64,000 nt of DNA from Sulfobacillus acidophilus (GTDB taxonomy: Bacteria; Bacillota; Sulfobacillia; Sulfobacillales; Sulfobacillaceae). Shown here piece by piece: positions 1 to 64,000 of this stretch (its first letter is position 1; each line of letters starts with the position of its first letter). Both the position numbers and the translations under genes were made by a program. The notes beneath the pieces were generated by a model. The model did not search any database, was not told the DNA's origin, and was given only the letters and a program-made list of their open reading frames with translations. The stretch is from contig PXYV01000003.1 in the NCBI GenBank assembly GCA_003023745.1, forward strand, positions 1 through 64,000, read 5' to 3'.

Positions 1-188
1 TGGGAGTGGGAAAGTTGCGTCGGTACAGCTTATCGCCGACGCCAAGCTACTGCTATGACACTCAGTGTCATATTACCAGGAAAATCCCCGCAGAATTTCG
101 ATCGATTGTCTATCTAATCTATAGGCCTATAATCGTACCTAAACTTATGTTTAGTAAGTTTCGTGGAGGCCGCGCCCTGCAACCTGAC

Positions 189-660
189 TTATCTAGGGAT
201 GTATGTTGTCCTAACCAGAGGGAAGGCTCGTTGAGCCGCCATCCAAATCCGATCGAGCGTCTCCTCGGAGAAGCCCAGTGCTCGGCCCTGATTGAAGATC
301 GTAAGGTCCGTGCGCGTTTTGTCAGAAAGGTCTTCAAGGCACGGGAAGGTCTCCAGCCATTCACGTCCGGCTTGGGTCCACGGATTGAGAAGCGGGAGCG
401 GTTTTTGCGTCAGATCTGCGGCAAATCCTTGATATTTCGGCAACGTTTGATCGAGGATGCTCCGGATGATGTTCTTGCACTGAGTGGCTTCGCGGATGAC
501 TGATCGCGCGAATCCCCGCAGGAATCCCCTCGACGTGCGCCCATTTCGATCCGCGTTGATGCAAAACACAACAGGTGATCGACATGACACGAATTCGCAC
601 CCAAAAACTGGTAAACGTAGCTTTTAAATCGTCCCAATGATCTTGCAATTCGGGCCGTCA
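189..660 (-). pseudogene. IS110-like transposase remnant
   Basis: On the minus strand a 133-residue open stretch reads like the middle of an IS110-family transposase. It has a segment of the type KNIIRSILDQTLPKYQGF, followed by a fragment resembling the Gly/Arg-rich helix-hairpin region (WLETFPCLEDLS... GRALGFSEETLDRIW). IS110 enzymes are DEDD-fold transposases, usually about 330-450 residues. Here the upstream part continues only in other frames (for example MLVSIPRDSPLTARIARSLGRFK up to about position 691), and neither the DEDD N-terminus nor the C-terminal Ser motif is seen. It is therefore a frameshifted, truncated remnant. Family assignment is by eye and moderate. Confidence 0.5.
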
Positions 661-699
661 ATGGCGAATCCCTCGGTATGCTGACCAACAATCAAGAAC

Positions 700-1730
700 C
701 CATGACCCGCCCCGTCGGGGCGGCGCCGCTGTTCCGACAACCGGCGGATGACGTTCACTTGGTTGCGCTCAATCAGATGGTGCGCTGGGACGACCGACAA
801 ACTCGTCGATCGCCGGGGGAACGCGTCCTCGTGCTGGTGTTGGACGTGTTGTCCGGGAAAACGCCGTGGTATCGCGTAGGGAGCGATTTGCTGCCACGGA
901 CTTGGAAATCCTCGTGGGCGCCGGACGGCGTCCCGAAGACTTCACCGATGATAGCCTGGGGCGCGCGCTCGACAAACTGGCGCGGGCACAGCCCGCGAAG
1001 GTATTCAGTTCCATCGCGTTGGCCGCCTATACGCACGACGGGATTCTGCTCGACACGGGCCATTGGGCCAGTACCTCCCAATCGTTGTGGGGAGATGACC
1101 CCCTGACGGAGGCGGCCGATCCCCGACCGGCCTACGGCCACTCGAAAGACCGGCGGCCCGATCGGAAGCAGATTCCCGACTCTCTTCGTCAATCGGGAGG
1201 GCGTGCCGTTGTTTGGTACCGTGGAGTCCGGCCATCCGTCCGATAAAACCCCCAACGGAGCGATGATCGACCGGCTCACGGACGCCCTGGACCCCACGCA
1301 ATTGGCCCACCTCACGTACCTCGCGGATTCTGCGCTCGTGACGGGCCCGAACTTAACACGCTTAGCCGCCCAGGGGATCCGCTTTATTTCCCGGTGTCCG
1401 GAGACATTTGGGGCGGTGGCGGCCGAGCAGGTTGGCCTGTCTCTTATACAGCCTGGCGGAGTGGCGCCTTCGCGCCGCCGCCATCCCCATTCCGTCCCCA
1501 TCCCGCCGGGTGCTCTAAAACCCGACGGGGCACGAAGTGGTCCGTCATTTGGCGAGCCTGCAGGTGACCCGCACCCCGCACGAGCAGCGGATCGTCTCGC
1601 TGCCCGGCATTTTCCATGCCACCTTAGAAGCCATCCTCGACGCCCTCGCCATGCCCATCACCGTCTTTACGGTGCCTCCCTTACGCGACCCGCCTTCTTA
1701 ACAAACCCTCACAGTTACCAATTTTAGGGT
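700..1730 (+). pseudogene. IS1634-family transposase, frameshifted and internally deleted
   Basis: Pieces of one IS1634-type (DUF4277/DDE) transposase are spread over three frames. The first covers VHLVALNQMVRWDDRQTRR through LVLVLDVLSGKTPWYRV. The second runs from LEILVGAGRRPEDFTDDSLG to the YGHSKDRRPDRKQI motif near 1130-1180. The third carries VPLFGTVESGHPSDKTPNGA and LADSALVTGPNL...GIRFISRCPETF (about 1200-1420). After an apparent internal deletion a C-terminal piece (VRHLASLQVTRTPHEQ... ITVFTVPPLRD, about 1535-1690) follows in yet another frame. Such elements normally encode about 500-570 residues. At least three frame changes and the missing middle make it a dead copy. The right end may lie near 1730; I could not find convincing terminal inverted repeats. 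Confidence 0.75.
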
Positions 1731-2078
1731 GCGGAATGGATAACATGAGATCAATCGGATCCGTTTTGGATCGACGAGGGTCAGCCCGACGCTTGAGGGA
1801 GGTGGCTTTCGGCGAAATGATCCGAGCCGTCCGACCCCAATCCCGGAGATCCTGCACGAGCAAGACCAGCAAATCCCGGGCACTAGCCCTCGTCAACTTT
1901 CGGTCAAGCCAAAACGTCAACTACACAAAGACGTGGAACCTAACAACAGGCTTCCCCCGAACAGCGTTTCCCGGCGTCTTCGGTGCTACCCTGTCATCCG
2001 CGATAGTCGCTTCGCCGTTCCCCGGTCTTGTGCTTTACACTGAGTTAAATCAGCATGTCTCAGCACGGTCCCCCTCCA
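1731..2078. other. Stretch without a supported gene
   Basis: This piece between the transposase remnant and a small minus-strand ORF holds no recognisable gene. A minus-strand open frame (about 1681-1920) contains LTRASARDLLVLLVQDLRDWG, which could be a further scrap of a transposase, but no family could be named. Confidence 0.4.
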
Positions 2079-2285
2079 CTAAAGAAAAAACTTTGGAGGA
2101 AACCAGAACAACCGTGTACGTATTTTCTTTTTACTCTGGATAGAATTAGTCATTGCTACACAGCGGTGACAGATCTCGGCTGAAGCGGTTCTAATAATAA
2201 AGGCCGTAGGCATATCGATGTGTAATACTTCTTGATGACCGCACGCTCGGGTCACCAAAACTCCTTGGTCACCAGTAATTCGCAC
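2079..2285 (-). CDS. Possible small Cys-rich (zinc-binding?) protein
   Basis: A 68-residue frame begins at GTG 2285, ten bases after a GGAGGGG sequence, which decides this start over the GTG three codons upstream that sits on the ribosome-binding site. The protein starts VRITGDQGVLVTRACGHQEV and later has ICHRC. One Cys-Gly-His followed by CxxC about 30 residues on is the spacing of a small treble-clef or zinc-ribbon knuckle, so metal binding is a fair guess. The C-terminus is basic and aromatic (KKKIRTRLFWFPPKFFL). It stands alone between IS debris and the catabolic cluster. No homologue is recognised, and it could be a chance ORF. Confidence 0.35.
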   Translation of the reverse strand: MRITGDQGVLVTRACGHQEVLHIDMPTAFIIRTASAEICHRCVAMTNSIQSKKKIRTRLFWFPPKFFL

Positions 2286-2508
2286 TATGCTCACCCCCCT
2301 CCATTGTATTGAATAACTTGATGGTTGCTTACATCGTGTTAGCCTCTACGCACGAACATTGCTATCTCCCCACACCCGAAAGAACGGCTGGAGCCTTTTG
2401 GGGTATTTGGTTCCGTAATTCTAGTATCCTGGTCTACTTTTCTCATAGGGAGCGCAAACTCCCTTTGACCTAGGCGGCAGTCGGGATCTGCACACACCAT
2501 CTCACCCC
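2286..2508. other. Intergenic, nothing recognised
   Basis: No gene, tRNA or convincing terminator was seen between the small Cys-rich ORF and the distal end of the catabolic cluster. Confidence 0.4.
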
Positions 2509-3451
2509 TTAACTAAGACATAACGCATCCAATGCGCTAGCTCGGGCTTCCTGCATTATCCGGGCAATCAGTTCCCTAACGGGTGGACTGTCGAAAATGA
2601 AGCCGACCCCTTGAACGAACCAGACATAGTCCTCGCCGAGCTTTCCATCAAGTGCCCAGAGGCGATTTCTCTGCCCTGCCAAAAGCGACAGCAATCGCTC
2701 CGGCGCACCGCCTTTTTGTTCACGGCCAAAATCACCGTGGAAAATCCGGTGGCAAGCACACGCCCAGAAACCCCTAATGACCACCCCATGATGGTGGTGT
2801 CCGTTTCTCGAAAATCCAGCAACGCTTGCTTGTAGCGCGCATGGATGGGACACTCCTCCGTCGCAAGAAAACGGGTCCCCATTTCAATGCCCTCCGCTCC
2901 CAGAGCCAAGGCAGCGATGAGTCCGTACCCATCCCCGAAGCCGCCGGAGGCGACGACCGGCACGGAAACCGACTGGGCTACCTTTCGCACGAGGACAAGG
3001 CTGCCTATGTCATCGCGACCCAAATGTCCGCCGCCCTCATATCCCACGGCAATCACGATATCGGCACCTAGTGGCTCGGCCTTTTGCGCCTGGCGCACCC
3101 CGGCCACCAACACCATGGCCAAAATGTCGGCCTCTTTGATTCGCGGAAGATACGGTGCCGGATTTCTCCCGGTCAACGAGATTGCACGCAGCTTCATTCG
3201 AAGAGCAACCTTGAGAAACGGGTCCAGCGGACAATGGCCACATTCACTCCAAAAGGCCGCGATGTCCGTTGGCGTACTGCATCCACCTCTGCCACAACGT
3301 CTTCGGGCTCAGGGACGCCGGTGGCGGTTATTTGCCCGAACGCTCCCACATTCGACACCGCGGGTGCAAATTCGCCGATGGCAATATGGGCAAGACAGCC
3401 TCGGATAATGGGATACTGGGACCCTAAAAGTTCCGTCATACGCGTCTTCAT
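2509..3451 (-). pseudogene. Nitronate monooxygenase / IpdC-like flavoprotein, frameshifted
   Basis: Three consecutive minus-strand pieces make up one TIM-barrel FMN enzyme of the nitronate monooxygenase (2-nitropropane dioxygenase) family. The N-terminal piece (3451 to about 3205) ends in PFGVNVAIV. The middle, in another frame, has NPAPYLPRIKEADI, the YEGGGHLGR phosphate/FMN motif, PVVASGGFGDG and GTRFLATEE (to about 2730). The C-terminal piece, in a third frame, has GGAPERLLSLLAGQRNRLW and WFVQGVGFIFDS. Joined, they give roughly the family length of about 320 residues. Frames change near 3220 and near 2725. The start overlaps the acyl-CoA dehydrogenase stop by 4 nt, so it was the last gene of the operon. 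In steroid degraders a member of this family (IpdC) works beside IpdAB. Either the gene is dead or the sequence has two indel errors. Confidence 0.75.
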
Positions 3452-4629
3452 TGTGCTCCTCTCCTTCCCTGAACCACGTCCAATACCCGACGCGCGATGA
3501 CCAACTTCTGAATATCGCTCGTTCCGTCATAGATCTGGGTGATTTTGGCGTCCCGCATCATCCGCTCGACACCAAACTCCCGCATGTAGCCGTATCCGCC
3601 CAATGCCTGCACCGCCTGATTGGTCACACGCCCGGCCATTTCGGAACACCACAGTTTCGCCATCGCTGCTTCCATGGTGAAGGGCTTACCAGTATCCACC
3701 AGGCGAGCAGTCTGATACAGTAGAGCCCGTCCGGCCGTAATGTCGGCCAACATTTCCGACAGTCGAAACTGCATACCTTGAAAATCGAAAATCCGCCGGC
3801 CGAATTGTTGGCGCACCAGCGTATACTCTAACGCAATGTCATACGCCCCCTGAGCAATCCCCACCGCTTGAGCCGCTGTACTGAGCCGAGTGGTGTCAAA
3901 TGTCCGCATCAGAGTGCTAAACCCCTGATGCTCTTCCCCCAACCGTTGCACCGTCGGCACAAAGACATCTTCAAAACGGAGGGCCGCTGTGCTTGAACCC
4001 CGTACCCCCATCTTACGTTCGACACGACTTGTAACGACGCCGTTCTTCCGTTCGACAATAAACGCCGAGATGCCCCGCGCTCCCGGTTCCCCGGTGCGGG
4101 CAAACACTACCATCACATCTGCCTTGTCCCCGTTGGTAATGAAAATCTTTTCTCCGTTCAACACGTACCCATCCGACACGCGTGTAGCCCGACACTGCAT
4201 GTGCGCAGCATCGGATCCATTCTGCGGCTCTGTTACGGCCAAGGCGCCCAACCACTCGCCGTTGGCCATTGGTGGCAGATAGTGCACTTTTTGTGTATCA
4301 GTGCCAGCCAGCAAGATTGGCAGTTGACCATGGGTGTTCGTGAAGTACACCAATGCGGTGGCTGCACAAGCTCTGGCAATCTCTTCGACTACCATCGCGT
4401 AAAGCAAATGGCTACCTTGTTGCCCCCCATATTTTTGGGGAACGAGAATACCCATCAGACCATTGTCGGCTAACACTTTGATCTGTGGCCACGGGAACGA
4501 TTCTTCTTCATCCAACTCCACCGCCCGCGGACGAATGTGTGTCTCCACAATCCTCTGAACCACATCGCGGACCATGCATTCTTCCTCGGAGAAGTCGAGC
4601 GTCATTAACGCACTCAAATCAATCGACAC
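3448..4629 (-). CDS. Acyl-CoA dehydrogenase with Asp at the catalytic-base position
   Basis: This 393-residue FAD-dependent dehydrogenase introduces an alpha,beta double bond into an acyl-CoA and passes electrons to ETF. The fold is complete: an N-terminal helical domain, the FAD/substrate strand motif LAVTEPQNGSDA (about 150-160), FITNGDKADV, and C-terminal helices with RQQFGRRIFDFQGMQF, ALGGYGYMREF and the end IYDGTSDIQKLVIAR. In short/medium-chain members the base is the Glu of Y-E-G-T; here it is Asp368. The alternative base position used by isovaleryl-CoA dehydrogenase is Thr (FDTTRLST). GTG start 4629 follows GAGGGGG by 8 nt. The gene lies 3 nt after a crotonase. As I recall, an Asp base is known in alicyclic acyl-CoA dehydrogenases, which fits a cyclic substrate but does not prove it. 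Confidence 0.9.
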   Translation of the reverse strand: MSIDLSALMTLDFSEEECMVRDVVQRIVETHIRPRAVELDEEESFPWPQIKVLADNGLMGILVPQKYGGQQGSHLLYAMVVEEIARACAATALVYFTNTHGQLPILLAGTDTQKVHYLPPMANGEWLGALAVTEPQNGSDAAHMQCRATRVSDGYVLNGEKIFITNGDKADVMVVFARTGEPGARGISAFIVERKNGVVTSRVERKMGVRGSSTAALRFEDVFVPTVQRLGEEHQGFSTLMRTFDTTRLSTAAQAVGIAQGAYDIALEYTLVRQQFGRRIFDFQGMQFRLSEMLADITAGRALLYQTARLVDTGKPFTMEAAMAKLWCSEMAGRVTNQAVQALGGYGYMREFGVERMMRDAKITQIYDGTSDIQKLVIARRVLDVVQGRRGAQ

Positions 4630-4632
4630 CGG

Positions 4633-5436
4633 TTATTCCCCCTCATCCTGTGTTCGCCATCCCTGGAACAGCGGCTTGCGCTTTTTCTGAAATGCCTCGA
4701 CACCCTCGCGCTGGTCATGGCTAGAGGCGGCTGCCGCACCAGCAAGGCGCTCTAGCAACAGTCCTTGAGACACATCAGCGTCGGCCCCACCTCGGAGCGC
4801 GGTGAGAATCATCTCCATGGAGATCGGACTCTTGTCCTCCAGTTGGCGCGCCAATTGGTCGGTCGCCCGCCATAGTTCCGCCTGCGGGTGTACGGCTGTT
4901 GCTAATCCGATAGCCTGAGCTTCAGTCGCCCCGACGAAACGCCCCGTTAAAAGAATTTCGGTCGCTCGCGCAAGACCGATAAGACGCGGAAGCCTTTGCG
5001 TCCCGCCGAATGCAGGAATCATACCTAGACGTCCTTCCGGAAAACCCAAGTTGGCGTTGTCAGAAACCAGCCGAATCGAACAAGCCAATGCTAGTTCCAA
5101 ACCGCCCCCCAGCGCTACGCCGTTTATCGCCGCAATCGTGGGAATGGGGAGCTCGGCGAGGCGCTGAAATACCATCTGACCGCGTTGCAGAAACTTCAAC
5201 GCCTGCCCAAGATCGATATCGTGCAACTCGTCCAGATCCGCCCCGGCGCAAAAGGCTCGCTCGCCTTGACCCGTGATCACTAGAACCCGCATGTCCGGTC
5301 GCGATGTCACCTCGTCAATGACCGTGCCAAGGCTTGCGATGACTGCAGCGTTTAAAGCGTTCAATTTTTCAGGACGATTAAGCGTGACCCAACATACCCG
5401 GCCCCGGATCTCCACAACCAGGTGAGTTTCTGCCAT
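4633..5436 (-). CDS. Enoyl-CoA hydratase (crotonase), both catalytic Glu present
   Basis: This 267-residue crotonase would add water across an enoyl-CoA double bond in the cytoplasm. The oxyanion-hole segment is AFCAGADLDEL (about 61-71). Both hydratase glutamates are present: Glu114 in ALGGGLELAL and Glu134 in FPEGRLGMIPAFGGTQRL. The C-terminal trimerisation helix ends in EGVEAFQKKRKPLF. This is a bona fide hydratase signature, in contrast to the MenB/BadI-like relative two genes upstream. A BadK-like role (hydration of a cyclic 1-ene-carboxyl-CoA) or ordinary beta-oxidation are both possible. ATG 5436 has AAAGGAGATAGGAT before it; the gene sits 3 nt from the CoA transferase and 3 nt from the dehydrogenase, so it is operonic. 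Confidence 0.92.
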   Translation of the reverse strand: MAETHLVVEIRGRVCWVTLNRPEKLNALNAAVIASLGTVIDEVTSRPDMRVLVITGQGERAFCAGADLDELHDIDLGQALKFLQRGQMVFQRLAELPIPTIAAINGVALGGGLELALACSIRLVSDNANLGFPEGRLGMIPAFGGTQRLPRLIGLARATEILLTGRFVGATEAQAIGLATAVHPQAELWRATDQLARQLEDKSPISMEMILTALRGGADADVSQGLLLERLAGAAAASSHDQREGVEAFQKKRKPLFQGWRTQDEGE

Positions 5437-5439
5437 ATC

Positions 5440-6651
5440 CTATCTCCTTTCGGTCTCCCCGGATACTATGCCGCGGTGCTGCAAGCGTTCGATCTCTTCT
5501 GTCTCGTAACCCATCTCTCGCAAAATTTCGACTGTGTGTTGTCCCACCAGTGGTGGTGGGGTCCGAACAGCGAATCCACCACCATTGACATGTACCGGTG
5601 TCCCAACGAGAGCGATCGGTCCCGCCCGCGGATGCTCGACAATTTGAATCATGCCTCGCGCTAGGACTTGGGGTTCTACAACCACTGCATCAAGGGTATT
5701 GATCAGGGCTGCCGGGACCCCGTATTGGCGAAACGTCTCCACCCATTGCTCAGCCGGATAATGCGACAGCACGTCCTCAATGATGGACACGATTTTCGCT
5801 CGGTGAACCTGCCGTCCCGCATTGGTGTCATATTCCGGGGATTCCAGCAACGACGGTCGGCCGAGGGCGTCTTTGAGGCGTTCCCAAAGTACGGTGGTTC
5901 CCGTGGCCAGCACAATCGGTTGCGTGGCTGTCGAGACCTTTTGGTAGACGGCCAGAACGGAATCAGTTCCGCCGTTGGCCACGGGGACTTCCCCCGAGGC
6001 CAAATAGCTGACAATTCGCGGCGTCATGAGGGCCACATCAACGTCTAACAACCCGATGTCGATTAAACACCCCATCCCCGTGGACGCTTTAGCCACGAGT
6101 GCAGCATTTACCGACAAGGCTGCCATCATGCCGGTCACAATGTCTGACAGCGCGGTGCCCACACGCTGCGGTTCGCCATCGGTTCCCCCGGTGACACTCA
6201 TAATACCGGACATCGCTTGGGCAATGAGATCATATCCCGTGCGAGACGATTCCGGCCCGATTAAACCAAATCCCGAAATGGCCACATAGACAACCCCTGG
6301 AAAACGTCGATGAACTTGCGGATACGCCAGACCAAACTTCTCTAAAGACGACGGCTTAAGATTCTCAATGAAGACGTCCGCCCGAGACAACAGTCTTTCA
6401 AGCACGTGTTGCCCTTCGGAGGTCGTAAGATCTACGCACACACTGCGTTTGTTGCGGTTGACGCTTAAAAACCACGTCGATTCACCGTTCACAAATGGTG
6501 GGCCCCATGCGCGCGCATCGTCGCCGCCCGGTTTTTCCACTTTGATGACATCGGCCCCCATGTCACCCAATAGCATGGAACAAAAGGGGCCTGCGTAGGA
6601 TGTCGATATGTCTACGACGGTAATGCCCATCAGAGGCAACATCTGTTCCAT
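5440..6651 (-). CDS. CaiB/BaiF family (class III) CoA transferase
   Basis: This 403-residue member of the class III CoA-transferase family moves CoA between carboxylates through an aspartyl-CoA thioester on interlocked dimers. The N-terminus MGITVVDISTSYAGPFCSM, LLGDMGADVIKVEKPGGDD, VNRNKRSVCVDL and YVAISGFG are typical. The catalytic Asp is retained in ALSDIVTGM (around residue 180). The C-terminal domain with WVETFRQYGVPAALIN and LARGMIQIVEHP is complete. ATG 6651 has AGGAGG six bases upstream. It is one of three CaiB-like genes in the cluster, so different intermediates may be activated or de-activated at several points. The acyl specificity cannot be read from the sequence. Confidence 0.92.
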   Translation of the reverse strand: MEQMLPLMGITVVDISTSYAGPFCSMLLGDMGADVIKVEKPGGDDARAWGPPFVNGESTWFLSVNRNKRSVCVDLTTSEGQHVLERLLSRADVFIENLKPSSLEKFGLAYPQVHRRFPGVVYVAISGFGLIGPESSRTGYDLIAQAMSGIMSVTGGTDGEPQRVGTALSDIVTGMMAALSVNAALVAKASTGMGCLIDIGLLDVDVALMTPRIVSYLASGEVPVANGGTDSVLAVYQKVSTATQPIVLATGTTVLWERLKDALGRPSLLESPEYDTNAGRQVHRAKIVSIIEDVLSHYPAEQWVETFRQYGVPAALINTLDAVVVEPQVLARGMIQIVEHPRAGPIALVGTPVHVNGGGFAVRTPPPLVGQHTVEILREMGYETEEIERLQHRGIVSGETERR

Positions 6652-6660
6652 GCCGACCTC

Positions 6661-7443
6661 CTAATGGCGAAATTGATGAAAATTCGGGGGGCGTTTGTCC
6701 TTAAACGCGCTGACGCCTTCATGAAATTGCTCCGAGCCCCACACAAACTCCAGCAAAGCTCCTCCATGCGCGAGGGAGGCGTATAAGGCATCCGACTCAT
6801 AATTAACCGACAACTTGGCGAGTGCTATCGACTGGGGTGCCCGATCAAGGATGATGTGGGCCCATTCGCGAGCAGCCAGCATGAGGTCTTCGTGTGGTAC
6901 GACCCGATTGATCCATCCCATCGCCAGCGCTTCTTGCGCTGAATATTGCAAACATAGCATGATAATTTCCCGGGCCCTTTTATCGCCTACGAGACGCGGC
7001 AGCAGTTGGGTCCCGCCCCAAAGTGGGCATCCTCCAATCTTGGGGCCGGCTTGACCGAACACCGCACGATCCGAGGCGATCGTCAGGTCGCAGAACATGT
7101 TCAGTTCGTTCCCTCCCGCGATGCAAAATCCATTGACCGCAGCAATGAGCGGTTTCGCCGTGCCGCGCATTTTCATAGCCAACTCAATGAGCCGCTGGTT
7201 CCATTGTCGGCCGGTTTCCCGGTTGAGTTGCGACAACTCATCAATGTCGCCGCCGACCGAAAACGCCTTGCCCGTGCCCGTCAAAATAATCACGCCGACG
7301 GTCCGGTCTTGGTCCGCTTCTGTAATAGCGTGGGTCAAGTCGCGCACTGTTTGTGAACGGAAACAGTTCAACTTCTCGGGCCGATTTAAGGTGATTTCCA
7401 CAATTCCGTCCTGAGCGTGATACATGATGTCCTTGTATGTCAT
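6661..7443 (-). CDS. MenB/BadI-like crotonase: possible ring-opening beta-ketoacyl-CoA hydrolase
   Basis: This 260-residue crotonase-fold protein belongs by eye to the branch of naphthoate synthase (MenB) and BadI, 2-oxocyclohexanecarboxyl-CoA hydrolase. The markers are NRPEKLNCFRSQTV, FSVGGDIDEL, GFCIAGGNELNMFCDLTIAS, FGQAGPKIGG, LVGDKRAREIIMLC, YSAQEALAMGWINRVVP and the end FKDKRPPNFHQF. The second hydratase Glu is missing (the GQAGPK segment replaces xPE), so simple hydration is unlikely. BadI opens the alicyclic ring by a retro-Claisen addition of water. The start is taken as ATG 7443, with AGGAGG nine bases upstream, rather than GTG 7449, which is too close. It is followed at 9 nt by the CaiB gene. 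A second paralogue lies at 32.5 kb. Confidence 0.85.
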   Translation of the reverse strand: MTYKDIMYHAQDGIVEITLNRPEKLNCFRSQTVRDLTHAITEADQDRTVGVIILTGTGKAFSVGGDIDELSQLNRETGRQWNQRLIELAMKMRGTAKPLIAAVNGFCIAGGNELNMFCDLTIASDRAVFGQAGPKIGGCPLWGGTQLLPRLVGDKRAREIIMLCLQYSAQEALAMGWINRVVPHEDLMLAAREWAHIILDRAPQSIALAKLSVNYESDALYASLAHGGALLEFVWGSEQFHEGVSAFKDKRPPNFHQFRH

Positions 7444-7475
7444 CCTCACTTACCTCCTAAAAGTATCGGTGTGGG

Positions 7476-8318
7476 TCAGCGGATGCGAGTCGCGGCGGCT
7501 CGCTCCTTTTGAACAATCTGCCGAATCATCCGGGAACGATCTCGTCCTGAAACCATCTCTAAGCAGCGAATGCCCCATGGATCAATTTCCTGGCGAAGCA
7601 ATTCCAAGGCATCGACGCAAGGGTCCTGCATTTCCGCAACCTCGCCAGCGACTGCAAATTCGAAGCCGGTGGTCTCCCGAATGTCCTGAATCGAAATCGA
7701 CGGCGCCACGTGCGTCAACTGCGGGCCATGCGGTGTCAGTCGAAACACCGCCCTGGGTGTTAGCAACTCCCGCGGCCCACGGCGTCTCTTGCCCATGATA
7801 TTCAGTGCTTGACTGCGTTTGCCGACACCCAACCCGCTGCAGAAATCCACCTGGTCCACCAGCGTCCGTCGATCATGGCGGGTAACGTACAGATAGACAT
7901 CGGGATTGAACGACACCACATCGGGAATGCCTACGGCGCCGGGGAGCCGCACGCGAGGGCGATGCCAGGGCCCGATGGAGACATTGTTGGTGTTACCCTC
8001 ACCGTCCACCTGAGCCGGCCGCAGAAATTCTTTAACATGAAGGGCAGGCACGGTGTCGCAATGAATGTCCAGCATCCCCAAACGCATCAAACTCTCGTGC
8101 GTGGTGTACTGTTCCAACGACTCCAAGGATAGGGCCCCACCGGGGCTCTGACAGTACGTATTACCCACGGTAAATAGACATTCGAGGCTGGGAGCATGGA
8201 GCGCCCGTGCCAGCAAAAAGGCGGCAAACACCATAGGGGTCGCGATACCTTGCACCACAATGTCGTCGGGTCTTAACCGCTCCGCCATCAAAAAAACCAA
8301 GCGTTCATCGTCTGTCAT
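7476..8318 (-). CDS. Class I CoA-transferase beta-like subunit (GctB/IpdB-like), no nucleophilic Glu
   Basis: This 280-residue beta subunit of the family I CoA-transferase fold is coupled to the alpha subunit by an ATGA overlap. It shows the PSLECLFTVGNTY segment where CoA transferases such as glutaconate CoA-transferase carry their catalytic Glu before Gly; here the residue is Thr50. Further on are QVDGEGNTNNVSIGPWHRP, LPGAVGIPDVVS, CSGLGVGKRS, FRLTPHGPQLTHVAPSISIQ and TGFEFAVAG. Loss of that Glu is a known feature of IpdB, whose complex with IpdA is a hydrolase that opens a steroid-derived carbocycle rather than a transferase. I therefore favour an IpdAB-like lyase/hydrolase, but a divergent transferase remains possible. 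Confidence 0.82.
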   Translation of the reverse strand: MTDDERLVFLMAERLRPDDIVVQGIATPMVFAAFLLARALHAPSLECLFTVGNTYCQSPGGALSLESLEQYTTHESLMRLGMLDIHCDTVPALHVKEFLRPAQVDGEGNTNNVSIGPWHRPRVRLPGAVGIPDVVSFNPDVYLYVTRHDRRTLVDQVDFCSGLGVGKRSQALNIMGKRRRGPRELLTPRAVFRLTPHGPQLTHVAPSISIQDIRETTGFEFAVAGEVAEMQDPCVDALELLRQEIDPWGIRCLEMVSGRDRSRMIRQIVQKERAAATRIR

Positions 8319-9130
8319 ACAATCGTTGCCCCCTCTTGCAAGCGGGTAAGCCAGGCCTCGATTAATTGATCAGCCCCATCTGGGAAAGCATCGACGTAAT
8401 CTTGCAGTGCCAACGCATCCATCCGATATGCAGGATAACAGGACGTGGGCCACGCACCACCGGGCGCATGTACCACCGCGTTGACCGAGCGGCCAATGAT
8501 GCCGCAGTCGCTAAGCCGCGGGTCGTCGGGCGCGACCACTTCCTCCGCGGATACGACGGTGTAATCCGCCAACAAGGCCAACTCTCGGTCGACGCCACGA
8601 TTGGTGTAAATGACGGCGTTTCCTTCTGTGTCACAAATGGGCACATGAATTAAGGTGACATCCGGTCGAAGCGCTGGGATGGCTGGATACTCTTCTCCGG
8701 TGTAAGGACACGTCACCCGCTTAATGTCAGGGCGCACATCCATAAGATCTGTACCCAGCAAGGTTCTCGCTGGCATGAAACCGACATTCTGAAGGGCGGC
8801 ACGAAGGCCGAGACCCATGGTACTCTCGGTTTCTTCAATCACGGACACGCGTCCCGACTCCACCATTTCCCGGAACCGCGGGGCCATCCCGAAGAGGTCT
8901 AATCCAATGTAGGCACTGCGAATCGTGCTCACAACGTCGGGCCGATTTAATAGGAGCTCGGTTTCGATGCCCAGAGTCCAACCAATCAGGGCAAGACGGG
9001 AGGCCCTCTGTCGGATGAGTTCGGCCACCAAAATCATGGGGCGTCGATAGGTCAGCATGCCGCCGATAGCTACGCTGGCACCCGAAAAGACGGGACTGAC
9101 CGCATCCTTCAGACTACGCACCTTATTCAT
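8315..9130 (-). CDS. Class I CoA-transferase alpha-like subunit (GctA/IpdA-like)
   Basis: This 271-residue partner of the preceding subunit has the N-terminal glycine loop SVAIGGMLTYRRPM, LIGWTLGIETELL, then VIEETESTMGLGLRAA, FMPARTLLGTDL, CPYTGEEYPAIPALRPDV, HVPICDTEGN and VVHAPGGAWPTSCYP. The cluster Glu99-Glu100-Glu102 falls in the region where IpdA carries its functional Glu105. ATG 9130 is chosen because the longer frame starts well inside the upstream gene. It overlaps the hydroxyacyl-CoA dehydrogenase stop by 8 nt, indicating translational coupling. Together the two subunits should form an alpha/beta heterotetramer acting on a cyclic or dicarboxylic CoA ester. Confidence 0.82.
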   Translation of the reverse strand: MNKVRSLKDAVSPVFSGASVAIGGMLTYRRPMILVAELIRQRASRLALIGWTLGIETELLLNRPDVVSTIRSAYIGLDLFGMAPRFREMVESGRVSVIEETESTMGLGLRAALQNVGFMPARTLLGTDLMDVRPDIKRVTCPYTGEEYPAIPALRPDVTLIHVPICDTEGNAVIYTNRGVDRELALLADYTVVSAEEVVAPDDPRLSDCGIIGRSVNAVVHAPGGAWPTSCYPAYRMDALALQDYVDAFPDGADQLIEAWLTRLQEGATIV

Positions 9131-10004
9131 GGCGAGAGGCCTCGTTTGGCGCGTACGAGTAAAACCCCTCGCCAGTTTTCTTGCCGAACCGTCCCGCATC
9201 TACCAACTCCTGAAGAATCGCCGGGGGTCTGAACTCCGACGCACGGGTCTGCTCAAAGAGCGCCGTGGTCGCGTGCAAGTGCACATCCAAACCAATTTGG
9301 TCTAGGAGTTTGAGCGGCCCCATGGGGTATCCCAGACCCAACTCCACTGCGACGTCAAGGTCTTCACGGGTCGCCAGGTCGTGGTCGAAGGCATCCATGG
9401 CCTGGTTGAGGTACGGCAGGAGCAGGCGATTCACTAAAAAGCCGGGACGATCTTTGACCACGACCGGCGTTTTCCCGATAGCGTGGCAAAACGCTTTGGC
9501 TTGATCGATAAGTTGATCCGAGGCATTCAAGGGTTTGACCACCTCGACCAACCGCATCAAAGGCGGTGGGTTAAAGAAATGCAAACCAATTAACGGACTA
9601 GGAAAGTCAATCCCTTGCGCGATTTGATGAATGGGCAGAGCGGAAGTGTTGGTGGCAAGAATAGTCGACGCACGGACATGCCGGACCAATTCTTCAAACA
9701 CCGCACGTTTGACGTGAAGATCTTCAAAAACCGCTTCGATGATAAGATCAGCGTCCCGCAATTCGTCTAGCGCTGTCGAGGTGCGAATGGCCCTCATGAC
9801 CGTCTCGATTTCATCGGGACTCGTTTTCCCTAACACCACTCCTCTGTTCATGAAGTGACGCATGCGCTCGAGCCCTTCCTCAACACGGGTCATAGTGGTC
9901 TCAACGGCCGTCACCAGAAACCCATGACTCGCAACCACTTGAGCGATACCGCTGCCCATAGTGCCCAACCCAATAACTCCAATGTTCCAATTTAGCTTAC
10001 CCAC
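9123..10004 (-). CDS. 3-hydroxyacyl-CoA dehydrogenase (HAD/FadB family), copy 1
   Basis: This 293-residue NAD-dependent enzyme oxidises 3-hydroxyacyl-CoA to 3-oxoacyl-CoA. The Rossmann loop GVIGLGTMGSGIAQ lies at the N-terminus; EAVFEDLHVKR, ATNTSALPI, the catalytic GLHFFNPPPLMRLVEVV (His and Glu of the dyad) and DRPGFLVNRLLLPY follow. The C-terminal dimerisation domain carries GLGYPMGPLKLLDQIGLDV and GRFGKKTGEGFYSY. I choose GTG 10004 (GGCAGGAGT upstream); this removes an implausible 23-residue extension and gives an 8-nt overlap with the preceding gene. The size is that of the short single-function HbdA/paaH type. Its immediate neighbour is a paralogue. Confidence 0.93.
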   Translation of the reverse strand: MGKLNWNIGVIGLGTMGSGIAQVVASHGFLVTAVETTMTRVEEGLERMRHFMNRGVVLGKTSPDEIETVMRAIRTSTALDELRDADLIIEAVFEDLHVKRAVFEELVRHVRASTILATNTSALPIHQIAQGIDFPSPLIGLHFFNPPPLMRLVEVVKPLNASDQLIDQAKAFCHAIGKTPVVVKDRPGFLVNRLLLPYLNQAMDAFDHDLATREDLDVAVELGLGYPMGPLKLLDQIGLDVHLHATTALFEQTRASEFRPPAILQELVDAGRFGKKTGEGFYSYAPNEASRHE

Positions 10005-10869
10005 CGAATACTCCTGCCTTTCCATAGGTATAAAACCCCTGACCGGTCTTTCGTCCAAGAAGATTTGCGTCAATCATGCGTTGAACCAATGGCGGCGGAG
10101 CGTACCGCGGATCGTGCAACTGCTCATATAGCCGCATGGACACCGCATGATGAACGTCGAGCCCCACGGTATCCAGCAGTTCAAACGTCCCCATCGGATA
10201 TCCTAGACCGGTCTTTATGGCGGTATCGATATCCTCAACCGTTGCTAGTCCTTCTTCTAGAGCCCGAATGCAATCATTTTCAAACGGGATAAGCAAGTAA
10301 TTCAAAATGAAACCCGGGGTATCATGAGTCAGAACAAAGGTCTTGTGGCAACGGATGGCAAGCTGTTTGGCCTTTTGTACACTTTTATTGCTTGTTTTTA
10401 CCCCCTGGCTGATCTCCACGAGCTTCATGATCGCTGCCGGATTACAAAAATGCATGCCCACTACACGGTCCTCACGCCCTGTTCCGCAGGCAATAGACGT
10501 CACCGACAGTGTGGAAGTATTGGTCAAGAACAACGCATCAGGATGGAGGATCGCATTCATGTCACGAAACAAAGATCGCTTCATGTCGACGTCTTCGAAG
10601 ATGGCTTCAATTAGATAACCACACTCATGCAACTCACGAGCATCAGCGGTCGGATGGAGTTTCGCCAGAAGGCTATCCTTTTGCTCGGACGATATTTTGC
10701 CGCGCCTGACGCTCCCATCTAAAAATTGTCGAATACGCTGTACGCCGCTATCAAGATGTTCTTGATCGGTCTCCAACAACCATGTCTCGAATCCGGCCAG
10801 CAATCCCACAATGGCAATTCCAGACCCCATCGTCCCCGCTCCCATCACGCCTAATACATTGTCGTTCAT
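9997..10869 (-). CDS. 3-hydroxyacyl-CoA dehydrogenase, copy 2
   Basis: This 290-residue paralogue of the downstream gene has the same layout: GVMGAGTMGSGIA (NAD loop), EAIFEDVDMKRSLF, LTNTSTLSVTSIA, GMHFCNPAAIMKLVEI (catalytic His/Glu), DTPGFILNYLLIPF and GLGYPMGTFELLDTVGLDV. ATG 10869 has AGGAGG nine bases upstream; the longer frame to 10926 includes that site and is rejected. The sequence has diverged far enough from copy 1 that two different hydroxyacyl-CoA substrates are likely. It is the first gene of the more GC-rich distal module, after a roughly 430-base gap, so a promoter of its own is expected upstream. Confidence 0.92.
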   Translation of the reverse strand: MNDNVLGVMGAGTMGSGIAIVGLLAGFETWLLETDQEHLDSGVQRIRQFLDGSVRRGKISSEQKDSLLAKLHPTADARELHECGYLIEAIFEDVDMKRSLFRDMNAILHPDALFLTNTSTLSVTSIACGTGREDRVVGMHFCNPAAIMKLVEISQGVKTSNKSVQKAKQLAIRCHKTFVLTHDTPGFILNYLLIPFENDCIRALEEGLATVEDIDTAIKTGLGYPMGTFELLDTVGLDVHHAVSMRLYEQLHDPRYAPPPLVQRMIDANLLGRKTGQGFYTYGKAGVFGG

Positions 10870-11298
10870 CCTGTGTTTCCTCCTACTTGGAAGGTTCCAG
10901 TGATTAAGGCAGACAGTGAATACCAATCCGCCTGCTTGAGATTCGTCTCAAACCCTGCTCCGCCGTCAAGGTCTACGGCAACGCCCATTCGGCGAATTTC
11001 ACCACCCTTTCCCGCTCTCGATCCGTCCCCGCCTACCCCTCGTCAGCTGAACCGTCCGACCGGTTCCCCTCTCCACCGTCTGATGAATCGTCTCCTTCAC
11101 TGCGCCCAACACCCTCCTATCACTTCTTCTCCAACGCGTTCGCACCACACGGTGCCCTTTTATGACAAATTGTCTCGGGATGGATCCCCCATTTAACACG
11201 AAGTTGTTCACACCGCCAGATCGATCTCAATCTGGATGACTCCCATCCTACCTTTGTGAGGGCCGGTCGACGGCCAGGGAGAAACTACACAAACTTCA
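10870..11298. other. Gap between the two cluster modules
   Basis: This stretch of about 430 bases has no recognisable gene. It marks a visible change in base composition: genes on its left are GC-richer than those on its right. A minus-strand 70-residue frame (10999-11211) is very Arg-rich without motifs and is not accepted. An inverted repeat lies at 10936-10951. Confidence 0.5.
10936..10951. repeat. Inverted repeat with TTCG loop
   Basis: TTGAGA-TTCG-TCTCAA is a perfect 6-bp inverted repeat with a 4-base loop, about 70 bases upstream of the second hydroxyacyl-CoA dehydrogenase. No T-run follows on the minus strand, so it is more likely an operator or leader hairpin than a terminator. Confidence 0.4.
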
Positions 11299-12048
11299 CT
11301 AACGAGCGGTGTACCCTCCATCAATGATCAGTTCACTACCTGTCACAAAAGCCGCCTCCTCTGAAGCCAAATACAGCACGCCATAGGCCACGTCTTGAGC
11401 CGTGCCTAGTCGTGGCAAGGCCGTCAATCGATTTACTGCCGCCAACCGCCCTTCAGCTTTCGTGCGACGAAGCATCTCCGTGTCTATTACCCCCGGGTGT
11501 ACCGAATTAACTCGTACCGAAAACGGTGCTAATTCAATCGCTGCCGTTTTCGTCAACAGGCGTATCGCTCCCTTGGTGGCCTGATACGCTGCCGCCGATC
11601 CGCTGCCGACAAGACCATAAATCGATGAGATATTAATAATGGATCCCGATCGTTGCTGCATCATCACCGGTGCAACCGTTTTTATTCCTAAAAATACTCC
11701 CGTTTGGTTCACTTCTAAGATGTCGTGCCATAGAGCCAACGATGAGTCGAGTACACCTTCGTGGCTAAATATCCCAGCATTATTTACCAAAATATCCAAC
11801 CGGCCCCACCGTTCTACGATATGGCGAACGACGTGATCCCATTGCCCCTCCTGCCTCACGTCTAATGATTCGAACAACACATCATGCCCAATCGTTTGCA
11901 ACCGCTTAGCCACCGCCTGTCCCTCATCACTTAGCACGTCAGTCAAACACACGTGTGCCCCTTCGTGGGCCAACAGAGCGGCTTCAGCCTCCCCTTGCCC
12001 TCGAGCCGCACCCGTCACCAACGCCACTTTCCCTGACACACGCCCCAT
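11299..12048 (-). CDS. SDR family oxidoreductase 1
   Basis: This 249-residue classical short-chain dehydrogenase has the cofactor loop VTGAARGQGEAEA near the N-terminus with an acidic residue after beta2 (CLTDVLSDEG), pointing to NAD(H). It also has LDILVNNAGIF, the catalytic INISS serine, the YQATK Tyr/Lys pair and the C-terminal GSELIIDGGYTAR. ATG 12048 follows AAAAGGAG by 8 nt; the longer frame is rejected. As a cluster SDR it could oxidise a hydroxyacyl-CoA, in the way BadH oxidises 2-hydroxycyclohexanecarboxyl-CoA. It is separated by 316 bases from the upstream CoA transferase gene, so it may have its own promoter. Confidence 0.92.
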   Translation of the reverse strand: MGRVSGKVALVTGAARGQGEAEAALLAHEGAHVCLTDVLSDEGQAVAKRLQTIGHDVLFESLDVRQEGQWDHVVRHIVERWGRLDILVNNAGIFSHEGVLDSSLALWHDILEVNQTGVFLGIKTVAPVMMQQRSGSIINISSIYGLVGSGSAAAYQATKGAIRLLTKTAAIELAPFSVRVNSVHPGVIDTEMLRRTKAEGRLAAVNRLTALPRLGTAQDVAYGVLYLASEEAAFVTGSELIIDGGYTAR

Positions 12049-12364
12049 CGCCACGTCTCCTTTTTTGAAAATGTATCCAATAACACCATTCGCCAACTCT
12101 TTTTCGATCTTATTGACACCACCGTTACATCGGGTGAGCTCGATGGTCCATGCATCGTGACCAGGTTATTCCCGATAAAAATGGGGGGGCCGATAGAGTT
12201 GTTCCCGTTGACAATGGTGCCCACCGATATATTCCCGGAGAAGTCGTACCATTACCTCACCCCCTCATAACGGTCTCATGTTGAAGATTTCTATGAACAC
12301 CGATCTGGAAATATCAGGTCTACCGATCCAGCAGAGGTTCACTGCCTAACATCCGGAATGTTCA
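12049..12364. other. Intergenic, nothing recognised
   Basis: About 316 bases between an SDR and a CoA transferase gene. No ORF with a family signature, no clear terminator and no convincing promoter was found. Confidence 0.4.
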
Positions 12365-13498
12365 TTAACTAGTTGGTGTGGGAAATAGCGCGCCTTCAGC
12401 ATAAAGATCTTCGATTTGTTTAGGCGAATACTCCAACGCCTGAAGAATGTCTTCATTATGTTGACCCAATACCGGCACGTTAATAGGCCCTTCAGAGGGA
12501 ATTTGGCGAACAAGCGGAGAGCCAACGGTCCACACGCCATCCGATAATCTTTGGCGCAACATGCCACGATGGATCACCTGCGGATCGTTCCCCACCTCAT
12601 GTCCATGCCACACAGGGCCAAAAGGCACGTTACTCCGCGAGAGCATTGCCTCCCATGTCCGCCAGGAACGGGCGGAAAAAATCTCACGTAACCGATTCCG
12701 TATCTGTGTGGCATTTTGCCTCCGATACGTTGTCGACCACTCCTGCCATTCAGGCATCTCGACAACGCGACATAGCTTGTGCCAAAACTTTTCCTCATCG
12801 ACAATACTCACCGAAAACTCCTGGCCGTCACTACTTCGGTACACATGATATGCCGGGTCACCTCGAAAATCAGAACGGAACTGCTCAGTCAATTGTCCAA
12901 GCAACGGTATCCCTAACACTGAGATTAGGGAGTCCAACATAGCCAGATCGATAAACACGCCGTCAGACTTCTCCCGCGTATGCCAAAGACCTGTGACCAT
13001 TGCCAATGCACCATATAAAGCACCACAAATATCAGCCCAAATCACTGGGGGAATGAAATCACCATCTATCAAACCAGCTAAGCCTTGCACTGTCAGGTCA
13101 TGTACGGGACGTTCACAGTAAGGGCCATCTTGACCATAACCACTGAGGGCTACATATACTAATTGAGGATTAACACGCGAAAGCGTTGCATAGTCGATAC
13201 CTAAACGTTTGGCCGTACCTGGCCGTAACCCCTGAATGACACCATCGGCAGAAGCCACTAAGCGTCGAAGCACCTCTAACCCCCCAACGGTTTTCACATT
13301 AAGACCGAGCGAACATTTATCATGGTTCAACCACGCGAAAATATCAGGCGCTTGACGCGCCGGATCCCCGTCCTCTGGCTTTTCAACCATGATAATTCGA
13401 GCGCCGAGGTCGCCTAAAATCCGTGTGGCCAGAGGCCCTGGAATCTGTTCCGCAATAGTAATAATCGTCACGCCATTCAAGCATCCCTCGAGGGTCAC
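12365..13498 (-). CDS. CaiB-like class III CoA transferase 2
   Basis: This 377-residue class III CoA transferase carries IAEQIPGPLATRIL, LGDLGARIIMVEKPEDGDPAR, WLNHDKCSLGLN, LVYVALSGYGQDGP and the catalytic Asp in WADICGALYGA. The C-terminus has LSRSNVPFGPVW and VIHRGMLRQ. The start is GTG 13498, nine bases after AGGAGG; the longer frame would translate that ribosome-binding site (as RRY) and is rejected. It is shorter than the other two CaiB paralogues and lacks their VNRNK motif (WLNHDKCSL instead), so it probably serves a different acyl group. Confidence 0.9.
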   Translation of the reverse strand: MTLEGCLNGVTIITIAEQIPGPLATRILGDLGARIIMVEKPEDGDPARQAPDIFAWLNHDKCSLGLNVKTVGGLEVLRRLVASADGVIQGLRPGTAKRLGIDYATLSRVNPQLVYVALSGYGQDGPYCERPVHDLTVQGLAGLIDGDFIPPVIWADICGALYGALAMVTGLWHTREKSDGVFIDLAMLDSLISVLGIPLLGQLTEQFRSDFRGDPAYHVYRSSDGQEFSVSIVDEEKFWHKLCRVVEMPEWQEWSTTYRRQNATQIRNRLREIFSARSWRTWEAMLSRSNVPFGPVWHGHEVGNDPQVIHRGMLRQRLSDGVWTVGSPLVRQIPSEGPINVPVLGQHNEDILQALEYSPKQIEDLYAEGALFPTPTS

Positions 13499-13562
13499 TT
13501 TCGGATACCTCCTCACTCTGCCCACTTACCATGACATTTGTGGGGTAGCTGCTCTCTACACC

Positions 13563-14333
13563 CTATTGCACAGAGAGCCCACCATCCATTACTATAATGG
13601 CGCCGGTCATATAATCGGAGGCTTTCGAGGCTAAAAACACAACCAACGCTCCGAGTTCATCTGGATCGCCGATACGGCGAGCGGGAATCGAACGAAGGAT
13701 CTTGTCCTTCAACGTCGGATTGGCCAGAGCCGACGCTGGAATATCTGTATCAAAATATCCGGGTGCCAGGCAATTTACCATCACGCCATATCGGATCCAC
13801 TCTACGGCCAACGAACGAGTCAGTGCCATCAATGCCGCCTTGCTCGCTGTATACGCCGTATGTTTCGCCACTCCTTTAAGTCCCCAGGACGAACTCACGT
13901 TAATGACTTTTCCTGACTGTTGACTGACCATGTGTTGACCAAATGCCCGGGTACAATATACTGCCCCTAGAAAATTCGTTTCCCAAATGCGCTGCCACTC
14001 GTCATCCTCCATCTCCAAAAACCTTTTTTCAATCAAAATACCCGCATTATTTACTAAAATATCCACATGGCCCATGGTCTCGATGGTCCGATGGACCAAC
14101 TCGTTCACCGCATTATTATTTGTAATGTCTGTTGGCCATGCTAATGCGTTCTGACCTAACAAACGAATATCCTGGGCTGTAGCCTCTAAATCTCCCAGCG
14201 TTCTCCCAGCGCACACAACGTCAGCACCTGCACCAGCCAGTGCTTTCGCCATAGCTTTTCCCAAACCCCGTCCCGCTCCGGTGACTACCGCCACTTTGCC
14301 TTCCAAACTTAAGTGAAAATCCCTCAGTTTCAC
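13563..14333 (-). CDS. SDR family oxidoreductase 2
   Basis: This 256-residue classical SDR has VVTGAGRGLGKAMA (nucleotide loop), VVCAGRTL after beta2 (an Arg there suggests NADP(H) preference), VDILVNNAGIL, the catalytic INVSSSWG serine, YTASKAAL (Tyr/Lys) and TGAIIVMDGGLSVQ at the end. GTG 14333 is chosen because CGGAGGG lies eight bases upstream; the frame open to 14462 adds 43 residues of unSDR-like sequence. The family covers gluconate 5-dehydrogenases and 3-oxoacyl reductases; in this setting a hydroxyacyl-CoA or ring-hydroxyl dehydrogenase is the best guess. Confidence 0.88.
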   Translation of the reverse strand: MKLRDFHLSLEGKVAVVTGAGRGLGKAMAKALAGAGADVVCAGRTLGDLEATAQDIRLLGQNALAWPTDITNNNAVNELVHRTIETMGHVDILVNNAGILIEKRFLEMEDDEWQRIWETNFLGAVYCTRAFGQHMVSQQSGKVINVSSSWGLKGVAKHTAYTASKAALMALTRSLAVEWIRYGVMVNCLAPGYFDTDIPASALANPTLKDKILRSIPARRIGDPDELGALVVFLASKASDYMTGAIIVMDGGLSVQ

Positions 14334-14819
14334 ACGTCTCGCCCTCCGTATTTGCCAACGTTCCTGGTAAATCACTGTGTGACCCGGTTCATACATTCTT
14401 TGAGTCGCCTCGACAGCGGCTATTTTCTCATCAAATTCATGTTTGGTTGGAACAGACAGCAATATTGTGTGCGCGGAGCCGCTTACCCCTACCCTTATGA
14501 TCGAAAAGACGTTCTAATCCATGCACAATTGACAACACCCGCGATTAATGTACAAAGAGTCACTAATCGAGATAAAAGTCTCCATCACGACCTAACTTAA
14601 TGTTGATGCGTTGAGGAACTGTGTTGGTCGTTAATGTTTTCATAAAAATGAGTACTCAAGGCTCATTATGGATGGCCTCTTCGTGCTTCGGTGTTGGGCC
14701 AAAAGTATTTTCACTAATGGAAAAATTTTTGGCCCGTCCCGACCACTCGTTGCATACTGGGCATAGTGTAACGGTTACTTACGGCTCACGCATTTACAGG
14801 ACATAATTTCCGTGACGCA
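14334..14819. other. Intergenic, nothing recognised
   Basis: About 490 bases between an SDR and the transporter gene. It is AT-rich, with only short frames and no family signature. A short near-palindrome GTAAC-G-GTTAC lies at 14768-14778. No T-tract terminator was found. Confidence 0.4.
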
Positions 14820-16184
14820 TTACAACTCCAAGGTCTCTAACGACCTCCGTGACATGCGCCGAGCAAAAAGCAATACAAATACAATAGCAATCAAAAACCC
14901 AATAGCCATCGCAAACCATGCTCCGAAAAAGTTCCCTGTTCCTGCCACACCAAGAATAATCGCCGGTGCCAATGCTGCACCAATGTGCCCCACTCCATCA
15001 CTAGCTGCTAGAGCGCTATTTCGCCCTTCGGCAGGAAAATGCTCCACCGTCAGAGTGTACGCCAATGGTGTAAAAATCATAGAGCCGCTTGCTAAAAGAA
15101 ATGTGCTAACATAAATCACCAAAACTCTCGGTGCAACTCCCACCAGGAGAGTAGATACCATCAGGATAGTTAATATCGTGGCCACCCACCATTTTCGCTC
15201 CCAAAGATCCGAGATGACTGGTGCTACGAATGCGGCTACAATATATCCCGCACTGGCCGCTAACCAAAACGTAATGGTCGCTGCAATGCTAAACCCATGC
15301 ATGACTAATAATGTCGGTCCAAGGCCGAACCAGGAGTAATCGGCAGCCAAAAAGAAAATCCAAAAACCAATAAACGCTGCAAGAATTCCACCATACTTCC
15401 GATTTAACAGTGCAGCCCATGAAAATCGACGGTTTTCGGTGCTTTTCCCATTCATCGAAGGTTCGGTCGGAGGCAACTCTCCTACTCGTTGCCGTGCACG
15501 CACCTCAAGAGTAGCCACTAGATCTTGTGCTTCTTGAAAGCGGCCATGATGCACCAACCACCGAGGTGATTCAACCATTAAACGAAAACCTATCAATACT
15601 GATACAACAGCTACGACCGGAATGGCCAACATGGCTCGCCAGCCCCAGACATAATGCGGTACAAATAACAAGGCTAAGGGAGGAACGACGGCCACGGCCA
15701 ACGAACCGTACATTGAGGCCCATCCGGCATAGCGCCCTCGGATTTTTGCGGGAGCCAACTCCGTAATATAGGGTGTCGTCGCATCTAGGGCCCCTGCAAT
15801 GCCCATCCCGGCCACAAATCGCGACACGTCTAACCACAGCATACTAGGACTCAACCCAGCCGCTAACGAACCAACACCGACAAGGACGAAAGAGATTCCT
15901 AAACTGTACCGTCGACCAAAATAATCACCTATGGTACTCGTAATTAAGGCACCCGCCACATACCCCACAAGGCCTGTACTAAAAGCTACAGACGCTACCG
16001 CCGCTGTTACGTGAAACTGTTTAGCAATAATAGGTAAAGTAAACCCAATATTGGTCACATCGAATAATGCGAAAAAATATCCGATACCGATCATAACCAA
16101 TAAAATTCGGGGATATGGCCAAATAGGAATTCGGTCTAATCTAGCCAAAATATCTCCACCGAGTTCGGACTCCGTTCCCATCAT
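14820..16184 (-). CDS. MFS transporter (sugar/aromatic-acid porter type)
   Basis: This 454-residue integral membrane permease has about 12 hydrophobic segments split 6+6 by a central cytoplasmic loop (about residues 215-250). The MFS signature between TM2 and TM3 is GDYFGRRYS, followed by the RFVAGMGIAGALD helix. ESPRWLVHHGRF before the central loop is the sugar-porter-type PESPRW motif. It would import the substrate of the surrounding pathway, or a product, by proton symport. AAAGGAGG precedes the ATG. It is the only transporter in the cluster, which makes it the natural candidate for uptake of the organic acid, but its specificity is not readable. Confidence 0.9.
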   Translation of the reverse strand: MMGTESELGGDILARLDRIPIWPYPRILLVMIGIGYFFALFDVTNIGFTLPIIAKQFHVTAAVASVAFSTGLVGYVAGALITSTIGDYFGRRYSLGISFVLVGVGSLAAGLSPSMLWLDVSRFVAGMGIAGALDATTPYITELAPAKIRGRYAGWASMYGSLAVAVVPPLALLFVPHYVWGWRAMLAIPVVAVVSVLIGFRLMVESPRWLVHHGRFQEAQDLVATLEVRARQRVGELPPTEPSMNGKSTENRRFSWAALLNRKYGGILAAFIGFWIFFLAADYSWFGLGPTLLVMHGFSIAATITFWLAASAGYIVAAFVAPVISDLWERKWWVATILTILMVSTLLVGVAPRVLVIYVSTFLLASGSMIFTPLAYTLTVEHFPAEGRNSALAASDGVGHIGAALAPAIILGVAGTGNFFGAWFAMAIGFLIAIVFVLLFARRMSRRSLETLEL

Positions 16185-16334
16185 AATGGTAATGTCCTCC
16201 TTTCAACTCCCCACCTAATTGCTAGGGATTTCTGACACTAACCCCTTTTTTATTCCCCAGGGGCCACATCGACTATCTCGCCTCTCCTCTTCTCTTCGCT
16301 AACCTCCTCGACTCATTCCTTTTCTACAGCATGT

Positions 16335-16793
16335 TTAGGGCAAATCTGCGTTCTCCAACTCTACTTCAACGTCTTCTGGCAAAACTACACTAGCCTCGGC
16401 AAATGTTGTCACTCTCTGCGAATTGCGCCCCGTCAAGGCCAACTGAACTATTCGCGCCCCCTCTCGTGCAAGATGAATCTTGGAGACTTTTCCTGTTATC
16501 GTAAATTCGTCGTTTACCAAATCGACACCACGATACGACACGTTCAACTCCCGCAAGCTCGCTTGGAATCCTCCCCATTGTTGAATCACCTGCGCTATCC
16601 AGCACGCCTTTAAGGAACCGGGCACAACGACTCCGGGAAATCCATTAGCCCGAGCATAATCAGCATCGTAATGAATTTCATAAAAGTCTCGAGTAACTCC
16701 AGCAAACATGACTAGTTGCCGCGACGACGGCCTTACGATACTGTCTGACAGCAACACACTCCGCGGTTCTCTGCCACCATTTCCCTTCAACAT
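16335..16793 (-). CDS. MaoC-like hot-dog hydratase subunit
   Basis: This 152-residue hot-dog-fold protein of the MaoC dehydratase family carries the hydratase-2 signature FAGVTRDFYEIHYD, with the Asp and His spacing of (R)-specific enoyl-CoA hydratases, followed by GFPGVVVPGSLKACW. The downstream neighbour (16922-17344) is a second hot-dog protein of the complementary N-terminal type. Pairs of this kind form heterodimeric or heterotetrameric hydratases, as ChsH1-ChsH2 do in steroid side-chain degradation. The catalytic half is this one. Its ATG follows GGGGGGTGAAAAGGTA. It is likely co-transcribed with the acyl-CoA dehydrogenase and thiolase-fold genes upstream. Confidence 0.85.
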   Translation of the reverse strand: MLKGNGGREPRSVLLSDSIVRPSSRQLVMFAGVTRDFYEIHYDADYARANGFPGVVVPGSLKACWIAQVIQQWGGFQASLRELNVSYRGVDLVNDEFTITGKVSKIHLAREGARIVQLALTGRNSQRVTTFAEASVVLPEDVEVELENADLP

Positions 16794-16921
16794 TACCTTT
16801 TCACCCCCCTTCGTTACACTTCACGGTTCAACTCGCCAATAACACTCTTCCTTCCCAAATAACGAAAGCTTACTCGTCCACGAGGATGTCTTTTTATTAC
16901 GTCTTTTAACTCAACAACTCG

Positions 16922-17344
16922 TTATCGCATGATTAAGGTATGTTGACGTTCACCGACTAGGTCGTCGCGTTGATTCCGATAGTCGGTCGCATACGTCAAA
17001 ATCAGCAATGGTCCGTGTTGTCCGTTAGCTGCCCGAACCTCTATCAACCGTGTAACAGTCGCAATAACGTCGCCGGCTTGGATCGGCCCTTGCCACTTAA
17101 AAAAATCACCCCCGTTTAAAACACTCGAACCAAATCGAATCCCATTATTCGGATATTCGGTGGGTATGCCACATAAAATCATGGACGGCGCTACCACCCC
17201 GCCATCTTTTCTCGTCTCGATCGACACATCCGTTGCTCTCCTAAATGCCTGAATGGCATCATAGCTAACTTGATAAACTGAGAAACGATAAACTCCGCCC
17301 ATCATTTTCTGAGCCATAGCCAAAGCCTGATTAATGTCGTCCAT
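16922..17344 (-). CDS. MaoC N-terminal-type hot-dog protein (non-catalytic hydratase half)
   Basis: This 140-residue protein resembles the FAS1-type dehydratase N-terminal family (hot-dog fold). It has YQVSYDAIQAFRRATDV, VVAPSMILCGIPTEYP, LNGGDFFKWQGPIQAGDVI and LILTYATDYRNQR. The Asp-x-Asn/Tyr-x-x-His active-site motif is absent, as expected for the substrate-binding half of a split double-hot-dog enzyme. ATG 17344 has AGGAGG four bases upstream. It lies between the catalytic hot-dog subunit and an acyl-CoA dehydrogenase. The best reading is a heteromeric enoyl-CoA hydratase acting on a bulky substrate. Confidence 0.8.
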   Translation of the reverse strand: MDDINQALAMAQKMMGGVYRFSVYQVSYDAIQAFRRATDVSIETRKDGGVVAPSMILCGIPTEYPNNGIRFGSSVLNGGDFFKWQGPIQAGDVIATVTRLIEVRAANGQHGPLLILTYATDYRNQRDDLVGERQHTLIMR

Positions 17345-17444
17345 AATGCCTCCTCTTTACAGCGACTAAGTCGCTAACATTCTTTAAACCTAAAACCTAA
17401 CGAACTCCATCTTCTCTACCCCTAATGATTAATGTTAAACGTGA

Positions 17445-18698
17445 TCAAAATTCCATGTCGCCCCGAAGTAACTGTCGGGCAATGGTACGTCGATGAATTT
17501 CGCCAGTGCCATCCGGAATGCGCACTACCCGAGCCCATCGATAAGCCGCTTCCAGACGAAAATCATTGGTTAGTCCCAAACCACCATGAATTTGGATTGC
17601 CCGGTCAATGACCCGACCAGCCATTTCAGTATTGAAGGCTTTGGCAATGGAAATATCCTTAATAACTGATTGGCCTTCTTCAAGTTTCCGTGCGCATCGT
17701 AGAGCAATGCTGCGACCGGCCATTATATCCATGGCGCATTCACCCAACATCAATTCGATAACTCCATGCTGTGCAAGGGGTTTGCCAAATGCTTCCCTTT
17801 GCTGAGCGTATGAAACACTAAGTTCAAGGGCCCATCTAGCCAACCCTACACATTTGGCACTTAGTCCTAATCGACCCGCATTCACTCCGGCCAGAGCTAG
17901 TCTAAGCCCTTCTCCTTCCAAGCCCAAAACTTGGTCATCAGGCACGAACACTTTATCAAACGAAAGCGAGCCCAAATCTCCTCCCTGATGCCCCATAAGG
18001 GGAATCACAGGGCCTCGCGAAACCCCTGACTCCGTTAAATCTACCAAAAACGCCGTAATACCTCCTTCATGTGCTCGCGCTTGCTCCCGATTGGTCACGG
18101 CAAAGACCATTCCATAATCAGCATAAGGAGCATTTGTAATCAGGTGTTTTTGCCCATTGAGAACCCAACCGTTGGATTGGTGGATTGCATTGCACTGGAT
18201 CCCCCAAACATCTGAACCGGCTTGCGGTTCCGTAAGAGCAAAACAGAGAGTTTTTTCCCCTGTCGCAACACTTGGCAACACTGTTTTTCGCAACAACGGA
18301 TGAAGACCCAACAAAACCGGCGATAAACCATTAGAAAACGGCGACGGAACTACAACATCTTCAATGAGAATCCGCTGCGGTCCATACTTCTGAGCGATCG
18401 CTTCATAAACATGAAACGCCGTCGAGGCAGTGATCCCACCACCGCCGAGTTCTTTCGCCCCGAACATAGTATAAAATCCGGCCAGCGACGACATCTTGCG
18501 AATTTCCTTGCGCGCTGCTAAAATTTCCTTTACGTACTGTCCTCGCTCATCAAACAATCTACGTTCGTTCTGCATGATGGAAGCAAACCGCTTTTCGAAT
18601 CCCAGAACCTCCTGTTCAATAAATCGAGTTACCGCTTCTATAATTTGACGGGTTTCGTCGGATGTTTCAGATTGCCCTCTTTGTTCGCCGTCATTCAT
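17445..18698 (-). CDS. Acyl-CoA dehydrogenase 2 (Asp at base position)
   Basis: This 417-residue FAD acyl-CoA dehydrogenase has FALTEPQAGSDV in the middle beta-domain, LITNAPYADYG, FVPDDQVLG, QQREAFGKPLAQH, IHGGLGLTNDFRLEAAYRWAR and the end RIPDGTGEIHRRTIARQLL. The Y-E-G-T element of short-chain enzymes reads IPDGT, with Asp396 at the base position. The isovaleryl-type base position is Gly (GVNAGRLGL). The R-x-x-D-G-x-x-E-x-H-R pattern is that of the ACAD10/11-like and several steroid-type FadE proteins. ATG 18698 has GGAGG nearby. Its neighbours are the split MaoC pair on one side and the DUF35/thiolase-fold pair on the other, the same functional set that trims steroid side chains. Confidence 0.9.
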   Translation of the reverse strand: MNDGEQRGQSETSDETRQIIEAVTRFIEQEVLGFEKRFASIMQNERRLFDERGQYVKEILAARKEIRKMSSLAGFYTMFGAKELGGGGITASTAFHVYEAIAQKYGPQRILIEDVVVPSPFSNGLSPVLLGLHPLLRKTVLPSVATGEKTLCFALTEPQAGSDVWGIQCNAIHQSNGWVLNGQKHLITNAPYADYGMVFAVTNREQARAHEGGITAFLVDLTESGVSRGPVIPLMGHQGGDLGSLSFDKVFVPDDQVLGLEGEGLRLALAGVNAGRLGLSAKCVGLARWALELSVSYAQQREAFGKPLAQHGVIELMLGECAMDIMAGRSIALRCARKLEEGQSVIKDISIAKAFNTEMAGRVIDRAIQIHGGLGLTNDFRLEAAYRWARVVRIPDGTGEIHRRTIARQLLRGDMEF

Positions 18699-18844
18699 CC
18701 TTTTTTCTCCTCCCTACATTCGCGGTCAAAATCCTTCTTTCTCGGACATACCAATACTTCTCAGACTCTTTGTCCAATAACCCTACACCACGTAACCCTC
18801 CCACCTTGCGGAAAGGGCCAGAATAGCTCGTCACCCTAAAGACT

Positions 18845-19264
18845 CTATTCGACATTAAAAACATCACTTATCGGCACAAAATCTGGGAATACGGTTCCTT
18901 CTGCCGGTGTAAACCGTATAATGACTGGCATGCCAATATACATCCTGCTCGGTTCGACATCGATATAACTTAACATGCGAACGTTATTTTCAACCTCAAT
19001 TAGAGCAACAACATAGGGCAGTTTGGTAGCCCAATACTCATCTGACGATCGATAGCACACTGTGTAGCTATAAACAGTGCCTTTGCCACTTAACTCTACC
19101 CATGTCAACACATTTGAAAAACAGCGAGGACAAATGGAGCGAGGGTAATAAATATAAAGGCCACAGGCGGAACATCGTGGAATACTTAACCGCCCCTGCC
19201 GTAAATGGTCCCAAAAGTTTTGTGAATCGTGATCAACCACCGGCACACGGCGCCCATTCGCCAT
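18845..19264 (-). CDS. DUF35 OB-fold protein with zinc ribbon
   Basis: This 139-residue protein has an N-terminal rubredoxin-like zinc ribbon, CSACGLYIYYPRSICPRC, followed by an OB-fold (GTVYSYTVCYRSS, LPYVVALIEVENNVRMLSYI, PVIIRFTPAEG). DUF35 proteins are partners of thiolase-fold enzymes: they close the active site of the Ltp2 retro-aldolase and assist HMG-CoA-type condensations in archaea. ATG 19264 is chosen; it lies 2 nt after the stop of the thiolase-fold gene and just after GGGGGTGGATT, so the two are translationally coupled. The longer frame to 19375 is rejected because it would lie inside that gene. A CoA-binding accessory subunit is the confident call. Confidence 0.9.
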   Translation of the reverse strand: MANGRRVPVVDHDSQNFWDHLRQGRLSIPRCSACGLYIYYPRSICPRCFSNVLTWVELSGKGTVYSYTVCYRSSDEYWATKLPYVVALIEVENNVRMLSYIDVEPSRMYIGMPVIIRFTPAEGTVFPDFVPISDVFNVE

Positions 19265-19266
19265 AA

Positions 19267-20430
19267 TCAATCCACCCCCAATAAAACAACCGCGGAAGAA
19301 GATAATGAACCTCCGGTACCTGCTGTTACACCTAATGAAGCCTTGGGTATTTGTCGCACACCGCCTCGACGCCACATCTGTCGCGCGGCCTCAATAAGTA
19401 AGAAAATACCGTACATCCCCGGATGAGCATACGCTAGCCCTCCTCCGTTGGTATTAATAGGAAACTCGCCACCGGGTGCTGTGCGTCCATTATGAAAAAA
19501 TTCCCATCCTTGACCCTTTTCGCATAACCCCAATGCTTCTACGGTTAACATCACAGTAATGGTAAAAGAGTCATAGATTTCAGCAAACTCAAGGTCTTCC
19601 GGACGAATACCAGCACGACTAAAAGCTTGGACACTGGCTGCATAGGCTGGTGGGTGTGTTAAGTCATGCATTGATGCCATCACAATGTGATCATATGCTT
19701 CTCCATACCCTAAGATCCAAATCGGCCGATTGCGGCAATCTCGCGCCCTCTCAGCGCTAGTCAGCACTATCGCCCCCCCGCCGTCTGTAACAAGACAACA
19801 ATCAAGCAAGTGCAATGGGGAACAGATCATCGGCGAGTTCAGAACATCTTCAACTGTAATAGGTGTTCTTAGGGTCGCCTGAGGATTGAGTTCGGCCCAT
19901 CGTCGTATGTTAACAGCGACCTCCGCCAAATCTTCTTCCCGCGCCCCAAATTCATGCAAGTAACGCGTTGCCGCTAACGCGTATCCACCGATAGGCGAAG
20001 GCAATCCAAACGGTGTTTCGAATTGTTGCATTAAAACGGGCGGACGTCCCGCTAAATTCCGACTTTTTCGTGATTTTTGTATACTGCCATAACAAATAAG
20101 TGCCACTTGGCAGTAACCCGCATGGATGGCAGCCGCCGCATGACCCACCATGGCTTCAAATGCAGCACCTCCAATATTTGAAGTGTCGACATAGCGCGGA
20201 TACAAACCTAAATAATCACTAACTGCAACGCCCATCATGAGGCCAGGACCTGGTAGCCCCCAATCACCGGTTACGAACAATCCATCCACGTCCCGATGAG
20301 TCAGTCCGGCATCCTCTAACGCTCGCTTCGCGGCTACTGCCTGTATTTCGAGTTCGGTCAAACCGCCGACCACATACCCTTTCTCTAATTCTACGTCACC
20401 CACTCCGACGATAGCTACTCGTCGTTCCAT
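19267..20430 (-). CDS. Thiolase-fold lipid-transfer-protein-like enzyme lacking the nucleophilic Cys (Ltp2-like aldolase?)
   Basis: This 387-residue protein has the thiolase fold of the SCPx/lipid-transfer type: AIVGVGDVELEKG, AKRALEDAGL, DVDGLFVTGDWG, DTSNIGGAAFEA, LLDCCLVTDGGGAIVL and NGGGLAYAHPGMYG. At the position of the thiolase acyl-enzyme Cys the sequence reads SNIGG (residues 84-88), so no thiolytic nucleophile is present. The usual NEAF motif is AEIYDSF, which puts Tyr286 in the active site. These are the hallmarks of Ltp2-type retro-aldolases, which cleave a beta-hydroxyacyl-CoA to a ketone or aldehyde plus acetyl- or propionyl-CoA and need a DUF35 partner. Such a partner is encoded 2 nt downstream. 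Confidence 0.85.
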   Translation of the reverse strand: MERRVAIVGVGDVELEKGYVVGGLTELEIQAVAAKRALEDAGLTHRDVDGLFVTGDWGLPGPGLMMGVAVSDYLGLYPRYVDTSNIGGAAFEAMVGHAAAAIHAGYCQVALICYGSIQKSRKSRNLAGRPPVLMQQFETPFGLPSPIGGYALAATRYLHEFGAREEDLAEVAVNIRRWAELNPQATLRTPITVEDVLNSPMICSPLHLLDCCLVTDGGGAIVLTSAERARDCRNRPIWILGYGEAYDHIVMASMHDLTHPPAYAASVQAFSRAGIRPEDLEFAEIYDSFTITVMLTVEALGLCEKGQGWEFFHNGRTAPGGEFPINTNGGGLAYAHPGMYGIFLLIEAARQMWRRGGVRQIPKASLGVTAGTGGSLSSSAVVLLGVD

Positions 20431-20588
20431 GTCCCTTCCCCTCTCTTATCACGAGGTCCGACTCATCTCGGTAATGTTCTTAATCAGGTTTATGTCAATC
20501 TCACCTCGGCTAAGTTTTGCCATGGCCCTGTAGCCCACGGGCACAACTATTCTCCGGCTCGCCGGATCTACTGCAGCTTACACTTGCT

Positions 20589-21437
20589 TTATGGAGAAGT
20601 TATCAAAGTGGGCAATTGCAATGTAATCTCTTCAACAGACCAGCCACCATCGCTCACTAAGACGCGCAACGGTTGGGGATTAGACCATAAGGTTATCGTT
20701 TTCCCATCAAACCCCCACGTAGTTCCCGTAATCGCCCCTGCATTCTCGCCAGCCAAGTACACTACTAAAGGTACCACTTGCTCTGGGGTGCCGGGAGAAA
20801 AAGAGGAGCCGCCCACGCCTTGTTCAGTATTGCGCGCCGTGACTGCAGCCGGAATTGTCATGGTCATTGCCGTCACCGCCGAGGGTGAAATAGCATTTAT
20901 TGTGATCCCATACCTCTCTAATTCTTTAGCGAGCGTACGCGTCAATCCTAGAATGCCAGCTTTAGCCGCCGCATAATTGCACTGACCAACATTCCCCAAC
21001 ATTCCTGATCGAGAGGTAAAGTTAATAATACGCCCATACGATTGCTGTCGCATGTTTGGAAGGACTGCGCGAATATTGGCGAAGGTTCCCTTTAAATGCA
21101 CACGGATCACATCGTCCCATTCCTCTTCAGTCATGTTCCAACTCATACGATCCCGTAAATTGCCAGCGACATTAACCAAAATATCTACTCGTCCAAATTC
21201 CGCTACGGCCGTATCCCGCAGTTGTTGTCCCATTTCCATGGTTCCCACTGCACCGCCGACCGCCCGTACTCTGCCTCCCTGCGCACGGATTTCATCTGCA
21301 GTCTGTTGGAGACCCTCCAACATAATGTCATTAATAATTACCGCAGCTCCTTCGCGTGCTAACAATTGCGCGGTTGCTTTACCTAATCCTCCCGCAGCCC
21401 CTGTTATAATAGCCACCCGATCCTTTAACAGTGCCAT
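20589..21437 (-). CDS. SDR family oxidoreductase 3 (multifunctional-enzyme-2 type)
   Basis: This 282-residue SDR with an extended C-terminus resembles the (3R)-hydroxyacyl-CoA dehydrogenase domain of peroxisomal multifunctional enzyme 2. It has AIITGAAGGLGKATA, IINDIMLEG (NAD-type acidic residue after beta2), VDILVNVAGNL (NVAG in place of NNAG), the FTSRSGMLGNVGQCNYAAAKAG active site with Ser, Tyr and Lys, and NAISPSAVTAMT. ATG 21437 is chosen; the GGAGGG box is a little distant (about 13 nt). An R-specific dehydrogenase would fit downstream of the MaoC-type (R)-hydratase encoded by the same operon, giving a coherent hydratase/dehydrogenase/aldolase set. Confidence 0.88.
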   Translation of the reverse strand: MALLKDRVAIITGAAGGLGKATAQLLAREGAAVIINDIMLEGLQQTADEIRAQGGRVRAVGGAVGTMEMGQQLRDTAVAEFGRVDILVNVAGNLRDRMSWNMTEEEWDDVIRVHLKGTFANIRAVLPNMRQQSYGRIINFTSRSGMLGNVGQCNYAAAKAGILGLTRTLAKELERYGITINAISPSAVTAMTMTIPAAVTARNTEQGVGGSSFSPGTPEQVVPLVVYLAGENAGAITGTTWGFDGKTITLWSNPQPLRVLVSDGGWSVEEITLQLPTLITSP

Positions 21438-21488
21438 ATCGTTTTGTTCTCCCTCCTTCAATGCGAACGATGCTTAATCTCAACGAAC

Positions 21489-23156
21489 TTAGTCGCTTTG
21501 AGTCGATTGTTCTTGAGCTAATTTTTTCGTGATATAATCGGTAAGTTCTGCCTTTTTTACCTTACCCATGCTGGATTTCGGCAACGCATCAACAATTTCC
21601 AACCGCTCAGGAAGTTCCCAAATCGCGATCCTGTGGTCTTTTAAAAATCCAATCATCTCTTCAAATGTCAGATTTTGACCAGCATTTAATACTACAAAAG
21701 CGCACGCCCGTTCCCCTAATACGGGGTCGGGCATTGCTGCAACGGCACAATCTTGAACAGCAGGGTGCACAATCAATAGTTCTTCCACCGTCCGTGCACT
21801 AATATTGCGCCCGCCCCGGAGAATCATGTCCTTTTTGCGGCCCACGATTCGCAAATAACCATCTTCGTCAAATACCCCTATATCCCCACTTTGAATCCAC
21901 CCATTATGGAATAAACGCAAAGTCTCGTTATCATCATTTAGATAACCGAAGGACTTCTCCGGAGTACGCCAGCACACTTCACCCCACTCGCCCTGCGGAA
22001 GCGGATGATACTGGTCATCCCACACTTCACATTCACACCCGGACAAAATCCGCCCCACCGTTCCCCAACGTTTTTCAGGCGGATCATCAATACTTGTCAT
22101 CGTGGGTACCCCACCATCACTGGCCCCGTAGACGGTATGAACTCTACAGCCAAACTGGTGTTCCACTTCTTTAGCAACCTCTGGAGGCAATGGTGCCCCT
22201 GCATTGTTAAACCGAGAAAATGCTTCCCAATTGAATCGAGTTCCTAGTTCCGGAATTAACATAAGTTTGATCATCTGACTGGGTATGGCTGTTGCATACG
22301 TACAATGATAAGTTGCCATTAAACGTAATGCATCCTCAGGGTCTGCCCAACGTTCAAGCATAACTACGCGGGCACCAATCAATAATGGCGTCAGAACGGG
22401 AAAAACATATCCTGTTCCACCGGTACCCGGTGGAGCTATCGCACCTGCAACATCATCACTCCCCAACTTCATGGTTTCACAAAAATGGCGCAACAAGGTC
22501 GCATTAAAATTATTATCGGTATATATAGACATTTTTGGCAGTGCTGTCGTTCCTGAAGACACAATGACCATGCATGGCTCATTGGCAGAATGGAGTCGAT
22601 TCCCTTTCTCATCTGACTTCATGGTCAACGGTGTTGCCTGACCCATTAAGATATCCCATGACTGCCACCCCCGAGTGGTCCCGTGGATTGTCATCTTAAG
22701 GCGAAGATTTGTCATCTCCTCCTTGGTAATTAATTCATCTATCATCGCGGCATAGTTAAAACCTCGATAGCAATGAGGAACCATAATGGCCTTTGCTTGA
22801 CTCTTGCGCAAAAGATGTCCCGCTTCCGTCTCCCGCCACCCGTCATGTATGGGGAGAAAAATTGCACCGATCACATTGCACGCCAAATGAATCACGGGCA
22901 GTTCTACCCATCCCGGCAATTGTGCCGCGACTACATCGCCAGCTTCAATGCCAAAATTCGCAAAGACACTGGCTAGTCGCCCAACTGCTTGGTAAAGGTC
23001 GCCATAAGTATATTGGCCGTGAGTATCAATGACAGCTATTTTAGAAGCAAACTGTTGCACAACAGTTGTAAAATGGTCGATTAACGTTTCGTCACTCCAT
23101 AAGCCCAATTTTCGGTATCGTTCTTCATCAACTGCCGAGTGAAATCCAACACTCAT
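21489..23156 (-). CDS. Acyl-CoA ligase (AMP-forming), cyclohexanecarboxylate/aryl-CoA ligase-like
   Basis: This 555-residue ANL-superfamily ligase activates a carboxylate with ATP and joins it to CoA. The motifs are VSSGTTALPKMSIY (P-loop; Ala-Leu-Pro-Lys in place of Gly-x-Pro-Lys), HTVYGASDGG (A5), GDIGVFDEDGYLRIVGRKKD (A7/A8 hinge), RGGRNISARTVEELL and the C-terminal LPKSSMGKVKKAEL with the catalytic Lys. The overall look is that of the DhbE/AliA group acting on cyclic carboxylates. Its ATG follows AGGAGGGAAAACCCG. It is the only ligase in the window, so it probably performs the entry activation, while the three CaiB proteins may recycle CoA later. Confidence 0.9.
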   Translation of the reverse strand: MSVGFHSAVDEERYRKLGLWSDETLIDHFTTVVQQFASKIAVIDTHGQYTYGDLYQAVGRLASVFANFGIEAGDVVAAQLPGWVELPVIHLACNVIGAIFLPIHDGWRETEAGHLLRKSQAKAIMVPHCYRGFNYAAMIDELITKEEMTNLRLKMTIHGTTRGWQSWDILMGQATPLTMKSDEKGNRLHSANEPCMVIVSSGTTALPKMSIYTDNNFNATLLRHFCETMKLGSDDVAGAIAPPGTGGTGYVFPVLTPLLIGARVVMLERWADPEDALRLMATYHCTYATAIPSQMIKLMLIPELGTRFNWEAFSRFNNAGAPLPPEVAKEVEHQFGCRVHTVYGASDGGVPTMTSIDDPPEKRWGTVGRILSGCECEVWDDQYHPLPQGEWGEVCWRTPEKSFGYLNDDNETLRLFHNGWIQSGDIGVFDEDGYLRIVGRKKDMILRGGRNISARTVEELLIVHPAVQDCAVAAMPDPVLGERACAFVVLNAGQNLTFEEMIGFLKDHRIAIWELPERLEIVDALPKSSMGKVKKAELTDYITKKLAQEQSTQSD

Positions 23157-23195
23157 CGGGTTTTCCCTCCTAATCTTAATTTATGAGGTCTCAAA

Positions 23196-24161
23196 TCAAG
23201 CACCGGTTTTCACAGCTTGGAAATCGTCAGATGACGGGACCAGCACATGGCTGATGCGTCCCGGCAATTTATGGCCCACCATATCCTCCGCCAATTTGAC
23301 ACATGCAACTAATCGTCCTAGATGTAATCCGGTTTTAATCCCCATCTTTTCACACAAAAATGCTACATCTTCGGTTGGCACATTGCCGGCAGCTACGCCG
23401 CTAAAAGGACATCCGCCCAATCCGCCAATAGCTGTTTCATATTTTTGTACTCCTGCGAGCAATCCCGCATACACATTAGCCATGCCCATTCCTCGAGTAT
23501 CATGAAGGTGCAAAGATAACCGCAAATGCGGCCACCGTTGCCAAATCGTATCAACCGTACGACGAATTTGTTCTGGATCAGCCCATCCCATAGTATCTGC
23601 GAGGCAAAGATCCTGTAGACTATCTCCCGCAGAGCGTGCTAAATCCATCAATAATCGACAACGTTCCAATACCCTTTGTATCGATATGGCTCCTTCATAA
23701 TTGCATCCAAAAGCAGCCATCACGACTCCCTCAGTCACCGGAGTGGCATGGGCGTGATATTCATTAATCAGATAACGTTGCTCATCTAAATCTTGGTCGA
23801 GAGTTCTCCGCACATTCGCCATCGCAAATGCATCACTGGCGCTAAGTAGAATACGCCCTGTAATCTTATACTTTTGTGTTGCCAATGCCCGAGCCAGTCC
23901 TCGTCGGTCCAGATACACCGCATTGAACGTAACGTCCGGAATCAGCTGCAACATACTACTCACGTTCTCGGCATCGGCCATCTGAGGAACTGCTCGGGGA
24001 CTAACAAAAGATGTTACTTCAATGGTTTTAATTCCTGCTCTCGCCAACGCATACACTAGCCGAACTTTCTCATGTGTCTTCCAGTGCAGGGGGTCGTTTA
24101 TCCCCTCAAACTGGGCCCCCTCCCGCGGCCCGACTTCTTTAATTTCGACCGAATTAACCAT
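23196..24161 (-). CDS. HMG-CoA lyase-like enzyme
   Basis: This 321-residue TIM-barrel DRE-metallolyase cleaves a 3-hydroxy-3-alkyl-glutaryl-type CoA ester by retro-Claisen chemistry. It keeps the N-terminal GPREG (Arg13; the usual following Asp is Glu14), VTSFVSPRAVPQMAD, LADTMGWADP, the metal-binding LHLHDTRGMGMAN (His218, His220) and the catalytic loop GGCPFSGVAAGNVPTED with Cys251 and Asn260. Length matches HMG-CoA lyases of leucine degradation. The D-to-E change next to Arg and a Phe after the Cys-Pro suggest a substrate other than plain HMG-CoA, perhaps a longer branched acid from the pathway. GGGAGG precedes the ATG. Confidence 0.88.
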   Translation of the reverse strand: MVNSVEIKEVGPREGAQFEGINDPLHWKTHEKVRLVYALARAGIKTIEVTSFVSPRAVPQMADAENVSSMLQLIPDVTFNAVYLDRRGLARALATQKYKITGRILLSASDAFAMANVRRTLDQDLDEQRYLINEYHAHATPVTEGVVMAAFGCNYEGAISIQRVLERCRLLMDLARSAGDSLQDLCLADTMGWADPEQIRRTVDTIWQRWPHLRLSLHLHDTRGMGMANVYAGLLAGVQKYETAIGGLGGCPFSGVAAGNVPTEDVAFLCEKMGIKTGLHLGRLVACVKLAEDMVGHKLPGRISHVLVPSSDDFQAVKTGA

Positions 24162-24235
24162 TGAAGCCGCCTCCCTCAGCAGTGTGCTTACCTATACTCA
24201 AGCCAAGTCATATCGTTAATCAATGTCTTACTTTC

Positions 24236-25648
24236 TCAACTCACCAATAATTCTCCAATGTTAGCCGCCCAATCCCTGATTCGGTCACTTTGATTTAAAT
24301 CTTGAATGGTTTGAATAAGGGTAGATGCCTTATCAGCGACTCGGGCATAACCCAAACACTCAACTAGCTTTTTCTGGATGGCAGAATCATCGCACGTTAT
24401 CGATTCCATATTGATCTCCTTGAATTGCTGACCATCCGTCATATTCACTTGTACAACCACCTCTCCACGATCCACCAAAGAGGTATTGCTAGGTTCCTCG
24501 CCCTTAATAAGTGTCCCGTTCTCCCGAACCTTCACGCGACCTGCAAGTCCCTGAACGTCTGGGTTTTCTATTACTTCCCTGGTAAATTCGTGGAGCGTGA
24601 CTCGTTTGAGATATGCCGCTGCAGCCATAACGTATTCCATGCTGAACTTCGCCTTTAATGGGGTATCAGCTTGGTGGTATTTCAACGGAGCCAGTGCTCC
24701 CGGTGCAACTTCAACGTCGATACTGGCAATCCCGCTGGCATCTAACGGGAATTGATTCATTAGTTTAAGCATAGTAGCAATAGGACGATGTGTAGCGTAA
24801 CAAGAAGGATAACGTTTATAGATAATTGCCGGATGAACAATGTTTATCCCATAGAGGCCGGTATTTTCGACCATCTTTAACATGGCCATATCGCTTTGCA
24901 TCTTAAGCCATGGTTTAGCAGAATGAATCGCTAAAAATCCTTGCTCTCCATCCAAAATATTTTTAGAGCCCGTAACGCCGTTCCGGGCGAGGTCCGCTGC
25001 CAAAAGCCCGTTACGTGCGGCGAAACCGACTTGAACGGCTTTCGCCATGGTACCAAAATTATGTTGGAGCCCCCCTGACTGGCTAGCCGCCAACGCAATG
25101 GCCGATTCGATCTCGGAAACGGTTAATCGCCAAACGGCAGCGGCCGTGCATGCGGCGGCAACGACGCCTACGGTCGCAGTCGGATGCCAACCGAGGCTAT
25201 AATGGTGGACACCTAGAAGGTGACCTAGCCATCCCATTACTTGACTTCCCACAATGTAGGCCTTGATTACCTCTCTACCGCTGGAATTGATCATTTCTGC
25301 CGCAGCCAACGCCGTCGGAAACACCACGCAACTAGGATGAAGATTACCTGACGGCAAGACATCGTCGTAATCTAGCGCGTGTGCTACTGTCGCACCCCAG
25401 AACGCTGCATCCAATGCCGAACAACCAACATCCGTGCCGATGAGGTGAGCTTGCAACGATGATCCATATAAAGATGATAAGTTTCTTTGGATTATTTCTG
25501 TCACTGGTTCTTGACGACCTGCAACGATACATGCCAATACATCCGTAACGCTCCGCCGGACCATAGATACCGCCGCACTATCAGCTATATCCTCCTCCAT
25601 AACACGTGCCACATATTCAGCAATTGTTTGGGTAACGCCCTTGTCCAC
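24236..25648 (-). CDS. MmgE/PrpD family protein (2-methylcitrate dehydratase-like)
   Basis: This 470-residue protein is of the MmgE/PrpD fold, which includes 2-methylcitrate dehydratase and cis-aconitate decarboxylase. It has DVLACIVAGRQEP, AFWGATVAHALDYDDVLP (the active-site Asp/His region), LHPSCVVFPTALAAAE, YSLGWHPTATVGVVAAA, GGLQHNFGTMAKAVQVGFAA, IYKRYPSCYATHRPI and LKAKFSMEYVMAAA. GTG 25648 has AAAGGAG eight bases upstream. In catabolic clusters such proteins often dehydrate hydroxy-tricarboxylate-like intermediates, but the family is used broadly, so the step is left open. Spacing to the E2 gene upstream is 43 nt, in keeping with one operon. Confidence 0.88.
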   Translation of the reverse strand: MDKGVTQTIAEYVARVMEEDIADSAAVSMVRRSVTDVLACIVAGRQEPVTEIIQRNLSSLYGSSLQAHLIGTDVGCSALDAAFWGATVAHALDYDDVLPSGNLHPSCVVFPTALAAAEMINSSGREVIKAYIVGSQVMGWLGHLLGVHHYSLGWHPTATVGVVAAACTAAAVWRLTVSEIESAIALAASQSGGLQHNFGTMAKAVQVGFAARNGLLAADLARNGVTGSKNILDGEQGFLAIHSAKPWLKMQSDMAMLKMVENTGLYGINIVHPAIIYKRYPSCYATHRPIATMLKLMNQFPLDASGIASIDVEVAPGALAPLKYHQADTPLKAKFSMEYVMAAAAYLKRVTLHEFTREVIENPDVQGLAGRVKVRENGTLIKGEEPSNTSLVDRGEVVVQVNMTDGQQFKEINMESITCDDSAIQKKLVECLGYARVADKASTLIQTIQDLNQSDRIRDWAANIGELLVS

Positions 25649-25691
25649 AAATTCATCTCCTTTCTCCTAGTAGCTACGAGAGTACGAAATC

Positions 25692-26945
25692 CTATTCCAA
25701 GAACAACAACCCGGGTTCCTGCAATCGTGACATAATATACGCTAAAAACCGCCCCGCTTGTCCGCCATCATTAACCCGATGGTCAAATGTCAAAACAACC
25801 GGAAGCATAAGATGAGAGACTACGCGGTTGTCCTCACTCAATATTAACTGCGACCGTGCTCGTCCTATGCCCAAAATCGCTACCTGAGGGTAATTGACGA
25901 GCGCCGTTGCAAATAGTGCCCCCACGGCACCATAATTCGAAATAGTAAAGGTCCCCCCTAATAGTTCTGATGGAGATAACCCTCGCGAATGAGCCTTGCG
26001 GGCAAGTTCGGTAATCTCTTGTGCAATATCTCCTATGTTCTTACGGTCAGCACCTCGAATGATTGGCACAATGAGTCCTTCGTCAGTATCCACAGCTATC
26101 CCAATGTCATAGTCCCATAACAACACGACTTCTTGTCCCTCGTCGTCCATTACAGCGTTAAAAGTGGGGAATTTTTTGAGTGCTCCGACAACAGCCTTCA
26201 CAACGAAAGGTAGATATGTAAGATGAGGTGAATTGTTGGGGGCCACTGTTGAAATCCGATTTTTCCATTCTGCGAGCGACGAAATGTCCGCCAATTCACA
26301 AACAGACACTTGAGGAGCAGTAAAAGCCGACCGCACCATTCGTTCAGCCGTCACCCTTCGAATCCCGCGTAGTGCTATTCGCGTTGGTTGTACTACATTT
26401 GCACTTGTAATCAAATCGGTGGGTTTCTCATAGATTCCCCCTATTTCAGAAACTTTTAAGACATCCTCTCGAAGTATACGGCCTTTAGGCCCTGTCCCCC
26501 TAACGCGAGAGAGGTCAACGCGTTTTTCTCGTGCCAATGTACGCACCGCAGGTGAAGCCAAAACATCGTAAGTTTGTCCTGAATCCTTGCGGAACTCTTC
26601 ATTGCCCCTTATATCACCTGTTGATAGACTAATCGCCACCTCTTCTTTAGGGTGATTGTTCTCATCTTTTGACTGTATTACACCTATTACCTGGGAAGAG
26701 TCGCCAGCAGGAACATCGAACTCAACTAACACTGTACCCACTTTAACCACATCACCCACCGCAGCATTTAATGCCAAAACAACGCCTTCCACGGGTGAAG
26801 GAATCTCTACAGCTGCTTTATCAGTTTGAATTTCGACCAGTGGTGACTCTTTACGTGCAATTTGGCCTTGCTCAACTCGCCAGGCTAGTATTTCTGCTTC
26901 TTGAATACCCTCGCCGACATCAGGAAGTTTCCAAAAAAAGTTCAT
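25692..26945 (-). CDS. Dihydrolipoyl acyltransferase (E2) of a 2-oxoacid dehydrogenase complex
   Basis: This 417-residue E2 core protein has one N-terminal lipoyl domain with the lipoylated Lys43 in IQTDKAAVEI, a linker, then the peripheral-subunit-binding domain SPAVRTLAREKRVDL...GTGPKGRILREDV (about 130-162). The C-terminal catalytic domain carries the His/Asp motif FDHRVNDGG. The single lipoyl domain and sequence style are those of branched-chain/acetoin-type complexes. The E1 alpha and beta genes lie upstream in the same direction, interrupted by a CaiB gene. No E3 (lipoamide dehydrogenase) occurs in the window; it must come from elsewhere. The complex would convert a 2-oxoacid to its acyl-CoA. 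Confidence 0.93.
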   Translation of the reverse strand: MNFFWKLPDVGEGIQEAEILAWRVEQGQIARKESPLVEIQTDKAAVEIPSPVEGVVLALNAAVGDVVKVGTVLVEFDVPAGDSSQVIGVIQSKDENNHPKEEVAISLSTGDIRGNEEFRKDSGQTYDVLASPAVRTLAREKRVDLSRVRGTGPKGRILREDVLKVSEIGGIYEKPTDLITSANVVQPTRIALRGIRRVTAERMVRSAFTAPQVSVCELADISSLAEWKNRISTVAPNNSPHLTYLPFVVKAVVGALKKFPTFNAVMDDEGQEVVLLWDYDIGIAVDTDEGLIVPIIRGADRKNIGDIAQEITELARKAHSRGLSPSELLGGTFTISNYGAVGALFATALVNYPQVAILGIGRARSQLILSEDNRVVSHLMLPVVLTFDHRVNDGGQAGRFLAYIMSRLQEPGLLFLE

Positions 26946-27116
26946 GTTTATCCTTCGCCCTTCCTATTACATTCACAAACTCAGCGTTGTTGAGCCAAGC
27001 ACACCATTATTTCTTGCTTTATAACCCAAAACGAGCGCTGATTAAAAAACTGCGCATACAAAAATGTACAACTCCTGGAAAAAGGTAGACTCCCCTCACA
27101 TATGACTTGAATGAAA

Positions 27117-28307
27117 TCAATTGACAACGCGCTTCTGCTTAAGACGATTGATCTCATCCGGTGGGTACCCAAGCCATCCTAATACTGCAGTGGTGTGTTC
27201 ACTGAGTTGAGGTGGCCAATGTCTAACGTCAGCACGTTGGCCATCAATTCTTATTGGCAAGTCTACCCACTGGAACCCGGGAATTCGAAAGTCACGTGAG
27301 GATTTTATTAACTCCAGACTGTTAACTTGTACATCACGACATACTTCTGCAACAGAGTGGATAGGGGAACAAGGTACACCCACAGCCTGTAATCGGTCTA
27401 CCCAGTAACTTGTTGTTCGCTGCTCGTGGAACAAAAGACCTTGGATTTCCTCATGCAATTCACTGCGATGCATGACGCGTAAATCATTACTGGCAAACTT
27501 GGCGTTATTATCTAGCTGACTATCCAAAGCCGTGCATAGCTTACGAAATAAGGTATTATTACCAGCTGCGATCATAATCCATCCGTCGTGGGTGCGAAAT
27601 GCTTCGTAAGGCGCAGCCATAGGCGCAACACTCCCCATTTTTGCGGGAACACTACCTTCGGCCAGATAGTTGGTAATTAGCAGTTGCATCCATGCGACAC
27701 CTGTCTCTAATAAACTCGCTTGTACATACCGAGACGTATCGGTACGCTTATCGAGCACGACCGCCAGTGCCCCCATTGCTGCCCACATACCTGTAGCGAG
27801 ATCGATTATCGACACGCCCACTCGTGCAGGGTCGCATTTCGGGTCACCATTCACGCTCATAATTCCCGTATAAGCCTGTAATATCGCATCATAGCCAGGA
27901 AGATTTTCGTTAGGCCCGCCAACGCCGTACGCACTAACCTCCACATAGACTAAATTTGGGTACAGATGCCGCAGAGATGCAAAATCTAACCCCAACTTGC
28001 GTGCCGTAGACGTACGAAAACTCTGTACCACAATATCAGCGCGTTCCAACAACTTGCGGATGATTTGAGGGCTTTCAGGATGATGGAGGTCAAGGCACAC
28101 GCTTTCTTTATTGCGATTTAGTGCAAGGAATGTCGTAGATTCACCATTCCACTGCGGCGGGAACCACCCACGAGTATCATCGCCCGCATAAGGGCGTTCA
28201 ATTTTTATGACGCGTGCACCCAAATCGCCTAAGATCTGCGTGCAGTAAGGACCTGCCACATTCTGAGTGAAATCAATGACCACTTTCCCTTGCAAAGGCT
28301 GGTTCAT
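27117..28307 (-). CDS. CaiB-like class III CoA transferase 3
   Basis: This 396-residue class III CoA transferase has VVIDFTQNVAGPYCTQILG, LGARVIKIERPYAGDDTRGW, LNRNKESVCLDLHHP, LVYVEVSAYGVGGP, GYDAILQAYTGIMSVNG, and the catalytic Asp in IIDLATGMWAA. The C-terminal domain is complete (WVDRLQAVGVPCSPIHS). ATG 28307 or the GTG just before it, preceded by TTAGGGGGC, avoids overlap with the E1-beta stop; the longer frame is rejected. Oddly, this gene is inserted between the E1 and E2 genes of the 2-oxoacid dehydrogenase, suggesting that the acyl-CoA product of that complex, or its free acid, is a CoA donor or acceptor. Confidence 0.9.
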   Translation of the reverse strand: MNQPLQGKVVIDFTQNVAGPYCTQILGDLGARVIKIERPYAGDDTRGWFPPQWNGESTTFLALNRNKESVCLDLHHPESPQIIRKLLERADIVVQSFRTSTARKLGLDFASLRHLYPNLVYVEVSAYGVGGPNENLPGYDAILQAYTGIMSVNGDPKCDPARVGVSIIDLATGMWAAMGALAVVLDKRTDTSRYVQASLLETGVAWMQLLITNYLAEGSVPAKMGSVAPMAAPYEAFRTHDGWIMIAAGNNTLFRKLCTALDSQLDNNAKFASNDLRVMHRSELHEEIQGLLFHEQRTTSYWVDRLQAVGVPCSPIHSVAEVCRDVQVNSLELIKSSRDFRIPGFQWVDLPIRIDGQRADVRHWPPQLSEHTTAVLGWLGYPPDEINRLKQKRVVN

Positions 28308-28329
28308 CACCCAATTGCCCCCTAACTCT

Positions 28330-29310
28330 TCAATATTCCAAAAGCATGCGTAGAGTCCTTTCAACCCGGGCGCTATTTGGTAACCACTCACGCTCTAACT
28401 GCGCAACGGGATACGGCGTATCATACCCACAAACACGCATGGGTGGTGCTTCCATGCGGTAAAAGGCCTCCGCCATAATACGTGAAATGATCTCGGCTCC
28501 AACGCCGGCCGTTCGAACAGCCTCATGCACTACCAGGACTCGACCGGTCTTGGTCACCGAAGCAATAATTGTTTCTTCATCTAGAGGACTCAACGTACGT
28601 ACATCAATGACTTCGATAGTGCTCCCCGTGGCTTTTTCCACTGAAAGGACAGTTGGGATAATCCATGCGCCAGGACTCCCCCAATAAATAACCGTCAGAT
28701 TCATACCTTCGTGAACTACCCGGGCTTTACCTAGAGGTTCGAAATACACTTCCGAAGGCACTTCCTCACGAAACGCACGATATAGCGGCATGGGCTCTAA
28801 AAATATCACCGGGTCAGGATCAGCAATGGCTGAGAATAACAGACCTTTGGCATCAAATGGACGACTTGGCACTACCACCTTTAGGCCAGGACTATGCACA
28901 AAAAACGTCTCAAGAGAATCGGAATGCAATTCTGGCGCACCAATGCCACCCCCGTAAGGAGCTCGAATGACCAACGGCACAGTAAAGTGTCCTAACGATC
29001 GTGAACGCAATCGTGCTGCTTGAGTAATTATTTGATGAAACCCGGAGCATATAAACCCGAGAAATTGAATTTCCGCAACCGGATGTAGTCCGTTCATGGC
29101 AAGCCCTACCGCACTACCTAAAATGGCTGACTCCGAAAGTGGCGTATCGACCACACGGTCTTCGCCAAACTGTTCAAATAAATCCTTTGTAACTCGAAAT
29201 ACTCCTCCATTTCGCCCGATGTCTTCACCCAGTAAGATAACCGTGTCATCTTGCGCCATCGTTTGCATTAAAGCCTGGTTAATAGCTTGCGCCATCGTTA
29301 GTTCAGCCAT
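28330..29310 (-). CDS. 2-oxoacid dehydrogenase E1 beta subunit
   Basis: This 326-residue beta subunit of the thiamine-diphosphate E1 heterotetramer has AINQALMQTMAQDDTVILLGEDIG split over its N-terminal helix and strand, GVFRVTKDLFEQFG, TPLSESAILGSAVGLAMNG, IRAPYGGGIGAPELHSDS (including the invariant His), SRPFDAKGLL and the C-terminal DVRTLSPLDEETI and VVHEAVRTAGVGAEI. All fit the branched-chain or acetoin E1-beta family. ATG 29310 is chosen on a GAGGTGCAACAGG leader; it overlaps the E1-alpha stop by 8 nt, so the subunits are translationally coupled for 1:1 assembly. Confidence 0.93.
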   Translation of the reverse strand: MAELTMAQAINQALMQTMAQDDTVILLGEDIGRNGGVFRVTKDLFEQFGEDRVVDTPLSESAILGSAVGLAMNGLHPVAEIQFLGFICSGFHQIITQAARLRSRSLGHFTVPLVIRAPYGGGIGAPELHSDSLETFFVHSPGLKVVVPSRPFDAKGLLFSAIADPDPVIFLEPMPLYRAFREEVPSEVYFEPLGKARVVHEGMNLTVIYWGSPGAWIIPTVLSVEKATGSTIEVIDVRTLSPLDEETIIASVTKTGRVLVVHEAVRTAGVGAEIISRIMAEAFYRMEAPPMRVCGYDTPYPVAQLEREWLPNSARVERTLRMLLEY

Positions 29311-30352
29311 CCTGTTGCACCTCACTCTCCTGCTGTTTGAGATCCGTCGTCTGAGAGTAGAACACATGGTGGAATACACTTGCTAAACGTGATGGAGGCT
29401 TGTCATTGGCACGTTGCCATGCATCATCAACCCGTTTGCGAATTTTATTAATGAGCGCGTCATCCTCCGATTCCGACCACTGGTGATACCGTATTAAGTA
29501 AGATTTAGCTCGGATTAGCGGGTCAAGTTGCCTCCACCGGTCGACTTCATCATCAGTCCGGTAACGACGCGGATCATCTGCCGTCGTATGCGCATCTAAT
29601 CTATATGTCACTGCTTCAATTAACACCGGCTGGTATGTTTCGCGCATTTTTTCTGTGACGTCCTTAACCGTTTGATATACGGCCAATACGTCATTCCCAT
29701 CAATCCGAAATGAAGGCAAGCCATACGCACTGGCCTTGTCTGCAATACTTTCAACAGCCGTTTGCCGGGCAAAGGGAGTACTAATGGCCCACTGATTATT
29801 TTCACAGAAGAACACCACGGGAACTTGGAATACGGCGGCCATATTTACAGCTTCGTGAAAATCGCCCTTGGATGTCGCTCCATCACCAAAATAACACAGC
29901 GAGATTTGTGGCTCCCGGCGTAACTTCGTAGACCATGCGACCCCAACAGCATGTGGAATTTGCGAAGCAACCTCTACTGCGGGTGGAACGACGTGAACAT
30001 GTATGTCTGACGGCGTCAACCACCGTTCTTGATGGCCCATCAGCCATAAAAACACACTATCAATAGGAATCCCAGCCACTATCGCCGCCCCTAAGTCCCG
30101 ACCATAAGGAAATAGCCAATCGTTTTTTTGTAGGACGCTCGCACTTCCAACCTGGGCCGCTTCCTGACCTAATCCCGATGCATAGGTGCCCAAAAATCCT
30201 TGACGCTGAAGTACCGTAGCCTTGTGCTCAAAGACTCGACAGGTCACCATAAGTTCGTACAGTGCTAAACATTCAGTACGTTCTAACGCAATCTCTTTGC
30301 CTTCCGTTAGTTCTCCTTCTTTATTAACATACTGGATCCAGTCTTTGGCCAC
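29303..30352 (-). CDS. 2-oxoacid dehydrogenase E1 alpha subunit
   Basis: This 349-residue thiamine-diphosphate-binding alpha subunit has the TPP motif GDGATSKGDFHEAVNMAAVF...CENNQWAIST (GDG to NN). ASGLGQEAAQVGSASVL, FPYGRDLGAAI, VASQIPHAVGVAWS and the phosphorylation-loop-like TYRLDAHTTADDPRRYR identify a branched-chain-type E1. GTG 30352 sits behind GGGGAGGAACCCGAA. The complex decarboxylates a 2-oxoacid. Within this cluster the 2-oxoacid might be released by an aldolase step or be a branched 2-oxoacid feeding CoA starters. Which one cannot be decided from sequence. Confidence 0.93.
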   Translation of the reverse strand: MAKDWIQYVNKEGELTEGKEIALERTECLALYELMVTCRVFEHKATVLQRQGFLGTYASGLGQEAAQVGSASVLQKNDWLFPYGRDLGAAIVAGIPIDSVFLWLMGHQERWLTPSDIHVHVVPPAVEVASQIPHAVGVAWSTKLRREPQISLCYFGDGATSKGDFHEAVNMAAVFQVPVVFFCENNQWAISTPFARQTAVESIADKASAYGLPSFRIDGNDVLAVYQTVKDVTEKMRETYQPVLIEAVTYRLDAHTTADDPRRYRTDDEVDRWRQLDPLIRAKSYLIRYHQWSESEDDALINKIRKRVDDAWQRANDKPPSRLASVFHHVFYSQTTDLKQQESEVQQDG

Positions 30353-30403
30353 TTCGGGTTCCTCCCCTGTCCTATGTCATCTGCACTGCGTACAATAGGC
30401 GGA

Positions 30404-31186
30404 TCAGTCGGTCCAAACCGGGGCTCGTTTTTCCATAAATGCCCGAATGCCTTCTCTGCGATCCTCGGTTGCAATCAACTGATTGTAAAACGCCAATTCC
30501 ACCGTATATCCCGTCCGAAAGTCTGCCTCAACAGATGTCTGGATGGCTTTCTTCGCTAATTGGACGGCACGCGGCGCATTGTGCGCTATGTCCTGTGCAA
30601 TTGACAACGCAACCGCCACCGCATCTCCATTCGGTACAACGTGATTTGCGAATCCCCAAGTCAAGGCTTCTTGGGCGCTGAATTTATGCGCGGTGAAAAT
30701 TAATTCTTTGGCCCGCCGGGTTCCGACAGCTCGAGCAAGATTCTGTAGACCCGCTCCTCCTGGAATAATACCTCGTGTAACCTCAACCAACGCAAAAACA
30801 GCTGATTCAGCCGCAACAATAAAATCACACATACATGCAAGCTCACATCCCCCAGCAAAGGCATATCCTTCAACGGCCGCGATTATCGGGACCGGAAATT
30901 CCCGTACTGCGAGCAACCCCTGCTCCGCTATGCGATGTTGCCTGGCCCATTGCGCTTCAGACATATTCTGGCGTTCTTTTAGATCGCCTCCGGTCGAAAA
31001 AGCGCGTGTTCCTGCGCCCGCAATAATAGCAGCTCGCAATTGCCGGTTCTCGGCTTGCGTAAGAAATAATTCACGTAATTCTTCCAACATACGAGTATTC
31101 ATCGCATTGAGTGCTTCTGGTCGATTAAGTGTAACCTGAAGAATGTCACTCCGTTCCCCTAATATCCGTACATCTAACGTGTCCAT
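30404..31186 (-). CDS. Enoyl-CoA hydratase (crotonase) 2
   Basis: This 260-residue crotonase retains both hydratase glutamates: Glu115 in AFAGGCELACMCDF and Glu135 in ALVEVTRGIIPGGAGL. The oxyanion-hole segment is AFSTGGDLKERQ. The C-terminus ends FMEKRAPVW as in soluble hydratases of beta-oxidation and methylglutaconyl-CoA hydratases. The LKERQ-type element and GGAGLQNLARAVG resemble the AUH/methylglutaconyl-CoA hydratase group, which would pair well with the HMG-CoA-lyase-like protein encoded in the same operon; this is inference. ATG 31186 has AGGAGG six bases upstream, which rejects the start at 31204. Confidence 0.9.
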   Translation of the reverse strand: MDTLDVRILGERSDILQVTLNRPEALNAMNTRMLEELRELFLTQAENRQLRAAIIAGAGTRAFSTGGDLKERQNMSEAQWARQHRIAEQGLLAVREFPVPIIAAVEGYAFAGGCELACMCDFIVAAESAVFALVEVTRGIIPGGAGLQNLARAVGTRRAKELIFTAHKFSAQEALTWGFANHVVPNGDAVAVALSIAQDIAHNAPRAVQLAKKAIQTSVEADFRTGYTVELAFYNQLIATEDRREGIRAFMEKRAPVWTD

Positions 31187-31279
31187 CTCCGTCCTCCTAA
31201 CCATACCGTGTCAGGTAGCAAACCGGGCGATGATCAACCATTCCGACCCATATAAATGATGACGACAAAAAGGGTGGGT

Positions 31280-32440
31280 TTAGTAAGATCGGGGCATCCC
31301 AAGAACATGCTCACCAATATACGCAAGAATTAAATTGTTATTGACCGGGGCCACCATAGGTAACCGAACTTCCCTAAATTTACGCTCTACGTCATATTCT
31401 GAGACAAATCCGTATCCGCCAAATGTGTCCATGGCAGCATTTGCACTGGCCCAAGTTGCTTGCGTGGCCAAAAGCTTAGCGGCATTGGCTTCAAAACCTG
31501 GTTCATCCCCCTGATCAAATAATTGAGCCGCCTTCCAACGCATTAAGCTAGCCGCTTCGAGGTTCGCGTACGCTTGTGCAATCGGGAATTGAACTCCTTG
31601 ATTTGCCCCAATCGGACGCCCAAATACAATTCGTTCACACGCATATTTACTGGCTTTATCAATGAACCAGAAACCATCGCCCAAAATTTCCGATGCTACT
31701 AAAATTCGTTCGGCATTCATACCACTTAAAATCGCCCGGAAACCCCGGCCTTCCTCTCCAATCAAATTGTCCACAGGGACCTCAAGATTTTCGAAAAATA
31801 ATGCGTAAGTATCGTGGTTTACCATCGTCCGTATGGGTGTCGCAGAAATTTGTTCTCTTGCCTGACGTAAATCAATGTAAAAAACACTCAGACCGTCCGT
31901 TTTCCGAACGACCTCATCATAAGGTGTGGTGCGGGCTAGCAATAACATGGCGTCCGAGTGCCCGAAACGCGAAGTAAATACTTTAGCCCCCGATATTACA
32001 TATCTTAATCCATCTCGTCGTGCAAATGTTTTAATTTGCGTCGTGTCTGACCCAGCGTCGGGCTCCGTGATTGCGAACGATTGCAAACGAACCTCACCTT
32101 TGGCAATCGGAGGCAATAAACGACACTTTTGCTCCTCACTACCGTGTCGGAGAATCGTACCCATCACGTACATTTGAGCATGTGCAGGCATTCCGGTTCC
32201 ACCAGATCGGTTAATGGTTTCTAAAATAAGGCTGGCCTCCGTTAGCCCAAATCCTGATCCCCCATATTCCTCGGGAATTAAAACGGATAACCATCCCCCT
32301 TGAATAAGAGCGTCGACAAAGGCGGTCGGATATTCATGTTTCTGGTCTAAAGAACGCCAATATTCGTCAGGATAATCTTGACATAATCGAGCTACGGCAG
32401 CTTGTATTCCCTTTTGTTCGTCTGTTAACGAGTAATCCAT
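31280..32440 (-). CDS. Acyl-CoA dehydrogenase 3 (base in the isovaleryl-type position)
   Basis: This 386-residue FAD acyl-CoA dehydrogenase has IPEEYGGSGFGLTEAS, FAITEPDAGSDTTQIKT, FTSRFGHSDAMLLLA, FFENLEVPVDNLIGEEGRGF and FGGYGFVSEYDVERKFR. The C-terminal Y-E-G-T element is missing altogether (VRLPMVAPVNNNLILAYI). Instead there is a Glu in GMNAERILVASE, the helix-G position that supplies the base in isovaleryl- and long-chain acyl-CoA dehydrogenases. This indicates branched or bulky acyl substrates and a different substrate from the other two dehydrogenases of the cluster. Its ATG follows CGGAGGACTAAA. A crotonase gene follows 93 nt on. Confidence 0.9.
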   Translation of the reverse strand: MDYSLTDEQKGIQAAVARLCQDYPDEYWRSLDQKHEYPTAFVDALIQGGWLSVLIPEEYGGSGFGLTEASLILETINRSGGTGMPAHAQMYVMGTILRHGSEEQKCRLLPPIAKGEVRLQSFAITEPDAGSDTTQIKTFARRDGLRYVISGAKVFTSRFGHSDAMLLLARTTPYDEVVRKTDGLSVFYIDLRQAREQISATPIRTMVNHDTYALFFENLEVPVDNLIGEEGRGFRAILSGMNAERILVASEILGDGFWFIDKASKYACERIVFGRPIGANQGVQFPIAQAYANLEAASLMRWKAAQLFDQGDEPGFEANAAKLLATQATWASANAAMDTFGGYGFVSEYDVERKFREVRLPMVAPVNNNLILAYIGEHVLGMPRSY

Positions 32441-32465
32441 TTTAGTCCTCCGGTCGGTGTGTAAC

Positions 32466-33302
32466 TCAACTCCTAAATCGCCAAAAATCGGGCGGCCGTT
32501 TTTCTAAAAACGCGTTTTGGCCTTCCAATAATTCCTGCACGGGATATCCACCCGGTTTTAAAATTCTTTGCCAGTGGCCCGGGTCGGAATCTCGGAGAAA
32601 ATCGGCAACCACTTCAAACGATGCTTTAATTCCCGCTAGCACGCTTGGACTTAAAGCCAGTATTTCGGCGCACCAGCTATCGACTTCTTGATCCAGTTGA
32701 TCGAGGGGTACAACGGCGTTGCACATCCCCATAGCCAATGCTTCCGATGCCGAATATTTCCGGCAAACCATCCACAATTCACGCGCTCGCTTTTGCCCGA
32801 CGACGAATGTTGAATACGATACAATGATGCCCTCGGCAGGACTACCTACACGTGGACCGTTCTGGCCAAATACTGCGTTGTCCGCTGCTATCGTCAAGTC
32901 ACAGCAATAAGCTAAATGATTACCCATGCCAATGGCGTAACCCTTTACAACTGCGATAACAGGTTTTAAGCAATGCCGAATCGCATCATGGACAATGCGT
33001 GCATCCACCTGAAAAAATTTGCTTTGTATGCCAGATTTCTCCCAGTGAATGTCCCCCCCTGATGAAAAAGCTCTGTCCCCTGCGCCAGTTAAGAGCACCA
33101 CACCAATAAGCTCATCTGCCGCTGCATCATTGATTGCGGAGGCTATTTCCCACATGGTCTCCCCCGTCAAAGAATTGAGGGTTTGAGGGCGGTTAATAGT
33201 GACCCGGGCAACGTGGGTCTCCCGGTTTTTTTCATAAATTATATCGTGAAAATCCTGATCGAGAACCGGCCGAAGATCTCGCACCACCTTCACTTCGTTC
33301 AA
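32466..33302 (-). CDS. MenB/BadI-like crotonase 2, TTG start
   Basis: This 278-residue crotonase-fold protein of the MenB/BadI branch has INRPQTLNSLTGETMWEIA, AFSSGGDIHWEK, GYAIGMGNHLAYCCDLTIAA, FGQNGPRVGSPAEG, VGQKRARELWMVCRKYSASE and the end LEKRPPDFWRF. The FGQNGPRVGS element and the KRAREIW-like helix are very close in style to 2-oxocyclohexanecarboxyl-CoA hydrolase, so ring opening of a cyclic beta-ketoacyl-CoA is a good hypothesis. TTG 33302 is taken as start because AGGAGG lies seven bases upstream; starting at ATG 33368 would translate that site. It is the second such paralogue in the cluster. Confidence 0.85.
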   Translation of the reverse strand: MNEVKVVRDLRPVLDQDFHDIIYEKNRETHVARVTINRPQTLNSLTGETMWEIASAINDAAADELIGVVLLTGAGDRAFSSGGDIHWEKSGIQSKFFQVDARIVHDAIRHCLKPVIAVVKGYAIGMGNHLAYCCDLTIAADNAVFGQNGPRVGSPAEGIIVSYSTFVVGQKRARELWMVCRKYSASEALAMGMCNAVVPLDQLDQEVDSWCAEILALSPSVLAGIKASFEVVADFLRDSDPGHWQRILKPGGYPVQELLEGQNAFLEKRPPDFWRFRS

Positions 33303-33441
33303 TGGGTATCCTCCTCTGCATGGATATAGTTTTCTGCGCCCGTTTTCAATTGCTATCTCGAGTGCCATCGAACTCTTCGACGATTTGATTTTGTGAACAC
33401 GCTCAATGCGATTCTTCTTCGGGTTGGCCCAATCTCTATAC

Positions 33442-34200
33442 TTAGGCGTGCATATAACGACCGCCTGTTATTGCAATTACCTCCCCCGTAATGTACCGAG
33501 CTTCTTCTGACACTAAGAAGCATACCAAGTCAGCAACTTCCTCGGGAGTTCCGACACGCCCCAACGGGATCAGTCGCTCTGTCTCCGTAAAAAATTCTTT
33601 TGGATAGATTTTTTCAAGATAAGCATTATAAATTAGCCCAGGGGCAATTGCATTTACGCGAATATTATATTTTCCGACTTCAGCCGCTGCAGCCCGCGTT
33701 AACCCCATGACTCCCGCTTTTGCGGCACAATATGCAGCTTCCCCTTCGGACGAACCAATCCATCCATCAGCGGAAGAAATATTCACAATTGCACCTTGTT
33801 GGCGTGGCAGCATATGTGGCAAAACCGTACGTATAAAACGAAACGTGCCGTCGAGGCATACGTTCATGACAAATCGCCACGTTTCTTCAGATACACTCCA
33901 AATGGGCTCTAATTTGTTAATACCTGCCACATTACATAAAATATCGATGTGGCCGAAATGCTCCATAGTGGTTTTGACAGCGGATTCGATTTGTTCTTGC
34001 TTTGTTACATCGACTTGGCAAGCAGGCACTTCCCGGCTAAATTCTTGAGATAATGCCTGGGCGACCTCAAAACTTCGCCGCGGGTGTGAATCAGTAAGCA
34101 TCACATCCGCCCCCGCCTTAAGTAATTTATGTGCAACAGCATGTCCAATTCCCGCACCAGCTGCAGCGGTTACTATAGCAACTTTTCCCCTTAAATCCAT
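33442..34200 (-). CDS. SDR family oxidoreductase 4
   Basis: This 252-residue SDR has AIVTAAAGAGIGHAVA (an unusual Ala-rich nucleotide loop), LTDSHPRRS after beta2, IDILCNVAGIN, the INISSADGWIGSSEGEAAY active site with Ser, Tyr and the following AAK lysine, and AIAPGLIYN. The TAAAGAGIGHA loop and SSADGWIGSSEGEAAY are reminiscent of IpdF-like and other steroid-associated SDRs, though that is only an impression. ATG 34200 follows AAAGGAGG closely. It is the first structural gene after the regulator, 75 bases downstream of it, so it is very probably the leading enzyme gene of the long operon. Confidence 0.9.
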   Translation of the reverse strand: MDLRGKVAIVTAAAGAGIGHAVAHKLLKAGADVMLTDSHPRRSFEVAQALSQEFSREVPACQVDVTKQEQIESAVKTTMEHFGHIDILCNVAGINKLEPIWSVSEETWRFVMNVCLDGTFRFIRTVLPHMLPRQQGAIVNISSADGWIGSSEGEAAYCAAKAGVMGLTRAAAAEVGKYNIRVNAIAPGLIYNAYLEKIYPKEFFTETERLIPLGRVGTPEEVADLVCFLVSEEARYITGEVIAITGGRYMHA

Positions 34201-34275
34201 TGGGATACGCCTCCTTTAGATTTAACCCCAAGATAATGTCCATGAAGTGTTATTTGATCTAGGTTCTCTCCAAGG

Positions 34276-35109
34276 TTAGCTTTTCACGTTTATCGGACCA
34301 TATACCTGAGCAATAATTTGGTTTGCAACGCGCGTCATCGCGGACACCGTCGATTGAATTATTGAAGGAGTTACCAAGTTAGCCATCCCTATACTGGTAA
34401 TGACATATTCCGCATGAGCTTTTGGATCGAGAATCGGCACGGCTATGCCAAAAATCCCGGGAAAATGTTCTTCAATACTTACGGCGTATCCTACTTCACG
34501 CACTTTATTTAATTCCGCTAAATATTGGTCAGGATCCGTGATGCTCCGCTCGGTGTATCGCGGAAGTCCAATACGACGCAGAACTTTTCTGACTTCCTTC
34601 GGCTCCATCCAAGCCAGAAAGCATTTACCATGGGATCCAGCTGTCAGCGGGAAAGACTGACCGACCATCACCGAAATGTGAGGGTGTTCATGCGGCTCAT
34701 TCTTGGATAGGTATATAAATTCGTCATTGTTCACGCGCTGCGCCAATACCGCAGTAAGTTTAGTAGATTCCACAATATCTCCCAAACGATCCGCTATGAC
34801 TGTGTAAAGTTCAGTACTCTCCTTTGCCCGTTCACCTAATACGATCAGATACGGTCCTACAGAGTATTGTTTGGTTGAAGGGTTGTATGAAACCAGCGCA
34901 TTAGCTCGCAATGTATGCAACACCCTATAACATGTTGAGCGATTAGCACCAATAGCGTCAGAGATGTCGGCTAACGATCTGGGGCCAACACGATGACCAG
35001 ACAAATACCTAAGCACGTTTGCAGCGACGGTAACAGCCGGGGCGGTATATTCCGGTGTTTTAGACGTTTTGTTCGAAAAATTGTTGTGTGACATGCCGCT
35101 AGACTCCAC
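34276..35109 (-). CDS. IclR family transcriptional regulator
   Basis: This 277-residue IclR-type regulator has an N-terminal winged HTH (about 30-90: VAANVLRYLSGH, RSLADISDAIGANRSTCYRVLHTL, YSVGPYLIVLG) and a C-terminal ligand-binding GAF-like domain with SVMVGQSFPLTAGSHGKCFLAW, YAVSIEEHFPGIFGIAVPI and YVITSIGMANLV. Such regulators often sense an aromatic or organic-acid pathway intermediate and control an adjacent operon. GTG 35109 with AGGAGGAGG seven to ten bases upstream is kept. It heads the catabolic gene run and faces a divergent MaoC gene across a 214-base promoter region containing a perfect palindrome, so autoregulation and control of both directions are likely. Confidence 0.92.
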   Translation of the reverse strand: MESSGMSHNNFSNKTSKTPEYTAPAVTVAANVLRYLSGHRVGPRSLADISDAIGANRSTCYRVLHTLRANALVSYNPSTKQYSVGPYLIVLGERAKESTELYTVIADRLGDIVESTKLTAVLAQRVNNDEFIYLSKNEPHEHPHISVMVGQSFPLTAGSHGKCFLAWMEPKEVRKVLRRIGLPRYTERSITDPDQYLAELNKVREVGYAVSIEEHFPGIFGIAVPILDPKAHAEYVITSIGMANLVTPSIIQSTVSAMTRVANQIIAQVYGPINVKS

Positions 35110-35154
35110 CCCTAGCCCTCCTCCTCTTATTTGGACATTCGTTATACCATCTAT

Positions 35155-35183
35155 AAAATATATTATTACCAGTAAAACGTCAA
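35155..35183 (-). promoter_or_regulatory. Predicted sigma-A-type promoter for iclR and the catabolic operon
   Basis: Read on the minus strand, TTGACG (35183-35178), a 17-base spacer and TATTTT (35160-35155) give a good -35/-10 pair about 46 bases upstream of the regulator start. Confidence 0.6.
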
Positions 35184-35186
35184 GTC

Positions 35187-35215
35187 TTTTTCTTATGGCG
35201 ATCCTTCAATATAAT
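35187..35215 (+). promoter_or_regulatory. Predicted promoter for the divergent MaoC gene
   Basis: A perfect TATAAT (35210-35215) lies 17 bases after TTTTTC (35187-35192), a weak -35. The start of transcription would fall near 35222, inside the palindrome described separately. Confidence 0.5.
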
Positions 35216-35219
35216 CATT

Positions 35220-35233
35220 TGTAAAGATTTACA
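35220..35233. promoter_or_regulatory. Perfect palindrome TGTAAA-GA-TTTACA, putative IclR operator
   Basis: Six-base arms with a two-base centre lie between the divergent genes at the expected transcription start of the plus-strand gene. This is a typical size for an IclR-family half-site pair. Binding here would block the MaoC promoter directly. Confidence 0.55.
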
Positions 35234-35323
35234 TCTCTACCTCACCCAGCAGACTAGACTCTATGTGATGAAACAAATTACAGTGTCAATTAGCTATCTA
35301 GGAACTCACTAGGAAAGGTGATA

Positions 35324-35770
35324 ATGATGGGACAATTGTTCGAAGACATTTTAATTGGTGAACAGATAACCACGCCAGCCCGCACCATTACCGAAACCGA
35401 TGTTGTTCAGTTTGCACAACTCACCGGAGATTTTAATCCCTTACATACCGACCATGTTTATGCGCGGCATTCATCGTTTAAAGCTCCTATAGCGCATGGG
35501 TTACTCGGCCTCGGAATAGCTACTGGCCTTGTTGCTCGTTTGGGTATTTTTGACGAAGCGACAACTGCATTCCTTGCAATCGAAAATTGGTCATTTAAAC
35601 ATCCAATATTTTTCGGCGATACAATTCACGTTCAAATCACAGTATTGAACAAGAGAGACACTAAAGATGGAAAACATGGCATCGTCTATCGACAACTTAA
35701 CGTAATAAATCATCGCGATGAACTGGTCCAAACCGGGGTTTTTGTCGCAATGATTAAGAAACGCATATGA
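35324..35770 (+). CDS. MaoC-type (R)-enoyl-CoA hydratase
   Basis: This 148-residue single hot-dog hydratase is the only plus-strand gene of the catabolic region. It has the full hydratase-2 motif FAQLTGDFNPLHTD (Asp, Asn, His) followed by FKAPIAHGLLGLGIATGL, and the C-terminal strand VIYRQ-like GIVYRQLNVINHRDELVQ. Length equals PhaJ-type enzymes. It should hydrate enoyl-CoA to (R)-3-hydroxyacyl-CoA. ATG 35324 or the ATG directly after follows AGGAAAGG; the GTG at 35318 overlaps that site. It is divergently transcribed from the IclR gene and probably regulated by it. Confidence 0.9.
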   Translation: MMGQLFEDILIGEQITTPARTITETDVVQFAQLTGDFNPLHTDHVYARHSSFKAPIAHGLLGLGIATGLVARLGIFDEATTAFLAIENWSFKHPIFFGDTIHVQITVLNKRDTKDGKHGIVYRQLNVINHRDELVQTGVFVAMIKKRI

Positions 35771-36196
35771 ATGCGAGTCTCAACTGAATTCATAAGCAAG
35801 CCGGCGACCATTCCAGTCGTGTCTGAATTTTATCACCGCCGTCGGTAGATACCTTTGGAGACTTTGCAACGGCTACTCCCTGTCACCTGTAAATCGGAAA
35901 AGTAGGTATGAAGACTGGTATTTCTGGAGCCACTTCCCTTAGTGCTCCGGGTTAAATTCGCTGTCTGCATTGATTTATCTTCTACCTCTACGCTCGGTCC
36001 CCTAGAGTATCGCCACCACGGACGCGCATCCAGAATTCCCCAGCCGCACCATGCACGCTCTGCATCCGCGCCGCTGGGACAAGGACCCACGACAAGAACA
36101 TCCGCTCCCCGGCCCCAGAATCGGTTCGGAGGCGTCGATCGTCCAGACAGCCCATAAGGGACTTTTCTCGGCCAAACAATGCGAGACTCCAAATCT
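35771..36196. other. Intergenic, nothing recognised
   Basis: About 425 bases between the MaoC gene and a truncated ABC ATPase. Open frames exist on both strands, but none shows a family motif. It is probably decayed sequence at the edge of the cluster. Confidence 0.4.
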
Positions 36197-37290
36197 CTAT
36201 TTAAAATTACGATACGCGAGATATAGATTAAAGAACATGCTCAGCATAACACGGCTCCACAATTTGACGTTCCGACAGAGACCCATATTTCGAGCGGTGC
36301 GAAGGCCGTGAAACACGAGAACTCTATTGCTTAAGTGCGCCAAGTCCTCATGTTCATTGCTAACGAGCACTAGCGTAGTTCCTTTGTCCGCCAGGGCTTT
36401 AAGCAAATAAAAAATATCCCGCTTCGCACCGACATCGACGCCCTGGGTTGGTTCGTGTAACACCAGAACCAGAGGAGCACTTTTGACCCACTTCGCCAAA
36501 ACCGCCTTTTGCTGATTGCCCCCTGATAAACGACTCATCGCCAAATCACCTCGCGGTGGGCGTACTAATAATTCTTGAAGGGCCTCTTGAACATTCTGAC
36601 ACTCGCAAAAGCTTCGTCGGAAACCGCGTCTGACAAATTCACTCACCCGGGGGAGGCTGACATGTCTCCCACTGTTAATGTCATGGCCGCCCCTTTTACG
36701 CGCCGATCGCCCGGAACGACAGCCAATCCTGCTTTGCGGCGAAATAGTTCGCCCGTCAATCATGACTCGGCCGCGAAAAACCCCCACATCAGAGTTGAAG
36801 GCCTCTGGAAACCGTGCAAACCCGGGCCCGAGCAATCCCGTCAATCCAAGAATTTCTCCGCGTCGAGCCTTGAAAGTCACAGGACCTATTCCAGGCCCTT
36901 GGAGGTCTTCGATTTGAAGGTGCATGTTGGTGTCTCGCTTGTCCGACAACGCGGGGTAAATCGTTGCAATGCGGCTACCTACAATCCACTCCACCAACTC
37001 GGTCTGGGACGTCTCGTCGGTGGATAACAGTCCGACAAAGTCGCCCTCTCTTAACACCGTCACACGCTGGGTTATGGAAAGAATTTCGTCGATGCGGTGA
37101 CTGACAATAACCACTCCTAGACTACGAGCGGTCACGGAATGAAGAGCGGAGAACACTTTCGCCACTTCGTCAGAGCCAAGGGAGGCCGTTGGTTCATCCA
37201 AAACCAGAACGCCCCGACGCCGACTCCCTAACTCGTGAACGGCCCTCGCAATCAGGGCTTCGGCATAGTATCGGGAACCAGCATGGTTGA
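36197..37290 (-). pseudogene. Sugar-type ABC transporter ATPase (RbsA/MglA-like), truncated and frameshifted
   Basis: The remnant starts in mid-protein at the first Walker B (VLVLDEPTASLGSDEV, coding traced back to about 37290) and continues through the switch His (VVIVSHRIDEI). It then enters the second nucleotide-binding half (FKARRGEILGLTGLLGPG in place of a normal Walker A) and the second signature LSGGNQQKAVLAKW, LHEPTQGVDVGAKRDIF. A run of Arg/Ser-rich nonsense after GRTISPQSRIG shows a frame change where GY-VPEDRKRGG would be expected. Two fused ABC domains are normal for ribose/galactose importers of about 500 residues; here the first Walker A is lost, replaced by IS sequence. No permease or binding protein remains. 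Confidence 0.75.
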
Positions 37291-37320
37291 GCGGTCGAAT
37301 TTAATATTGGACATCCCGCG

Positions 37321-37346
37321 ATCGATGATGTAAATCGATGATGTAA
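37321..37346. repeat. 13-bp tandem direct repeat
   Basis: ATCGATGATGTAA occurs twice in a row at the junction between the truncated ABC gene and the transposase remnant. It could reflect a duplication left by insertion or slippage. Confidence 0.6.
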
Positions 37347-37355
37347 GATGAATTC

Positions 37356-38600
37356 ATGACAACATTATCGACGGACACATCCTTCCCGTTGGCAGACCTT
37401 AATGGATCAACACCATTATTTGGGGTTTCCCGGCTTCGTGGGCGAACGCCTGTATCAGGTTGCCGAATGGCAGGGGCGTTGGCTGGCCCTGATTGGCTGG
37501 ACGGCTGCCGCCTATCGCAGTCGAGCGCGCGACACGTGGATTGGCTGGACGGACGAGCAACGCCGGTGGCGGTTGCGCTTTGTGGCGAATAATGCCCGTT
37601 TTCTGATTCTGCCCGACGCCCACGTCTTGCATCTCGGCTCCCGGGTCATGGGCTTGGCACTTCGCCGCCTGAGCCGGGATTGGCACGCGATTCATGGGCA
37701 TCCGGTGGTTCTGGCAGAAACGTTCATCGACCCGTCCCGCTTTCGCGGGACGGTCTATTGGGCAGCCAACTGGCACGACGTCGGCACGACCCTCGGGTTC
37801 GGGCGTCATCACGGCAGCTATCAGTGGCACGGTCTAGTGAAACGGATGGCGTTGCGTCCTTTAGTCCCACAAGCCCAGACCTGGCTCACGGCGGCCTGGG
37901 ATGTGCCGGCATTTATTCCCGGGGGGGCCTCCCTCATGCTCTCTCTACGGAATCTCTCGCCACGGGACGTCGGAGCTTAATGGCCCGCTTGGCGACGTTA
38001 CCGGATGTCCGCAAGCCGCGGCGTCCGGCATGCCTATGCCACGGTGCTCACCATCGCATTAGCGGCTATTGCGGCCGGATGCACGAGTCTTCTGGCCATC
38101 GGCGAATGGGCCAGCGGCCTAACCCAAGATCAATTAGCGACGCTACAAGCCGCACGATTCAAAGGGCGGTACATCCCGCCGAGCGAATCGGCCATTCGGC
38201 GCACCTTACAACAGAGTGATGCCGCAGCATTGGACGGCATCTTAGCAGACTGGATGGCCGAGCACGGGATCCCCGACGCCATCGCGTGCGATGGCAAAAC
38301 GGCCCGAGGCTCGGGGAATGCGACCACCAAGACGCGGCACTTGGTGTCCGCCGTCATTCACGGTACGACGCGGGTGATCGCCCAAACAGCGGTGGATGAG
38401 AAATCGAACGAAATTCCCGCGATGTATACGTTGTTGGATGCACTCGACTTCACGGGCACCTTGGTCGCCGCCGACGCGATGCATACGCAGCGCGAACTGG
38501 CCACCGATCTCGTGTAGAACAAACACGCGGACTATCTCCTGATTGCCAAAGGCAATCAGCCCACGTGCGACCGGCAGGTCGCAGTTCTTGTTAGTGAAAG
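37356..38600 (+). mobile_element. DUF4338-ISAs1 transposase remnant
   Basis: Two plus-strand frames form one broken transposase. The first (37402-37980) is a DUF4338 (DruA-like) domain: VGERLYQVAEWQGRWLALIG, RFVANNARFLILP, ETFIDPSRFRGTVYWAANW. The second (38005-38517) is the ISAs1 DDE part: LTQDQLATL, SESAIRRTLQQSDAAALD, the first Asp in IACDGKTARGSG, HLVSAVIHGTTRVIAQ, KSNEIPAMYTLLDAL and the second Asp in VAADAMHTQ. A frame change lies near 37980-38005 and an in-frame TAG at 38515-38517 precedes NKHADYLLIAKGNQPT. The C-terminal third is missing. It is therefore inactive. Confidence 0.75.
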
Positions 38601-39640
38601 TCTGACCCGTGCGAGTTAACTCGTTCAAGTGCGGTAGGCAACAATGGCAAGGTGTTCGCCGTAAGGCGAAATCTGATGGGCCTGAGCCAAATTTCGGGGC
38701 CGTAACGGGCGGCAGTTTCTGCCGCCGTCAGCGCTAGCGCTGGGAACTGATAGGCTAGCGTCACCCGTTGGCGGACGGCATCGAGGGGCCGCAACAGTAA
38801 TTTTCGCCGGAGTTTCGTGTGGCCCGCCCAGATCAAGGCGAGGGGCGCGACCGTGTCCATGGCAAAATTCAATAGCAGGCGCAGTTCTTGGAGCACCTGG
38901 GGGGACAAGCAGTCATACGCGCTAACCTAAGCCTGTCGCATCGCATTGGAGTAGGCGTTTACGAGGGCGCTCCACAAGCGGCGTCGCCCATGCGCGGGAA
39001 TCCCGGCGCCAATCGGCCAGATTGACCAGGTCCCCGGCCCGGACGCGCAAGCGCGTCAGCGATTCGGCCCCCTGGGCATCCGTGATCTCCACGTGTTCCC
39101 CCTGGCGGGTGCCTCAATGCCACTGGACATGCAGACGCCAGGGGGTCCCCGGGCTTCCGGGACATTGCACGGTGGTGCCGTCGGTCAGAATGAGACGAAA
39201 GCGGCTTTTGACCGTTGTGCCCAGTCCCCGTGCACGGAACCATTGGTCCAAGATAAAGCCCAGCCACGCGGGCGCGTGGCGCAAGCGTTTGAGGACCGCC
39301 ACAGCGGAGCCGTGGGCGAGGTCGATGCACCGGGCCCACGCGGCAGTGGTCCGTAACGACCAATCGTTCCAGGCATCGGTCAAAATCAACCGAAGCAGAG
39401 TTTCGGCTGACCGCATGGCCCGTCAGCGCCGAATGGCACCACACGTCCAAGCAGCCTCTTGCCAGCCCGCCGGCAGAAAATGGGTTAACACCGCCCATTG
39501 GTCGTCGAGTTCGGTCGGGGTCGGGGCGGCCCTGTGTTCTGTGTCCGTCATCTCCGTTGTCATCTCCGTCCAATAGAATGGGTACCCATCGGACTTCGCG
39601 ACGGCATGGTCAAATTCCTTTACGTCTACACAATCCATTC
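38591..39640 (-). mobile_element. IS4-family transposase remnant
   Basis: Minus-strand fragments reconstruct an IS4-type DDE transposase. The N-terminal piece is LDDQWAVLTHFLPAGWQEAAW. A TGA follows AIRR, after which the frame continues AMRSAETLLRLILTDAW and LKRLRHAPAWLGFILDQWF, with the first catalytic Asp in LTDGTTVQCPGSPG. A second TGA follows VQWH, then EHVEITDAQGAESLTRLRV and AGDLVNLADW. Downstream a piece in another frame (38591-38908: LRRKLLLRPLDAVRQRVTLA) is the C-terminal end. Two stops and a frame change make it dead. It abuts the ISAs1 remnant, so one element probably inserted into the other. Confidence 0.7.
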
Positions 39641-39865
39641 AAAAGTTAGCGCTTATGGGATGACGACCACCCATTCAGATGCAGTTGGATGTCGGCTTCG
39701 GCACCTCCTGGAGAGATCTCGCGCCATTGGCCGCGAGACGTTTATTTGCGCGTGCCGCAGGAAGTATCCCGTTGCAGGAAATGTTGAATGGACCCTTACT
39801 GGCATCGAACAATTCTCGGTACCAAACCATCCCTGCATCAGGCACCTTGGATGACGTGTCGCGAT

Positions 39866-39894
39866 TTTCGAGGCCAGCCCAATCGTGATAAAAT
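39866..39894 (+). promoter_or_regulatory. Predicted promoter of miaB (extended -10)
   Basis: TGaTAAAAT (39886-39894) is an extended -10 box; TTTCGA (39866-39871) lies 17 bases before it as a weak -35. The 225 bases upstream (39641-39865) contain no recognised gene. Confidence 0.5.
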
Positions 39895-39907
39895 AACATG
39901 ACATGTT
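39895..39907. promoter_or_regulatory. Perfect palindrome AACATG-A-CATGTT at the miaB transcription start
   Basis: Six-base arms around a central A follow the -10 box directly. It is a plausible repressor site; the regulator is unknown. Confidence 0.4.
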
Positions 39908-39923
39908 CAAGGGGGGCGATACG

Positions 39924-41312
39924 GTGCACCAGCTCAGGTATCTCATTAAAACGTATGGCTGTCAGATGAATGAGCGGGATTCAGAAATCATGGCCGGTCA
40001 ATTGGATCAATTGGGATATCAGGCGACATTCAGCGAAGCGGATGCGGATTTGATTGTTGTTAACACGTGTGCCGTGCGCAAAAGTGCTGAGGACCACGCG
40101 TTGGGCTATATCGGGCAATTGCGCCAAGTGAAGATGGAGCGGCCGGAGGTGACAATTGCGGTTGCTGGATGTATGGCGCAAGAACCCGGCACCATCGCGT
40201 GGCTAACGAAGCATGCACCTCAGGTCGATGTAGTGTTTGGCACCCACAACTTGCATCAGTTGCCCGAGCTATTGGAGCGAGCTGAACACTCAGATGAAAT
40301 GATTGTGGACGTATGGCAATCAGCTGGTGAGGTTGTGGAACACCTCCCTTCCCGCCGTAAAGACGGGGTTAGGGCGTTTGTGAATATCATCTATGGGTGT
40401 GATAAGTTTTGCACGTATTGCATTGTGCCCTTTACCCGGGGCAAAGAGCGCTCGCGAGAAATGCAGCCAATTATTGCCGAAGTGCAGGCTCTGGCTCGCC
40501 AGGGCTTTCAGGACGTGACAGTGTTGGGTCAAAACGTCAACTCTTACGGTCACGATTTGGACCCCGCGCGCGACTTAGCGGACTTGTTGCGTGAACTCGA
40601 GAAGATTGATGGAATCCGCTGGCTTCGATATACAACATCTCATCCGCGCGATTTTAGCCAAAAATTAATTGACACCATTGCAGCCTCGAACAAAATTACT
40701 CGTCACGTGCATTTACCGGTTCAAGCCGGGTCAAATCCAATTTTGAAACGTATGAACCGAAAATATACGAAGGAGTCGTATTTAGATCTAATCGCACGGG
40801 TCAAAAGCCGTATTCCCGACGCATCTTTGACTACGGATATCATTGTAGGGTTTCCGGGCGAAAGCGAAGCCGATTTTGAACAGACGTTGGAATTAGTCCG
40901 TACGGTGCGGTATGATGCCGCTTTTACGTTCATTTATTCGGCGCGAGAAAAAACGCCAGCTGCTCGCTGGGAGGGGCGCGATCCGGTTCCTCCGCAGGTT
41001 AAGAAAGACCGCCTCAATCGCTTAATGGAATTGCAGTATAAGATTAGTCTGGAGGCTAACCAGGCGCTAATTGGACGCCAGCAGTTAGTGCTGGTGGAGG
41101 GAGTTAGCAAGAAGAGCGCGCGAATCTGGGCCGGCCGGACGCAGAGCAACAAAGTGGTATTGATCGACCGGGACCCCGCCGTGGACCTTTTGGACCGATT
41201 TGTTCCGGTGCGCATTACCGGCGCCAAAACGTTTTATCTTTCAGGACACATCTCCGGGAGGCCGCTGGAAGGACCCGAAGTGCGTCGGATTGCGCTGCCT
41301 ATGGCAAATTAA
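39924..41312 (+). CDS. miaB: tRNA-2-methylthio-N6-dimethylallyladenosine synthase MiaB
   Basis: This 462-residue radical-SAM methylthiotransferase acts on i6A37 of tRNA. The N-terminal MTTase domain binds one Fe-S cluster through KTYGCQMNERDSE, VNTCAVRKSAEDH and VAGCMAQEPG. The radical SAM domain has the triad CDKFCTYCIVPFTRG, then HLPVQAGSNPILKRMNR and DIIVGFPGESEADFEQTL. A C-terminal TRAM domain (about 385-450, VLVEGVSKK to FYLSGH) follows. GTG 39924 is chosen because AAGGGGGG ends seven bases upstream; the ATG at 39903 would read through it. It stands alone after IS debris and ends in a bidirectional terminator. The family call is secure. Confidence 0.97.
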   Translation: MHQLRYLIKTYGCQMNERDSEIMAGQLDQLGYQATFSEADADLIVVNTCAVRKSAEDHALGYIGQLRQVKMERPEVTIAVAGCMAQEPGTIAWLTKHAPQVDVVFGTHNLHQLPELLERAEHSDEMIVDVWQSAGEVVEHLPSRRKDGVRAFVNIIYGCDKFCTYCIVPFTRGKERSREMQPIIAEVQALARQGFQDVTVLGQNVNSYGHDLDPARDLADLLRELEKIDGIRWLRYTTSHPRDFSQKLIDTIAASNKITRHVHLPVQAGSNPILKRMNRKYTKESYLDLIARVKSRIPDASLTTDIIVGFPGESEADFEQTLELVRTVRYDAAFTFIYSAREKTPAARWEGRDPVPPQVKKDRLNRLMELQYKISLEANQALIGRQQLVLVEGVSKKSARIWAGRTQSNKVVLIDRDPAVDLLDRFVPVRITGAKTFYLSGHISGRPLEGPEVRRIALPMAN

Positions 41313-41338
41313 AAGAGCAGCGGCTGTGCTGCTCTTTT
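41311..41338. terminator. Bidirectional rho-independent terminator
   Basis: AAAAGAGCAGC, loop GGCTGT, GCTGCTCTTTT: an 11-bp perfect stem with A-run and T-run on either side. It starts in the miaB stop codon and also serves the convergent lipoprotein gene on the minus strand. Confidence 0.92.
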
Positions 41339-41354
41339 CTTCACGAATGTGACA

Positions 41355-42650
41355 CTACGGGCGCGTGGTTTTTCGTAAAATTTTCTTGGCTTTATGAGCC
41401 GGAGCTATCAGCGTCTTTCTTGCTGGACCGCGTGCCTTGTTTTTGATGCGATTGCCCGTGCGTTTTATTTTGGTCGCTGTTTTTTTGGCGGCGTGCTGCG
41501 GGGAGACTTTAGGCCGCGCGGCGTTGGTTGTGCCCGCAGAAGATTTGGCGGCCGGTGTAGACATTGCCTTGGCGACAGTGTTCCACCACTGAGCGTCTTC
41601 GTATCCAATTCGCCATACCGCAACCCCGCCCAGGTGGTATTGTTTTGCTAAGGCGATGCGATCTGCGGCGGCGCGGTCGTTTTCGAACCAAATGATATGC
41701 GTGTTACCGTTGACGGTGTATTTGTCGTAAGCGTCCTTGTCTCGAGGGTTCCAAGTATAGATTCCGTATTTGTGCTGATGCATCACTTTTAGCGGAATGG
41801 TCGTCGCTGCAGTAGACCCGTTCGTCCACAGGTACCCGTAGTCCGCTATCCCTAAATAGAGTTTAGAAGGCTGAATCCCCGCCTTGAGCGCTGTGGTGAT
41901 GGACTTCTTGACCCAGGCGTAGGGGGCCACGGGTCCCGGCGGTGTCCCGCTGCCATGCAAGTCGTACGCCATCAGCACCATGGAATCCACGGCTTTGTCC
42001 AAAGCCGCAAAGTTGTATGCGGCACTTTGACCGTTCCCAGACGTCAAAGGGACAACGGACATCGAGAGCACCGTACCTTTGGGCATGGCTTTATCCAGCT
42101 GCTGCATGAATGTAGTGAGATCTGCCCTGTCCGTAGACTTGAGCAACTGAAAATCAATCTGCGCGCCAGCGTACTTCTTGGCCTTGACTAATGCGACAAT
42201 ATTATGGATGGCCATGCTGCGGGTGGTTTGAGACCGTAAGAATCTATCAGTTCCAGCAGCATTATTGAACAACGGCATCAGTGGCAAATGCGCTTGGGCA
42301 GCCAGGGTGGCGACGTTGCCTTCAGGTTTGGAAATAATTGACCCCGACGGCGACACCTCATACCAAAATGGTGCAAGGTAGGTAACGATGCCGGGGTGAG
42401 CCTCGATTAGCGCAAACGGGTCGGGAGTCACCGTGCTCATCGATTGATCGTAGAACGCAATCATTTTGAGGGGCGCGCCACTTGCCTTGGTGGCCGCGCC
42501 GAGTTTCTTGCTAGAGTTTCTAGTGCTCACGGACGAGCGTGAGGCATTGGTATTGGCTTTGGACTGAGGGGCTGGCGTGGTACCGCACCCACCCGCCCAC
42601 GCCGAAGCGATTGCAGTGGAGATTAACCACGGTGCAAACGTCCTTTTCAT
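41355..42650 (-). CDS. Lipoprotein with GH18 fold, catalytic acid replaced
   Basis: This 431-residue secreted protein begins MKRTFAPWLISTAIASAWAG and then GC: a signal peptide with a lipobox-like AGGC (Cys22), so it is probably membrane-anchored outside the cell. After a Ser/Asn-rich linker, residues about 62-365 form a glycosyl-hydrolase-18 barrel (LKMIAFYDQSMSTV, YLAPFWYEVSPSG, VLMAYDLHGSGTPPGPVAPY, KLYLGIADYGY, HIIWFENDRAAADRIALAK, LGGVAVWRIGYED). This is close to YaaH/SleL-type spore and cell-wall proteins. The DxxDxDxE catalytic motif reads AGAQIDFQ: only Asp166 remains and the proton-donor Glu is Gln168. The C-terminal 45 residues are a Lys/Arg-rich tail. It is likely a sugar-binding, non-hydrolytic protein. 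AGGAGG lies six bases before ATG 42650. Confidence 0.8.
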   Translation of the reverse strand: MKRTFAPWLISTAIASAWAGGCGTTPAPQSKANTNASRSSVSTRNSSKKLGAATKASGAPLKMIAFYDQSMSTVTPDPFALIEAHPGIVTYLAPFWYEVSPSGSIISKPEGNVATLAAQAHLPLMPLFNNAAGTDRFLRSQTTRSMAIHNIVALVKAKKYAGAQIDFQLLKSTDRADLTTFMQQLDKAMPKGTVLSMSVVPLTSGNGQSAAYNFAALDKAVDSMVLMAYDLHGSGTPPGPVAPYAWVKKSITTALKAGIQPSKLYLGIADYGYLWTNGSTAATTIPLKVMHQHKYGIYTWNPRDKDAYDKYTVNGNTHIIWFENDRAAADRIALAKQYHLGGVAVWRIGYEDAQWWNTVAKAMSTPAAKSSAGTTNAARPKVSPQHAAKKTATKIKRTGNRIKNKARGPARKTLIAPAHKAKKILRKTTRP

Positions 42651-42768
42651 AGTCTTCCCTCCTGTCGACTGTTGTACGCACCGCATCGGTCTGGTTCGCT
42701 CATGTACGGGCATATTATGAGAAGATGGCGTGCCATTCATACTGGCAGTCCAGCCCAGGAGGTGACCA

Positions 42769-43260
42769 TTGCTGCATCACCGTTGGCACATGTTGGTATC
42801 CGCGGGTATGGGTGTCTGCGCTACATTAGCCCTGGAGGCAGGTCTCGTTTACGGCATTGGGGTCCGCGTGGTGATGCCGCAAAGTCAAGTGTCCGTGATT
42901 AGCGCAGCCATGTCGGAGCATCTGCAACGAGCCTTGCCTACTATGCGAGGGACGATTTTGGCCAGTTTAAAGCCTTTGATGCGTCAACAGGTCAGGCAAA
43001 TGGTAGCTGAAATTACGGTTGACGTAGGAGGAGTTCCAGTGCGCCTGCCATATACATTCCAAACCAAGATTGCCCGTCACATTGATCAATTGTTGGCCTC
43101 CAACTTGGACCAATACCTTGCGCATCAGTTTTATCCCGGCCCAATTGTGACGCCGCGCCTCGTTCAACAAGCGTTGAGAGAGCCGTTAATGTTGCACATT
43201 TGGGTGCGGACGTGGCATATTCCGGTGCCTGTGACCATCGTGTGGCGCGGGTCGTCTTGA
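42769..43260 (+). CDS. Membrane-anchored protein of unknown function
   Basis: This 163-residue protein has an N-terminal hydrophobic segment (about residues 7-38, MLVSAGMGVCATLALEAGLV), then an extracellular-looking amphipathic region with MSEHLQRALPTMRG, LKPLMRQQVRQMVAEITVDV and LPYTFQTKIARHIDQLL, and a Trp-rich end. TTG 42769 sits six bases after AGGAGG, a strong site that makes expression credible. It is divergent from the GH18-like lipoprotein across 118 bases. The layout suggests a sporulation or envelope protein of the YtrH/SpoIIIAF size class, but no family was recognised. Confidence 0.6.
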   Translation: MLHHRWHMLVSAGMGVCATLALEAGLVYGIGVRVVMPQSQVSVISAAMSEHLQRALPTMRGTILASLKPLMRQQVRQMVAEITVDVGGVPVRLPYTFQTKIARHIDQLLASNLDQYLAHQFYPGPIVTPRLVQQALREPLMLHIWVRTWHIPVPVTIVWRGSS

Positions 43261-43834
43261 GCGATGGCGCATTGGCGTCAAACAGACGCTACGCTTGCTT
43301 GAGCGCGTGGAGCGAAAATCTTGTCCGGAGTACGACGTGAACCGTATGTGGCATACCTCAGATGATCGTGGCGGGCTGCGCCGGGTACTCCCCAGAGGTC
43401 GCCGATCATTGGGGGATAGACGCCTTAGGCGTGAGGCTAGCCGGAACTGTCGGCGGACTCCCAACGCATAGTCGGCGGGCACCCTGCAGACTTGCACCTA
43501 CGCCCCAAGAGGCGCGAAAGCTTAAGCCGGCGCGCTTGGGTTCCGTACAACGATGGGAACGCGACCGCTACTTCGCCAGGAAAACATCCAACCCAGTGCC
43601 CTAGCGGCGGCGATCACCAAAACACCCAAAGCTCCTGTGCGGCCTCGGGGCGATGTTTGGACCATGTCGGCAATATCATTGGTGATTTTATCCCCAACCC
43701 GAAAATACGGTCTGGGGCTTGTAGGGTGCATTCGACACGATGGCCCGTTAAATGAGCTCGAAGGTTTGGATCAAGTTTTACCGGTTGAGCTCAGGTCGAT
43801 GGGATGTGTGGGCAGTGCTCCCGCTAGCCGCTGG
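43261..43834. other. Long intergenic stretch upstream of the rpsB promoter
   Basis: About 570 bases in which no accepted gene was found. A minus-strand 69-residue frame (43522-43731) with a hydrophobic middle lacks a ribosome-binding site. Plus-strand frames are Arg/Pro-rich without motifs. Confidence 0.45.
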
Positions 43835-43863
43835 TTGAAGGAGGACTTAATACATGATATACT
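43835..43863 (+). promoter_or_regulatory. Strong predicted promoter of the rpsB operon
   Basis: TTGAAG (43835-43840), a 17-base spacer and TATACT (43858-43863), with TG one base before the -10 (extended -10). Transcription would start near 43870, giving a leader of about 95 nt. Confidence 0.75.
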
Positions 43864-43905
43864 ACCATGGGCAATTGAGGCGTTATTTTATTGCAAATCT
43901 AGCAC

Positions 43906-43957
43906 GCAGTGCCAACCTGGTGAGAATAAACGGGCACTGCGGAGGCTAACCAGGAGG
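43906..43957 (+). ncRNA. rpsB leader pseudoknot covering the Shine-Dalgarno sequence
   Basis: Two interleaved perfect helices can form. GCAGTGCC (43906-43913) pairs with GGCACTGC (43933-43940), and CCTGGT (43916-43921) pairs with ACCAGG (43949-43954). The second helix takes in the first half of AGGAGG (43952-43957), the ribosome-binding site of rpsB. Such an H-type pseudoknot can shut off translation. Feedback by S2 protein, as known for rpsB leaders in other bacteria, is a natural inference. Confidence 0.65.
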
Positions 43958-43963
43958 ATACGA

Positions 43964-44689
43964 ATGTCAGTTGTTTCGATGAAGCAGTTGTTGGAAGCGG
44001 GCGTTCATTTTGGTCATCAAACTCGCCGTTGGAATCCCAAAATGAAGCCTTACATTTTCACTGAGCGCAATGGAATTTACATCATTGATTTGCAAAAGAC
44101 AGTGCGCAAAGTGGACGATGCGTACAATTTTGCGCGGCAAGTGGGAATGCAGGGGGGCAAGATGCTATTCGTGGGTACGAAGAAGCAGGCGCAAGAGGCT
44201 GTTGCCGAAGAAGCACGGCGCTCAGGCGACTTCTACGTGAACCAGCGATGGCTCGGAGGCATGTTAACCAATTTTGACACGATTAAGCGTCGCGTCAAGC
44301 GATTAGCAGAACTTAAGGAGCAAGAAGCGTCGGGTCAATGGGAAAGGCTTCCCAAAAAGGAAGTTAGTTCGTTAACACGTCAGCGAGAAAAGCTCGAAAA
44401 GTATCTAGGCGGGATCGAAAAAATGCGGGAACTGCCTGCTGCTTTATTTGTCGTTGATCCCCGTAAGGAGCATATTGCCGTGACCGAGGCGCGCAAACTG
44501 GGTATTCCCATCGTGGGTATTGTTGACACCAATTGTGACCCGGATGAGATTGACTATGTCATTCCCGGTAACGATGATGCGATTCGCGCAGTACGGCTGT
44601 TGACAGCTCGAATGGCGGACGCGTTGATCGAGGGGAGGCAGGGAGAGACACCTGCGATTGACGAAGACATTGATGAGGCAGCGCAGTAA
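43964..44689 (+). CDS. rpsB: Small-subunit ribosomal protein S2 (uS2)
   Basis: This 241-residue uS2 has [20 protein letters not shown] at the N-terminus, [47 protein letters not shown], and the coiled-coil extension followed by [50 protein letters not shown] 43964 lies six bases after AGGAGG; the longer open frame to 43553 is upstream leader. It opens the operon with tsf, pyrH, frr, uppS and cdsA. Confidence 0.98.
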
Positions 44690-44707
44690 CTAAGATTTTC
44701 AGTCGAC

Positions 44708-44731
44708 GAAGGCGACCGGAAGGTCGCCTTC
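44708..44731 (+). other. Stable intercistronic hairpin between rpsB and tsf
   Basis: GAAGGCGACC, loop GGAA (GNRA class), GGTCGCCTTC: a perfect 10-bp stem in the 60-base spacer. There is no long T-run after it, so it is more likely an mRNA-processing or partial attenuation element than a full terminator. Confidence 0.7.
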
Positions 44732-44750
44732 CTTACGAGGGGGATGTTTG

Positions 44751-45380
44751 GTGGCTATATCGGCCCAGGATGTCAAGGCACTGCGGGAACGAACTGGTGC
44801 AGGAATGATGGAATGTAAGCGGGCCCTCGAAGAATCGGGTGGAAGCATGGAACGGGCCGTAGATATTTTACGGGAACGAGGATTGGCCGCGGCAGCCAAG
44901 AAAGCCGGGCGAAGTACCACGGAAGGCTTGGTCGACAGTTACATCCATGCCCAAGGTCGCATCGGGGTGCTTTTAGAACTTAACTGCGAAACCGACTTTG
45001 TGGCAAACACAGATGACTTTCACACGCTCGCACACAACATCGCGCTTCACATCGCCGCAAGTCGCCCACTAGTGGTAAGCCGCGACCAAATTTCAGCGCA
45101 CGAGATTGAGCATGAGAAAAGTGTCCTTAGAGCGCAAGCGCTTAATGAGGGCAAGCCCGAGGCTATTATCGAAAAAATGGTGCAGGGACGTATTGAAAAG
45201 TACCTGAAAGAAGTCTGCCTGCTCGAGCAGCCGTTTGTTAAAAATCCGGATATTACCGTGCACGAATTAATTACGCAGCACATTGCACGGTTGGGCGAAC
45301 AAATCCAAATTCGTCGGTTTGTACGGTATGAACGCGGTGAAGAGTTAGGCACGCACGCCGACGGGGAGATGGATGACTAG
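44751..45380 (+). CDS. tsf: Translation elongation factor Ts
   Basis: This 209-residue EF-Ts is the nucleotide exchange factor for EF-Tu. The N-terminal UBA-like domain has [21 protein letters not shown], followed by [20 protein letters not shown] and [20 protein letters not shown]. The second half of the core is short, as in compact Firmicutes/Thermus versions ([33 protein letters not shown]). GTG 44751 is preferred over TTG 44748 because GAGGGGG then sits seven bases upstream. Confidence 0.97.
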
Positions 45381-45400
45381 AGCGCTCTAAGGGGGGTCAA

Positions 45401-46150
45401 ATGGTGACCAACGAGCCCAAATATCGTCGAGTGGTGTTGAAACTCTCAGGAGAGGCTTTGGCTGGTGAAGCCGGATTCGGTATCGATCCGATCGTCGTGG
45501 ACAGCATTGCCCGACAAATCAAAGAGGTGCTCGGATTCGGCGTGCAAATTGCGGTTGTGGTGGGAGGCGGCAATATCTGGCGCGGCCAAGCCGGTTCCAG
45601 CAAGGGAATGGACCGTGCGACAGCCGACTATATGGGCATGTTGGCAACGGTTATTAACGCCTTGGCTCTGATGGATGCCTTGGAAAAGCATGGTGTGGTG
45701 GTGCGAGTGCAGACAGCAATAGAAATGAAAGAGGTTGCAGAACCCTATATTCGCCGCCGCGCCATTACACACCTGGACAAGGGCCGCGTGGTGATCTTTG
45801 CTGCCGGCAACGGCAACCCCTATTTTTCGACAGATACCACGGCGGCACTGCGCGCCGCGGAAATTGAGGCCGATGTCATGTTAAAGGCGACCAAGGAAGC
45901 GGGTGTTTTTGATGCAGACCCGCGCACTCACCCTGAGGCACGCATGCTTGACGAAATCCGGTATTTAGACGTTCTAAAAGAAAATCTGAAAGTGATGGAT
46001 GCCACAGCCACCTCCTTGTGCATGGATAACAACATTCCCATCGTAGTGTTCAACATGAACACTTACGGAAACATTTTGAAGGTCGTACTGGGCGAATCAA
46101 TTGGGACCTATGTGGGTGGAGGAGATCGGGATGTCAAAGGACACTCTTAA
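45401..46150 (+). CDS. pyrH: UMP kinase
   Basis: This 249-residue amino-acid-kinase-fold uridylate kinase makes UDP from UMP. It has [33 protein letters not shown]-like [66 protein letters not shown] and [14 protein letters not shown] roughly 10-residue glycine-rich C-terminal end follows. It is 20 nt downstream of tsf and overlaps frr by 20 nt. Confidence 0.98.
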
Positions 46151-46688
46151 GGAAACACACGAACGCATGAGGAAGACCGTCGAATCGTTCGTACGCGACT
46201 TAGCAGCGATGCGCGCTGGGCGGGCGCATCCCGCGCTGTTAGAAAAGGTTTCTGTAGACTATTATGGAGCTATGACGCCGCTCGCCCATTTGGCGAGCAT
46301 TAGTGCACCCGAGCCCCGCATTCTCATCGTGCAGCCTTTTGACAAAAGTGCAGTAGGCGCAATTGAAAAAGCCATTATGAAGGCGGATCTGGGCGTCTCG
46401 GTTCGGGTTGAGGGGGCGTTGCTGCGGGTCAATGTGCCGGCGTTGACGGAGGAAAGACGCCGAGAATTGGTCAAACAGGTGAAGCGACAGTTGGAAGAGG
46501 CGAAGGTCGCGATACGCAACATTCGACGCGATGCCCTCGATACCATGAAACGACACCAAAAGGACGGGGCGGTCACGGAAGATGAGGAGCATCGGGGGCA
46601 GACGGACATCCAACGTCTCACCGATCAATACATTAAACAACTCGAGGAGGTCGCTGTCGATCGCGAAAAGGATATTATGACACCATAG
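46131..46688 (+). CDS. frr: Ribosome recycling factor
   Basis: This 185-residue RRF separates ribosomal subunits after termination together with [23 protein letters not shown], the hinge [59 protein letters not shown] and the C-terminal helix [20 protein letters not shown] are all canonical. ATG 46131 follows GGAGGAGATCGGG inside the end of pyrH, a 20-nt overlap that indicates translational coupling; the earlier frame start at 46101 is rejected. Confidence 0.98.
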
Positions 46689-46719
46689 CGATTACGAGAT
46701 GAGGTAGGGGGGGACGCCA

Positions 46720-47451
46720 GTGCAAGATCGAGCATCAAATCTAGAGGAGGAAGCGATCCTTGCCGGTGATCTGCCACGCCATATCGCCATTATTATGGAT
46801 GGAAACGGTCGTTGGGCCCAACAACGCGGGCTGGATCGGACGCTCGGGCATCGCCAAGGCGTGAAAGCTCTCAAACCGATTGTCAAAGAAGCCGCACGCA
46901 TCGGAATTGAGGTGTTGACAGTGTATGCCTTCTCCACCGAAAATTGGCGGCGGCCGTCGCATGAGGTGGAGGTTTTGATGGGGCTTTTAGTGGAGTTTTT
47001 AGCGTCAGAAACTGCCGAATTAAAGGATGAAGGAGTCCGCATTCGCACGATTGGCGATATTGCACGCTTGCCCTTACCGGCTCAACAATCATTGTTGTGG
47101 GCACAGACAGAAACAGCCGCTCAGACGCGCATGATATTAAATCTGGCCCTCAATTACGGAGCACGCGACGAGATTTTGCGGGCGGTTAACCGGTGGCGGA
47201 CAGAAAACCAAGACGAGGCCCTTAGCGAGGAACAATTGTCTTCGTATCTCGACACGGCTGGCCTACCGGATCCGGATCTATTGATTCGGTCCAGCGGCGA
47301 GTTTCGCATTTCCAACTTTCTATTATGGCAGTTGGCCTATGCTGAGATTTACATCAGTAATATATTGTGGCCTGATTTTGATGCAGTGGAATTGCGCCGG
47401 GCCATTCGCGCGTATCAGGCTCGCCATCGCCGCTTTGGCGGGCTGGGATAG
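46720..47451 (+). CDS. uppS: Undecaprenyl diphosphate synthase
   Basis: This 243-residue cis-prenyltransferase makes the C55 lipid carrier for cell-wall synthesis. HIAIIMDGNGRWAQQRG carries the catalytic Asp, followed by GHRQGVKALKPIV, LTVYAFSTENWRRP, LNYGARDEILRAV, and the C-terminal DPDLLIRSSGEFRISNFLLW and DILWPDF-like SNILWPDFD. GTG 46720 lies behind a GGGGGGGACGCCA box. It belongs to the operon with cdsA and dxr, the usual lipid-precursor group. Confidence 0.98.
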   Translation: MQDRASNLEEEAILAGDLPRHIAIIMDGNGRWAQQRGLDRTLGHRQGVKALKPIVKEAARIGIEVLTVYAFSTENWRRPSHEVEVLMGLLVEFLASETAELKDEGVRIRTIGDIARLPLPAQQSLLWAQTETAAQTRMILNLALNYGARDEILRAVNRWRTENQDEALSEEQLSSYLDTAGLPDPDLLIRSSGEFRISNFLLWQLAYAEIYISNILWPDFDAVELRRAIRAYQARHRRFGGLG

Positions 47452-47463
47452 AGGAGGCAGGGT

Positions 47464-48249
47464 TTGCTCATTTGGCGCGTGGTCACGGCGGTTATCGGAA
47501 TTCCGATTCTGTTGGCTCTTATATATTTAGGGGGATGGCCTCTAATCATCGCGACCGGGATCTTTGAAGCGGTCATGGTCTACGAATCAGAAAAAATGTT
47601 TCGTGCGCGCAAGATGCCGTTTTTTGCGCGCATGAGTTTGTTTTGGGTGTGGGCCATTTTAGCGTGTCAGGCATGGCATCGCCCGTTGTTGTGGGGGTTG
47701 TTGGCAGGGTTGAGCGTGGTTGTGGTAGGCGCCGTAGTGCTAGGACGCGATGCCTCAAGCTTTGAGGGTTTGCTGACAACCGCGTGGACCAGCCTGTATA
47801 TTGGACTTTTGTTCATGTTCTTGGTAGCCATTCGTCAAATGCCGTTCGGTGCACGTCGTGTCTTTGTGTTTTTTGTCCTAATCTGGGCAACCGATGCGGT
47901 TGCCTATTTTGTCGGGCGGATATTCGGGAAGCACAAGTTGATGGTGCATATTAGTCCTTCCAAAACGTGGGAAGGAACCTTGGGAGGCGTGGCGGCAGCA
48001 GTGGTGCTGGGGTCCTTGGTATCCGGGTTTGTTCACTTGGCCTGGTACGAGGGCGCATTTTTGGCGCTCGTGATTGGGTCGGCGGGTGTGGTCGGCGATC
48101 TGTTGGAATCTCAATTTAAGCGCTATGTGGGTGTAAAGGATTCTGGGGGAGTCCTCCCGGGACATGGTGGCGTGTTGGATCGGTTTGACTCGGCACTTTT
48201 GGCTTTGCCATTTGCATATTATTTGTTTAAGGGCTTGGGCATAGGCTAG
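47464..48249 (+). CDS. cdsA: Phosphatidate cytidylyltransferase
   Basis: This 261-residue integral membrane enzyme makes CDP-diacylglycerol. It has about seven hydrophobic segments, DAVAYFVGRIFGKHKL, ISPSKTWEGTLGG and the CdsA signature SQFKRYVGVKDSGGVLPGHG followed by GVLDRFDS near the C-terminus. TTG 47464 is supported by GAGGAGGCAGGG just upstream. It follows uppS after 12 nt. Confidence 0.97.
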   Translation: MLIWRVVTAVIGIPILLALIYLGGWPLIIATGIFEAVMVYESEKMFRARKMPFFARMSLFWVWAILACQAWHRPLLWGLLAGLSVVVVGAVVLGRDASSFEGLLTTAWTSLYIGLLFMFLVAIRQMPFGARRVFVFFVLIWATDAVAYFVGRIFGKHKLMVHISPSKTWEGTLGGVAAAVVLGSLVSGFVHLAWYEGAFLALVIGSAGVVGDLLESQFKRYVGVKDSGGVLPGHGGVLDRFDSALLALPFAYYLFKGLGIG

Positions 48250-48263
48250 TTTCGAGGTGAGCC

Positions 48264-49310
48264 ATGCTCAAGTCCGGATATTGGCAACAGGTTGCCACAT
48301 GGATCGGATTAACCATTTCGGCGTATGTCTTTTGGCGTTGGATGGTATGGTATGTATTGCCGTTTGTGCTGGCCTTGGTGCTAGCCTTTTTAGTTAGCCC
48401 AGTAGCAAAGCGGTTGCGACGGTGGGGGTTGGGCCCTACGGTCTCGGTGTTAACTGCCCTGATCGCTGTTCTGGCCGGGGCCTTCTCAATGTGTGCGGCC
48501 GTGATTACCCTCCTGGCTGCCGAACTCGTTGAAATTTCCCATCGCTTGCCAGATTATCTAAAAGCACGTCCCTTGGAGATTGGCCGATATCTGAGCGAGT
48601 GGAATCGTCTGCGTCTGCGCTTGGGCTTAGGAAGAGCCAACCTGGCAGCTGAAATTGGAGCATTATACCGCGTGATGGCGATCACGGCTCGTGGCTTGGC
48701 ACACAGTTTGGTGCAGCTGCCCGAGTTTGGGTTAATCTTGCTCGTTTCAACATTAGCCGCCTTTTTTGTTTTGCGAGACGAGCATTTGGTGCGGCGCGTG
48801 GTTACAGGATTGTCGCCTCCTTCGTGGAGAGATCGAGTCGGGACAGTATCCTTGGCCATGGTTAATGGCTTTTTTGGATACGTTCGGGCAGAATTCTCGT
48901 TGGTGGCGCTGACGGGGTTAGCCACCATGGGCGGGCTTTTGGTCATTGGCGCTCCCTATGCAGTTCTTATCGGATTGACGGCGGGGCTCTTGGATCTGGT
49001 TCCCTTCATGGGTCCGACGATGGTTTTGGTACCGTGGGCGGTTGGGGCTTTGGCAACAGGCGATGGGGCGATGGCGCTGCACTTGCTGGCGGTGCTGGCG
49101 GTAGTAGCGGGAGTCCGCCAGATCGTAGAACCGCGACTAGTAGGACAGGGCACCGGATTGCATCCGCTCGTGGTATTATTTTCCCTGTACATGGGTGTGC
49201 GCTTATTCGGCGCGGATGGTGTTCTGGTTGGCCCGGTCACGGCCGTCATGTTTAAAGCCATTGCCGAGGCTATGGCCAATGCGGACGATCTTCCGCCTAA
49301 GGCAAGCTAA
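48264..49310 (+). CDS. AI-2E family membrane transporter (YtvI-like)
   Basis: This 348-residue polytopic protein of the AI-2E transporter (PurR-regulated permease) family has paired N-terminal helices (YVLPFVLALVLAFLVSPVAK), an amphipathic middle (about 85-140), and the conserved C-terminal segment VRQIVEPRLVGQGTGLHPLV, VLFSLYMGVRLFG, GVLVGPVTAVMFK. Sporulation protein YtvI and various exporters share this layout; the substrate is not known. It lies between cdsA and dxr, 14 nt from each neighbour, clearly within the operon though not an isoprenoid enzyme. Confidence 0.9.
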   Translation: MLKSGYWQQVATWIGLTISAYVFWRWMVWYVLPFVLALVLAFLVSPVAKRLRRWGLGPTVSVLTALIAVLAGAFSMCAAVITLLAAELVEISHRLPDYLKARPLEIGRYLSEWNRLRLRLGLGRANLAAEIGALYRVMAITARGLAHSLVQLPEFGLILLVSTLAAFFVLRDEHLVRRVVTGLSPPSWRDRVGTVSLAMVNGFFGYVRAEFSLVALTGLATMGGLLVIGAPYAVLIGLTAGLLDLVPFMGPTMVLVPWAVGALATGDGAMALHLLAVLAVVAGVRQIVEPRLVGQGTGLHPLVVLFSLYMGVRLFGADGVLVGPVTAVMFKAIAEAMANADDLPPKAS

Positions 49311-49323
49311 AGGTGGCGAACGA

Positions 49324-50478
49324 ATGCGCGTGGTGATTTTAGGGGCGACGGGTTCCATTGGCGACAGTGCTTTTAATGTCTGGGAGCAGCATCGCCAGGA
49401 TATGCAGATTGAGGGCTTGGTGGCACAACAGCAAGCCGAAAAATTGTGGCAGCGCGCCCAGGTCATGCAAGCCCGGTGGATTGGCCTGGCAGACGAGCGG
49501 GCGGCGGTGCAGCTCAAGCGAGCCCACCAGGGAGAGGCTGGCCCACGGATTGTGCAGGGCACGGCCGGCATTATGGAGATGTTAAAAGAAGCGGACGCGA
49601 CACACGTTCTAGCCGCCATGAGCGGTTTCGCCGGACTAGAGCCGACCTTGCTGGCCTTGTCTCGGGGGATCACGGTGCTTTTGGCGAACAAAGAGACTTT
49701 AGTGGCGGCGGGTGACATTGTGACCCGCACTGCGCGCCAGCATAATGCCGCACTGATTCCCGTTGATAGTGAGCACTCCGCCATATTTCAATGTTTGGCC
49801 CGTCCACAACCCTTTCATCGTATCATTCTGACGTGTTCAGGGGGGCCCTTTCGAAACTATACGGCGGCCCAACTGCAAGAGGTGACTGTAGAGTCGGCCT
49901 TGCGGCACCCGAAGTGGTCAATGGGGCCGAAGATTACCATTGACTCGGCCACGCTGATGAACAAAGGGTTGGAAATCATTGAGGCGCATCATTTGTTCGG
50001 CGCAGATTACGACGCCATCGACGTCGTGATTCACCCGGAAAGCATTATCCATTCCATGGTCGAATTTGTAGATGGGGCCACGTTGGCGCAGTGTGGAGTC
50101 CCCGATATGCGCATCCCGATTGCGGTGGCATTGAGTTGGCCGCACCGTTGGCCATTAGAGGTGCCAACCGTCAATTGGCCAGGCACGACGCTTCATTTTG
50201 AAGCGCCAGACCTTCAGACATTTCCGCTATTGGGCCTGGCACGCCAAGCCGGGCGAATGGGGGGGCATTTTCCGATTATTCTTAATGCCGCCAATGAAAT
50301 GGCGGTGGAAATGTTTTTGCAGCGTCGAATTGGCTTTGTCGACATTCCCGGTCTGGTTGAAGATGCGTTGAGCGAACTCGGGGACGCGAGGACCGTGAAC
50401 ACTGCAGACGAAGTGATTGCTGTGGATGCCCGCGCCCGTCGGTATACGCAAGAGCTGGTAGCCCATAAGGGCAGATAG
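49324..50478 (+). CDS. dxr: 1-deoxy-D-xylulose 5-phosphate reductoisomerase
   Basis: This 384-residue enzyme carries out the second step of the MEP isoprenoid pathway. It has the NADPH loop MRVVILGATGSIGDSAFNV, LLANKETLVAAGDIV, VDSEHSAIFQCL, CSGGPFR with the flexible loop, KITIDSATLMNKGLEIIEAH and HPESIIHSMVEFVDGA (metal/substrate residues). The C-terminal helical domain has ILNAANEMAVEMFL. ATG 49324 (AAGGTGGCGAACGA before it) leaves 13 nt to the transporter gene; longer frames are rejected. Confidence 0.98.
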   Translation: MRVVILGATGSIGDSAFNVWEQHRQDMQIEGLVAQQQAEKLWQRAQVMQARWIGLADERAAVQLKRAHQGEAGPRIVQGTAGIMEMLKEADATHVLAAMSGFAGLEPTLLALSRGITVLLANKETLVAAGDIVTRTARQHNAALIPVDSEHSAIFQCLARPQPFHRIILTCSGGPFRNYTAAQLQEVTVESALRHPKWSMGPKITIDSATLMNKGLEIIEAHHLFGADYDAIDVVIHPESIIHSMVEFVDGATLAQCGVPDMRIPIAVALSWPHRWPLEVPTVNWPGTTLHFEAPDLQTFPLLGLARQAGRMGGHFPIILNAANEMAVEMFLQRRIGFVDIPGLVEDALSELGDARTVNTADEVIAVDARARRYTQELVAHKGR

Positions 50479-50491
50479 GGAGGGGGAAGCC

Positions 50492-51517
50492 ATGCTGACC
50501 GTGATTGCCTGGATTGCTGTCTTTGGTGTGCTCGTAGCTGTGCACGAACTCGGGCATCTGCTGGTCGCTAAGTCGTTTGGCATGCGCGTTGACGAGTATT
50601 CGCTGGGCTTTGGCCCGGGCCTAGCCAAATATCGATATCACGGCACTCAATACTCGCTGCGCGCCATTCCCTTAGGTGGCTATGTGCGCATTGGCGGTAT
50701 GGACGGCGAAAAGACAGCTGACCCCAACGATTACCCCAACCGCCCGTTATGGCAGCGAGTTTTAGTCATTTTTGCCGGCCCTGTGATGAATTTGCTCCTC
50801 GCGTTTGTCCTGTACGTGATTGTATTAGGGTGGGTAGGGTTGCCAGTCGCCAGCACGACTATTGAGCACCTCATCGCGCATTATCCAGCAGCAGCACACG
50901 GGTTACGGGTGGGGGACCGGATTGTATCGATCGACGGCCAGCGCGTAAGCAGCGGAACGGCCATTAGCGCGCTGATTTCAAAGCACGCTCACCAGACTCT
51001 GAGCATTGGCGTTGTGCGGGGACGCCGACACTTTGGCTTTGCGATTCGCCCGCGCTACGACCGAAGTTTGAAGCGGTATCTCATTGGCATCGAATTAGGC
51101 ACAGCCATGGCCCACTTGGCACCTTTGGCTGCCATCAAGGCGGGAGTTGTGCAGACGGTGCAACTGACTGGGTCCTGGTTTGTCGCACTGTATCAATTGA
51201 TCACAGGACAGCACGCCTTCGATCTGATGGGCCCCGTCGGTATTGCTGTGACAGTCGGGGAGGCAGCGCGAGCCGGCTGGTACTACTTGTTGTCGCTGGC
51301 CGCGGTTCTTTCGGCTAATTTAGCGTTATTCAACATCTTGCCGGTTCCGGTCTTGGACGGCAGCCGCCTGTTTTTATTGGGCGTGGAAGGCGTCCGTCGG
51401 CGTGCCATGGATCCGGTGCGAGAAAGTATGATCCACTTGGTCGGTATAGTGTTTTTGCTGCTGTTTGTGGTGTTTGTCACATACCACGATATTGTGCACT
51501 ACCTGCACATTGGCTAG
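50492..51517 (+). CDS. rseP: Site-2 protease RseP/RasP
   Basis: This 341-residue intramembrane zinc metalloprotease has HELGH in the first helix (AVHELGHLLVAKSFG), the third ligand in the NILPVPVLDGSRL motif near the C-terminus, and one PDZ domain (GLRVGDRIVSIDGQRV, about 137-190). Four transmembrane segments are seen. It releases anti-sigma factors and clears signal peptides. It follows dxr after 13 nt, the usual partner in Firmicutes, and ends the upstream transcription unit before the structured leader. Confidence 0.97.
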   Translation: MLTVIAWIAVFGVLVAVHELGHLLVAKSFGMRVDEYSLGFGPGLAKYRYHGTQYSLRAIPLGGYVRIGGMDGEKTADPNDYPNRPLWQRVLVIFAGPVMNLLLAFVLYVIVLGWVGLPVASTTIEHLIAHYPAAAHGLRVGDRIVSIDGQRVSSGTAISALISKHAHQTLSIGVVRGRRHFGFAIRPRYDRSLKRYLIGIELGTAMAHLAPLAAIKAGVVQTVQLTGSWFVALYQLITGQHAFDLMGPVGIAVTVGEAARAGWYYLLSLAAVLSANLALFNILPVPVLDGSRLFLLGVEGVRRRAMDPVRESMIHLVGIVFLLLFVVFVTYHDIVHYLHIG

Positions 51518-51540
51518 CGAGTGGATTGTGGCGACAGTGA

Positions 51541-51552
51541 TGGTATGATAAT
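51541..51552 (+). promoter_or_regulatory. Extended -10 promoter for the ispG leader RNA
   Basis: TGgTATGAT (51541-51549) with a further GATAAT overlapping it; no clear -35. Transcription from about 51556 would give a roughly 240-nt leader. Confidence 0.5.
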
Positions 51553-51555
51553 AGG

Positions 51556-51798
51556 GTAGCCCCCTAGGGGAGAACAATTTTATGTAGGTAGGTTCATGCT
51601 TTGCCCGTAGTGGCGAGAGACGCGCCCTGTTGCGAAAAGAAGGGCTGAGTCTACGTAATCGGTAGGAAGCGAGCGAAGCGAGCACCGACTTAACTACTAA
51701 GATAGCCGTTCGGAAAGGGGAGGCGGGTCAGGGGCAGAACGTGTGTCTGCCGGGCTATCCCACTTCGGCCATGAGCCGGAGTTTCCCGCGCACAAGCA
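51556..51798 (+). ncRNA. Structured leader RNA upstream of ispG, family unknown
   Basis: The spacer between rseP and ispG can fold extensively. A junction is closed by GTAGGTT (51588-51594) with AACTAC (51692-51697, one bulge). Inside are CGTAG/CTACG (51606-51610, 51651-51655), with hairpin GGCG/CGCC (51612-51615, 51623-51626), and TCGGT/ACCGA (51659-51663, 51684-51688). A second domain is closed by GATAGCC/GGCTATC (51701-51707, 51753-51759) and holds hairpin GGCAGA/TCTGCC (51733-51738, 51746-51751). A small CGGC/GCCG hairpin (51766-51779) touches the only GGAG, which is itself about 17 bases from the ispG ATG. I checked by eye for TPP, SAM, FMN, cobalamin, T-box, SRP, tmRNA and RNase P signatures and found none. 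It is a candidate riboswitch or free small RNA. Confidence 0.55.
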
Positions 51799-52890
51799 AT
51801 GACAAAAGCAGTCAGAGTCCGTGACATCGTGATTGGTGGTGGCGCACCGATTGTGGTTCAAGGCATGACCAAGTCGGATACACGTGATGTTGCCGCCACG
51901 GTAGACGAGATTTTTCGATATGTGGACGTTGGATGTGAGCTGGTTCGGGTGGCAGTTCCTGATATGGAAGCAGCGCAGGCGGTCGGCGAAATTGTGCGTC
52001 GCTCTCCGGTTCCGGTCGTCGCCGACATCCATTTTGATTATAGACTGGCCTTGGAGGTCATTCGCCAAGGCGTGGACAAGTTGCGCCTAAACCCAGGCAA
52101 TATCGGGAATCGCGAGCGGGTTGAAAAAGTGGTGCAGGCAGCCAAAGAACGCTCCATCCCAATTCGCATTGGGGTCAATTCAGGGTCCATTGAAAAAGCC
52201 CTCTTGCACGATTTGGGTCGCACAGCGGAGACGATGGTCGCATCCGCGGCTAAACACATCGAGATTCTCAACGATCTCGACTACGATAACATTGTGGTAT
52301 CGCTCAAAGCGTCTGACGTCCCGACTATGGTCGCCGCATATCGGCTTATGGCCAAACGTTATGACTATCCGCTGCATTTGGGAGTCACGGAAGCGGGAAC
52401 AGTGTTCCAAGGTACGATTAAGTCAGCTGTGGGACTCGGTACGCTTCTGGCTGAGGGCATTGGAGATACCATTCGAGTGTCCCTCACTGCTCCCGGAGAG
52501 GAAGAGATCCGCGTAGCATGGGAGATATTAAAGAGTTTGAAGCTCAGAAACCGGGGAGCCAATTTGGTTGCCTGCCCGACGTGCGGCCGTTTGCAATTTG
52601 ATATGTGGCCGGTAACGGCGGAGCTTGAGCGACGCTTGGCAACGATTGCGGAGCCGATATCAGTGGCCGTGATGGGGTGCGCGGTCAATGGGCCTGGCGA
52701 AGCTCGCGAAGCGGACGTGGGATTGGCTGGAGGGAAAAATATGGGATTGATATTCCGTCACGGGGAAATTGTTCGGCGAGTAGAGCAAGAGGATATGGTT
52801 GAGGAATTGTGGAAGGAAATTTTGGACGCAGCTGAGGAGGTTAAAGCGCGTGGAAAACGTGCTGAAGGAGATCACCCCCAAGTCGGTTGA
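51799..52890 (+). CDS. ispG: 4-hydroxy-3-methylbut-2-enyl diphosphate synthase
   Basis: This 363-residue flavodoxin/ferredoxin-dependent Fe-S enzyme of the MEP pathway has the N-terminal TIM barrel IGGGAPIVVQGMTKSDTRDV, VRVAVPDMEAAQAV, ADIHFDYRLALEVI, LRLNPGNIGNRERV and VTEAGTVFQGTIKSA. The [4Fe-4S] ligands lie in CPTCGR and GCAVNGPGEAREADVG. Length matches the bacterial short form. There is no good ribosome-binding site at normal distance, which suggests the structured leader controls its translation. It overlaps the next gene by about 40 nt. Confidence 0.97.
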   Translation: MTKAVRVRDIVIGGGAPIVVQGMTKSDTRDVAATVDEIFRYVDVGCELVRVAVPDMEAAQAVGEIVRRSPVPVVADIHFDYRLALEVIRQGVDKLRLNPGNIGNRERVEKVVQAAKERSIPIRIGVNSGSIEKALLHDLGRTAETMVASAAKHIEILNDLDYDNIVVSLKASDVPTMVAAYRLMAKRYDYPLHLGVTEAGTVFQGTIKSAVGLGTLLAEGIGDTIRVSLTAPGEEEIRVAWEILKSLKLRNRGANLVACPTCGRLQFDMWPVTAELERRLATIAEPISVAVMGCAVNGPGEAREADVGLAGGKNMGLIFRHGEIVRRVEQEDMVEELWKEILDAAEEVKARGKRAEGDHPQVG

Positions 52891-54280
52891 TTATTCGCAA
52901 TGGTACGTCGATGTGATAAAGAAGGCGGACATGGTCGATTATGCGCCGATCAAAGGGTTTATGGTGATCAAGCCGTATGGTTACCGTATCTGGGAGTTTA
53001 TTCAAGATGCCATGAATGCGGAGTTTCGCGCCACAGGCCATGAAAACGCCTATTTCCCATTGTTGATTCCGGAAAATCTGCTCTTGCGAGAAGCCGAACA
53101 CGTGGAGGGCTTTTCCCCTGAGGTGGCGTGGGTGACCGTTGGCGGTGGTGAAGTGTTGGCAGAACGGCTTGCCGTACGGCCTACTTCGGAGACCATCGTG
53201 GGTGCCATGTATGCGCGCTGGATTCAAAGCTACCGCGACCTGCCTGTGCTAATGAATCAATGGTCCAATGTCGTGCGATGGGAAAAAGCGACCCGACCGT
53301 TCTTACGGACGACAGAGTTTTTGTGGCAAGAAGGCCATACGGTTCATCGCACTGAATCCGAAGCTGAAGCTGAAACCCGGCAACAATTGGAAATCTACCG
53401 ACGAGTAATCGAACAAGAATTGGCGATCCCGGTGATCGCAGGTCGCAAGAGTGCTGGAGAGCGCTTTGCAGGAGCGATTGACACCTACACCCTGGAAGCG
53501 CTAATGGGGGATGGCCGGGCTCTGCAAATTGCCACGTCGCATTTCCTCGGCCAAAATTTCGCCAAAGCCTTCAATATCCAATTTCTCGACGAAGACGGGG
53601 TACAAAAGTACGGTTGGACTACCTCATGGGGAAGCTCGACGCGAATGATTGGTGGTCTGATAATGGTTCATGGTGATGACAAAGGATTAAGGATTCCTCC
53701 GCGCGTCGCTCCATTGCAGGTGGTGATTGTACCGATTACGCGGGGATCGGAGGGAGAACAGGTTCTTCGGTATGCCCGTGAACTTGAGACCCGCTTGAAG
53801 TCCAGGTTTCGGGTGCGGTTGGATGATCGCGCTGAGTATACGCCAGGCTATAAATACAACGATTGGGAAATGCGGGGGGTTCCATTGCGCATCGAGGTCG
53901 GACCGCGAGACGTGGCCAATCAGGCGCTCGTCTTGGCACGACGCGATACTGGCGCCAAGGAAACGGTTTCGCGCGACCGGTTGGAAGAAACCGTCGTCAA
54001 TCAGCTTACGGCAATTCAACACAATTTATTTGCGCAAGCATTGCAGGAGCAGCATCGCAACCGCCGCTCGGTTACACACTACCGGGAGGTGGAAAAATAC
54101 GGATACCGCGGTTTGTTCGATGGTGACTGGTGCGGACGAGAGTCATGCGCTGACACGCTCAAGACTGAAACCGGAATGACAATTCGGTGCTTGCCCTTAG
54201 ACGGCCCGACGATCCAGACCGGGTGTGTCGTATGTGGTCAATTGGCGGTGTCTCACATCGTTTTTGCCCGTGCATATTAG
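52850..54280 (+). CDS. proS: Prolyl-tRNA synthetase (archaeal/eukaryal type, ProS type 3)
   Basis: This 476-residue class II ProRS lacks the bacterial editing insertion and has the archaeal-type C-terminal extension. It carries YGYRIWEFIQDAMN, ENAYFPLLIPENLLLREAEH, VRPTSETIVGAMYARWI, NQWSNVVRWEKATRPFLRT (motif 2), QEGHTVHRTESEAE and GAIDTYTLEALMGDGRALQ. The anticodon-binding domain is followed by a Cys-rich end (DWCGRESC, TIRCLPL, TGCVVCG) fit for zinc. GTG 52850 follows GAGGAGG and lies inside ispG. This type occurs in some Firmicutes and Thermus. Confidence 0.95.
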   Translation: MENVLKEITPKSVDYSQWYVDVIKKADMVDYAPIKGFMVIKPYGYRIWEFIQDAMNAEFRATGHENAYFPLLIPENLLLREAEHVEGFSPEVAWVTVGGGEVLAERLAVRPTSETIVGAMYARWIQSYRDLPVLMNQWSNVVRWEKATRPFLRTTEFLWQEGHTVHRTESEAEAETRQQLEIYRRVIEQELAIPVIAGRKSAGERFAGAIDTYTLEALMGDGRALQIATSHFLGQNFAKAFNIQFLDEDGVQKYGWTTSWGSSTRMIGGLIMVHGDDKGLRIPPRVAPLQVVIVPITRGSEGEQVLRYARELETRLKSRFRVRLDDRAEYTPGYKYNDWEMRGVPLRIEVGPRDVANQALVLARRDTGAKETVSRDRLEETVVNQLTAIQHNLFAQALQEQHRNRRSVTHYREVEKYGYRGLFDGDWCGRESCADTLKTETGMTIRCLPLDGPTIQTGCVVCGQLAVSHIVFARAY

Positions 54281-54318
54281 AGACAAGTCTGGCATTAATT
54301 GGTCGTAGGGGTGGTTTG

Positions 54319-54954
54319 ATGGCAAACCGGGTTTCCGCAATTGTTCCGGCCTATAACGAGTCCCAAAATATCGCCTCGGTGTTGCGGGTACTCACCAACG
54401 TACCCGAAGTCTTCGAGATTATTGTGGTGGATGACGGTTCGAGTGATGATACGGCCGAAATGGCGCGGCAAAACGGGGCAATTGTGGTTTCACTGTCTGA
54501 AAATCAGGGCAAGGGCGGCGCCATGATGGCGGGGGCGGCAGTCGCGCGTGGCGATGTGGTGTTGTTTTTAGATGCTGACTTAGTGGGATTGACCGTCGCT
54601 CATGTGCATGAATTGCTCGTTCCCGTGCTGACGGGAGAGACGGATGCGACCGTTGGCATCTTTGAAGGCGGACGCGCATCAACCGATTGGGCGCAAGCAT
54701 TGGCACCGTTTCTATCCGGTCAACGCGCTCTAAAGCGCCAATTGTTGGTCGGATTTGACCATATCGACATGGCCGGCTATGGCGTCGAATTGCAGTTGCA
54801 CCGACAACTGAAACGCATGGGAATTTCGCCCAAAGAAGTAGTTTTGCACGATGTGACCCAGGTCGTCAAGGAAGAAAAGCTGGGCTTGGTCAAAGGCTTT
54901 TCGGCGCGCATGCGCATGTATTGGGAAATTATCCGGGAAATACCCCGAGTCTAG
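54319..54954 (+). CDS. Family 2 glycosyltransferase
   Basis: This 211-residue GT-A fold transferase has VSAIVPAYNESQNIASVLRV, the nucleotide-binding EIIVVDDGSSDDTAEMA, and the metal-binding DxD-like LFLDADLVGL. It is short and lacks transmembrane helices, so it is cytosolic or peripheral. GKGGAMMAGAAVARGD is the dolichyl-phosphate-mannose-synthase-like element. The acceptor is not readable; DPM1-like or glucosyl-3-phosphoglycerate-type transfer are options. It is between proS and polC, start ATG 54319. Confidence 0.85.
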   Translation: MANRVSAIVPAYNESQNIASVLRVLTNVPEVFEIIVVDDGSSDDTAEMARQNGAIVVSLSENQGKGGAMMAGAAVARGDVVLFLDADLVGLTVAHVHELLVPVLTGETDATVGIFEGGRASTDWAQALAPFLSGQRALKRQLLVGFDHIDMAGYGVELQLHRQLKRMGISPKEVVLHDVTQVVKEEKLGLVKGFSARMRMYWEIIREIPRV

Positions 54955-54979
54955 CGGCAATCATATTGAGGTGTAATTC

Positions 54980-57900
54980 ATGGGGGACAACCGATTTTCA
55001 CACTGGCAGCGGGCGCAGGGATGGGAGGGCGCGCCGCTTTTTGTGGTGGCGGTGAAACTGCTGGAGCGTGAGTTAAGCGTCGAGTGCGTGGGTGAAGTAC
55101 CCGAGCGCGGACTAGAGATGCTGGCGGACTTAGCAACCGATTTGTCGAGGCAATGGCAGGTCACCGTCCGGTTTGTGGTCTCGCCCCGACAGATCGAAGA
55201 AGCCGTTATGCGCGTGTTACCGCCCGCGCTGACAAGGATCATCGGGGAGCATGCGGTGCAGCTACATAGCCAACAACTGACGTTAACGTTTCCCAGTCCA
55301 ATTGCCGAAGCGCTTTTTGTCAAATGGGGCGGGCCGGGGCGGCTGAAACGGGAAATAACCGAACTGCAGAACTACTCCATTGAGACGGTCACAAGCGAGG
55401 TTGAACCCCCGCCCCCGGATCAACCGGTCAGCCTAAACCTGGCGACTATCAGTCAGGACGACGTCATCGGTCGCCTTTCGCAGACGGCCGAGCCGGAACC
55501 GATCAGGCAACTGGCAGACGCAGGGCACGCGGTCGTAGCCGGGCAAATCTTTCAGCGGGACGTCCGCGAGGGTCGGGATGGCTCGCGACACTGGACGTGG
55601 ACGATTACCGATGAGACAAGTGCATTACGGCTGACGTACAGTGAACGCAAAAACACGGCCAAAATCTCGGATGACATGTGGCCAGTAGGAACTCAGGTGC
55701 TTGTCGAAGGAGAGCTTGAACGGGACAAGTTTACGCAAGAACAAGTATTACGTGTCAAAGCGGGAAGGGCCATACCGGTGCCGGCGATTTTAACGCGCGA
55801 TGTTCGCCCACGGGTTGAACTGCATGTGCACACCAAAATGAGCGCCATGGACAGCCTTATCGCGCCGCGCGACCTCTTTCGCGCCGCACAAGAGGCGGGG
55901 ATGTCGGCCGTAGCCGTGGTCGATCACGGTGTCGTCCAGTCCTTTCCGGAGTGGGACAGTTTAGCTCAATCCACGGGTGTGCACGCCCTTTATGGGGTTG
56001 AGGTCTATATGGTTGAATCAGAAGCGTACCCCTTAAGCGGGGGATATGCCAACAACTGGAGAGATCGTCCATTGGTGGTGGTCGATGTCGAGACCACCGG
56101 CCTAAGCCCCCGGAGTCATCAAGTGATTGAATTAGGCGCGGTCAAGCTGGTAGGCGGGCAAATCCAAGAGACGTTTCACCGTCTCGTTCGTCCGCGTCGT
56201 AGCATCTCCAAAGATACCGAACGCATTACGGGCATCACAGAGAAGACTCTCTTGGGCGGTATCTCCGAAGTAGAATTGTGGCAAGAATTTTTTGCCTTTC
56301 TAGGCGATGGTGTTTTAGCGGCCCATAACGCACGGTTTGATATGGGGTTCGTCAGGGCGGGATTTGATCTCGTGTACCCGGGACAAGAGTTTGATCCGCC
56401 GGTGCTTGACACGCTGGCATTGGCACGCGTGGCGGTGCCGGGCCTCAAGAGCTACGGTCTGGAACCTCTGACCAATCATTATCGCATTGCTTTGCCCCAG
56501 CATCATCGAGCGTTGGCGGATGCAGAAGCGACGGCGCACCTCGCCGTGCGGCTGCTCGATGATTTAGGTCAGCGCGCCCCCCAATGGTCCGGCCAGGATT
56601 CTTTACCGTTAAGTCACACCATGGGCCGCCCCGTCCCCGTCACCCTCTTGGTAAAAGACCAAGAGGGTCTCGAAGCATTGTACCGTCTCATCAGCGCATC
56701 GCACTTGCAATTTTTTTATCGCGTACCACGTGTGCCGCGACAGGCTATCGTGCAGGGGCGGCAACATTGGCTAATTGGTTCTTCTTTTCATGATGGAGAG
56801 ATTTCCGAGGCACTCTTTCGCAACGCGTCTCCGAACGAACGCCGCACCCTGGAGCAATTCTATGATTACTGGGAAATTGTGCCGCCTGAGGCAGCGCACA
56901 GCCTGATGGCGGAGGGCGCTTTGGATGGACGAGAGGCGGTGCAGGCGTTTTTGACCGATATTGTGGCTTGGGGGGAAACCGCTAAGCGACCTGTGGTGGC
57001 CGTTTCTGATGCCCATTATCTCCGGCCTGTCCATGCCATTTATCGCGATGTCTTGGCGGCGACGGCCAAGGGGGACTTGCATAATGCCCAGGATGCGCTC
57101 TATCTCCGCAGCGGTTCGGAAATGGAGGAGGAATTGTCGTTTTTGTCGCAAGATCGGCGCGACCGGGTGATTTACAAGGACCCGGAAATGATTGCACAGC
57201 AGTTGCAGCCATTACGCCCGGTGCCGCAAGGGCTGTTTTCACCCAATCTGCCTCAAGCAGAAGAGGTGATCGCGCACGAGCCTTACCGGCGCGCTCGGGA
57301 ATTGTATGGGGAAAACTTGCCGGACATTGTGCAGCGCCGCCTTGACAAAGAAGTGCAGTCAATCGTGTCTCATGGTTTTTCCAGCATTTATTATACAGCG
57401 CACCGATTAGTGCAAAAGTCACTGGACGACGGCTATTTAGTCGGGTCTCGAGGTTCGGTCGGGTCTTCGCTGGTCGCCACCCTACTCAATATTACCGAGG
57501 TCAATCCCTTGCCCCCACATTACCGCTGTCCGGCTTGTCGGTGGTCCGAGTTTGTTACGGATGGCAGTTGTGGCAGTGGCTTTGACTTGCCGCCTAAGTC
57601 CTGCCCTGTCTGTCAAACTCTTCTGCTTTGTGACGGCCAGGACATCCCCTTTGAAACTTTCTTAGGGTTTGAAGGGGACAAGGTGCCTGACATCGATTTG
57701 AACTTCTCAGGCGAATATCAGACCGAAATTCATCGTTATACGGAGGCATTGTTTGGCCAAGGACATGTGTTTCGCGCAGGCACCATCGCCACCATCGCCG
57801 ACAAAACTGCCTTCGGTTTGGTCAAAGCCTGGGCACGTGACCGCGGGCGGGAGCTTTCGGGTGCGGAAATTGACTGGCTGGCGGCGTCGTTAACGGGAGT

Positions 57901-59107
57901 GAAGCGCACTACCGGTCAACACCCGGGTGGACTTATGGTGGTGCCACACGATGACGATATTCATCGGTTTTCTCCTGTTCAGCACCCGGCCGACGATCGC
58001 AATTCAGAGGTCGTGACAACCCATTTTGACTACCACTCAATTGAAGGCCGGTTACTGAAGCTAGACCTACTGGGACACGATGATCCTACGGCTATTCGAA
58101 TGCTGGAAGATTTGACTGGTATTAAGGCGAAAGACGTGCCGTTTCAAGATGAGGCAACGATGAGTTTATTCAGTGGCGTGTCTGCCCTGGGGGTTAGGCC
58201 CGACGACATCAAAAGCCCAGTTGGTTCGTTGGGAATTCCAGAGTTTGGCACGCGCTTTGTCCGCCAGATGTTGCTGGAAACGCGCCCGCGCACGTTTGCC
58301 GAATTGGTCCGTATTTCAGGCTTATCTCATGGTACGGAGGTGTGGACCAACAATGCGCAAGAGTTGATTCGGCAAAAGACCGCGACTTTGTCCGAAGTCA
58401 TTGCAACCCGTGATGACATTATGACCTACTTAATTAGCCGCCATATTGCGCCCAAAACGGCCTTTGCGATTTCCGAATCGGTGCGCAAGGGGCGAGGGCT
58501 TTCCTCGGACATGGCCGACACCATGCGTGCTGCTGGTGTGCCAGAGTGGTACATCGATTCCTGTCGACATATCTCCTACTTGTTTCCTAAAGCGCATGCC
58601 GCTGCATACGTGATGATGGGGTGGCGCATCGCCTGGTTTAAAGTCCATTACCCACTCGCTTATTACGCCACCTATTTTTCCGTACGGGCTGGAGATTTTG
58701 AGCCCGAGGCTGCGCTACGGGGCCTAACCGCCGTGAATCAAGCGCTGTCCAGCATTGAAGAAAAGGGGTCTGAGGCCAGCCCCAAAGAAAAGGGATTGGT
58801 CACGGTGTTGGAGATCATGCGGGAAATGCTGGCACGGGGATATCGATTCAAATCGGTCGATCTCGAGCGTTCCCACGGCACTCGCTTTCTCATTGACCAA
58901 GATGCGCTTGTCATTCCCTTCGCGGCGCTGCCGGGCTTGGGAGTGAACGCGGCCCGCCACATTATCGCAGCCCGGTCGGACCAACCTTTTTTGTCGGTGG
59001 ACGACCTCCGTCAGCGCGCCCGCCTGTCCAAGAGCATTGTTGAGCTGCTGCGGTCCCACGGTGCCCTGAAAGACTTGGGCGAAACCAGTCAGCTTGGCTT
59101 CTTTTAA
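54980..59107 (+). CDS. polC: DNA polymerase III PolC-type alpha subunit
   Basis: This 1375-residue replicative polymerase is characteristic of Firmicutes. Order: N-terminal domain; OB domain (about 175-270); PHP first part (VELHVHTKMSAMDS); inserted DEDDh 3'-5' exonuclease (about 355-530: VVVDVETTGLSPR, AAHNARFDMGF, HRALADAEATAH); PHP second part; polymerase core with GSRGSVGSSLVA, a four-Cys zinc site (CPACRW...CPVCQ), the catalytic DIDLNFSG, and KRTTGQHPGGLMVVP. The C-terminal part has FPKAHAAAYVMMGWRIAWFK, a helix-hairpin-helix and the LGFF-like end (SQLGFF) expected to bind the beta clamp. Slightly shorter than the Bacillus enzyme. Confidence 0.98.
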   Translation: MGDNRFSHWQRAQGWEGAPLFVVAVKLLERELSVECVGEVPERGLEMLADLATDLSRQWQVTVRFVVSPRQIEEAVMRVLPPALTRIIGEHAVQLHSQQLTLTFPSPIAEALFVKWGGPGRLKREITELQNYSIETVTSEVEPPPPDQPVSLNLATISQDDVIGRLSQTAEPEPIRQLADAGHAVVAGQIFQRDVREGRDGSRHWTWTITDETSALRLTYSERKNTAKISDDMWPVGTQVLVEGELERDKFTQEQVLRVKAGRAIPVPAILTRDVRPRVELHVHTKMSAMDSLIAPRDLFRAAQEAGMSAVAVVDHGVVQSFPEWDSLAQSTGVHALYGVEVYMVESEAYPLSGGYANNWRDRPLVVVDVETTGLSPRSHQVIELGAVKLVGGQIQETFHRLVRPRRSISKDTERITGITEKTLLGGISEVELWQEFFAFLGDGVLAAHNARFDMGFVRAGFDLVYPGQEFDPPVLDTLALARVAVPGLKSYGLEPLTNHYRIALPQHHRALADAEATAHLAVRLLDDLGQRAPQWSGQDSLPLSHTMGRPVPVTLLVKDQEGLEALYRLISASHLQFFYRVPRVPRQAIVQGRQHWLIGSSFHDGEISEALFRNASPNERRTLEQFYDYWEIVPPEAAHSLMAEGALDGREAVQAFLTDIVAWGETAKRPVVAVSDAHYLRPVHAIYRDVLAATAKGDLHNAQDALYLRSGSEMEEELSFLSQDRRDRVIYKDPEMIAQQLQPLRPVPQGLFSPNLPQAEEVIAHEPYRRARELYGENLPDIVQRRLDKEVQSIVSHGFSSIYYTAHRLVQKSLDDGYLVGSRGSVGSSLVATLLNITEVNPLPPHYRCPACRWSEFVTDGSCGSGFDLPPKSCPVCQTLLLCDGQDIPFETFLGFEGDKVPDIDLNFSGEYQTEIHRYTEALFGQGHVFRAGTIATIADKTAFGLVKAWARDRGRELSGAEIDWLAASLTGVKRTTGQHPGGLMVVPHDDDIHRFSPVQHPADDRNSEVVTTHFDYHSIEGRLLKLDLLGHDDPTAIRMLEDLTGIKAKDVPFQDEATMSLFSGVSALGVRPDDIKSPVGSLGIPEFGTRFVRQMLLETRPRTFAELVRISGLSHGTEVWTNNAQELIRQKTATLSEVIATRDDIMTYLISRHIAPKTAFAISESVRKGRGLSSDMADTMRAAGVPEWYIDSCRHISYLFPKAHAAAYVMMGWRIAWFKVHYPLAYYATYFSVRAGDFEPEAALRGLTAVNQALSSIEEKGSEASPKEKGLVTVLEIMREMLARGYRFKSVDLERSHGTRFLIDQDALVIPFAALPGLGVNAARHIIAARSDQPFLSVDDLRQRARLSKSIVELLRSHGALKDLGETSQLGFF

Positions 59108-60297
59108 TGACTGGGTTTCGGATTCTGCGCGAGCCGCGCCAGTATCCCGCGGCATTTTGGGGCGCCTTGGCGGCCGAATTAGTTGTGCAAACAGGCTTTG
59201 GAGCAATTTTGCCATTGCTTCCCCAATTCGTGCGCTCGCACGGGTTCCCTTTAGCCGACATGGGATTGATGGCGGCGTCATACGCCGCTGTGTCCTTTCT
59301 GGCCCAAGCCTGGCTTGGCGGTGTCGCGGACCGGTGGGGTCGCAAACGTCTCATGGTTGCAGGGGGTATGGTAGAAACTCTGGGTACAGCGGGATTTCTG
59401 CTGCGCCTGCATCCCGCGGGGTATATTGGGTGCCGAATTTTGCAGGGGGTGGGCAGTGCGGCCGTCGTGCCTGCCGCAAATGCCCTCGTGGCCGACGTGG
59501 TTGATGAGGATCGTCGGGGCCGCGCCTACGGGTTGATGGCTGCAGCCGGCAGTGCCGGTTTTGCCATTGGGCCGATGATGGGTGGAGTGGCGGGTGCCGC
59601 CTGGGGCTTGGCAGCCCCTTTTGTTGTGGGTGTGATCTTAAACCTGATTGCAACAGTGGTCATGATGCTTACGTTGCCGACAACTCGTCTCAATCGTCGG
59701 CCCGTACGGATGGCACACCAGTCACTTTCTCTCTTGTTGCGCCCGATTTGGCCCTATTTTTGGGTGATGTTTGCCTGGATGGGCCTGTCGGGAATGTACG
59801 ATACCACCTGGAGTCTCTATATGGAATCTTTGGGCGCCGGCAAGTGGGTCATTGGCCTATCCTTTACCCTATTTGCGCTGCCGCTCCTACTGTTCAATGT
59901 TCTAGGGGGAAGGTTAGCCGACCGGCGGCTCCAGCGACATTGGATTATCCTTGCCGGCACCGGCTTACAAACCATGACGGTGGCGTTTTACGTGGTGTCG
60001 CACTCGGCTTGGCTGTCAATTGCCGTGTCGGTCCTGGAAGCTGCCGCCATGAGTCTGACCGGACCCGCATTGTCGGCTTCCGTCATGGATACCGTATCAA
60101 GCGAACACTATGGAGCGGTACAAGGGTGGTTTCAGGCCAGTGGCACGCTCGGCGCGGCAATGCTTGCGCTTGCTAGTGGGCCGCTGCTCGTGGGGCACGC
60201 CAACCATCCATTTATCTTGGGGTCAGCGCTATTATTGGTGACCACGCTCGGCGTGGCTGGCGTGTGGCGGCCCTGGCGGCGTCGCACCGAGTTGTGA
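59107..60297 (+). CDS. MFS transporter (multidrug-efflux-like)
   Basis: This 396-residue permease has 12 hydrophobic segments, the MFS motif GGVADRWGRKRLMV between TM2 and TM3 and a partial repeat GGRLADRRLQRHW between TM8 and TM9. ILQGVGSAAVVPAANALVAD and AAAGSAGFAIGPMMGG are typical of the DHA1 drug:H+ antiporter group. The ATG shares one base with the polC stop (TAATG), so it is translated with polC, an unusual partnership. Substrate unknown. Confidence 0.9.
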   Translation: MTGFRILREPRQYPAAFWGALAAELVVQTGFGAILPLLPQFVRSHGFPLADMGLMAASYAAVSFLAQAWLGGVADRWGRKRLMVAGGMVETLGTAGFLLRLHPAGYIGCRILQGVGSAAVVPAANALVADVVDEDRRGRAYGLMAAAGSAGFAIGPMMGGVAGAAWGLAAPFVVGVILNLIATVVMMLTLPTTRLNRRPVRMAHQSLSLLLRPIWPYFWVMFAWMGLSGMYDTTWSLYMESLGAGKWVIGLSFTLFALPLLLFNVLGGRLADRRLQRHWIILAGTGLQTMTVAFYVVSHSAWLSIAVSVLEAAAMSLTGPALSASVMDTVSSEHYGAVQGWFQASGTLGAAMLALASGPLLVGHANHPFILGSALLLVTTLGVAGVWRPWRRRTEL

Positions 60298-60320
60298 GAT
60301 GGCAGCCGTTGTGCTATGAT
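60292..60320 (+). promoter_or_regulatory. Predicted promoter of the nusA-infB operon
   Basis: TTGTGA (60292-60297, overlapping the MFS stop), a 17-base spacer and TATGAT (60315-60320), with TG one base before the -10. Confidence 0.65.
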
Positions 60321-60370
60321 GCTCATAGTTAGAGGTGCAATGGGGGCCTCGTGGGTCTAGTTTGTGACTC

Positions 60371-60398
60371 AGAGTGGGGAGAAAGAGCCCACTCTTTT
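60371..60398 (+). terminator. Terminator-like hairpin in the nusA leader (attenuator?)
   Basis: AGAGTGGG (60371-60378), a nine-base loop and CCCACTCT (60388-60395), followed by TTT. It lies between the predicted nusA promoter and nusA, so part of the transcripts would stop here. It may also end the polC transcripts. Confidence 0.7.
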
Positions 60399-60441
60399 CG
60401 CTTGACAAGGGCCGACCACGGTTTAAGGGAGGACTTCGCCA

Positions 60442-61494
60442 ATGAACAACGAGTTGATGGCGGCGCTAGACGATCTCGAACGGGAAAAGGGCGTCGACAA
60501 GGAAGTTTTGTTTCAAGCCATTGAGTCGGCCTTAATATCCGCTTATCGGAGAAATTTTGGTTCGGCACAAAACGTCCGGGTACATCTCAATCGAGAAACC
60601 GGGGCTACCGAAGTCTATGCACAAAAGACGGTGGTGGCCAAAGCAGAGGACCATCGACTGGAAGTCGGGATTGACGAGGCGTCGGAAATCCGCCCTGGTG
60701 TCATGGAAGGGGACGTCATCGAGTTTGAGATCACCCCCAAGAACTTTGGCCGGATTGCCGCCCAAACTGCCAAGCAAGTCATTGTGCAGCGCATCCGCGA
60801 AGCTGAGCGGGGCATGATTTACGACGAATATGCTGGTCGTGAAGGTGACATCGTGACCGGTATGGTGCAACGCATGGAGCGCGGTTTGGTGTTCATTGAT
60901 TTGGGACGGACCGAAGCCATTCTCATGCCAAGCGAACAAGTGCCCGGTGAATATTTGCGACCCAACGAGCGCGTGAAATTGTACGTCGTTGAAGTGCGCA
61001 AAACGACGAAAGGGCCCCAAGTTTATTTGTCACGCAGTCATCCCGGGTTGATTCGACGTTTGTTTGAACTGGAAGTTCCGGAAATTCATGACGGGGTGGT
61101 TGAAATTCGCGGGTTGGCCCGCGAAGCGGGGGCACGCACTAAAATCGCCGTCTGGGCAGAAGATCCCAATGTCGATCCGGTGGGAGCCTGTGTAGGGGCT
61201 AAGGGTCAAAGGGTTCAAGCCATTGTCAACGAACTGCGGGGCGAAAAGCTTGACATTATTGCCTGGGATCCGGATCCGGCGGTATTCGTTTCCAACGCGT
61301 TGTCACCGGCCCATGTGACAGAGGTCGAAATTGACGAAGGAGCGCGCTCGGCTCGCGCCATCGTGCCCGACAACCAATTGTCTTTGGGAATCGGAAAAGA
61401 GGGTCAAAATGCGCGCCTGGCTGCAAAGCTGACGGGTTGGCGGGTTGACTTGCGACCCGAGTCGCAGGTGGAGCGAGGAGGGTTTTGGGCGTGA
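60442..61494 (+). CDS. nusA: Transcription termination/antitermination factor NusA
   Basis: This 350-residue NusA has the N-terminal RNA-polymerase-binding domain (LMAALDDLEREKGVDKEVLF to about 130), an S1 domain (YAGREGDIVTGMVQRM...LMPSEQVPGE), and two KH domains (KIAVWAEDPNVDPVGACVGA with KGQRVQAIVNEL; then NQLSLGIGKEGQNARLAAKL). The acidic C-terminal repeats of Proteobacteria are absent, as usual in Firmicutes. ATG 60442 follows AAGGGAGG. rimP, normally just upstream, is missing here; the gene overlaps the next by 4 nt. Confidence 0.97.
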   Translation: MNNELMAALDDLEREKGVDKEVLFQAIESALISAYRRNFGSAQNVRVHLNRETGATEVYAQKTVVAKAEDHRLEVGIDEASEIRPGVMEGDVIEFEITPKNFGRIAAQTAKQVIVQRIREAERGMIYDEYAGREGDIVTGMVQRMERGLVFIDLGRTEAILMPSEQVPGEYLRPNERVKLYVVEVRKTTKGPQVYLSRSHPGLIRRLFELEVPEIHDGVVEIRGLAREAGARTKIAVWAEDPNVDPVGACVGAKGQRVQAIVNELRGEKLDIIAWDPDPAVFVSNALSPAHVTEVEIDEGARSARAIVPDNQLSLGIGKEGQNARLAAKLTGWRVDLRPESQVERGGFWA

Positions 61495-61760
61495 CCATTC
61501 GGAAGGTGCCGATGCGAACGTGTGTTGCGTGTCAAACCACACGCCCCAAACGCGAACTTGTACGAGTAGTACGAACAGCCGCGGGAACGCTCGTGTTGGA
61601 TCGACGCGGGAAGGTGTCCGGGCGCGGCGCCTATATTTGCCCGGATCCGGATTGTGTGCACAAGGCATTGACAGGACACAGATTGGAACGAGCGCTGGAG
61701 GTTCAGCTAACGGATGAACTAGTGGCGGAACTACAGCGCATCGAGCGAGGGTCAGTGTGA
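61491..61760 (+). CDS. rnpM: YlxR/RnpM family RNA-binding protein
   Basis: This 89-residue small basic protein of the DUF448/YlxR family, now described as an RNase P modulator, has PMRTCVACQTTRPKRELVRV, VLDRRGKVSGRGAYICPDPD and C-x-KAL. GTG 61491 overlaps the nusA stop by 4 nt (GTGA) and has GAGGAGGG nine bases upstream; the TTG at 61485 is too close to that box. Position between nusA and the L7Ae-like gene is standard. Confidence 0.95.
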   Translation: MTIRKVPMRTCVACQTTRPKRELVRVVRTAAGTLVLDRRGKVSGRGAYICPDPDCVHKALTGHRLERALEVQLTDELVAELQRIERGSV

Positions 61761-62473
61761 CGGATAAGTGGCTAAATCTGTTGGGCTTAGCCCGCCGGGC
61801 AGGCAAGGTGGCGCCAGGAGAGAATCAGACCAGCCTAGCCATGCGGCGCCAAACCGCGTCATTGTTGATATTGGCGCAAGACGCAGGGCCATCATTGTAT
61901 CGCAAGTATCACTTGTGGGTCCAGGATTTGAACGTACCGCTTGTGCGCATGGGAACCAAGTCCTCGTTAGGAAGAGCCATCGGCATGGGGCCGCACGCGG
62001 TACTTGCGATATTGGACAAGGAGTTCGGCGAACGGATTCTTAAAGAGATGCGAACAAGTGCAGGGGGGATTTTTCTTGGCAGAAAAGGACAAGGACAAGA
62101 TCAGGGTATACGAACTGGCCAAAGAGCTAAAATTGGACAGTCGTCGCCTCATCGATCTGTTGCATCGGTTAAAGGTGGAGAACATCAAAAACCATATGAG
62201 CACGGTCGAGCCAGAAGCGGTGAAGACGGTGCGCGACATCATGGAGGGAAAACTTCCGCCGGAACCCAAACCGGAACCGAAGCCCGCTCCGCGTCCCGCC
62301 GTGCCGAGGCCGGCCACACCCAACCGGCCCGTGTTGGAAAATCGGAGCACGGGTCGCGACGCACGGCCGGGTCCGACGACGCCGGGGGTCGATCGCAGCA
62401 CACCGCCCCCGCACCCCACCGACCGGGCTCCACGCCCCAGCGAACGGATGGCGCGCCCAAGCGACCGCACTAG
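61757..62473 (+). CDS. ylxQ: L7Ae/YlxQ-family RNA-binding protein with long out-of-frame extension
   Basis: The first ~100 residues are a YlxQ protein of the L7Ae/L30e kink-turn-binding family: [76 protein letters not shown] 61757 overlaps rnpM by 4 nt. Family members stop at about 100 residues, but here the frame stays open to 62473, adding about 135 Gly/Arg/Ser/His-rich residues encoded over the start of infB in a different frame. Either the protein has a basic low-complexity tail, or the long tail is a GC-biased by-product of overlap. Core function is confident; the tail is not. Confidence 0.75.
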
Positions 62474-64000
62474 CGCTCGGCCCAGTTATCCCGCGCGCGC
62501 CGAGTCGCCCGCAGTTAGTCGGCCGCCGAGTCCAGCCTCGAACCGAACCACTCATGTGCCTAGCGGCGGCCGACAAGACAACTGGCGCGGATCGAGCCCG
62601 AGTCGGCCCTCCACATCAGGAGTGAATCCGCGGCCGGCGCCATCAGGAAGCGGACGTCCGCAGTCTGGCCCTCCGCGGTCTGGAAGTGGTTCGCGCCCAG
62701 GGGGATCGTCGCAAAGAACATTTGGCGCCAATCGCAACACCGGTCGACCTGTCACCGTACCGCCGCCGGCCGCTCCGGCTCGGCCGGCACGGGAACAAAG
62801 TCGGCGCGGCACCTTTCGCGATCGCCGCAACATCAATAATTTTGAGGGGCGCAAGGGCCGTAATTGGATGGAGGACGAAGACTTCGGCGGGAGGCACAAG
62901 AAAGGACATAAGTCGCATCAGCCGCGTGTGGAGGCACCGATGCCCCCAGTTCAACGGCGCGTGGTGATCAGCGGTCCGGTGGTTGTAAAGGATTTAGCGG
63001 AGCAACTAGGTGCTAAAGCGACCGACCTCATTAAACGATTGATCGCGCTTGGTGTCATGGTGGGAGTCAATAACGAGATCGATAAGGAGACGGCCATCAT
63101 CGTGGCGGGCGAATTGGGTGCGGAGGTGGAAGAACGCGCCTCTGTGCGGGAACGCGAGGAATTGTTGCTACAAGGGGAGGAAGACCAAGAACATGAATTA
63201 ACTGAACGCCCACCTGTCGTAACGGTGATGGGTCATGTTGATCATGGGAAAACGTCGTTGCTTGACAAAATTCGCTCGTCGCGGGTGACCGCCAGCGAGG
63301 CAGGCGGCATCACGCAGCATATTGGAGCGTCGGTCATTGAGTGGCAGGGGCGGCGCATTGTGTTTTTAGATACCCCAGGTCACGAGGCCTTTACGGCTAT
63401 GCGCGCCCGGGGAGCGCAAGTCACCGATGTTGCGGTTCTGGTGGTAGCCGCCAATGACGGGGTGATGCCTCAGACCGTTGAAGCAATTAATCATGCCAAA
63501 GCCGCCAACGTGCCAATTGTGGTCGCGATCAATAAAATTGATCTACCTGATGCCAATCCAGATCGGGTGCGTACCGAGCTCACCGAGCATGGGCTTGTTT
63601 CCGAAGAGTGGGGCGGTGATACCATGATGGTTCCGGTGTCAGCGCGCACCGGCGAAGGGCTGGATCAATTACTCGAAGCTTTACTGCTGCAGGCCGATGT
63701 CATGGAACTCAAGGCCAACCCCAATCGCGCGGCGTCGGGAACCGTCATCGAAGCGCAGTTGGACCGTGGGCGCGGCCCCGTGGCCACGGTCTTGGTGAGT
63801 CGTGGTACCTTGCACGTGGGCGACGTGTTTTTGTCGGGATCCGTGTACGGTCGGGTACGGGCACTCATCAACGACCGGGGCGAGCGCCTTAAAGAGGTTG
63901 GCCCCTCTATGCCGGTCGAAGTCTTGGGCTTTAGCCAGTTGCCGGAAGCCGGAGATGACTTTGTGATTTTAGACGATGAGCGTCAGGCGAAGTCGATTGC
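62076..64000 (+). CDS. infB: Translation initiation factor IF-2, cut off by the window end
   Basis: IF-2 starts at TTG 62076, seven bases after GGGGGG, and is open to the end of the window (641 codons seen). The IF2N domain ([20 protein letters not shown]) is followed by a long Pro/Arg/Ser-rich linker (about residues 70-270). A second IF2N-like domain comes next ([20 protein letters not shown]), then the GTPase: [18 protein letters not shown] (G1), GGITQHIGA (G2), [10 protein letters not shown] (G3), INKIDLP (G4) and [13 protein letters not shown] (G5), followed by domain II. The last domains lie beyond 64000. The start overlaps ylxQ by about 400 nt. Confidence 0.96.

Follow-up and report, generated by a model that had tools for sequence, protein, structure and literature searches.

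A Cys-less thiolase-fold protein with a DUF35 partner in Sulfobacillus acidophilus, a predicted acyl-CoA retro-aldolase

The closest described systems pair a Cys-less thiolase-fold protein with a DUF35 or OB-fold partner. TcLtp2-ChsH2(DUF35) (PDB 6ok1) is an aldolase of the steroid C3 side chain and has a steroid substrate; ChsH2 is a MaoC-DUF35 fusion, and the hydratase of the system is split, with one inert half. CtSal-Shy(DUF35) (9myr) is a bile-acid C5 side-chain aldolase, and Shy is a DUF35-MaoC fusion. In the ibuprofen pathway of plasmid pIBU218, IpfD is encoded beside the OB-fold protein IpfE and its substrate is an aryl-CoA formed after ring dioxygenation. IpfD is needed for ibuprofen degradation (PMC9195938), so that the Cys-less superclade serves non-steroids too. 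The roles of motif residues in the characterised aldolases have been described (PMC12329534), and in C. testosteroni aldolase activity required DUF35 (PMC12502768). The C304S variant of CtSal is inactive (PMC12329534); therefore, Ser in this place of the motif is not harmless in all scaffolds.

A locus of comparable content in the thiolase-fold, DUF35, MaoC and acyl-CoA dehydrogenase (ACAD) genes is found in a 64,000-nucleotide stretch of Sulfobacillus acidophilus DNA, hereafter the window.

The locus and its genes

The thiolase-fold gene and its neighbours are the following.

14820..16184, minus strand: MFS transporter (PF07690/PF00083)
16335..16793, minus strand: MaoC hydratase half with a D-x4-H dyad (RDFYEIH; PF01575, 37.2 bits, cut-off 27)
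16922..17344, minus strand: MaoC-like (FAS1_DH region) half without the Asp/His dyad (PF13452, 36.6 bits, cut-off 22)
17445..18698, minus strand: ACAD (PF00441/PF02770)
18845..19264, minus strand: DUF35 partner, 139 aa, with a four-Cys zinc ribbon (CSAC...CPRC) and an OB fold (PF12172 and PF01796, both over cut-off)
19267..20430, minus strand: Cys-less thiolase-fold protein, 387 aa, predicted acyl-CoA retro-aldolase (NCBIfam, PDB, structure model and tree)
20589..21461, minus strand: short-chain dehydrogenase (SDR), FabG/MFE-2-like (PF00106/PF13561)
21489..23156, minus strand: acyl-CoA ligase (PF00501)
23196..24161, minus strand: HMG-CoA-lyase-like protein, the upstream neighbour (PF00682; PRK05692 244.9 bits, cut-off 246)

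The ACAD, split MaoC hydratase, SDR, thiolase-fold and DUF35 genes named by the initial annotation are indeed adjacent minus-strand open reading frames, with family matches over the Pfam cut-offs, and the ATG of the DUF35 gene lies 2 nt past the thiolase-fold stop, as had been noted. The best PDB match of the DUF35 partner is the ChsH2 DUF35 chain (6ok1_B, E 1.3e-18). In the ACAD, Asp (IPDGT) occupies the position of the usual catalytic Glu (IYEGT); by PDB matches the protein is closest to short-chain and general ACADs, and ChsE is absent from its top matches. The hydratase appears to be split into one half with the D-x4-H dyad, which is weakly similar to HadB and ChsH1 in the PDB, and one half without it; unlike in Shy, DUF35 and MaoC are separate genes here. 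The nearest models of the ligase are those of medium-chain and cyclohexanecarboxylate CoA ligases (NCBIfam PRK06087, 389 bits, and TIGR03208, 319 bits; both below cut-off). The MFS transporter could possibly have a role in substrate uptake. Two 3-hydroxyacyl-CoA dehydrogenases lie within a 32-kb island, among whose annotated ORFs no second thiolase family gene was found, and no ring dioxygenase was found among the module genes.

Several of the module genes are separated by gaps of 100-146 nt and do not form one tight operon. An argument from tight linkage was set aside, given that promoter-like matches were rarer than in shuffled sequences and terminator-like ones only slightly commoner.

Active site and phylogenetic position

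The thiolase-fold protein matches the NCBIfam model PRK06158 with 449 bits (cut-off 421). The name that NCBIfam gives to this subfamily is acetyl-CoA acetyltransferase. Its PDB matches are 4u4e (E 7e-111), CtSal (3.8e-65) and TcLtp2 (1.2e-51). Foldseek searches with the AlphaFold model (pLDDT 89.6) ranked 4u4e first, followed by the known aldolases 9myr and 6ok1, with all thiolases lower; TM values of 0.85-0.90 to these three structures identify a thiolase fold.

In order to locate the catalytic positions, the protein was aligned with Cys-type thiolases. The column of the nucleophilic Cys (ENACASG) is occupied by Gly88 of the segment T83-S-N-I-G-G88-A, which bears out the earlier reading of SNIGG as its replacement. 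Tyr286 stands at the His position of HDCF, equivalent to the Asn of the classical-thiolase NEAF, again as first proposed; the whole motif reads Y286-D-S288-F, with Ser288 in the HDCF Cys column. The C-terminal CxG region is GTGG (GxGG in relatives), and the catalytic GHP His of thiolases is kept as His336 in AHPGM. A search for an alternative catalytic Cys at column 88, HDCF and CxG found none, and the most conserved Cys residues (212 and 303) belong to LDCC and LC segments that are not part of the catalytic motifs. His336 aligns with the catalytic Tyr344 of TcLtp2 and with Gln352 of CtSal, an equivalence that comes from sequence alignment only, with a gap immediately after the site.

An alignment-based scan of genome contigs retrieved 587 relatives of the protein; a single-protein scan of genome contigs retrieved none. 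Gly87-Gly88, Tyr286, Asp287 and Phe289 are invariant in 96 family members, residue 288 is Ser in 76 and Ala in 20, and His336 is present in 95. These counts are partly selected, one of the two scan patterns having contained YD[SA]F; relatives picked by similarity alone agree with them for the Tyr286 motif. Such invariance indicates that the Gly88/Tyr286 pattern is not a sequencing accident.

The maximum-likelihood tree places the protein within a Cys-less superclade with TcLtp2, CtSal and IpfD (100/100), and Cys-type thiolases fall outside. It belongs neither to the Ltp2 clade (7 rows, 98/88) nor to the Sal clade (5 rows, 100/100), but to a third one with PDB 4u4e (100/99), the signature of which is Tyr286, Ser/Ala at position 288 and the GHP His. 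This YD[SA]F-HPGM clade is widespread and has its own active-site pattern. The 4u4e protein, a putative thiolase of Sphaerobacter thermophilus from structural genomics, is about 46-51% identical and shares the GG loop and YDSF, with its His in THPGM. No study on the function of 4u4e or of the YDSF motif was found in the open-access literature, so that 4u4e lends a structure and no function. Other sampled genomes from the phylum of S. acidophilus encode Sal-type (YDCY) and YDCF relatives; hence, a Cys-less YD-type protein of this fold is not unique there.

The initial annotation, which had described the active site 'as in Ltp2', was right with respect to the Tyr and to a Cys-less aldolase-type fold with a DUF35 partner; the protein groups with TcLtp2 and CtSal, apart from Cys-type thiolases. 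The Gly loop and the split hydratase with one inert half are also shared with TcLtp2. However, YDSF and His336 replace the YDHF and Tyr344 of TcLtp2, and the Ltp2 clade, to which IpfD (YDHF and Tyr) belongs, does not include the protein. Like it, IpfD has a Cys-less thiolase fold, an OB-fold neighbour and a place in a CoA pathway. With CtSal the protein has in common the Gly at the Cys column, the catalytic Tyr, the DUF35 partner, a nearby MaoC hydratase and the superclade, but CtSal carries YDCY with the catalytic Cys304, and Gln352.

Gene neighbourhood in relatives

The thiolase-fold and DUF35 genes are neighbours in 84 of 86 loci, which come from several phyla. ACAD orthologues (47-53% identical), all with the Asp, directly follow DUF35 in six proteobacterial loci, and related SDRs (38-48% identity) adjoin the thiolase-fold gene in several loci of relatives. 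A fuller gene set was found again in an alphaproteobacterial MAG. Locus L042 keeps the order of SDR, two MaoC halves, thiolase-fold protein, DUF35 and an ACAD of the same subfamily, and locus L035 contains most of this set. No steroid cluster was found in the loci of relatives.

Proposed function and its alternatives

Taken from sequence, the most likely function of the thiolase-fold protein with its DUF35 partner is that of an acyl-CoA retro-aldolase, a reading that we hold with some reserve. Its placement with TcLtp2, CtSal and IpfD, apart from the Cys-type thiolases, and the retention of the catalytic Tyr of characterised aldolases in all 96 relatives speak for it. So do the Foldseek ranking, the recurrence of the DUF35 neighbour and of the wider gene set, the failure to find another thiolase family gene among the annotated ORFs of the island, and the role of IpfD outside steroid metabolism. 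The loose spacing of the module genes, the inactive C304S variant of CtSal, the neighbouring SDR and the alignment gap next to His336 count against it. As no activity-tested member of the clade was found, the assignment draws on relatives at 32-36% identity. The ligase would form the CoA ester of the substrate acid, the ACAD would convert it to a 2-enoyl-CoA, and the two-part MaoC hydratase, with its catalytic and non-catalytic halves, would add water to yield a 3-hydroxyacyl-CoA. The aldolase would then split the C2-C3 bond to acetyl-CoA or propionyl-CoA and a ketone or aldehyde. Tyr286 may act as the base for the 3-hydroxyl proton, like Tyr294 of TcLtp2 and Tyr302 of CtSal, and His336, standing where TcLtp2 has Tyr344, may reprotonate the enolate; since residue 288 is Ala in 20 of the 96 relatives, it probably does not serve as the acid. 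The thiolase Cys would be dispensable on such a route, which would be appropriate where the 3-carbon of the substrate is tertiary or part of a ring and thus not open to oxidation to a ketone. The neighbouring genes suggest, as the probable substrate, a branched or alicyclic acid and not a steroid.

An unlikely alternative, albeit the strongest, is Cys-independent cleavage or formation of a 3-ketoacyl-CoA (hydrolytic retro-Claisen reaction, decarboxylation or condensation), with the SDR supplying the substrate as a 3-hydroxyacyl-CoA dehydrogenase. The neighbouring SDR could yield a 3-keto substrate, which would lead to chemistry other than retro-aldol, and SDRs of the same type adjoin the gene in several loci; the near-invariant GHP His and the two 3-hydroxyacyl-CoA dehydrogenases of the island fit as well. 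Nevertheless, both superclade members that have been characterised biochemically are aldolases, CtSal did not show malonyl-CoA decarboxylation (PMC12329534) and the invariant Tyr is the base of the aldolase reaction. It is much less probable that the protein lacks catalytic activity and serves as a subunit for CoA binding or scaffolding: the catalytic Cys is lost and DUF35 complexes are known as scaffolds (PMC12329534), but Tyr286, Asp287, Phe289, His336 and the GG loop are strictly conserved across phyla, which argues against this.

The initial annotation had also found in the locus every activity of steroid C3 side-chain removal. The enzyme categories do match the Ltp2-ChsH1-ChsH2-ChsE set (ACAD, catalytic and non-catalytic MaoC halves, thiolase-fold aldolase and DUF35), and ChsH2 is the best PDB match of the DUF35 partner. 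Against this, that route includes no step for the SDR, and the locus departs from igr-type modules in having one ACAD instead of ChsE1-ChsE2, with ChsE missing from its top PDB matches, and DUF35 as a separate ORF. The thiolase-fold protein is outside the Ltp2 clade and differs from TcLtp2 in two of the three active-site positions considered. The ring-degradation enzymes KshA, HsaA and HsaC-type dioxygenase were also sought family by family in the genome: KshA_C and BphC_D1 had no match, an absence that is not final in a genome about 90% complete, and the best HsaA match (53 bits, cut-off 450) is ordinary ACAD background. On these grounds, and with no steroid cluster in the loci of relatives, the steroid reading was rejected as highly improbable. 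That the protein is an ordinary thiolase with its Cys elsewhere in the chain, as the subfamily name and the existence of other Cys residues might suggest, is scarcely credible given Gly in the nucleophile column of all 96 members, Ser/Ala for the HDCF Cys, GxGG for CxG and the location of the best-conserved Cys residues outside the catalytic motifs.

Extending the retro-aldolase reading to the family, we tentatively propose, as a possibility rather than an expectation, that the YD[SA]F-HPGM clade is a third class of thiolase-fold acyl-CoA aldolases, with a Tyr-His pair. Together with a cross-phylum set of SDR, two-part MaoC, DUF35 and Asp-type ACAD, it may break down beta-branched or alicyclic acids, with hydration followed by retro-aldol cleavage in place of thiolysis. 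As a structure from the clade exists (4u4e), the Tyr-His proposal is directly testable; thiolase-fold aldolases are also sought as C-C bond catalysts. Relatives are encoded in at least several hundred genome stretches, and the annotated ones encountered carry the names acetyl-CoA acetyltransferase or thiolase. If these relatives are aldolases, the common annotation would name the wrong kind of enzyme, and beta-oxidation would have a non-thiolytic exit that reaches beyond steroids and ibuprofen.

Gene module and its recurrence across genomes

CoA-thioester genes form an island on the minus strand of the window, extending from about 34 kb to 2.5 kb. The acyl-CoA dehydrogenase (ACAD), split MaoC hydratase, SDR, thiolase-fold and DUF35 genes listed in the initial annotation are all present on this strand, in the following order of transcription, each downstream of the preceding one:

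21489-23156, minus strand: ligase
20589-21461, minus strand: SDR
19267-20430, minus strand: thiolase-fold gene
18845-19264, minus strand: DUF35 ORF
17445-18698, minus strand: ACAD
16922-17344, minus strand: MaoC-like half
16335-16793, minus strand: MaoC half
14820-16184, minus strand: MFS transporter

The ATG of the DUF35 ORF indeed lies 2 nt past the thiolase-fold stop codon. Of 86 loci belonging to several phyla, 84 have a DUF35 gene adjoining the thiolase-fold gene, and in six proteobacterial loci the pair is directly followed by a gene for an ACAD of the same subfamily as that of the window (47–53% identity). The catalytic residue of ACADs is normally Glu; the window ACAD and all six orthologues carry Asp at this position (IPDGT versus IYEGT). 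One locus (L042) displays the succession SDR, FAS1_DH-type half, MaoC half, thiolase-fold gene, DUF35 and window-type ACAD, and another (L035), located at a contig end, contains the same set without the SDR. Recurrence across phyla argues that the SDR, MaoC halves, thiolase-fold protein, DUF35 and ACAD constitute a functional set. As in ChsH1-ChsH2, one MaoC half (16335-16793) carries the D-x4-H dyad and the other (16922-17344) does not; searches of the PDB with both halves returned weak or no matches, and we infer that the two pair with each other.

Steroid context, substrate and origin

It had been proposed that these genes encode every activity of the steroid C3 side-chain route. This claim was rejected, and a steroid context of the module is not supported. 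In C. testosteroni and M. tuberculosis this route employs two ACADs, ChsE1-ChsE2, and its ChsH2 is a MaoC–DUF35 fusion (PMC12502768), whereas the window encodes a single ACAD, closest to short-chain and general ACADs, and a free-standing DUF35 protein. In the genome, which is about 90% complete, KshA_C and BphC_D1 had no match and HsaA matches were at the ACAD background level only. Plasmid relatives (45–58% identity) belong to CoA gene clusters of diverse composition in Polaromonas, Roseobacter-group bacteria, Achromobacter, Shinella and Streptomyces, with no steroid genes in view around them.

The best-fitting substrate would be a branched or alicyclic acid. Among the island's products are a CoA-transferase-fold pair, several CaiB CoA-transferases, a relative of cyclohexanecarboxylate-type ligases, a hydrolase-like protein of the BadI/MenB type and an HMG-CoA-lyase-like protein; none of them scored above a cut-off by which a pathway could be named. 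GC content and GC3 are lower here (50.3% and 0.47) than on the contig's housekeeping side (55.1% and 0.59), and in most genomes of the genus close relatives are lacking; both observations suggest horizontal acquisition.

Several further features of island genes (all minus strand) were noted. The CoA-transferase-fold pair (7476-8318 and 8315-9133) resembles glutaconate-CoA-transferase-family and IpdAB-type proteins; at the position that varies among its best PDB matches (a number of single-residue variants of the same B subunit), the residue is Thr (LFTVGN) and not Glu, so that it may lack CoA-transferase activity. In ten loci, the majority from the Roseobacter group, comparable pairs occur beside the thiolase-fold gene. 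The crotonase-fold protein 6661-7449 is near-equally similar to MenB (ring-forming) and BadI (ring-opening), both below the cut-off, and that at 32466-33368 matched the general crotonase family only. The segment 25692-30352 encodes E1 and E2 of a 2-oxoacid dehydrogenase complex, a series broken by a CaiB CoA-transferase gene. The nitronate-monooxygenase/FabK-like gene at 2568-about 3455 is broken or misassembled, since a frameshift separates its N-terminal part from the rest, leaving two frames.

Active site and placement of the thiolase-fold protein

Alignment with Cys-type thiolases from related genomes and with solved structures places Gly88 in the nucleophilic-Cys column and Y286-D-S-F at the HDCF/NEAF motif, in agreement with the proposed loss of the Cys and replacement of the NEAF Asn by Tyr286; the GHP His is retained as His336 (AHPGM). 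Gly87-Gly88, Tyr286, Asp287 and Phe289 are present in 96/96 family members, although the Tyr, Asp and Phe counts are partly selected, one of the two genome-scan patterns having included YD[SA]F. His336 is conserved in 95 of the 96, and residue 288 is Ser in 76 and Ala in 20. Among relatives chosen solely by similarity, those from relatives of the window genome (40–51% identity) and one in the wider phylum (51%) have YD[SA]F; the others (~45% and below) are of YDCF, YDCY or HDCF types.

In the steroid C3 side-chain aldolase TcLtp2, Tyr294 (YDHF) is the base and Tyr344 the acid; the bile-acid C5 side-chain aldolase CtSal uses Tyr302 and Cys304 (YDCY), and its counterpart of Tyr344 is Gln352 (PMC12329534). 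The window protein shares the base Tyr with both, but its family has Ser/Ala in place of the His or Cys, and it has His at the Tyr344 position. Residue 288 is unlikely to be the catalytic acid because Ala is tolerated there, which would leave His336 as the candidate, judging from an alignment gapped right after this His.

In a maximum-likelihood tree of 49 rows, a Cys-less superclade (37 rows, 100/100) is separated from the Cys-type thiolases and contains the Ltp2 clade (98/88), which includes IpfD of the ibuprofen pathway, the Sal clade (100/100) and, as the third, a clade of 24 rows (100/99) with the window protein and PDB 4u4e, a 'putative thiolase' of Sphaerobacter thermophilus. The best three PDB entries for the AlphaFold model (pLDDT 89.6, pTM 0.91) are 4u4e, CtSal and TcLtp2.

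IpfD of plasmid pIBU218 (L113:3983-5137) possesses the Ltp2 motif set (YDHF and Tyr) and falls in the Ltp2 clade, which is thus not steroid-specific. The motifs of plasmid rows L116-L118, L121 and L122 of the tree, for which we know of no function, are of the YDCF or YDCY kind. Proteins of Sal type, with YDCY or YDCYP and Gln, occur in genomes sampled from the window's own phylum (L129, L130, L131, L132, L133 and L138), for which, to our knowledge, bile-acid aldolases are not usually discussed. Elsewhere in the genome of the window itself (contig C96:31300-33612), two adjoining divergent thiolase-like ORFs, L003 and L004, have unusual motifs, one TETCGSTG with YNPF and the other without the usual Cys/GG loop.

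The suggested likeness to Ltp2 is borne out for the base Tyr but goes no further in the motif residues. The protein lies within the fold and superclade of steroid aldolases, yet is neither Ltp2 nor Sal; retro-aldolase, a predicted activity, is its likeliest reading and a reasonably probable one. It apparently represents a third active-site class of predicted aldolases.
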